Shown: positions 1-25,329 of the stretch, in pieces
Numbering within the stretch: the first letter of the stretch is position 1
Layout of the letters: each line of letters starts with the position of its first letter
Source: a virus
DNA length: 25,329 nt
IMG/VR virus record: IMGVR_UViG_3300036814_000696
Span: 1 to 25,329 of that record
Direction: 5' to 3' (one strand)
The notes under the pieces: generated by a model
The model's input: the letters and a program-made list of their open reading frames with translations, nothing else
Database searches by the model: none
Told to the model about the DNA's origin: nothing
Position numbers and translations under genes: made by a program

Positions 1-1147
1 ATTTTAGGCTGTACCACATGTAGTAGTATATTGTTTCTATGTCATGTCCAATGGCGACCGGATCTAGCTCTGTGTTTACGAGCGTGTTGTCTTCGACCGG
101 AAGAGTCACTGATGCTGCGGCGGGGTCAGTAAGGTCTTGCGGTGCCAACGTGTCGCCCCACCTATATATTTCATTGTAAGTAGTTGGACCGCCAGTGTCG
201 CCCAGTGCTGTTTCTTGCGTAACCACGGTTGCACCACCCTTGAAAATCTCGGTCTGAAATCTTCTTGCAGCAAATCCGGGAGCAAAGGATGCGTTTTTCG
301 CTACAAATCCGGTATCAATCCGCTTTAGTTTCCAGTCTCCATCAGATGTTGTTGGTGATGGTATTGTTGAGTTCATCTTGGTCTGCATGGGGCTATTGGC
401 TGCTCCGACACCGGTAGCACCCATGCCCCCCGTAGCCATAATGACCTCACATCTTCTAGTATTTAGGTTCCCAACAGCATTTGTTCTTTGAGTTTGAAGC
501 TCGGCTACGATGTCATTAAACTTGTTAGCGTCTGCCGGGTCTGTTCCGTTGAACAGCTCCGGCATCTCAAAGTCGGGATCTGTTCCCCTGTCTTGCCTAA
601 TCCATACATTTAAAGTTGCGCTTTTTCCGCTGGCTGCCAGTGCTGAGTCGCCCTCTATTGCAATAATGTTTGCGCCCAGTGGGGCTGGGTCTCCAACCCT
701 CAATGCTCTTTGGTTTATGTCCTCAGCTAGGTCAAAGTTGTCACTTCCCTTTGCCTCAAGCCATCTCCAACTAGCAGTCGGGCCACCGTTTGGTAGAACC
801 ACGGTTGTGCCCGTAGCCACTCCAGACGTGCTGGTGGTCTGCACTGACGCAACCTCATCGGGGCCAACCCATCTCACATATATGCTTTCACCCTCCGCAT
901 ACCCAGCTGCGACCAGCTCTGCGCCCACAATATCCATAGGGGATCCGGGATAGAAGATAAATCTATGTTTATGGGCCGCCAGATCAAGGTCTAAGTCTGT
1001 AAGATTGTACGTTATAAGGCTGTAGGTGTACCTCATCTTTAACGCATCGCGGATATAGTCTGCTCCCTTGCGAAAGTTCTCGTTAACAGACTTTGGGTCA
1101 AATGTTTGGCCTAATCTGGCGAACCATGGAAATCTTCCAGTCTTCAC
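1..1147 (-). CDS. Partial phage virion/tail-associated protein of unknown function, 3' end beyond the window
   Basis: An uninterrupted frame of 382 codons runs off the left edge, so the C-terminus is missing. The start is GTG at 1147, beginning VKTGRFPWFARLGQTFDPK. A GAGGAG ribosome binding site lies 7 bases upstream, inside the end of the preceding gene, and the GTG begins 1 base after that gene's TAA. The visible part is beta-strand-like with many Thr, Ala and Gly residues and no signal peptide, membrane segment or catalytic motif that I recognise. It is the last visible gene of the late operon, after the beta-helix and beta-rich tail proteins, so a tail or internal virion protein is likely by position. 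The assignment as coding is firm because of the long open frame, good ribosome binding site and operon continuity. The function is inference from context only. Confidence 0.75.
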   Translation of the reverse strand, partial: MKTGRFPWFARLGQTFDPKSVNENFRKGADYIRDALKMRYTYSLITYNLTDLDLDLAAHKHRFIFYPGSPMDIVGAELVAAGYAEGESIYVRWVGPDEVASVQTTSTSGVATGTTVVLPNGGPTASWRWLEAKGSDNFDLAEDINQRALRVGDPAPLGANIIAIEGDSALAASGKSATLNVWIRQDRGTDPDFEMPELFNGTDPADANKFNDIVAELQTQRTNAVGNLNTRRCEVIMATGGMGATGVGAANSPMQTKMNSTIPSPTTSDGDWKLKRIDTGFVAKNASFAPGFAARRFQTEIFKGGATVVTQETALGDTGGPTTYNEIYRWGDTLAPQDLTDPAAASVTLPVEDNTLVNTELDPVAIGHDIETIYYYMWYSLK

Positions 1148-1732
1148 TTAGTTTCTCCTCAGTGCGTTCTTTACCAGCATAAAGGTTTCCACCATTAACT
1201 TTCCATCCGTTGGGCTGTTAACGGTTGTTATGACTTCATACTTTGACCCCTTTAGTAGGGTATTGGCTGGCCTATTGCTATCTACATCATATGTTACATA
1301 TCTGTCTGCATTCACTAGGGCTGCCGAGACCCCCTGCCAGTGAAGCTCTAGCCCACCCTCAAGGTTTGTGATCGGCTCCGTAAGGAATAGGTGGGTCGGA
1401 AGCGGTAGATCGCTCTCAAGGTCGGTAAGCGCCCCCTGAACCCTTACTTGAACGCCCGCCGCCGCCGCAGTTGGGCTGTCCCATCTGACGCTAAACCCAA
1501 TAGCGTATGCGTCATAATCATCTGGGCTTGTAAAGTATTGTTTTGTGATAATGTCGGTCGCGCTAGGCGATTCCTGCCATACCCTGAATCTGCCCAAGAT
1601 GGTGTATGCGTTCTTCATGTCTTTCATGGCGTCAATGCCGAAAGTTAGTCCTGTTATAGGGCCAACCGCTGCATTGCTAAAGGTCACATTTATGTCTTGC
1701 GTGAGTATTGAAAATCCATCTATGATAGCCAT
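1148..1732 (-). CDS. Hypothetical late-operon protein, 194 aa, probable tail component
   Basis: The protein starts MAIIDGFSILTQDINVTFSN and is predicted to be soluble and beta-rich, with alternating hydrophobic residues and no cysteine cluster, transmembrane segment or coiled coil. The ATG overlaps the TAA of the upstream gene by one base (TAATG), and an AAGGAG ribosome binding site precedes it, so the two are probably translationally coupled. I do not recognise the family. Its position between the large beta-rich tail protein and the partial virion protein at the window edge suggests a small tail or head-completion protein. It could equally be a chaperone for a neighbouring tail protein. Coding status is secure; function is not. 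Confidence 0.7.
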   Translation of the reverse strand: MAIIDGFSILTQDINVTFSNAAVGPITGLTFGIDAMKDMKNAYTILGRFRVWQESPSATDIITKQYFTSPDDYDAYAIGFSVRWDSPTAAAAGVQVRVQGALTDLESDLPLPTHLFLTEPITNLEGGLELHWQGVSAALVNADRYVTYDVDSNRPANTLLKGSKYEVITTVNSPTDGKLMVETFMLVKNALRRN

Positions 1733-3315
1733 TATACAGGTCTCCTTTGACCGTAGCCTCGTGTGGCAAATGACACTCCGCCAATGCGAACCCGGCCTCC
1801 GGCAGCCTGAACCTCTACTGAGATATCATCAGTTCTCTTAGCAAACTGGAACCTGTTACCTTCTAGCTCTACTGTTTTAAGCTTGGCGTCATTTGGGGCT
1901 GTTGGCCCCCACTTGGTTGTCCCACCGTCCATAACGACTCCGTTGGCTTCGGTCACAATCTCTTGAAGTGTTCCGTCTTGCTTTTGATACTCTCCCCTTA
2001 CGGCAACCTTTACAAGTTTTCCACCATTGTCAGCCTTCATAAATATAGCTCTCACCACGGGTTGTATTTCAGGGTTATATGGGACTAGGCCAGCAATCGA
2101 CCCGCTATAGGTAATGTCTGACCTATAGGCTTGAGCGAATGTGTTATCATCTGTTATCGTATCTCTGTCTAAGTGGAACTTCATAACGACGGCCATGTCT
2201 CCCACAACTATCCCTGACGTATTGCATGCGCGAAACAGAAACAATGTCTCACCTTCTCGACTTGTTAAGACCCCCTCCAGCCCCTTCATCTTGCTTGGTG
2301 TCCACCAGCTCTTTAAATCTTCATATAGATCGACCATGCAAACGCCGCCCTCAAAGGTGTCGTTTGCATTCTTATCTATAGATCCAATAGCAACAGCCAT
2401 TCCGGTATCTGTTTCAAACATCTGTCCTGATCTATAATCAGGAAAAGAAATCATATCAGATAACGACCTAACAAACCTTTTATCTGATAATGGAACCTCA
2501 TCGGATGTTTCAACATCAATACGTTTATACCCGCGCTTTGTTAGTCCGTATAGTCCAAATGGCGTCATGGCGCTCTGCCTGTAATCGTTTGCCTTATAGT
2601 TTGAAATCTTGTTTACGGAGCCTACGATTCCTGCACCTTGAGCTACGGACTGTGAGTTCATTGAGTACACGCCCTCACTTGTAACCGCTACCAAATCCCC
2701 TGTATCGGTAACGTGCAGACCATAGACAACGCCCGGAAGAGCCAAGAAGCCATCAGCTGTATAGGTTCGTGGCGCATACGGATCTGATATGAACAATGCT
2801 TCACCTTGAGCTATGACACATCTATCTGCCCAAGAAACGCAGATTCCTCTGGGCATTGATAGGGTCTGTATTGATGGGTTAACCGAAAGCTCTGAAGTCG
2901 CCACAACGATTCCGCTTCCAGAATAACCCCAAAGTGTTGGGATGTCGGGTCCAGATATTATGACCTCCCCATTCACCACTGCGCCAGTCATGGCCCTTAT
3001 TGGTCTATCGGCTCCAAGGGGAAGCACCTGTTTTCTTTGAGTGTCTGGCAGGTTCTCATCCATTACATACATCTCAAGAGTTCTTTGAGCTGGTGATCCT
3101 GTTCCCATTAATACATAGTGCTGAACGCTGTCTGCAAACTGAGACTTGGCAGTAAAAGATCCTCTGGGATACATTTGATGGGGTGCTGGAAATGCCGTGA
3201 ATGAGCATATCTGGTCTTGTCCCGGCCTTGTCGTAAGCTCTTCGGACTGATTGATCCACATGTTTCTCTTGTTCCAGTTTGCAGTGCTTATTGCTGATGA
3301 AATATTATTGCTCAT
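1732..3315 (-). CDS. Large beta-rich tail protein, possible beta-propeller (tail nozzle / DNA-stabilisation type)
   Basis: This 527-aa protein is rich in short beta strands with repeated Gly/Ser turns and has no membrane segment. Length, composition and position after the connector genes resemble the propeller-like tail proteins of short-tailed phages (P22 gp10, T7 gp12), which close the tail channel. That comparison is by analogy, not by a recognised motif. The frame extends to a GTG at 3321, but that codon sits only one base after AAAGG. The ATG at 3315 has AAGG about 8 bases upstream and is the better start, giving MSNNISSAISTANWNKRNMW. It lies just beyond the beta-helix gene's TGA (3318-3320) and shares one base with the next gene. 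A receptor-binding role is an alternative. Confidence 0.6.
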   Translation of the reverse strand: MSNNISSAISTANWNKRNMWINQSEELTTRPGQDQICSFTAFPAPHQMYPRGSFTAKSQFADSVQHYVLMGTGSPAQRTLEMYVMDENLPDTQRKQVLPLGADRPIRAMTGAVVNGEVIISGPDIPTLWGYSGSGIVVATSELSVNPSIQTLSMPRGICVSWADRCVIAQGEALFISDPYAPRTYTADGFLALPGVVYGLHVTDTGDLVAVTSEGVYSMNSQSVAQGAGIVGSVNKISNYKANDYRQSAMTPFGLYGLTKRGYKRIDVETSDEVPLSDKRFVRSLSDMISFPDYRSGQMFETDTGMAVAIGSIDKNANDTFEGGVCMVDLYEDLKSWWTPSKMKGLEGVLTSREGETLFLFRACNTSGIVVGDMAVVMKFHLDRDTITDDNTFAQAYRSDITYSGSIAGLVPYNPEIQPVVRAIFMKADNGGKLVKVAVRGEYQKQDGTLQEIVTEANGVVMDGGTTKWGPTAPNDAKLKTVELEGNRFQFAKRTDDISVEVQAAGGRVRIGGVSFATRGYGQRRPV

Positions 3316-3317
3316 GA

Positions 3318-4970
3318 TCACACCTTTCCTTTTGGTGGTGGCTTTCCTTTGAGTGGTGGAGGCCCATCGGCATCCACAAATAAATGCTTAGACCCTATTC
3401 CTTCAGCGGCAATAGTCATTGGACCAAAGTTTCCCCAAGCCAAGCTGGTTCCAGCGACAAAGGTAATCCCTGAAGTTGCCGGTACTTCTGTTTGAACTTG
3501 AAACCCTAGAGTTACTTCTTGGCCAGCCACAAAGGGAGACCCAAGATAGTTACCATTAAACCTCCACTCAAACATTACAGGCTGTTTTAAGACTGCCTCA
3601 TAGTTAATCTCTTGAACGGTATTCATCGTGGCACTCAATGGGACCGCCACCCCGCTAGTAAAATCTACAAGTCTAATGTTGACCTTTTCCGCTAGAGCTG
3701 AGGAGCATATTATATGGGAATGCAATCGTATTAAGCATGTTTTCCCACATGGAATATAAAATGTTACCTCAGATCTCTGACTGATATTGTTTATATTTGT
3801 TAAGTCTTCCCAGACCCCAAGAGTCGCATCAGCAGTTACATTTCTAACCCATGTATTTATAGGGCTATCTATTACTGTCTCCCCTAGATACTCACCACCA
3901 TAAGCTATTCTTCCCGGCCCTATGATGTCGGTCGAGAGTGACTCAGCTAGGGGGAATGCGTCGTATGCGATATTGTCTCTTACTATGCAGCATTCCGTAT
4001 TTAGCATTACTGCTGGATAGGTTAGGTTTCCAACAACATTTCCCACTATTACTAAAGACTCAGAGGTGGGATCTATAAATATCTCATCAATAAAGTTGTT
4101 GGTTAACTGGAGACCTTTGATGTCGGGGCCAACAGTTAGGAGCTGAGCGACTCGGTTACCAAAAAGCCTTGGAGAGTCTTTCATCCCCACTGTGGCCGGA
4201 TCTCCCTTTACTGTCAGGTTTCCACCAATAGAGTTTCCACTCATGGACCCCTCAAAAAGGAAAATGTCAACACTCCCAAGAAGGGTGTTATCTGTCATGT
4301 TTGTTTCGCTAAAGATTCCGTTAATGGAAACAGTGGCGGGCGGATAACCCGTCCCGCCTCTTATCTTTTCAGTATTTGCATACATTTCACATCGAACAAG
4401 GTTTATATAAATGTCTGAAAAAACAGTCTGTATGGTAACTGTGGATATGATGATATTGTCACTGATAACAGACTCTTGAAGGAATAGGTTTTGGGACGCA
4501 CCGCCGCCCTCTCTAGAGAAAACCTTTTCACACTCCTCTATGACGCATCTCTGAACATTCACTGATGTTAAGATATAGTTTGATGCAGACTCCTTGTTGA
4601 GGATTACTGCATCAAACCCCTTTATGTATAGATCTTGTATGAATAGGTATGATGAATTGCTTGCAGTCTTGGTTGGACTGTCGCCACCTACCTTGAAAAG
4701 ATCAAAGGGGGTAGATCCTGATTTTGGCTCTAGCCGTCCTCCGCCAAACCCTGTTATCGTTACTGCTTGTTGGGAGTTTGTGCCATTGGGGGCCTCCACG
4801 ATATTTATCTCTACAGATCGAGATACAAATATCTGAGATGCAATAACGACACGGCTACCTCTCTTAACATTGCCTAAGACATTTCTTAGTTCAATATCAT
4901 TATACACAACGATGTCTCTTTGAGATCTTCGTGTATGGTCATAGCTGTGCTGGGGGATTACACGTCCCAT
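3318..4970 (-). CDS. Right-handed beta-helix tail protein (tailspike/tail fibre-like)
   Basis: This 550-aa protein has, from about residue 30 to 340, repeated short strands ending in Asn, Gly or Ser turns (for example SYLFIQDLYIKGFDAVILNK, QESVISDNIIISTVTIQ). This is the pattern of pectate-lyase-like parallel beta-helices used by phage tailspikes. A second, jelly-roll-like beta domain follows at about 370-520. The C-terminus ends in a Pro/Lys repeat, PPPLKGKPPPKGKV. No catalytic acid cluster can be assigned by eye, so depolymerase activity is not claimed. The ATG overlaps the TAA of the upstream connector gene by one base. Family knowledge: such proteins bind or digest surface polysaccharide. 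Binding the host surface is the most likely role; a structural tail role is possible. Confidence 0.65.
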   Translation of the reverse strand: MGRVIPQHSYDHTRRSQRDIVVYNDIELRNVLGNVKRGSRVVIASQIFVSRSVEINIVEAPNGTNSQQAVTITGFGGGRLEPKSGSTPFDLFKVGGDSPTKTASNSSYLFIQDLYIKGFDAVILNKESASNYILTSVNVQRCVIEECEKVFSREGGGASQNLFLQESVISDNIIISTVTIQTVFSDIYINLVRCEMYANTEKIRGGTGYPPATVSINGIFSETNMTDNTLLGSVDIFLFEGSMSGNSIGGNLTVKGDPATVGMKDSPRLFGNRVAQLLTVGPDIKGLQLTNNFIDEIFIDPTSESLVIVGNVVGNLTYPAVMLNTECCIVRDNIAYDAFPLAESLSTDIIGPGRIAYGGEYLGETVIDSPINTWVRNVTADATLGVWEDLTNINNISQRSEVTFYIPCGKTCLIRLHSHIICSSALAEKVNIRLVDFTSGVAVPLSATMNTVQEINYEAVLKQPVMFEWRFNGNYLGSPFVAGQEVTLGFQVQTEVPATSGITFVAGTSLAWGNFGPMTIAAEGIGSKHLFVDADGPPPLKGKPPPKGKV

Positions 4971-5731
4971 TACCAGAAACGCACTCTGTGTAGTCTGAGA
5001 ACAAATGCCTCATTAGATCTGGTGTCGCGAGCTGCATAACTCCAGCGATACCATAGTGCTCCGGGCACAACGGTTCGGTTTCTTGTTGATGGAAATATGA
5101 CAGATATTGGATTCTCCGGCGCTGTCATGCAGGTGTCTCTCAACATCATTATTCTCTCATCGAGCTGTGTGTTTCCTTCGTTTTCTTTTGGTGTTAAATG
5201 TTTGGCCGCAACTGTGCAGACCCACTGGTCAAATACGGCCCACTCAAGTTGGCCTTGAACTCCCGTGTAGGGGTCTTTGATAGATCTGGAGTATCTTAAC
5301 GGATTAGCAGCTGGTAGATCGGTAAAGTCTGGAGTAAATACTACGCGAACCTTTAAGTCTTGAATGACATCCATATCCACTTCCACATCCTTTTCTCGGA
5401 TGGCGTGTATATTATAATATGATTGTCCTTGTCTTAGGTTTACAGACCTAATCATTAACGGTGCAATGGGTCTGCTTGAGGGATCGCCTGCAACGAAAAG
5501 ACTTCCAAAGTTATATATGCCGTTGGCCGAAGCTATGTTTAATACTGCATCAAAAAAATCTCCACCAAGATTGCAGTAGTTCGATACGCATTCTTGTGCG
5601 GCCATTTGTATGGCTAGGTCTACTTCGTTTGTGGGATCAAACGGATCGGCAGCCGCTGGAGGCGTCCACCGCTGACCATCGGGATCATCAATCAAAGTCA
5701 GCGTCATCTTTCGTGCGGTTTCTAGGTTCAT
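4970..5731 (-). CDS. Head-tail connector / tail adaptor candidate, 253 aa
   Basis: The protein begins MNLETARKMTLTLIDDPDGQ. It has a helical N-terminal half with the pattern of adaptor proteins that sit under the portal, then a mixed alpha/beta middle, and a basic, aromatic C-terminus (RLHRVRFW). The start overlaps the preceding gene's stop as ATGA, and its own TAA overlaps the beta-helix gene's ATG, so the three are tightly coupled. Location two genes after the major capsid gene is where phages encode head-completion or tail-tube-adaptor proteins, and the length fits T7 gp11-like or P22 gp4-like adaptors loosely. The assignment rests on position, size and overall character; no diagnostic motif was found. 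Confidence 0.5.
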   Translation of the reverse strand: MNLETARKMTLTLIDDPDGQRWTPPAAADPFDPTNEVDLAIQMAAQECVSNYCNLGGDFFDAVLNIASANGIYNFGSLFVAGDPSSRPIAPLMIRSVNLRQGQSYYNIHAIREKDVEVDMDVIQDLKVRVVFTPDFTDLPAANPLRYSRSIKDPYTGVQGQLEWAVFDQWVCTVAAKHLTPKENEGNTQLDERIMMLRDTCMTAPENPISVIFPSTRNRTVVPGALWYRWSYAARDTRSNEAFVLRLHRVRFW

Positions 5732-6096
5732 TTTACAGAAAACCTCGGTGTTCTAATGTGATTTAAAAAGTCAGCGAACTCTTCGCCAGCCTCTATGGCT
5801 TTATATGAAGCCTCTTTTGAAGGTCTTTGAGAATCTTCCCACATTTTATTATAATGCTGTGCGACAGCCAGACGACTAACTCTGCCACTAAGTGGGACAG
5901 AGAAGTGGCCAAATTCAGGAAAAGGACAAATCGGGATTTCAGTATCGATAACAAAGGTCACCCCACATCCGGTTCTAAGTTTCATCTTAACTGGCTCCAT
6001 AAATAAAAGCTCCCCAGCAACAACACTCGCTTGAATGTTGTGCCGGGACAGCCTTAAGGCCAGTCTCTTTTGCGTTTTAAGAGATGGTTTAATCAT
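5728..6096 (-). CDS. Small head-completion / connector candidate, 122 aa
   Basis: This is a basic protein starting MIKPSLKTQKRLALRLSRHN, with a Lys/Arg-rich helical N-terminus followed by a beta-rich segment and a helical tail (AIEAGEEFADFLNHI). It is the first gene after the major capsid gene, 14 bases away, and its stop overlaps the next start as ATGA. A TAGG ribosome binding site sits 6 bases before the ATG. The position is typical of small head-completion or connector proteins, but I do not recognise the family. A nucleic-acid-contacting role for the basic N-terminus is possible but speculative. Confidence 0.5.
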   Translation of the reverse strand: MIKPSLKTQKRLALRLSRHNIQASVVAGELLFMEPVKMKLRTGCGVTFVIDTEIPICPFPEFGHFSVPLSGRVSRLAVAQHYNKMWEDSQRPSKEASYKAIEAGEEFADFLNHIRTPRFSVK

Positions 6097-6110
6097 TAGT
6101 TACCTATGGA

Positions 6111-7448
6111 TCAAGGTGTGTCTTGCCAGTTTCCGCCAGCAATACCGGTTAACTTGCCTAGGCCATTTCGTTTGATACATCGCACATTGTACATACCAAA
6201 GATCTGGGTATCATAGATAAAGTCAGTCGGTGAAACCATCGCAGCTTTTTTACCATCATAGTCTGGTTGGAAGTCTCTCCACTCAGCTAGTTTGGTGTCG
6301 CTATCAGTGAATAACAACAAGTTTTGATCAGGCATGTTCTCATCAACAACAATAGTTTTACCTTCATATGTTGCAGTTGAGGACGTACCCGCATCATTTG
6401 CTTGACCACTTCCAACAAATCTACGATTTGAAAGTAAGAGACTCATGTAATCATGGAACACTGTGCTATTCATAACAGTATGTGTCCATGGTTTACCCGA
6501 ACGACGCTTTACTTTCTTTGATAGGTTATCCATAGCCTCAATGGTTAACAGTGCAGCAGTCTCCTCGCTACCAGTATAGTCACCACCAGCAGCAGCAATG
6601 CCACTATAGTTACCAGTTGTACCGAGAGTTGATCCAACTGGAGCCAATGTTGCACTTGCTAAATCCAATAACGAAGTCATTGCATTTTGAAGCGCACCAC
6701 CGTCCAAGGGAACCAATACGTCAAGACTTAAAGTTGCAAAAGTCGTAACGGACAAGCCACCAGTGTTCGGAGCAAGTAACGCACCACCAACGGTTCCAGA
6801 GGCAGTCATAACATGTGGCGTAAACGTCACAACGTTTGTAGCGTAGTTAATCCCTGTAACAACCAATGCGGCTGGTGTTCCAGCTACCGTGGCAGGGAAT
6901 GTCTGCGTGTAGGTTGCACCAGTGAACGCATGACCGATACGGTATCCCGATACGTCAACAGCAATAGAGTCTAGGGTGATTACCCGTGGTGTGCCAATCA
7001 CACCAGCAGCGCCATCCACCAAGTTAAGAGCCGGAAATGGACGAGTTACCGCACCAGAACGAAACAATGCTCGTCCAAGGGTACGACCCAAGTCAGCTCC
7101 GACAGTTTCCATTTGCTCACGAACCAAGTTCACACCGTCTTGCTTGCTGATGCAAGTAAGAGCTGCAATACGAGGAACACTTAAGCGACTGAAAAGTGCT
7201 TTCGGATGGTATGCAAGCTGAACAGGTTCAGTGTTAGAACCAGACGGCAACGCACCACCATCAGAAATAAAACCAGTAGAAGTGATACCACCAGTTTTAA
7301 CGTTAACAATACCAACAGTACCAGCCTGTTTTACTTTATTAATATGCCCTTTGCCTACAAAGGGCGCAGCCATATTTGCTTGCTCGGTCACGATTGAGTT
7401 ACCAAAACGTGCAACGAGTTCAGCGATTTCATTAAATGTAATAGCCAT
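6111..7448 (-). CDS. Major capsid protein (HK97-fold likely)
   Basis: This 445-aa protein follows the scaffold gene directly, the standard order for tailed-phage heads. It starts MAITFNEIAELVARFGNSIV. The segment around 70-145 (SRLSVPRIAALTCI, EQMETVGADLGRTLGRALFR) looks like the spine-helix region of HK97-type capsids, and the C-terminal part (FIYDTQIFGMYNVRCIKRNG) like the A-domain end. The Gly/Thr/Val-rich stretch at about 160-275 looks like an inserted beta domain, which would make it longer than minimal HK97 capsids. The ATG overlaps the scaffold TAA by one base, with GGAG about 10 bases before it. Role: the shell subunit of the icosahedral head. The call rests on length, gene order and composition. 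Confidence 0.8.
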   Translation of the reverse strand: MAITFNEIAELVARFGNSIVTEQANMAAPFVGKGHINKVKQAGTVGIVNVKTGGITSTGFISDGGALPSGSNTEPVQLAYHPKALFSRLSVPRIAALTCISKQDGVNLVREQMETVGADLGRTLGRALFRSGAVTRPFPALNLVDGAAGVIGTPRVITLDSIAVDVSGYRIGHAFTGATYTQTFPATVAGTPAALVVTGINYATNVVTFTPHVMTASGTVGGALLAPNTGGLSVTTFATLSLDVLVPLDGGALQNAMTSLLDLASATLAPVGSTLGTTGNYSGIAAAGGDYTGSEETAALLTIEAMDNLSKKVKRRSGKPWTHTVMNSTVFHDYMSLLLSNRRFVGSGQANDAGTSSTATYEGKTIVVDENMPDQNLLLFTDSDTKLAEWRDFQPDYDGKKAAMVSPTDFIYDTQIFGMYNVRCIKRNGLGKLTGIAGGNWQDTP

Positions 7449-8260
7449 TATCTTTTTTCTCCAGAAATTGATTCAAGAAACGCAACCATATCATCGGATG
7501 AGTTTCCTGAAGTGTTTACTTGTGCACCTTGTGTGCGTATAGGTTTAGGGGCATCGTTAGGTTTGCCCCGTGCTAAATGTTTCCTATAGGTTTTCAGTCG
7601 AGCACCGTGAATATTCTTAGCTAGATCATCAAGTGAAACATCGTCTGACTTAGAGAAAGCAATCACAAGTTCCTCGGAACTGAAAGTGTTATACTTTTCT
7701 GCTAAGTTATCCGCTGTATCAATGATCTCGTCAGCACGTTCCGTGACGACTTGATCTTGATGTTCTGACACCCTCTTATGATGAAGCTGTTGCTGCTGCC
7801 GCTGTTCCAACTCTCGCATTTGATGCTGCAATCTCATTTGCCTGATTTCATGATCACGGGGATCACTATCAACATACTCTGCCAGTTTTTTCTCAGAGGT
7901 ATTGAGTCGATCTTTCATTGCTGAAAACATTAACTCATACTGCTTTTGCTGCATATCAAGTTGCTCAGCATGGGACTCAGCCCTACGCCTTGCAGCCTGA
8001 AGGCTGTTTATTCTTTTAGTAAATGCCGCTTTAGGAATGACCTCTTCTTGAGGTTCTTCCGCTGCATCATCTACCCACTCGCTTTCTTCCTGCTCATCTT
8101 GAGCCTCGACTTGTTCGGTGTCGGAACCGGGTTCCTCGATAGTTTCGCCATCGGTGTCGGAGGATTGCGATTCCTCGTTTTCGCTGTTTTCCAGATGACT
8201 TACCATCTGCTCTTCGATTGAGGGTGCCGGGGCCTCGTTTACGACTTCGCCATTTTCCAT
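7448..8260 (-). CDS. Capsid scaffolding protein
   Basis: This 270-aa protein is very acidic at the N-terminus (about residues 1-75, many Glu/Asp). A Gln/Glu/Arg-rich stretch at about 85-160 is predicted to form long helices or coiled coil (ELEQRQQQQLHHK), followed by a charged helical tail. This highly charged, helical, low-complexity design placed directly before the capsid gene is characteristic of phage scaffolds, which direct procapsid assembly and then leave. AGGAG stands 5 bases before the ATG, and the stop overlaps the capsid start, suggesting coupled expression. No protease motif (Ser/His/Asp) was seen, so a scaffold-protease fusion is not supported. Confidence 0.75.
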   Translation of the reverse strand: MENGEVVNEAPAPSIEEQMVSHLENSENEESQSSDTDGETIEEPGSDTEQVEAQDEQEESEWVDDAAEEPQEEVIPKAAFTKRINSLQAARRRAESHAEQLDMQQKQYELMFSAMKDRLNTSEKKLAEYVDSDPRDHEIRQMRLQHQMRELEQRQQQQLHHKRVSEHQDQVVTERADEIIDTADNLAEKYNTFSSEELVIAFSKSDDVSLDDLAKNIHGARLKTYRKHLARGKPNDAPKPIRTQGAQVNTSGNSSDDMVAFLESISGEKR

Positions 8261-8276
8261 GGGTTCTCCTATTGTG

Positions 8277-8480
8277 TTAACTTATCTTGGTCATAATATA
8301 TGATCCAATGCCTATGATGCCGCCAGAAACAGCACCCCATATGCCAGCCTTAACCTTAAGTTGTGCCAGCTCCTCTCCATGCCTGATCAAATGTTCAGAC
8401 ATTCGTTCAAGTTTTTCACCGTGCTTTTCAAGCTCAGATAAAACAAGCTTTGAATATTCCGACCATCCATTCTCAGTCAT
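8277..8480 (-). CDS. Small coiled-coil protein with C-terminal membrane segment
   Basis: The 67-residue product has a charged amphipathic helix (residues about 8-42, SELEKHGEKLERMSEHLIR) followed by one hydrophobic, glycine-rich segment (about 46-64, IWGAVSGGIIGIGSYIM). The plan resembles small phage XhlA-like or holin-like membrane proteins, but it lies in the head module rather than next to the endolysin. The ATG overlaps the preceding gene's TGA as ATGA. A smaller protein with the same architecture is encoded at 21802-21978. Possible roles are a second holin or spanin-like membrane effector, or a membrane-associated assembly factor. None can be chosen from sequence alone. Confidence 0.55.
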   Translation of the reverse strand: MTENGWSEYSKLVLSELEKHGEKLERMSEHLIRHGEELAQLKVKAGIWGAVSGGIIGIGSYIMTKIS

Positions 8481-8911
8481 TTTGAAATCCTTTCAGTAGC
8501 CCGTCTTCTAGCTAAAGTCTCTTTAAACTTTTTTCTTGGGTCTATTGTTCTATCTAAAATGCTGTTCGCCTTTTTGGGCGACCGCATTTTTTCCATAAGT
8601 GGTGGCACGGGCGAGTGGTCTTTAAACGTCCGATCTGCTTCGTTGCTCATCGAGTTAGTCAATGAATGAAACTTATCATATTTATCATTCTCATCCATTG
8701 CTTCGTTGTAGTCGTTGGGCGTTAGAGATCTAAAAGAATCCCATGCGTAGTTTTCTGACTCCAGCATCTTCCACTCTTCCATGAGTTTGCCCCAGTCCGT
8801 GCCGGATGGGCCAGTATGTTTGTCCATCAACTCGTGCCAAGTGTTGTTCATGGCCTCCACTTCTTCCTTGCGAGTAAGCTCCTTGTAGGCTCTATCTAAT
8901 CCACCAATCAT
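8477..8911 (-). CDS. Hypothetical late protein, 144 aa, charged and helical
   Basis: The protein begins MIGGLDRAYKELTRKEEVEA and is strongly charged throughout, with a Trp/Asp-rich middle (AWDSFRSLTPNDYNEAMDEN) and a basic C-terminus (RKKFKETLARRRATERISK). No membrane segment or recognised domain is present. Its start overlaps the 50-aa gene upstream (ATGA), and its stop overlaps the coiled-coil membrane protein gene. It lies between portal and scaffold, where minor head proteins are often encoded. I do not recognise the family. The tight overlaps and consistent frame make coding status likely. Confidence 0.6.
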   Translation of the reverse strand: MIGGLDRAYKELTRKEEVEAMNNTWHELMDKHTGPSGTDWGKLMEEWKMLESENYAWDSFRSLTPNDYNEAMDENDKYDKFHSLTNSMSNEADRTFKDHSPVPPLMEKMRSPKKANSILDRTIDPRKKFKETLARRRATERISK

Positions 8912-9060
8912 TTAGATACTCTTTCTACTGCTTTCATCTTTTCTGCCTTAGAATACTTCTTCTTCTTCTTCTTGTGCTTCTCTTCGGCACTCCACTCTGC
9001 GGCCATTTCAGGCTTGTTGGCGTACATCCACTTCTTTTGCTTGTCAGATTTAAAAGGCAT
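8908..9060 (-). CDS. Small Lys-rich phage protein, MPFKSDKQ..WMYAN type
   Basis: This 50-aa protein starts MPFKSDKQKKWMYANKPEMA and continues into a run of six lysines (HKKKKKKY) and a basic tail. The N-terminal pattern MPFxSxxQxxWM(Y/F)xxxPEMAxxW is one I recognise from many small phage proteins of unknown function encoded near head genes. The ATG is preceded by AGGA about 5 bases away, and the stop overlaps the next start as ATGA. The extreme positive charge suggests nucleic acid contact, for example packaged DNA or scaffold RNA, but that is inference. It is easy to miss because of its length. Confidence 0.7.
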   Translation of the reverse strand: MPFKSDKQKKWMYANKPEMAAEWSAEEKHKKKKKKYSKAEKMKAVERVSK

Positions 9061-9066
9061 TTTTTC

Positions 9067-9456
9067 CTACCAGAAGGTAACTGAAATAAGGGCAAGATCT
9101 CTGGTTATTATATTTATTTCCGTAGTGTCGGAATCAATCGTTCTCATACAGGGAACATTGGCCAAAACACACTGGTTGGCGCTGGTCCCTGTTGTTATTT
9201 GGGCGACGCCTCCCGGTATCGCTGGTAATGTTGCGTCCATCGTAAAGAATACAACATTGGAGTTAGCGGTTGTACTAGCGGGCTGATTGCATTGCTTTAT
9301 CTCCATAAGGGTCGCCCCTGCAAAGCTTGCTGCGGTGAGGTCTATATTTAGAGTTCCACCGGCAAGTTGCCTAAAGACCGTTGTGGCAATCGGGTACGGG
9401 AGAGCATCTCCCGTATTGATAAGTTGTGATTTGTATTCTTTTGTGGTTACTGGCAT
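9067..9456 (-). CDS. Hypothetical virion protein, 129 aa, possible head decoration protein
   Basis: This is a beta-rich, Thr/Ala-rich protein beginning MPVTTKEYKSQLINTGDALP and ending DLALISVTFW, with four scattered cysteines and no membrane segment. AGGAG stands 5 bases before the ATG. It sits between the portal gene (8 bases upstream) and the 50-aa Lys-rich gene. Small beta-rich proteins here are often head decoration, fibre or stabilising proteins. I do not recognise the family, and the decoration role is inferred from size, composition and position only. Confidence 0.55.
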   Translation of the reverse strand: MPVTTKEYKSQLINTGDALPYPIATTVFRQLAGGTLNIDLTAASFAGATLMEIKQCNQPASTTANSNVVFFTMDATLPAIPGGVAQITTGTSANQCVLANVPCMRTIDSDTTEINIITRDLALISVTFW

Positions 9457-9464
9457 TTTATCTC

Positions 9465-11285
9465 CTACTGAATGGGTTCCCCTTCAGGGGGTTGCTGTTG
9501 CTGTTGTTGCATTTGTTGTTGCTGGGCTTGTGCTGCTCCGAGCTGATCATACATAGACTTAAGATTTATGACTGACTGAATCTGGGTCTCATCCAGCTCC
9601 TGACCGTATCCCTCTAAAAATCCAGTTAAAATCTGAGCACCATAAACTGGGTTGATGTTGGTCAACGGAGTTACTTGATAACCCTCCATGACTAACTTTG
9701 CTTGCTCGATTACCGTTGCCTTAAGATTTGCCTCTTCCATCGTAAGATCGAGACCAGTCGTCGAGCGTTCCGGTACATTATCCGCCGCTTCCAAACCTTG
9801 GCCGTGTCTGTCGATAACATTCTGAGACTTGGTGGCAGAATATCTCTCCATACCCGATCTGGGTTCCAAGCGAATATCAACGCCATCAATATCGGCACCA
9901 GTGAAATACATAGATGCAATTTCATCAGCGGGTCCAACGATCCGAACGATTCTAGGTAAAACATAATACTTCCTCACTAAATGTAATGTTAATCCCCATA
10001 ACTGGGTTAAAAACTTTTCAATGTGACGGAAGGTTCCTGCATGCTTCATATTATCTAACTGACTTATATACGCAATCTGCTTGGCGGAGGTGCCGCTTTT
10101 CGCGCCCTCCGCTCCAGTCAAGACTTCGTTGAGGCCAGCAATGTCATAGAGTCTTTGCTCTAATCTATCTCTGTCTTCAAAAAGAAGTGAGCTGTATTTC
10201 GGAGGGTCTAACCATTTAACCATATCCGCCTTTGCGGGATCATCACACTTAATCATTGAGTTTGCGTCATCCCAAGCATCAACTATAGATCCGGGTGCTA
10301 TAAGCTTTATCGTCCCAGTGTCTCGTCTTAACTTTGTCATGACTGATTCTATTTCATTTATCTGACGCTGAATGGGAACGGCGTCGTTCATCCAAGTGTC
10401 GCCGTAGCAAGTCCCACGGATATACCCAACCTTGAATAAACATACTGGCAGGTAAGATCTCGTCTGGCCGCTATCAGGATCTTCAAGATGTTGAAACACA
10501 TATGGGTAATCCATATTCTCCACTACATGTCCATCAACAAATAAGATGTAAGCCCCTTTTTCGATCCGGCTATCAGGCTGGTACCACATCTCGTGAACCT
10601 CGACGCCTTCGCGCTCTTCGAGATCATTAACCGAATAAGACTTGGCTTCTACCTGTTTAATCCCAACCTTCTTTAATAGCTGTTTAGCGTCATAAAGGTT
10701 GATATATCGCCTGAAAACGCACCATTTAGCATCATCTGGGTCTTCTACATTGTCTATATAGTAGTCAAATATAGTGACCAAATCCCACTTAACTTCGTCT
10801 AGGTCTGGGTCGTAATAGCATTTTATACCACCTACGCCGTGTGAGCATGCGTTCTTAGCAATGTCCCACATCTTTGAGTCCACATTGTTTTCAAACTCAA
10901 AGTATTCGATTAGCTGCTGGGCTGCCTTAGCAGCTTCGATGTCCTTCATTTCCGCACTTGTAGGATATGCTGTGGCAGAAGGTCTCTCCTCTAGGAGTCT
11001 GGAGCACCATGTCAAAACAAGGTTGCGTAAAAGATTGTGCGTCACCAAGGGAACGGTATCGTTCCACGGAACGTCTGCCATCATCCTGCCAACACGCTCA
11101 ATGTCTTGTCGCTGCTCGCCACGAACGAAGAGCTCGTTGCGCTCAGCTTTCATTAGAAAGTCTGACGAAGACTTCTTCCCAATCTCAACAAGCTGATTGC
11201 ATAGATCTCTAGCCGTGAGATCTGTGCCATCCTCTTCCTTAATGAGAACTACATCTCTGCCATCACCATCAAGTATACTGGCCAT
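9465..11285 (-). CDS. Portal protein (head-tail connecting protein)
   Basis: This 606-aa protein carries features of the large portals of short-tailed phages. The N-terminal helical part contains a conserved-looking VTHNLLRNLVLTWCSRLLEE segment. A beta-rich middle (VKWDLVTIFDYYIDNVEDP) is followed by a wing/stem region (AVPIQRQINEIESVMTKLRR; YDIAGLNEVLTGAEGAKSG). In portal families the last of these precedes the long channel helix (SAKQIAYISQLDNMKH). The C-terminus ends in a poly-Gln tract (QQQQMQQQQQQPPEGEPIQ). Role: a dodecameric ring at one head vertex, docking site of the terminase and channel for DNA. Position downstream of terminase and upstream of scaffold and capsid agrees. The ATG overlaps the preceding TAA by one base. 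P22-like versus T7-like subtype cannot be decided by eye. Confidence 0.85.
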   Translation of the reverse strand: MASILDGDGRDVVLIKEEDGTDLTARDLCNQLVEIGKKSSSDFLMKAERNELFVRGEQRQDIERVGRMMADVPWNDTVPLVTHNLLRNLVLTWCSRLLEERPSATAYPTSAEMKDIEAAKAAQQLIEYFEFENNVDSKMWDIAKNACSHGVGGIKCYYDPDLDEVKWDLVTIFDYYIDNVEDPDDAKWCVFRRYINLYDAKQLLKKVGIKQVEAKSYSVNDLEEREGVEVHEMWYQPDSRIEKGAYILFVDGHVVENMDYPYVFQHLEDPDSGQTRSYLPVCLFKVGYIRGTCYGDTWMNDAVPIQRQINEIESVMTKLRRDTGTIKLIAPGSIVDAWDDANSMIKCDDPAKADMVKWLDPPKYSSLLFEDRDRLEQRLYDIAGLNEVLTGAEGAKSGTSAKQIAYISQLDNMKHAGTFRHIEKFLTQLWGLTLHLVRKYYVLPRIVRIVGPADEIASMYFTGADIDGVDIRLEPRSGMERYSATKSQNVIDRHGQGLEAADNVPERSTTGLDLTMEEANLKATVIEQAKLVMEGYQVTPLTNINPVYGAQILTGFLEGYGQELDETQIQSVINLKSMYDQLGAAQAQQQQMQQQQQQPPEGEPIQ

Positions 11286-11593
11286 TAATAGTCCTCTTCG
11301 TCATGCTCATCATCATGATCTTCATCATAATCTTCTTCTTCGTGCTTGATGTCTTTCTTATCATCTAGCAACCTTTGGAGGTCTTTATAGTAGGGATGAT
11401 CTCTATCATCCCATGAATCCAATAGACCACTAATATCGTTAGAGAGTCTATCGTACTTACCCTCTTCTCCATCTCTTTGGTCCTTCTTGGGATGCTTCAT
11501 GATGTCTATCTTTGCAGCCATCTTATTCTTGGCCACAGACTTGGCTAAGTTTTCAACATCTTTCTCAACATCTCTTGGTAAGTGCATTTCCAT
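11285..11593 (-). CDS. Hypothetical protein with hyperacidic C-terminal tail, 102 aa
   Basis: The N-terminal half is basic and helical (RDVEKDVENLAKSVAKNKMA). The last 25 residues are almost all Asp/Glu/His/Tyr (EEEDYDEDHDDEHDEEDY). AGGAG lies 5 bases before the ATG, and the TAA overlaps the portal ATG by one base. A DNA-mimic-like acidic tail next to terminase and portal genes could interact with packaging proteins or act as a small assembly chaperone, but this is speculation. The family is not recognised. The split between a basic helix and an acidic tail is notable in so short a protein. Confidence 0.6.
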   Translation of the reverse strand: MEMHLPRDVEKDVENLAKSVAKNKMAAKIDIMKHPKKDQRDGEEGKYDRLSNDISGLLDSWDDRDHPYYKDLQRLLDDKKDIKHEEEDYDEDHDDEHDEEDY

Positions 11594-11601
11594 TGGTTCT
11601 C

Positions 11602-12123
11602 CTAGAATCCGCTCGCAAGGTCGCTATAGTGTTTCTTTAAATCTTTTCTGTCTTCTTTGGCCCCAAGCCTATTCCTTTGAACTGCTTTGATTCTGGCCAG
11701 TCTTTCAAATCTTTTTCTCTGAGAGTCGCCAGTGCGACCTGCTCGGTCTTGATGTACGCCTTCTGTGATTGCGTTGGCCCCCATCTTTACACCAGTTGCA
11801 AGAGCTTGCCCAGTTCCGGCACCCAGTGCTATCCCTGCAGGAGTTCCTATAACAGTGCCTAGTCCGCCAGTAGGTATTCCTGAAAGTGCTCCAGTGGTTC
11901 CGCCGATAATAGCGCCGGCTGCTGGTGCAAAAACGCCGTAAGCGTCTGCTGCCGTATCTAAACCTTGTGCAGCATAATCACCTATGTTCTTCTCATCTTC
12001 GACTTCTTCCATCTCAATGAGCGCGATGAGCATATCAATATCTTCATCGGTCATGCTTCTGAGAGTCATTGGATTATCCGCCATTTCTGCGGTTAGCTGT
12101 CTATTGGTCATTTGCTGAGCCAT
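11602..12123 (-). CDS. Glycine-zipper-like membrane-active protein, 173 aa
   Basis: The N-terminus is acidic (MTDEDIDMLIALIEMEEVED). Residues about 55-115 form a Gly/Ala-rich hydrophobic region with GxxxG-type spacing (APAAGAIIGGTTGALSG, AGIALGAGTGQALATG). The C-terminus is basic and Arg/Lys-rich (RKRFERLARIKAVQRNRLG). Such glycine-zipper segments occur in membrane-inserting proteins, including internal virion proteins that breach host membranes, and in toxins or channel formers. It lies between the large terminase and portal genes, unusual for a lysis gene, so an ejected virion protein is a reasonable guess. The ATG overlaps the terminase TAA (TAATG), with GGAGGGG upstream. Confidence 0.6.
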   Translation of the reverse strand: MAQQMTNRQLTAEMADNPMTLRSMTDEDIDMLIALIEMEEVEDEKNIGDYAAQGLDTAADAYGVFAPAAGAIIGGTTGALSGIPTGGLGTVIGTPAGIALGAGTGQALATGVKMGANAITEGVHQDRAGRTGDSQRKRFERLARIKAVQRNRLGAKEDRKDLKKHYSDLASGF

Positions 12124-13565
12124 TAAAAGCCCCTCCAGTTTCCAGTTGATTTCAGGTGCGATGCCATGTCAAATACATTGTCATCTTTTTCTTTTTTAAT
12201 AATAATGGGGTTGCGCTTCGCATCCTCTAGCGCAAACCCCACAGACATACAGAGGTCTTTTTTTCCGGCGAACCGTTCGTGTTTATCAATATGGAGATCA
12301 TCGCACTCCAAAGCCAACTCCTCCGGTCCCGCAAGACCTCCTCTTTCCACAGCCAACTTGGTCAACAGCAAAGCCGTATATCTGGATGCGTCTGTGGTTC
12401 TAAACTCTTTCACCGGAACACCCTTGTCTCTGCATGACTGGGAGGTCGCTTGACCTATGCCATTCGTTTCAACACAAATGTGATCTGGCGCATATAACTC
12501 ATAAACCTTACGGACCTTTTCTGCTAGTTCGTCAATAGTACTCTCATTATCATAATAAGTACATACCAAACCACCAGTTATCTTATCTATTACTGCGATG
12601 GCATTATTGTCCTTACCTATCCCTCCGGCGGTATCTACCCCAACCGAATAGTAGTGGCCGTGCTGTCTTTCTTGAAATATCTTAATATTATTATCAACTG
12701 TTGTATGCTTCAAAACTGGAGCCGTAACACCAATCCAGCGGCCAGCAGCCGATTGGAATGCGTGTTCCGGTATCTGCGGATACTCTCGCAGGCACTTTAT
12801 TAAATCATTTGAAAATCTATCTTCTAATGTTCTAAAAAACCATGCCATTCCGCCTAGAGTCTTGAATCCTAAAATCTCACCCTTTTCGATTTGTTCGGCG
12901 GTCAATAGACTGGGATCGGCTCGATAGGCTTTATGGGATTCTACGGAGAAGAATATCTTCTCAAAGTTGTTATTAGCCATCCATAGGTGCCAAAAGAGAT
13001 CACCGGGACCGGAACTGGTAGATTCAATGATGATGGGTGCTGACATCCCCGCAGAGGCTGTTAGAGCGCCGAACGCATCTTGATCGGGCCAGAAGGCTAT
13101 CTCTGACAAATGGAGCATCTGATAGCTCATAGAGCGCCCAGCCTTGGACTGCTCCTGTCCTTTGGACGCATTAGCTGTTAAGGCATGTATCTCTGAGCCA
13201 TTGGACAATCTAATCTTCGCTCTGTTCGATATCTCCATATGTATGCCCAAGTGTCTAATGAAGTCCCGTACACGGTCCAGTAGGCCGTGTACTTTCTGCT
13301 CCGTATCAGCCACTACAGCTACCTTCGTTGCCGGATTACATATGGCAAAGATTGCATCTAGGAAGCAGATGACCGTAGAGCACCCGATCTGCCTACCCTT
13401 TAAGAAGATGCACATGCGCTGATTACACATTGTCTCTAAAACGCTGGCCTGTTCCTCTAGTAACTCGAACGGAACAGACTTCCCCGAACGCTGATCTACA
13501 ACTTGACACAGCGCGGCAAGCTTTAGAAGCTTATTATAGGATGGGAATATTTTTTTACTAGCCAA
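12123..13565 (-). CDS. terL: Terminase large subunit (packaging ATPase-nuclease)
   Basis: This 480-aa protein has both expected domains. In the ATPase part, residues 56-64 (KGRQIGCST) match the deviant Walker A of terminases. LSEIAFW, with acidic E155 at the Walker B position, and IIIESTSSG (178-186) as coupling motif follow. In the RNase H-like nuclease part, D311 (GVDTAGG), E366 (CVETNGIG) and D437 (KKDLCMSVGFA) are the likely metal ligands. Role: cuts concatemeric DNA and pumps it through the portal. The start is TTG at 13565. The frame has a stop six codons upstream and no ATG or GTG between, and GAGG stands 6 bases before the TTG. It shares one base with the next gene. Confidence 0.93.
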   Translation of the reverse strand: MASKKIFPSYNKLLKLAALCQVVDQRSGKSVPFELLEEQASVLETMCNQRMCIFLKGRQIGCSTVICFLDAIFAICNPATKVAVVADTEQKVHGLLDRVRDFIRHLGIHMEISNRAKIRLSNGSEIHALTANASKGQEQSKAGRSMSYQMLHLSEIAFWPDQDAFGALTASAGMSAPIIIESTSSGPGDLFWHLWMANNNFEKIFFSVESHKAYRADPSLLTAEQIEKGEILGFKTLGGMAWFFRTLEDRFSNDLIKCLREYPQIPEHAFQSAAGRWIGVTAPVLKHTTVDNNIKIFQERQHGHYYSVGVDTAGGIGKDNNAIAVIDKITGGLVCTYYDNESTIDELAEKVRKVYELYAPDHICVETNGIGQATSQSCRDKGVPVKEFRTTDASRYTALLLTKLAVERGGLAGPEELALECDDLHIDKHERFAGKKDLCMSVGFALEDAKRNPIIIKKEKDDNVFDMASHLKSTGNWRGF

Positions 13566-13596
13566 ATGGGGCCTCGTACCTTATTGTCTCGCTAAG

Positions 13597-13623
13597 ACTT
13601 CAGCTCCCCAAGGAGCTTGAAGT
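13597..13623. repeat. Hairpin between small and large terminase genes
   Basis: An inverted repeat ACTTCA-GCTCC / GGAGC-T-TGAAGT (11 paired bases, one bulged T, loop CCAA) lies in the 64-base gap between the two terminase genes, the widest gap in the late operon. No U-run follows on either strand, so it is not a standard terminator. On the minus-strand transcript it lies 31 bases upstream of the TTG start and might tune large terminase translation or mRNA processing. Confidence 0.5.
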
Positions 13624-13629
13624 GTTATT

Positions 13630-14163
13630 TCAATCTTCGCTGATAAGTATGTCTCTTAACTTATCGGCTACAGTGTCTTGCATTATCTCTTCTTCTGGTA
13701 ATGTCTTAATGATATGATTGACAAATGAGGCAACAACAGATCCAGCCTTAGCATCCAGTTCACCTATTCTTATCTGGTGAGCTGTCTCGATGCAGAAGGT
13801 TCTAACATCATCCATAGTTTCTATTTGTGGAGCCGTAAGTATTGACGGGAGAATGGACGCAGCTCTAGCAGCGTCCCTTCCCTCATTCGTTTTATGCTTA
13901 TGGTATATATCCCTAATATCAGCAATCTCTGGGTCATGGAAATAACAGAAGTAACTTCCTTGCACTCTAAGCCCCTTACAGAGATCTTGGTTCTTATTTT
14001 TAGCTATACACTTCCCATGCTTTGCCAGCTCTAAGTCTGTCGCAATACCATGCTCGATTATGGCTGGTGGGTTATCCCTATAAACTGGCAACAGCGCATC
14101 ATAGTTTGTCGTCTTGATAATATGATTGATATGGCTTCGCAGTGTGTTTTTGTTAGGTGGCAT
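13630..14163 (-). CDS. Putative terminase small subunit with Cys/His zinc-knuckle-like motif
   Basis: This 177-aa protein is the first gene of the late operon, just upstream of the large terminase, the usual position of the DNA-recognition subunit. Residues 52-76 hold C-x9-C-x10-C-x2-H (KCIAKNKN...LCKG...YFCYFHDPE). This spacing resembles a small zinc-binding motif I have seen in phage proteins encoded near terminases. The rest is mainly helical, with a C-terminal segment (VASFVNHIIKTLPEEEIMQD) suitable for oligomerisation. A TTG at 14166 is also in frame, but GGAG stands 5 bases before the ATG at 14163, which is the better start. The small-subunit assignment is by position; the motif itself says only possible metal and nucleic-acid binding. 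Confidence 0.6.
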   Translation of the reverse strand: MPPNKNTLRSHINHIIKTTNYDALLPVYRDNPPAIIEHGIATDLELAKHGKCIAKNKNQDLCKGLRVQGSYFCYFHDPEIADIRDIYHKHKTNEGRDAARAASILPSILTAPQIETMDDVRTFCIETAHQIRIGELDAKAGSVVASFVNHIIKTLPEEEIMQDTVADKLRDILISED

Positions 14164-14213
14164 CAAAACTCCAAAATTTCTCTGGGGGTGGATCTAGCTA
14201 ATGTAGAGTTATT

Positions 14214-14242
14214 CTAATAAGGCAGTCATGGGCTTTAGGCAA
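14214..14242 (-). promoter_or_regulatory. Weak sigma-70-like promoter candidate for the late operon
   Basis: On the minus strand TTGCCT (14242-14237) and TATTAG (14219-14214) are separated by 17 bases. Each matches the consensus at four of six positions. Transcription would start near 14207, about 45 bases before the small terminase ATG. The match is weak. Late genes may instead use the phage sigma factor, whose consensus is unknown. Confidence 0.2.
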
Positions 14243-14437
14243 GCGCATTTGGTTCTGACCTATACATTTGACACGTCCCACCACATCCTACCCCTACATT
14301 TGGTATGTCATACAAACACCTACCACTAAATAGAGGGTGAGTGTAGCAGGGGGGGTTGAACAAACGTTCACCCATTACCATTACTGAGAATACCCCCAAT
14401 GACCCACAATGTAAGTACTTATGTAAGTCCAAATAGG

Positions 14438-14454
14438 GTGACAAAAAACGTCAC
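14438..14454. promoter_or_regulatory. GTGAC-N7-GTCAC dyad, copy 1
   Basis: Five-base arms GTGAC/GTCAC flank AAAAAAC, and TTTT follows. The whole GTGACAAAAAACGTCAC core is identical to copy 2, 122 bases away. This suggests a binding site for a dimeric regulator. It lies about 200 bases before the sigma-54-like element. Confidence 0.5.
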
Positions 14455-14559
14455 TTTTCATAATACCATGACACAATAGGTTACAACCCCATTGTTTTCA
14501 ACCACTTAGAGCATTTTATATCCTATATAGCATATAATCTCTAATCTTGTCCCGATAGA

Positions 14560-14576
14560 GTGACAAAAAACGTCAC
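14560..14576. promoter_or_regulatory. GTGAC-N7-GTCAC dyad, copy 2
   Basis: Same core and same trailing TTTT as copy 1; here the arms extend to AGTGAC/GTCACT. It lies about 65-80 bases upstream of the sigma-54-like element, a distance usual for activator sites. A weak terminator reading (5-6 bp stem plus TTTT) is possible but less likely because the stem is short and its loop is A-rich. Confidence 0.5.
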
Positions 14577-14639
14577 TTTTTACCCATGCCAAACTATTGA
14601 AAGCGTTTAAAAACAGGTACTTAGCCCATTTTGGCATTG

Positions 14640-14656
14640 TGGCATTTCGCTTGCTT
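14640..14656 (+). promoter_or_regulatory. Sigma-54-like (-24/-12) promoter candidate for the early operon
   Basis: TGGCATTTCGCTTGCTT has GG and GC separated by exactly 10 bases, and it contains both TGGCA and TTGCT, matching the consensus TGGCAC-N5-TTGCW apart from the sixth base. Transcription would begin near 14666, about 95 bases before the first early gene. Sigma-54 promoters need an upstream-bound activator; the paired dyads are suitably placed. Chance occurrence cannot be excluded. Confidence 0.35.
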
Positions 14657-14742
14657 TGTATAGCTTTAGAAAGCGCAATAATGCGCCACTACATAGTAGC
14701 TTTGATATCCCACGTGATATGCTGCATCTTAACTTTTAGTCC

Positions 14743-14759
14743 ATAACTTAGGAGGTTAT
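14743..14759 (+). promoter_or_regulatory. Hairpin holding the ribosome binding site of the first early gene
   Basis: ATAAC and GTTAT (14743-14747, 14755-14759) flank TTAGGAG, so most of the AGGAGG ribosome binding site lies in the loop and its last G in the stem, one base before the ATG at 14761. Folding would partly mask initiation. The ATAAC..TAAG..GGAG order recurs before the third early gene and, less exactly, before the second. Confidence 0.4.
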
Positions 14760-14760
14760 C

Positions 14761-15063
14761 ATGATAAATGACTATGAAGTCAAGGGTTTGAAGATTACCC
14801 ATTCCCAAATTGCCGTCTTTGACGGTGATATGGAACGGGAGAACCAAGCCGAGTTTGATAAAATAAACGAGGTCTCAAAATCTAAACCCAAAAAGACCAA
14901 AAAACCTAAAGGCCCTAAAAGCCCAAAGGTTAAGGCAGACTGGAACATCGGTTCCAAGGGCTGTTTGATGCCCGAGGTCCACAATCTTAGGGATATTCAA
15001 AATCCTTATAGTAGCCCGCATCCTTTTTTCAAAAAGGTCTCAAAATTGCGTAAAAGGTCTTAG
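14761..15063 (+). CDS. First early gene: Lys-rich hypothetical protein, 100 aa
   Basis: The protein begins MINDYEVKGLKITHSQIAVF. Its centre (about residues 38-58) is a Lys/Pro repeat of the KPKK-KKPKGPKSPK type, like flexible nucleic-acid-binding linkers, and the C-terminus is again basic (FFKKVSKLRKRS). A perfect AGGAGG lies 4 bases before the ATG. It is the first gene after the control region, where phages commonly encode proteins that redirect the host, so a host-takeover or DNA-binding role is plausible but not shown. No known domain is visible. A repeated hairpin begins at the final base of its TAG stop. Confidence 0.65.
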   Translation: MINDYEVKGLKITHSQIAVFDGDMERENQAEFDKINEVSKSKPKKTKKPKGPKSPKVKADWNIGSKGCLMPEVHNLRDIQNPYSSPHPFFKKVSKLRKRS

Positions 15064-15100
15064 TTATCAGGTGACATCTCAACCGATGTCACCGAATAAC
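15063..15100 (+). repeat. Repeated intergenic RNA hairpin, copy 1
   Basis: GTTAT-CA-GGTGACATC, loop TCAACC, GATGTCACC-GA-ATAAC forms a 9-bp stem plus a 5-bp basal stem separated by a CA/GA internal loop. The same arms occur at 15349-15385 with a different loop. It starts at the stop codon of the first early gene and ends 18 bases before the start of the next. The absence of a U-run argues against termination. Confidence 0.75.
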
Positions 15101-15118
15101 TAAAACAAGGGAGCGAGT

Positions 15119-15343
15119 ATGGAAGAATATTACATGGTCTTTTTGCCTGACGACGCAAAGACCTATTACGGCACAAGGAAAGCAATTGACGTTGCTATCG
15201 TGCCTCGTAGACGTAAACCGCTAGGTGCCGTGGTCTTAGGGCCATTCACTAAAAGGGACGTCCTTATTGACTGGAGTTGTAACCTTAAAGAGGGCTTGCA
15301 CGGGTACTTGTTAGGGGATTTGAACCGACTAAATAGGACATAG
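15119..15343 (+). CDS. Early hypothetical protein, 74 aa
   Basis: The protein starts MEEYYMVFLPDDAKTYYGTR and contains a basic stretch (VPRRRKPLG) followed by a compact alpha/beta-looking segment (AVVLGPFTKRDVLIDWSCNL). No membrane helix or metal motif. The ribosome binding site is AAGGGAG, 5 bases before the ATG. It is flanked on both sides by the two copies of the repeated hairpin, making the 74-codon gene a cassette between structured leaders. The family is unknown to me. The good ribosome binding site and position make it a real early gene. Confidence 0.6.
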   Translation: MEEYYMVFLPDDAKTYYGTRKAIDVAIVPRRRKPLGAVVLGPFTKRDVLIDWSCNLKEGLHGYLLGDLNRLNRT

Positions 15344-15348
15344 CTTGT

Positions 15349-15385
15349 GTTATCAGGTGACATCTTAAGGATGTCACCGAATAAC
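15349..15385 (+). repeat. Repeated intergenic RNA hairpin, copy 2
   Basis: Arms GTTAT-CA-GGTGACATC and GATGTCACC-GA-ATAAC are identical to copy 1; only the loop differs (TTAAG). The following CTAAGCAAGGAGCG leads into the ATG at 15400. Identical stems with different loops suggest selection on the structure or on a dyad-binding protein. Confidence 0.75.
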
Positions 15386-15399
15386 CTAAGCAAGGAGCG

Positions 15400-15546
15400 A
15401 TGAACATGAGTGAAACTGAAAATGAAGAGTACTTGCGTAAAATACGCGAATTCGTCCGGAAGTGGGACGCAAGCGAGGCATGGGTGGACGACGGCAATGA
15501 CGTCCAAGGCGTACCAGATGAGGAGGATGAGGATGAGGATGAGTAG
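15400..15546 (+). CDS. Small acidic early protein, 48 aa
   Basis: The protein begins MNMSETENEEYLRKIREFVR, a short amphipathic helix, and ends in a DEEDEDEDE tail. AAGGAG stands 3 bases before the first ATG and 9 before the second ATG at 15406, so either could start translation. Its last eight bases overlap the next gene. Small acidic phage proteins often bind and inhibit host nucleic-acid-binding proteins; that is a general precedent, not evidence here. Too short for family recognition. Confidence 0.55.
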   Translation: MNMSETENEEYLRKIREFVRKWDASEAWVDDGNDVQGVPDEEDEDEDE

Positions 15547-15721
15547 ATACTGGAAAGGATGGGAGTACCACATAACTGGTACGACCATGACGGGGAAGCG
15601 ATTTAAAATCGTGACCCCTTCCATCGTGCATGCGATGGGAATAAACGTATATCGAGGGACGGTATGGTCCGTCGATAAGGAAACAGGCAAGAGGAAAGTA
15701 CTAAGGAGGGTATGGAACTAA
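15539..15721 (+). CDS. Small basic early protein, 60 aa
   Basis: The protein starts MSRYWKGWEYHITGTTMTGK and looks like a small beta-barrel or SH3-like fold, with strands around FKIVTPS, NVYRGTVWSV and a basic end (GKRKVLRRVWN). The ATG lies in the Asp/Glu codon tail of the previous gene, whose GAGGATGAGG sequence serves as ribosome binding site. A longer in-frame upstream extension from 15410 would run through the previous gene and lacks its own ribosome binding site, so the internal ATG is preferred. The stop overlaps the next ATG (TAATG). Function unknown. Confidence 0.55.
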   Translation: MSRYWKGWEYHITGTTMTGKRFKIVTPSIVHAMGINVYRGTVWSVDKETGKRKVLRRVWN

Positions 15722-15882
15722 TGGCAAAGTTAAGCTTTAAAGAGTGGTGTGAAGTCAATGGCTATGCGTGGATAGGCTCGCTGGCGAGGGATAACTTCGA
15801 GAGGCGGGCGAGGCAGTATGAAGAATATTTGGGGGTCGATTTGTCCTCCTATTATAAGAAGCATTTAAAGGAGAAAACATGA
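15721..15882 (+). CDS. Small early protein, 53 aa
   Basis: The protein reads MAKLSFKEWCEVNGYAWIGS at its start and is helical and charged thereafter (RRARQYEEYLGVDLSSYYKK). The ATG overlaps the previous TAA by one base, with AAGGAGGG 11 bases upstream, and its TGA overlaps the next ATG (ATGA). Both junctions indicate a translated gene in a coupled series. No recognisable domain is present. Confidence 0.55.
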   Translation: MAKLSFKEWCEVNGYAWIGSLARDNFERRARQYEEYLGVDLSSYYKKHLKEKT

Positions 15883-16073
15883 GAGATTGTACAGGATGCG
15901 GCGAAGAGCGCCATGACGTGGAGGAGCGGTATAGCTTCGGCGTCTATGCTGGCAAGCTATGCCTACCATGTTGTTCCCAATATCGGGACAACTGCGGTGA
16001 AGAGAGGGAGGACGGGACCGGAGGAGGTCAAGGAGACCCAGCCGACCTTGAGGAGGAGCACTATGAAGAGTAA
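15879..16073 (+). CDS. Small zinc-ribbon-like protein, 64 aa
   Basis: The N-terminal 40 residues contain two closely spaced cysteine pairs, CTGCGEE (C4, C7) and CLPCC (C28, C31, with C32). The 20-residue gap fits a four-cysteine zinc ribbon. The remainder is a Gly/Glu-rich acidic tail (EEREDGTGGGQGDPADLEEE). AAAGGAG stands 5 bases before the ATG. Zinc ribbons in early phage proteins commonly mediate contacts with nucleic acid or RNA polymerase, which is inference here. Its stop lies inside the next gene. Confidence 0.6.
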   Translation: MRDCTGCGEERHDVEERYSFGVYAGKLCLPCCSQYRDNCGEEREDGTGGGQGDPADLEEEHYEE

Positions 16074-16323
16074 GGCATGGGTGCCAGCCATTGGCGAGAC
16101 CATATGGTGGGTTAGTGATGATCCAATATGTGGGACTTACAAGGTGGTGAAAGTAGAAGGTAGCGTCGTAACCGTTTCAAGGGATGGTAAGACCTACGAA
16201 GCAAGGTGGTTAGATATCGGGAGGATAAACGACCACGGTATCGGAGAGAACGACGAACACTTCGATGAGCTAATGGAGCTTGTCGAACAAGGCCTGTTTC
16301 CTTTGAGTGGATGGAGTAAGTAA
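16063..16323 (+). CDS. Early hypothetical protein, 86 aa, SH3-like N-terminus possible
   Basis: Starting from MKSKAWVPAIGETIWWVSDD, the sequence shows short strands (GTYKVVKVEGSVVTVSRDGK, YEARWLDIGRI) compatible with a small SH3-like or KOW-like barrel, then an acidic helix. GGAGGAG lies 5 bases before the ATG at 16063. A longer in-frame extension from 15913 would overlap the whole zinc-ribbon gene and lacks support, so the internal start is used. Ten bases overlap the upstream gene. No confident family. Confidence 0.55.
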   Translation: MKSKAWVPAIGETIWWVSDDPICGTYKVVKVEGSVVTVSRDGKTYEARWLDIGRINDHGIGENDEHFDELMELVEQGLFPLSGWSK

Positions 16324-16333
16324 GGAGGTGCAT

Positions 16334-17122
16334 ATGGAGGGAAAGAAACAACGGCATCGTTCGCCATGCTATGGGTATAATGGTCCCGTCGGATGGCATT
16401 GGAACGATGTCTACGAGAGAGGGCATGGATGGAAGTCCTTGGTCTCAGACCTCAAAGAGATGACCGCAAGGTCTATCAGGTTCTTTGAGGTAGGGGACAT
16501 GCCCACAGTGGGAAGCAAGTTTGTCTTGCAACCCAATACCAACAACGGGAAGTTGGTAGGTAAGAAGAAAGTCAAGCGGTCCTTGCGTGGTCCAGTGGCG
16601 AGCATAAAGACAGACCAGTCTTCATGCCCACATAGCTGCGGTCTGCATCCAAGTAAGTGGATGAAGGACGGAGAGGACTGGACCGAAAAGGAAGGGGCTG
16701 TTAACTGGACAGCCATGCGAGCCATAGACAAGGCTTGCAGGAAACATGAGCACGTCTTTGGGTACACCCATAGGCGTGGAGCCGATGCCGAAAAGGCATA
16801 CAAGCTAAAGAGTATAGTGATGAATGTCTCATGCGATACGAGGAGCGAAGTCTTCGAGTATGTAGGCAAGGGATTAGATGTGGTGACCATCGTGCCAGAG
16901 CTAAAGAAGAAGGCATGGGTGGACAACGGAGTGAGGTTCGTGGGATGTCCAGCTCAAACCATTGAGGGAGTGAGCTGCCTAGGAGCTAAGCCATGTGGAG
17001 GTAAGAAGGGGCCATTGTGTGCCCGAAAGAATAGGGGCTACGTCGTAGTCTTTGAGGACCATTCAGCCAGATCGGGTAGTATGGTCACGATGAAGGATAG
17101 ATTAGTACAAATAGGAGGATGA
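16334..17122 (+). CDS. Cysteine-rich phage protein resembling the gp88/DUF7227-type family
   Basis: This 262-aa protein begins MEGKKQRHRSPCYGYNGPVG. Two cysteine clusters stand out: SSCPHSC (96-102), following a VASIKTDQ strand, and C205, C215, C221 and C229 near the C-terminus (GCPAQTIEGVSC, PLCARKNRGYVVVF). The pattern of Cys clusters with a CPAQT-like element and an RxxVVF end resembles an uncharacterised family found in phages, which I recall as gp88 or DUF7227-like. This recall should be checked by profile search. A zinc-binding role is likely. AGGAGG lies 6 bases before the ATG at 16334; an ATG nine codons upstream lacks such a site. The TGA overlaps the next gene's upstream ATG. Confidence 0.6.
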   Translation: MEGKKQRHRSPCYGYNGPVGWHWNDVYERGHGWKSLVSDLKEMTARSIRFFEVGDMPTVGSKFVLQPNTNNGKLVGKKKVKRSLRGPVASIKTDQSSCPHSCGLHPSKWMKDGEDWTEKEGAVNWTAMRAIDKACRKHEHVFGYTHRRGADAEKAYKLKSIVMNVSCDTRSEVFEYVGKGLDVVTIVPELKKKAWVDNGVRFVGCPAQTIEGVSCLGAKPCGGKKGPLCARKNRGYVVVFEDHSARSGSMVTMKDRLVQIGG

Positions 17123-17127
17123 GCAAA

Positions 17128-17385
17128 ATGGGTGATTACAAATATGGTACGTTGGAGTACCGAGTAGCCGAGTTAGCAAAGGCTCGCCATGTCGTAAAGA
17201 AAATGGCCGAGGCCATCGTGTCCCTAGAGGGAGACATGGATACCGAGGTCAAGATAAGAGATGGGGTCAGCGACTTGGTCTCCATGACTGCCACTCTTAG
17301 GAGTGCAGCCATGAGCATGGAGAGAGAAAGAGAGGCCATCATGGAGATGGCTCTCACTGAACAAGTAGGAGGGGAAGAAGGATGA
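17128..17385 (+). CDS. Helical early protein, 85 aa
   Basis: From MGDYKYGTLEYRVAELAKAR the protein is predicted to be mostly helical (LAKARHVVKKMAEAIVSLEG; ATLRSAAMSMEREREAIMEM), perhaps a small coiled coil. Two ATGs are possible. The one at 17119 touches AGGAGG with no spacing, while the ATG at 17128 has AGGAGG 9 bases upstream and is preferred. It ends in an acidic tail whose codons (AGGAGGGGAAGA) form the ribosome binding site of the following gene. Function unknown. Confidence 0.55.
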   Translation: MGDYKYGTLEYRVAELAKARHVVKKMAEAIVSLEGDMDTEVKIRDGVSDLVSMTATLRSAAMSMEREREAIMEMALTEQVGGEEG

Positions 17386-17666
17386 CAAAGATATACAAAG
17401 GTGCGGGGGATCTTAACGACGCTAGAAAGATAATGAACCTGCTCAAGGAGAAGTGCAAGGCTCATGACTGGTGGTACAGTATGAGCGATGACCATGGGGC
17501 ATGGAAGAGAGGGAGCGAGCAGCGCAAAGACATCAACCAGTTGGTGAAGATACTTGCCAACGTCTATGGCTTGGGAGAACGAGCGACCGAAATCTACTAC
17601 AAGCATGCGCCAGAGGAGTTCCTGCCTAAAGAGGCAGCCCATGATGGGCAGGGGGAGTCGCCATGA
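17382..17666 (+). CDS. Early hypothetical protein, 94 aa
   Basis: The protein begins MTKIYKGAGDLNDARKIMNL and is helical, with a Trp/His-rich central segment (AHDWWYSMSDDHGAWKRGSE) and a helical C-terminal half (INQLVKILANVYGLGERATE). It overlaps the previous gene by four bases (ATGA) and the next by four (ATGA). The Trp/His cluster could be part of a binding surface, but no known motif is visible. Confidence 0.55.
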   Translation: MTKIYKGAGDLNDARKIMNLLKEKCKAHDWWYSMSDDHGAWKRGSEQRKDINQLVKILANVYGLGERATEIYYKHAPEEFLPKEAAHDGQGESP

Positions 17667-17893
17667 GTAAGCCATTGGTTGAGCTAGTCGAGCAGGTCTA
17701 CGAGTCAGAAGGTATCGGGGCCTATGAAGATTTAATCGAGGCTTTGGCAGCTTGGATGAGCACAGAAGATCAAGAGGTCTTCTGTGCTAAGTGGAGGCTC
17801 GCACTGAGTATTCGCTATTCTGATAAATGGAGTGAAGATCCGAGTGAATGCGGTCCTCACTGTAACCCTAGCCATGAGGAGTATGATGTTTAA
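17663..17893 (+). CDS. Early hypothetical protein, 76 aa
   Basis: The protein starts MSKPLVELVEQVYESEGIGA, is acidic and helical in its first two thirds, and ends with a Cys/His-containing tail (SECGPHCNPSHEEYDV). That tail could bind a metal ion but has too few ligands to be sure. GGGGGAG stands 5 bases before the ATG. The last eleven bases overlap the following gene. Family unknown. Confidence 0.5.
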   Translation: MSKPLVELVEQVYESEGIGAYEDLIEALAAWMSTEDQEVFCAKWRLALSIRYSDKWSEDPSECGPHCNPSHEEYDV

Positions 17894-18440
17894 AGCACTG
17901 GTCGATGAAGGTGTCTTCGACCCTAAAAAGGTCAAGGTATACAGGAACCTGCACAAGGGGTGCTACAGCATCCAATATAAAGGCAGGGTGGTGGCGCATG
18001 CCGATGAAGTTCTGATAAGGGAACCCGTCTTCAGAGTACAGCCAGCTGGTAGGAAGCGGGTACTTAGAACGAAGAAGAAGAACGTCCACGCTTTTGTGGT
18101 GGGCGAGCTCATTAGCTTTGTCCCTACGGGAAGAGGGAGCTTTGGCAGCGATGGGAGGGGCAGCAAAGTTAAGATGCACCAACCCCCCATCCAGTGGTCT
18201 CCACTGAAACCAAAGACAGACCAGATACTGGTGGGTTACCATTGGTTTAAAGCCAAGTACAATCCGTACAAGCTAGGGTCTTTCTATGTGGAGAGCGCAG
18301 CAACGGCGAGGCCGTTGGTGGCCATCAAGTCAGCCGAGTGGGTTCGACTGGATACGGATGGGACCATGTATGTTAACAGCCCAGAGGCTAAGGAGGAGAT
18401 AGAAGAATGGAACAACTATGCACCGATCAGCCCGTTCTAA
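17883..18440 (+). CDS. Phage protein with N-terminal KVYRNLHKGCYSIQ-type domain
   Basis: The 185-aa protein has an N-terminal domain (about residues 15-75) with the pattern KVYRNLHKGCYSIQ, VVAHADEVLIREPVF and KRVLRTKKKNVHAFVVGEL. I recognise this pattern from small uncharacterised phage proteins. Several conserved His, Lys and Arg residues suggest contact with nucleic acid or nucleotides, but no catalytic assignment can be made. A basic linker with Gly/Ser and a second segment (VGYHWFKAKYNPYKLGSFYV) follow. Two adjacent ATGs, 17883 and 17886, lie just after AGGAG, and the second is better spaced. A longer upstream frame exists from 17832 but overlaps the previous gene without a ribosome binding site. 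It is the last gene before a 200-base gap. Confidence 0.6.
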   Translation: MMFKALVDEGVFDPKKVKVYRNLHKGCYSIQYKGRVVAHADEVLIREPVFRVQPAGRKRVLRTKKKNVHAFVVGELISFVPTGRGSFGSDGRGSKVKMHQPPIQWSPLKPKTDQILVGYHWFKAKYNPYKLGSFYVESAATARPLVAIKSAEWVRLDTDGTMYVNSPEAKEEIEEWNNYAPISPF

Positions 18441-18496
18441 GACGTGGAAGAGCAGGGATTCGGGTTTGGGACAACACTCGAAAGAAGTATATCTAT

Positions 18497-18539
18497 ATAT
18501 ATATCTCTCTCTCTCTTCAGAAGAGAGAGAGATATATAT
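18497..18539. repeat. CT/GA and TA-rich hairpin between early sub-operons
   Basis: An imperfect inverted repeat lies in the 199-base gap 18441-18639. Left and right arms pair as (TC)5TT with AA(GA)5 (12 bp, loop CAG), then a 2-base bulge and a 7-bp A/T stem. No U-run follows on either strand, so it is not a simple terminator. It may mark an RNA-processing site, or its dinucleotide repeats may be a replication-slippage hotspot. Confidence 0.6.
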
Positions 18540-18566
18540 GATACACGCATACAAGTAACGACGCGA

Positions 18567-18580
18567 TGCGTTAACACGCA
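18567..18580. promoter_or_regulatory. Palindrome upstream of the GroES-like gene
   Basis: TGCGT-TAAC-ACGCA is a perfect 5-bp-arm palindrome about 60 bases before the ATG at 18640. It could be an operator for the HTH protein encoded just downstream (18965-19222), or chance. No good -10/-35 pair was seen next to it. Confidence 0.3.
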
Positions 18581-18639
18581 ACAAAGAACTATGACAAGGG
18601 TGCTTGGCGTGTTACCGTGGCACACACTTAGGAGGAAAT

Positions 18640-18963
18640 ATGACAGTAAGTATAAACCCTTACAGAAGTTTGGGTGAAGAAGACTTCAACAAGATGAAGA
18701 TAAAGAATGGGTTCGTTATCGTTAAGGCTTTAATGCAAGACGACCTAACAGACCTAAGCATTGTGTTGAAGGAGAACAAGAACTACGGGATGGCATTGTG
18801 CCATGAGGTTGTGACCATGGGGAAGGGGTGCTTCGGCAGTGAACCGGAAACCATAAGGCCCAAGATAGGGACAAAGGTTATGGTGGTGGGCAACTGCTTG
18901 GATGCGGTTGCTGATGGCAGGTTCAGCTTCGTTAACAGCGAAGACATCTACTGTTGGTGGTAA
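18640..18963 (+). CDS. GroES-like (Cpn10/T4 gp31-like) co-chaperonin candidate
   Basis: The 107-aa protein begins MTVSINPYRSLGEEDFNKMK. Residues about 20-107 line up with the GroES fold order: a first strand NGFVIVKAL, a variable loop region (DLSIVLKENKNYG), a glycine-bearing strand (EVVTMGKGCFGSE), a roof-like IRPKIGTKVMVVG strand and a final SEDIYCWW strand. Length matches T4 gp31 (111 aa), the phage co-chaperonin that replaces GroES for capsid folding. Similarity is by pattern only. If correct, it would cap host GroEL, perhaps for the capsid protein. AGGAGGAA leads into the ATG at 18640, chosen over an ATG 12 codons upstream. The next gene follows after one base. Confidence 0.5.
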   Translation: MTVSINPYRSLGEEDFNKMKIKNGFVIVKALMQDDLTDLSIVLKENKNYGMALCHEVVTMGKGCFGSEPETIRPKIGTKVMVVGNCLDAVADGRFSFVNSEDIYCWW

Positions 18964-18964
18964 C

Positions 18965-19222
18965 ATGGGTAAAGCAATACGGCTCTTGGAAGTCGGTGGT
19001 CTCGTCACTCTTGATAAGGCTGCCGAAATGTTGAGCGTCCATAGAAGAACAGTGCAAAGGTATATCCAGTCAGGACGTTTAGACGTTGTGGACAGGATAC
19101 AATACGTTGTCTTCTTGGATGTTGATGAGGTAGAAAAAATGGCACCCACTTGGGAGGGGAATCCCCAAATGAGTGCCGGAGGGAGCACCAATAGGTGGTG
19201 CGACCCTTTTAACATAGGGTAA
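18965..19222 (+). CDS. Helix-turn-helix protein of the excisionase/MerR-like HTH type
   Basis: The 85-aa protein contains LVTLDKAAEMLSVHRRTVQR (about residues 13-32), a helix-turn-helix followed by YIQSGRLDVV, the typical excisionase-family (HTH_17) arrangement. After it comes a short wing-like segment (FLDVDEVEKM). Such proteins bind DNA as small regulators or recombination directionality factors. No integrase is visible, so a regulator of phage genes is more likely. It starts one base after the GroES-like gene's TAA, with only a weak ribosome binding site, and may rely on translational coupling. Palindrome 18567-18580 is a possible target. Confidence 0.7.
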   Translation: MGKAIRLLEVGGLVTLDKAAEMLSVHRRTVQRYIQSGRLDVVDRIQYVVFLDVDEVEKMAPTWEGNPQMSAGGSTNRWCDPFNIG

Positions 19223-19233
19223 TGGAGGGAAGA

Positions 19234-19857
19234 ATGCTAGAAAAAACAGAGCTTTTACTTGGACAGGGGTTGAATCCGTCAGCCATATCTAAGAGAAAGC
19301 AAGGCGCTATGATGGTGTCATATGTAGAGGGCTGGTTTGTGCTGGAACAGGCCAACCGTATCTTTGGATACGATGGCTGGCAGTCAAAGATACAGAGCCT
19401 GACCCATGAGAAGACAGAGAAAGGATATGTTGCCGTGTGTCGAATGTCTGTGAAGATTGACTTCATTGACGGAAGCGTCACGAGGGAGGATGTCGGAGTA
19501 GGGGATGCCAGCACGAAGCAAGGGCTTGAGCTGGCAATAAAGGATGCAGTCACTGATTCACTAAAGAGAGCGTTCAGGTCTTTTGGTAATCAGTTTGGTA
19601 ACTCCCTGTATGATAAGCGTAATGACTTACATACGGGAAAGGAGGATACCCATGCGTCCAAGCACACAGAAGAAGACAGCGCCAAGGTGATGCAGATGTT
19701 AGAGCATGACCTTGGACCAGTAAAGACAGCAGCCGAGTGGAAGAAGGTGGTCTCCAAGTATGGAGATGACGTAAAGAAACTGCCACAAGTCTGGAAAGAG
19801 AAAGCTAATGCCTTGGCCATGAAGGTCAGGGGCGACATCCAAAAGGAGGGTGAATAA
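19234..19857 (+). CDS. Rad52/22-family single-strand annealing protein
   Basis: This 207-aa protein matches the conserved core of Rad52-type annealing proteins: YVEGW (30-34), IFGYDGW (43-49), a beta-hairpin region with EDVGVG (85-90), and AVTDSLKRAFRSFGNQFGNS (105-124). It anneals complementary single strands in phage recombination and recombination-dependent replication, acting with the YqaJ-type exonuclease encoded at 21987-22652 and the SSB gene that follows. The C-terminal 75 residues are variable and charged, as expected. The ATG at 19222 overlaps the upstream stop (TAATG), but GGAGG lies 5 bases before the ATG at 19234, so 19234 is preferred. The TAA overlaps the SSB ATG. Confidence 0.88.
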   Translation: MLEKTELLLGQGLNPSAISKRKQGAMMVSYVEGWFVLEQANRIFGYDGWQSKIQSLTHEKTEKGYVAVCRMSVKIDFIDGSVTREDVGVGDASTKQGLELAIKDAVTDSLKRAFRSFGNQFGNSLYDKRNDLHTGKEDTHASKHTEEDSAKVMQMLEHDLGPVKTAAEWKKVVSKYGDDVKKLPQVWKEKANALAMKVRGDIQKEGE

Positions 19858-20240
19858 TGCTAAGCATGACAGGAAACGTGAGAATCGTGACAGATATAGA
19901 AGTGAAGATGATAACTGCAGACCTGCAAGTGACTGAGTTTGTTGTAGTTTCTAACCGTTACGACAAGAGAGCGGAAGACAACAAGGCGTCCGACTTTGTG
20001 GCTGTAAAGATCTGGGGTGCGCGGGGCGCCGCAGTGGCTCAGCACTTTGTGAAAGGAGATGGCATTGTTATCTCTGGGAGCCTACAAGTAGAGCAGTGGG
20101 AGAAGGATGGCCAAAAGCAGCGCAAGCCAGTTATAGTAGTTAACGATTGGGAGTTTCCTCTCTCAAAGAAATCAGGGGAAGGAAGCAATGGCGCAACACA
20201 ACCCAAAGCACAGCCAGTTATCGGGGGCGCACCGTTCTAA
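19857..20240 (+). CDS. ssb: Single-stranded DNA-binding protein (OB fold) with unusual C-terminus
   Basis: The 127-aa protein has an SSB-like OB-fold pattern: TGNVRIVTDIEVK, EFVVVSNRYDK, DFVAVKIWGARGAAVAQHFV, GIVISGSLQVEQWEKDGQKQ and VIVVNDWEF. In bacterial SSBs KGD-(I/V)-(V/I)-(S/V)-G and the basic partner strand are typical. The tail (SGEGSNGATQPKAQPVIGGAPF) keeps the terminal Pro-Phe but lacks the acidic run (DDDIPF-like) that recruits partner proteins. Role: protects single strands during replication and recombination. AGGAGG stands 7 bases before the ATG. The last 53 bases overlap the sigma-factor gene, so the tail codons are constrained by two frames. Confidence 0.8.
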   Translation: MLSMTGNVRIVTDIEVKMITADLQVTEFVVVSNRYDKRAEDNKASDFVAVKIWGARGAAVAQHFVKGDGIVISGSLQVEQWEKDGQKQRKPVIVVNDWEFPLSKKSGEGSNGATQPKAQPVIGGAPF

Positions 20241-20838
20241 GGAGTGGCCCGATGAAGACAGGGGCATGCTGTTCCGTGGGCGAGATGGTGATCAGGCTGC
20301 ACAAGCTGCCATCATTGAACGCTATAAGCACATAGCACGAAGCTTTGCGCGGAGGTTCAAGGGTAACTACCCTGATGCAGACGTGGAAGACTTATATCAG
20401 GAGGGTCTTGAGTCCATACTCAAGGCCCTTCGTTCTTATGGAAAGAAGAGAGACGAGCACGGGGAACCATACCCATTCTGGAGAACGGCATGGTTCATCA
20501 TACGCAGTGATGCGGCAACCAAGCGGAGGAAAAAAATATACAGGGAAGACAAAGAGAAGCTAACACGGAGCGGGGATATCAGCATCCATGATAGCACTGA
20601 GCATCCACCAGACACTGTTAACGAGCGACTTATCTATTCTAGGGCTTGGGAGCTGGCATCAAAGCTAAAGCCCATATACTGGATCGTGTGGCGTCTGTAC
20701 TATGGTAGGGATATGCAGGAAGTGAAGATAGCTAAAGAGCTAAACATCACACGCCAAGCTGTGAACCATAGACTTCAGAAGGCAAGGGAAAGCGTAGGTA
20801 AGTCATTAAGGAGGGAAGGTTATGACTATGACGGATAG
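20188..20838 (+). CDS. Phage-encoded sigma-70-family factor (regions 2 and 4)
   Basis: The 216-aa protein has region 2 at about 45-115 (ARRFKGNYPDADVEDLYQEG, LESILKALRSYG, with YPFWRTAWFIIRSDAAT) and region 4 at about 151-206, including VKIAKELNITRQAVNHRLQK as the helix-turn-helix. The compact region 2-plus-4 layout fits alternative or ECF-like sigma factors. It probably directs host RNA polymerase to phage promoters of a later class, such as the late operon. The ATG at 20188 has GGAAGGA just upstream but overlaps SSB by 53 bases; an ATG at 20266 is a weaker alternative that would leave region 2 intact. It overlaps the helicase gene by 17 bases. Confidence 0.82.
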   Translation: MAQHNPKHSQLSGAHRSKEWPDEDRGMLFRGRDGDQAAQAAIIERYKHIARSFARRFKGNYPDADVEDLYQEGLESILKALRSYGKKRDEHGEPYPFWRTAWFIIRSDAATKRRKKIYREDKEKLTRSGDISIHDSTEHPPDTVNERLIYSRAWELASKLKPIYWIVWRLYYGRDMQEVKIAKELNITRQAVNHRLQKARESVGKSLRREGYDYDG

Positions 20839-21805
20839 AGGTACAGACCCTGTAGGGGTAGACGCATTGTTTCAGGCAATGGATGAGGTAGACGCAGAAA
20901 GGTACCAGAGTGACCAGAAAAGGTCCGACACCATTGGGGCGTACCTAGACAAGATGGAGAATATAGATCGTGAGAACAAAAAGTTGTTTAACAGTTTAGG
21001 GGTTAAGACCTCAAAGGACTTCTTTAAAGAAAGACCACCACCCATACGGTGGCTGGTCGAAGGCGTCATGGAATCTAAAAACCTAGTGATGCTGGCTGGC
21101 GCACCAAAGACCGCAAAGTCTTGGTTTGCTATAGAGCTTGGCTTGGCAGTAGCTACGGGGGGTGCGCTCTTTGGCGACCCCCTGATGACAGGAACGGGAG
21201 AGAGCGGCAGTGTCTTGTTTTTCTTTTTAGAGGATGGCCCACATAATATCTACGCTAGGGTATGCTCCTTAGCCAAGACACGAGGGGTGCGAAACCCAGC
21301 CGACTTGGATTTGTTTTTCAGGTTCGGAGGCGGTCTCAATATGATGAACAGGTCTGAAGCTCTTCAGCTGGCAGAAGCAATCAAATGCGGAATACCAAAG
21401 CTGGACTTGATTGTCTTTGACCCGTTCAGGAACCTGCATCACGGAGATGAGAATGACTCAGCTGACATCATACAAGTCATGGAAAACCTTAGACATATAC
21501 GAGACGTGACTGGGGCTGCAGTTCTTGTGATTCATCACACCAGAAAACCGAGTGCGAACGACAAAGCGAATCCGGGAATGGCTCTTCGAGGGAGTGGCGC
21601 GATATTTGGTGCGGTGGATGGCTTAATAGCTATGAGTAGCATATTGGATATAGGTGCGGACGCAGCAGACACCATCACAAACAATGTCTTTGTCAGGGTT
21701 AAGGCTGGCAGGGAGCAGAGGCCGTTCAGCGTATCGCTCTCAATCAAGGATGGCTTTGATGGTCGTGCTGAAACGGTGAAGTGGATCGTTGGAGCAATGG
21801 TATGA
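20822..21805 (+). CDS. RecA-like RepA/AAA_25-type helicase or replication ATPase
   Basis: This 327-aa protein has a Walker A GAPKTAKSW (93-101), Walker B LDLIVFD (194-200), a following strand VLVIHHTRK (about 235-242) and RGSGAIFGAVDG (256-267). These are typical of the RSF1010 RepA/AAA_25 group of hexameric RecA-like ATPases. The N-terminal 75 residues are charged and helical, followed by PPPIRWLVEGVM, the usual lead-in to this domain. The likely role is a replicative helicase or helicase loader for phage DNA, since no DnaB-like or primase gene is visible. GGAGGGAAGG precedes the ATG, and the TGA overlaps the next gene (ATGA). Confidence 0.85.
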   Translation: MTMTDRGTDPVGVDALFQAMDEVDAERYQSDQKRSDTIGAYLDKMENIDRENKKLFNSLGVKTSKDFFKERPPPIRWLVEGVMESKNLVMLAGAPKTAKSWFAIELGLAVATGGALFGDPLMTGTGESGSVLFFFLEDGPHNIYARVCSLAKTRGVRNPADLDLFFRFGGGLNMMNRSEALQLAEAIKCGIPKLDLIVFDPFRNLHHGDENDSADIIQVMENLRHIRDVTGAAVLVIHHTRKPSANDKANPGMALRGSGAIFGAVDGLIAMSSILDIGADAADTITNNVFVRVKAGREQRPFSVSLSIKDGFDGRAETVKWIVGAMV

Positions 21806-21978
21806 CGTTGAAAGATGTTGAGATAAGAATGGAGTTTATTGAGGACCAGCTACAAGAGGTTCTTAAGAAGCAAAAAGAGATGCAGTTTTTAATGCTGCGG
21901 ATCGAGGGAGGGATAACAGCTATGAAGTGGACTGCTGCTGTCGTTGGGTTCCTCCTTGGTTTCGCCGAATGCTTATAG
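21802..21978 (+). CDS. Small coiled-coil protein with C-terminal membrane segment
   Basis: The 58-aa protein has a charged helix (residues 3-40, EIRMEFIEDQLQEVLKKQKE) and a C-terminal hydrophobic segment (MKWTAAVVGFLLGFAECL). The same plan as the 67-aa protein at 8277-8480. It overlaps the helicase gene as ATGA. Small coiled-coil/TM proteins of this sort may be XhlA-like membrane proteins or help place replication proteins at the membrane. The frame extends seven codons upstream, but GGAGC 6 bases before the ATG at 21802 supports this start. Confidence 0.55.
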   Translation: MTLKDVEIRMEFIEDQLQEVLKKQKEMQFLMLRIEGGITAMKWTAAVVGFLLGFAECL

Positions 21979-21986
21979 GAGAGCAG

Positions 21987-22652
21987 ATGATTATATTCGT
22001 AAAGCCGAAAGACAGAATGCGCCGCATAGGGGGCACGGACATAGCCACCATACTTGGGGTAAGTGAATACAAAACAAGGGAGAAGCTCAAAGGGGAGAAG
22101 AGTGGTAGACTAACTGATGACTTCAAGGGTAATAACTTTACCGAGTCTGGCTTGATGTATGAGAATGCAGTGCTTAAGTGGTACGAGAAGACTTCGGGCG
22201 AGCATGTCATGGACCCTGTTGCGGAGGTGGAAGCAGAGCTCCTACCCGGACACACATTTGTACACCCCGAATATGACTTTCTGGTGGGGTCACCAGACGG
22301 TCTCGTTAGGTTAAACTCTCGATACAAGGTATCCCCTCATGACAAGGGGCTACTTGTTAGTGGGATCAAGTGGGGCTGGGAGGCGAAGGTTACCCACTAC
22401 TTCGGGAAGAGAAAGTGGGACGGGCTGGAGAAGAAGATGCCTGAAAACTACTGGCTGCAATGCCAGTATTATATGATGTTGACTGGTCTCACTCGGTGGG
22501 ATCTATCCGTACACCACCTCACCACGGCAGACAGGGAGACACACCTCATCGAAGCTGACTGCTTTGCACATGAGGAGATACTTGAGGCATGTATTGAGTT
22601 TTGGAAAGAAGTCGAAGAAGAGCGGAAAGAAATCTCCGCAGCTAATGCGTAA
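21987..22652 (+). CDS. YqaJ/lambda-Exo-like viral exonuclease (PD-(D/E)XK)
   Basis: The 221-aa protein begins MIIFVKPKDRMRRIGGTDIA. GGTDIATILGVSEYKT (15-30) is the YqaJ N-terminal motif; E59 (LMYEN), D104 (GSPDG), E132 and K134 (GWEAKVTH), and Q158/Q160 (LQCQYYMMLTG) form the nuclease core. Enzymes of this family degrade the 5' strand from DNA ends, giving single strands for the annealing protein. Together with the Rad52-like protein it forms a two-part phage recombination pair, although SSB, sigma and helicase genes lie between. AGGAG is 5 bases before the ATG at 21987; an upstream in-frame ATG at 21969 lies inside the previous gene. Confidence 0.88.
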   Translation: MIIFVKPKDRMRRIGGTDIATILGVSEYKTREKLKGEKSGRLTDDFKGNNFTESGLMYENAVLKWYEKTSGEHVMDPVAEVEAELLPGHTFVHPEYDFLVGSPDGLVRLNSRYKVSPHDKGLLVSGIKWGWEAKVTHYFGKRKWDGLEKKMPENYWLQCQYYMMLTGLTRWDLSVHHLTTADRETHLIEADCFAHEEILEACIEFWKEVEEERKEISAANA

Positions 22653-22974
22653 CCATGTCTTTGAGGAGGCCATGCTTACGCTGCTTTCTTATACCGAGGA
22701 GGCTGACGGTGTACGCAACAAGGCTGCCATAATCAAGGAGTTTGGCATTGCGGCATACTTGATAGCCCTAGCTTGCGAAGAGCTTGAGGAAAGCTTGGCT
22801 GAAATCAGGAGCGGGAGGGCCAAAAACAAGGCAATCCCTCTTCGGTTGTGGCCGGAAGCGCATGAACATTTTACTGAAAAAATAGACAGAGATTTGATTA
22901 ATGAGATTTTTTTTACTACAGTAACAGAGAGCAGAGGGGTTCTTCATTCAGAAGGCCCAGAAGGGGAGCAGTAA
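22645..22974 (+). CDS. Hypothetical protein, 109 aa, helical
   Basis: From MRNHVFEEAMLTLLSYTEEA the protein is predicted helical, with a conserved-looking hydrophobic helix (IKEFGIAAYLIALACEELEE) and a basic central part (RSGRAKNKAIPLRLWPEAHE). The frame extends upstream inside the exonuclease gene to an earlier ATG at 22564, but that would require an 89-base overlap without a ribosome binding site. The ATG at 22645 overlaps by eight bases and may be coupled. An ATG at 22672 has GAGGAGG only 2 bases away. The family is unknown. Its stop overlaps the next ATG. Confidence 0.55.
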   Translation: MRNHVFEEAMLTLLSYTEEADGVRNKAAIIKEFGIAAYLIALACEELEESLAEIRSGRAKNKAIPLRLWPEAHEHFTEKIDRDLINEIFFTTVTESRGVLHSEGPEGEQ

Positions 22975-23219
22975 TGGAGAGAAAGATAGTTGAGTTAATG
23001 GAGAGGCGCATCGCTGATCACGAGAACAATGAGACTGGCGCTAACGGGGAGGTTGACACCCCTAAGCCGGACTCGTATGCGAGAGTTATTAAGTTCACAT
23101 TTGCTGAAGCAAACTGGATTGTTAACCGCATAAAGATGATGGTGATCAAGAGCGAGGATTTGCAAGAGAGGGTGGACTATGAAGAGCAGGACCGCTTTGG
23201 CAGAGTTGATTCGGTTTGA
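22974..23219 (+). CDS. Hypothetical protein, 81 aa
   Basis: The protein starts MERKIVELMERRIADHENNE and is charged throughout, with a short hydrophobic/helical core (FTFAEANWIVNRIKMMVIKS). No recognised motif. Its ATG overlaps the previous TAA by one base (TAATG), with GGGGAG 4 bases before it, and its TGA overlaps the TTG start of the following nuclease gene, indicating tight coupling. Function unknown, though its position among nuclease genes suggests a DNA-metabolism partner. Confidence 0.55.
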   Translation: MERKIVELMERRIADHENNETGANGEVDTPKPDSYARVIKFTFAEANWIVNRIKMMVIKSEDLQERVDYEEQDRFGRVDSV

Positions 23220-23551
23220 CAGGCAAGAGATCTAGAACAAAGGGTCACTCCTTTGAGAGACAGATGTCCAACTTCTTTAAGGACATAGGGTTTGCTCATG
23301 CCCGTCGCGGAATACAATACCGTGATGGGGCTGAGTGCCCTGACGTAATGAATGTTGGTGACTTGTGGATAGAGTGCAAGGTAGGCAAGAGGCCCAACAT
23401 CAAGGGAGCAATGGATCAGTCGAAGAAAGCTTGCGGCTTACTTCGACCTGTAGCCATTACCAAGTGGGACCACGGGCCAACCTATGTAACTATGGATCTG
23501 GAGCTATTCGCAGACCTTATGAGGATATACAATGAAGTTAACAGCGCGTGA
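23216..23551 (+). CDS. PD-(D/E)XK endonuclease, possible Holliday-junction resolvase
   Basis: The 111-aa protein has the archaeal-Hjc-like small nuclease layout: a basic N-terminal SRTKGHSFERQMSNFF with E14, then GFAHARRGIQYRDG, PDV with D43, WIECKVG with E53 and K55, and a long helix beyond. These are the expected metal and catalytic residues. It may resolve recombination branches before packaging; a general structure-specific nuclease is an alternative. The start is TTG at 23216: a stop lies three codons upstream, and no ATG precedes the conserved FER motif. Its end overlaps the following gene by 20 bases. Confidence 0.72.
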   Translation: MTGKRSRTKGHSFERQMSNFFKDIGFAHARRGIQYRDGAECPDVMNVGDLWIECKVGKRPNIKGAMDQSKKACGLLRPVAITKWDHGPTYVTMDLELFADLMRIYNEVNSA

Positions 23552-23816
23552 AGTAAATATCATCAAGTCGTCGGGTGCTGACTGGAGCATGATGACCAAG
23601 TTTTTATTTGGAGTCAAAAAGGTTTTCCCTAACAGTATGCTGCTTGGCGTAAAGAAAACAGAGCCGAGAGAAATGCCAAACACCAACACCGCCATGACGA
23701 TACAAAGCCCAGAGATGAACCTTTGGGTGGACCTGTCCAAAGGGGGCGCACCTCTTAAAAAAAAACAGAAAGAGCAGCCGATGTTGTTACCGTTAAAACC
23801 CGACCGGAATGGATAG
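23532..23816 (+). CDS. Frameshift upstream frame: N-terminal part of nuclease fusion, or 94-aa protein alone
   Basis: The zero-frame product starts MKLTAREVNIIKSSGADWSM and ends at TAG 23814-23816, 15 codons after a KKK segment coded by nine A residues (23757-23765). GAGGAT 6 bases before the ATG provides the ribosome binding site. No known domain is visible; the protein is soluble and has a mixed composition. A -1 shift on the nine-A tract would remove the last 16 residues and append the 175-residue nuclease frame, giving about 253 residues. Both products may be made. Alternatively, a sequencing indel in the homopolymer has split one gene. Confidence 0.65.
   Translation: MKLTAREVNIIKSSGADWSMMTKFLFGVKKVFPNSMLLGVKKTEPREMPNTNTAMTIQSPEMNLWVDLSKGGAPLKKKQKEQPMLLPLKPDRNG
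23757..23766 (+). promoter_or_regulatory. Putative -1 slippery site: in-frame A9 tract
   Basis: The zero-frame codons AAA AAA AAA are followed by C, giving A AAA AAA in the correct phase for tandem -1 slippage. AGGGGG at 23741-23746, about 12 bases upstream, resembles the Shine-Dalgarno stimulator of bacterial dnaX frameshifting. The -1 frame opens just after its own TAA at 23756-23758. RNA-polymerase slippage on nine A residues is an alternative, as in Thermus dnaX. No strong downstream stem was found by eye. Confidence 0.55.
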
Positions 23817-24292
23817 ACGCAGCGCGAAAAGAAGCTGCCACATTTAAGGACTCACTTAAAAACAGCATACGAAAAGGTGATGGCACCGCTGCTGGTATCC
23901 TTGGAGAGTACGCAGTTTGCCATTACTTGGGTGCTGCAAAGCATGACAACACTTACGACTGGGACGTGTCTCTTAGGGGGGCAACCATTGACGTTAAGAG
24001 CAAGGTTAGAAACAATCGACCTCGCATTGATTATGCTGCATCCATACCAAATATAACCCGTCGTCAAGCATGTGATTACTATGTGTTCGCATCCGTAAAG
24101 AGAGACCTTACAGAGGTCTATCTTATGGGGTACATCCCTACTGACTTATTTTTTAATGAAGCAACCTTCTTGCGACCCGGAGACAGTGACGGTACAAACA
24201 CTTTTAGGGCAAGGTGTGAAACATATAACCTAGCCTACAACAAACTATTCAGTATTGGAGAGCTAAATGTGGAACCAGATGGGAGTATATGA
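23759..24292 (+). CDS. PD-(D/E)XK-like nuclease frame lacking its own start codon (likely expressed by -1 frameshift)
   Basis: After TAA 23756-23758 this frame is open for 178 codons including its stop, but it has no ATG, GTG or TTG until TTG at 23927, which lies inside the conserved part. The upstream section reads as normal protein (VVTVKTRPEWIDAARKEAA, NSIRKGDGTAAGILGEYAV). It is followed by NTYDWDVSLRGATIDVKSK, with D and DVK in PD-(D/E)XK order; GILGE resembles the N-terminal helix glutamate of such nucleases. The rest includes a VYLMGYIPTDLFF strand/helix. The function may be cleavage of host or branched DNA. Expression through the slippery A9 of the preceding frame is the best explanation. 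Confidence 0.65.
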   Translation, partial: KKTERAADVVTVKTRPEWIDAARKEAATFKDSLKNSIRKGDGTAAGILGEYAVCHYLGAAKHDNTYDWDVSLRGATIDVKSKVRNNRPRIDYAASIPNITRRQACDYYVFASVKRDLTEVYLMGYIPTDLFFNEATFLRPGDSDGTNTFRARCETYNLAYNKLFSIGELNVEPDGSI

Positions 24293-24519
24293 TGGGTTTG
24301 AATACGAGATCAACACCTCGTCACCTATTCAAAGCAGGGACAACGCAAAGGAAACTGAAGCCAGAAGTGATAGAGTTGTTCGCCCAAGGGGTAGGCCCTC
24401 TGTCCATTGCTGTTCGCCTGAACGTAAGTGCGAGGCGTGTCTTAGACATCCTATCGAAAGAGGGGCATGTTGAGGACTATGAACCACAAAGCTGGTCTCT
24501 TAACAGTCAGTTTATGTAG
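24289..24519 (+). CDS. Small helix-turn-helix protein, last gene of the early operon
   Basis: The 76-aa protein contains LKPEVIELFAQGVGPLSIAV and RLNVSARRVLDILSKEG (residues about 23-59), a likely helix-turn-helix of the resolvase/Sigma-4-like type. The start at 24289 overlaps the nuclease TGA (ATGATGG); a second ATG at 24292 has GGGAG 6 bases upstream and may be preferred. Role: a DNA-binding regulator, perhaps for late genes, though it could be a terminase-like small DNA binder. Its last 13 bases overlap the convergent endolysin gene, so the two transcripts have complementary 3' ends. Confidence 0.65.
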   Translation: MMGLNTRSTPRHLFKAGTTQRKLKPEVIELFAQGVGPLSIAVRLNVSARRVLDILSKEGHVEDYEPQSWSLNSQFM

Positions 24520-24932
24520 CTCTTCCACGACGGCATTTGGACATGTGGAACGTCCAAGAACTTCCATCGACCACCCCATTCTAGTCCGATAGATTCTGCC
24601 AGTTCGCCGAGTCGGTCGTAAACCGCCTTGGCTTCTGGTGTGGTGTAGTCCCAAGCATCGGGATACATCTTGCCCTTCCACTCTCTTTCTTGAACCCTTA
24701 CCTTAGTGGTGTCCAGTATGAAATCACAAGCAAGACCGTGGTTGTGAGGGCTTTGACCTGCATCGGCCTTGCTTGCTCCTCTCTCTTTTAGTTTGTCTTG
24801 CCGCTCATTGCTTCTTTGAGTCTCGAACACCGTAACGGCTAACCCCTCTTCTTCTATTAGGTGAACCATCCACCGTACTGCTGAGCGAAAGGGATCCTTT
24901 AGGCTGGCTATATTCGTGTTTCTCTTCGACAT
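24507..24932 (-). CDS. M15-family endolysin (L-alanyl-D-glutamate peptidase-like)
   Basis: The 141-aa protein has the M15 layout found in small phage endolysins such as T5 Lys: VFETQRSNERQDKL after an N-terminal helix pair, SPHNHGLACDF (H63, D70), and LDVPHVQM (D127, H130). H63, D70 and H130 are the expected zinc ligands, and D127 the catalytic-side acid. It cleaves peptide bridges in peptidoglycan at the end of infection. No signal peptide, so it needs the adjacent holin. The ATG has no clear ribosome binding site and lies 14 bases after the holin TAG, so coupled translation, or a -1 frameshift from the holin A9 tract, may supply it. Confidence 0.88.
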   Translation of the reverse strand: MSKRNTNIASLKDPFRSAVRWMVHLIEEEGLAVTVFETQRSNERQDKLKERGASKADAGQSPHNHGLACDFILDTTKVRVQEREWKGKMYPDAWDYTTPEAKAVYDRLGELAESIGLEWGGRWKFLDVPHVQMPSWKSYIN

Positions 24933-24946
24933 GATAAACCAATGTT

Positions 24947-25147
24947 CTAAGCAGATTTTTTTTTAGCAGCTTCAAGGCTGCTCTTTTCTGCTTGCAATCC
25001 TTTAGCTAAGAGAAGGGCTTCTTCGATTATCTCCACCACCTTATCGTCGCTCTTGTTCTTTGTCTTGCTTACTATCTTCTTGATAAGCGGCATGATTGCG
25101 TTCATTACACCCAGCCCAATGGCGAGGTAAATTAAAAATGCTTCCAT
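24947..25147 (-). CDS. Holin candidate (single N-terminal membrane segment)
   Basis: The 66-aa protein has a hydrophobic N-terminal segment (residues 3-25, AFLIYLAIGLGVMNAIMPLI) followed by a Lys-rich linker (KKIVSKTKNKSDDK) and an acidic/basic amphipathic helix (VVEIIEEALLLAKGLQAEKS). One membrane segment and a charged C-terminus directly before an endolysin gene fit class III holins or pinholins. AGGAG is 5 bases before the ATG, and the upstream partial gene's stop is one base away. The last codons AAA AAA AAA form an A9 tract. A spanin or antiholin role is less likely because no second lysis membrane protein is nearby. Confidence 0.6.
   Translation of the reverse strand: MEAFLIYLAIGLGVMNAIMPLIKKIVSKTKNKSDDKVVEIIEEALLLAKGLQAEKSSLEAAKKKSA
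24956..24964 (-). promoter_or_regulatory. Second in-frame A9 tract, possible -1 slippage into endolysin frame
   Basis: On the coding strand the holin ends with three AAA codons (A AAA AAA in phase), then TCT GCT TAG. The -1 frame reads on without a stop through ICLEHWFI into the endolysin ATG at 24932, giving a fusion of about 213 residues. AGCAGC-CTTGAA-GCTGCT forms a hairpin directly before the tract. Functional use is not shown; Lys codons make such tracts common. Confidence 0.3.
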
Positions 25148-25148
25148 T

Positions 25149-25328
25149 CTAACTCCTTCTTATGTTTACCGTGTCACGACTTGTTCCCGGTGTTATTTCT
25201 TTTCTATGCTTTAACTCTGTTAACCCAGAGTGTACCTCTGCTGGGTGCATCTTTAAGTGATGACCTATCTGGTACGGATTAATATCTATGCCTCCACCAA
25301 GAATAATGCCAAGTTTTAAAATCTTAGC
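25149..25328 (-). CDS. Partial gene, winged-helix/HTH-like C-terminus
   Basis: An open frame enters from the right edge and ends at TAG 25151-25149, one base before the holin ATG. The visible 59 residues read IDINPYQIGHHLKMHPAEVH followed by SGLTELKHRKEITPG. This looks like a helix-turn-helix with a wing (INPYQIGHHLKMHPAEV-SGLTELKHRKEI). A role as regulator of the lysis or late genes is plausible, or the C-terminus of a larger protein. The 5' end lies beyond the window, so size and start are unknown. Confidence 0.55.
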   Translation of the reverse strand, partial: AKILKLGIILGGGIDINPYQIGHHLKMHPAEVHSGLTELKHRKEITPGTSRDTVNIRRS

Positions 25329-25329
25329 T

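Follow-up and report, generated by a model that had tools for sequence, protein, structure and literature searches.

How can a nuclease domain be produced from a reading frame that offers it no start codon? The question is posed by the window, by which we mean the whole stretch of 25,329 bases of a virus record that was analyzed. Within it, two frames overlap in -1 phase at a run of nine adenines (A9), an arrangement described in the first-pass annotation and confirmed by the coordinates:

23532-23816, plus strand: 94-aa ORF ('N-domain' protein) in the 0 frame, with an ATG start and a TAG stop at 23814-23816
23757-23765, plus strand: A9 slip site, AAA AAA AAA in the 0 frame, followed by C
23765-24292, plus strand: -1 frame encoding a PD-(D/E)XK-like nuclease domain of 175 aa, start codon absent
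23532-24292, plus strand: 253-aa fusion predicted from the layout, 78 residues of the 0 frame joined to 175 aa of the -1 frame (...APLKKK/TERAADVV...)

Residues 1-78 of the 94-aa ORF (MKLT...APLKKK) form the portion ahead of the shift, and the codon phase at the run, CTT AAA AAA AAA CAG, presents a slippery A_AAA_AAA heptamer followed by C. Past the run, the nuclease frame reads ACA GAA AGA GCA GCC GAT GTT GTT (TERAADVV) and continues to a TGA stop at 24290-24292. As the first reading of the sequence had it, the N-terminal part of the nuclease lies 5' of any ATG, GTG or TTG: the earliest candidate is the TTG at 23927, 3' of the conserved glutamate of the GILGE motif, and none of the 16 codons that follow A9 in this frame of the window is an ATN, CTG, GTG or TTG. 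The 0-frame stop had been placed 15 codons past the site; this layout stands, but the count does not, as 16 sense codons separate A9 from the stop. By itself the run is unremarkable, since 0.39 A9 runs are expected in the 25.3 kb of the window and two are seen; what is remarkable is its in-phase conservation across five diverged contigs.

Scans of IMG/VR with the helicase and the ORFs yielded contigs L008 (source 3300010430) and L009; L096, L097 (3300030101) and L098 (3300030382) were obtained with the upstream RusA-like protein as query. L009 derives, together with L011, from 3300033148/33149; the two are 99.8% identical assemblies of one phage, and the six assemblies that carry the arrangement therefore represent five distinct contigs, window included. 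A search for the same layout in homologous phages had been named beforehand as a test, and four independent virus contigs (L008, L009, L097 and L098) were found to share the two-frame -1 arrangement with the window. Their identity to the window is 83%, 79%, 53% and 40% for the nuclease and 76%, 72%, 37% and 39% for the 94-aa ORF (76-36% when L096 is included). In all five, the fusion junction occupies a common position, the run is exactly nine A's long, and a slippery heptamer stands in phase at the junction: A_AAA_AAA in the window, L008, L009 and L097, and A_AAA_AAG in L098, where the run is offset by one base towards the 5' end with respect to the codons (TTA AAA AAA AAG) and the nuclease is again in the -1 frame. 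A stop of the -1 frame, initially thought to lie immediately before the site, is near it but overlaps the run (TAA, 23756-23758). It is present in the window, L008 and L097, replaced by CAA in L009 and by CTT in L098, and, not being conserved, is placed outside the signal; we rejected it as a component.

Layout, conservation, selection and the missing start together support the reading of a split nuclease joined by a -1 frameshift at A9. From the comparison of sequences, we regard it as very probable that a conserved, productive -1 recoding at this run yields two products per mRNA, the 94-aa protein and the 253-aa nuclease fusion. That the shift occurs, how efficient it is, which roles the two parts have and what the nuclease acts on, we infer. 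Most ribosomes would complete the 94-aa N-domain protein, and a minority would enter the -1 frame within AAA AAA AAA and read on through the nuclease to give the fusion, the change of frame being the sole predicted route to a complete nuclease domain.

How would the frame be changed? Two candidate elements lie just upstream of the run:

23739-23746, plus strand: SD-like AAAGGGGG, separated by 10 nt from A9 and by 12 nt from the heptamer; may stimulate -1 ribosomal slippage from its upstream position
23740-23756, plus strand: 6-bp hairpin AAGGGG-GCGCA-CCUCUU adjoining A9, -6.2 kcal/mol; possible stimulator of RNA polymerase slippage

The site had been likened to a dnaX-type signal, with a G-rich SD-like stretch about 12 nt ahead of the heptamer. 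This stretch is confirmed, as is the slippery heptamer, but the downstream stem-loop is missing from the picture: structure prediction gave none that is conserved, with no z-score below -1.6 and with folds that differ among the three contigs folded, and the downstream region has no Rfam match. In 5/5 contigs, the best anti-SD match within 24-8 nt before A9 starts at -19/-18 and is of moderate strength (-6.1 to -10.7 kcal/mol), its fixed offset following in part from conserved K-G/A-G codons. In E. coli, A_AAA_AAG ranks with the most efficient heptamers given stimulators, and IS elements provide proven cases of both A_AAA_AAC and A_AAA_AAA (PMC4066793). Judging by these sequence elements, we lean towards slippage of the ribosome into -1, promoted by the SD-like sequence, and favor it over slippage of the RNA polymerase.

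In the latter case, the polymerase would slip on A9, adding one A or dropping two, and normal translation would then produce the fusion. This route falls under recoding, so that the confidence of the two overlaps, and we consider it a serious if tentative candidate. Nine A or T are reported to give efficient slippage in vivo in bacteria, and in a Roseiflexus IS the stimulator is a hairpin directly 5' of the slippage motif (PMC5009743); for the A11 run of tssM, slippage amounts to about 20-25% (PMC4256274). The uniform A9 in all five contigs fits such a route, as do the hairpins adjoining the run in 4/5, comparable ones (5-6 bp, at or at most 2 bases from the run) being present in L008, L009 and L098 (-8.3 kcal/mol) and ranking in the better 5-13% of local positions. 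However, L097 has no such hairpin, and the A9-adjoining hairpins do not go significantly beyond composition-preserving shuffles; as a stimulator of polymerase slippage, the hairpin is suggestive only. Moreover, an in-phase A_AAA_AAA heptamer that encodes KKK yields A9 automatically, and the constant-offset SD-like element suits ribosomal slippage. Both mechanisms fit the sequence, would yield an identical protein and may operate side by side.

Comparison of the window, L008 and L009 places both frames under purifying selection. Outside the overlap, dS ranges from 1.1 to saturated and dN from 0.06 to 0.16 in both ORFs, a pattern absent in control frames, and the synonymous rate falls inside the overlap relative to outside. 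The resulting dN/dS is about 0.08-0.11 for the 94-aa ORF ahead of A9 and, where dS is measurable, at most about 0.13 for the nuclease frame; these ratios and the invariant motifs of the nuclease led us to reject a pseudogene. The lysine codons of the run were judged against codon usage: AAA makes up 32-48% of Lys codons across the contigs (36% in the window), and the probability that L008, L009 and L097 would each have AAA three times under their own usage is 3.6e-4 if these are treated as independent. Among 39 AAA codons of the window at which the window, L008 and L009 all have Lys, 17 are AAA in all three, up to 6 of them contributed by the two A9 runs. In ORFs of at least 150 codons, these contigs contain no KKK spelt AAAAAAAAA.

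Homopolymeric runs serve as phase-variation switches in bacteria, and A9 could likewise be a contingency locus: by slippage during replication, the nuclease would be off at A9 and on at A10 within the phage population. However, 6/6 assemblies have the 'off' length and the nuclease is under strong purifying selection, and we hold this explanation to be improbable.

The nuclease frame contains the motifs GILGE (E48), YDWD (D67) and IDVKSK (D76-x-K78), of which D67 and K78 are invariant and E48 and D76 conserved in at least 90% of 58 sequences. This E ... D ... (D/E)xK pattern is that of the PD-(D/E)XK nucleases, and we call the domain PD-(D/E)XK-like. The assignment made at first sight is thus upheld by the motif pattern but not by any database, as the window protein gives no useful match to any library profile. 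Its relatives have weak matches to DUF6998 (27/60, best E 2e-5) and, in one case, to UPF0102 (2.1e-3). Profile comparison found no relation to the upstream RusA-like nuclease, and no defence-system match was obtained.

Among 124 distinct homologous viral genes, nearly all from IMG/VR, a start before residue 25 is absent only in the window, L008 and L097. The nuclease frame of L098 has only an internal Met16, and that of L009 has one ATG 13 codons upstream, which is probably incidental, as the other four contigs do not have it. The remaining homologues begin mostly at residue 7-8, right after the junction peptide; the domain thus normally stands alone, and in the present lineage recoding from the upstream ORF appears to have taken the place of its start. 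One such homologue is found at L007:1356-1763 in phage ctXG6705 (MW202481), where its ORF is intact, begins with an ATG of its own and is unannotated in the record. Homologues with their own nuclease start, which the first-pass annotation had weighed against a fusion, therefore do exist, but only as distant relatives and not within the clade: these small stand-alone viral nucleases share the domain, its motifs and 30-44% identity as well as the weak Pfam DUF6998 matches, and differ in having their own start codon and no 94-aa N-domain partner. No in-frame fusion of the nuclease to an N-domain-like sequence was found in the homologue search.

Since these distant homologues start just past the junction residue, the two frames could also be separate overlapping genes, the nuclease being translated from a non-canonical codon or by reinitiation. 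Yet, besides the absence in the window of ATN, CTG, GTG and TTG within 16 codons of the run, the codons at the ancestral start position differ across the contigs and have no ribosome-binding site; lacking any candidate codon, an independent nuclease start was rejected and has little probability. A homopolymer sequencing or assembly error, the main rival at the outset, would turn a true A10 and one ordinary 253-aa ORF into the observed A9, a typical error site, but the four independent contigs remove it, and we rejected it as extremely unlikely because six separate assemblies agree on A9 and the frame relation, down to 40% nuclease identity and, in L098, in another codon register.

What, then, might the upstream part contribute to a recoded fusion? 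The 94-aa ORF has no Pfam, PHROG or NCBIfam match and no credible cultured relatives, for which only chance-level partial matches were obtained; no relative was found in bacterial or archaeal genomes. L096 has a homologue of it (L096:4326-4610), with both nuclease and A run absent at that place and an HTH-like ORF, homologous to 24289-24519, coming directly after it. This is a natural case that supports an independent role of the 94-aa protein. By a clade-specific nuclease profile, each record holds one nuclease copy, except the L096 record, an 8-kb fragment, which holds none. The operon comprises Rad52-like, SSB, AAA_25 ATPase, YqaJ exonuclease, RusA-like and sigma-70-like genes, a content that points to a role in phage recombination or replication. 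The N-domain presumably oligomerizes or binds a recombination or DNA substrate, and it would presumably position a small dose of nuclease, the gene lying at the end of the Rad52 / SSB / AAA ATPase / YqaJ exonuclease / RusA-like operon. The RusA-like/Hjc-like protein directly upstream (23216-23551), a third nuclease-like gene of the operon, has a TTG start and overlaps the 94-aa ORF. Downstream, the ATG of the 76-aa HTH-like ORF (24289-24519) overlaps the nuclease stop (ATGATG), so that frame-shifted ribosomes would end at its start, with translational coupling a possibility.

Compared with known systems, the locus resembles E. coli dnaX in its A-rich in-phase heptamer, which in L098 is exactly A_AAA_AAG, and in the SD-like element about 10 nt upstream. 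It differs in having no conserved downstream stem-loop, in the C that follows A9 in four contigs, and in that the shift would give a longer product with a nuclease domain, whereas that of dnaX gives a shorter one. With the phage gpG/gpGT tail assembly chaperones and the capsid extensions of T3 and A2, it has in common a C-terminal domain gained through a minority -1 shift close to where the upstream ORF ends; those, however, are structural proteins, while here it is a nuclease domain in a recombination/replication operon. As in IS3/IS1 OrfA/OrfAB, a short upstream ORF would be made alone or joined to a catalytic domain by a -1 shift at an A run, but the phage locus has no transposase, a fixed operon position and other protein families, and is not a mobile element. 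Finally, Thermus dnaX (nine-base run), Citrobacter tssM (A11) and Roseiflexus IS630 likewise obtain two products from a run of identical bases; the 5' hairpin stimulates in IS630, whereas that of the phage is not conserved in L097, and slippage in the phage mRNA is a prediction.

Conserved recoding in tailed phages is known mostly for structural proteins. If true, the present case would be a new use: a nuclease domain available solely as a minor product of recoding, in fused form, which would limit the dose of a DNA-cutting enzyme or target it. In these uncultured phages, gene callers will also overlook the catalytic N-terminus of the domain. Ready comparison constructs are provided by the natural occurrence of two registers, A9C and A_AAA_AAG, and by the nuclease-free contig.

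The other A9 run of the window lies about 1.2 kb away on the opposite strand:

24956-24964, minus strand: second A9, shortly before the stop of a 66-aa membrane-type ORF (24947-25147, minus strand) whose C-terminus reads EAAKKKSA
24507-24932, minus strand: VanY-like endolysin ORF with its own conserved ATG

The run is A9 in the window, L008, L009, L096 and L097 and A8 (A_AAA_AAC) in L098, and in 6/6 contigs the -1 frame is open into the endolysin. A second recoding site that gives a membrane-anchored endolysin fusion is possible; as the endolysin has its own conserved ATG, the fusion would not be required. Hairpins adjoin this run as well, strong in the window and L008, where 1/150 local positions match them, and weak elsewhere, and no cultured relatives of the membrane ORF were found. 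With two conserved sites, we may cautiously speculate, while thinking it rather doubtful, that A9 recoding is a repeated device here, pairing the nuclease with an oligomerizing or DNA-binding partner and the VanY-type endolysin with a membrane protein; if true, slippage would set the fused/unfused ratio of both recombination and lysis enzymes. Elsewhere in the window, a T8 run at 22907-22914 (ATT TTT TTT), within the ORF at 22564-22974, is kept in the window, L008, L009 and L097 and gives an in-phase U_UUU_UUU, where the -1 frame reaches a stop after a few codons.
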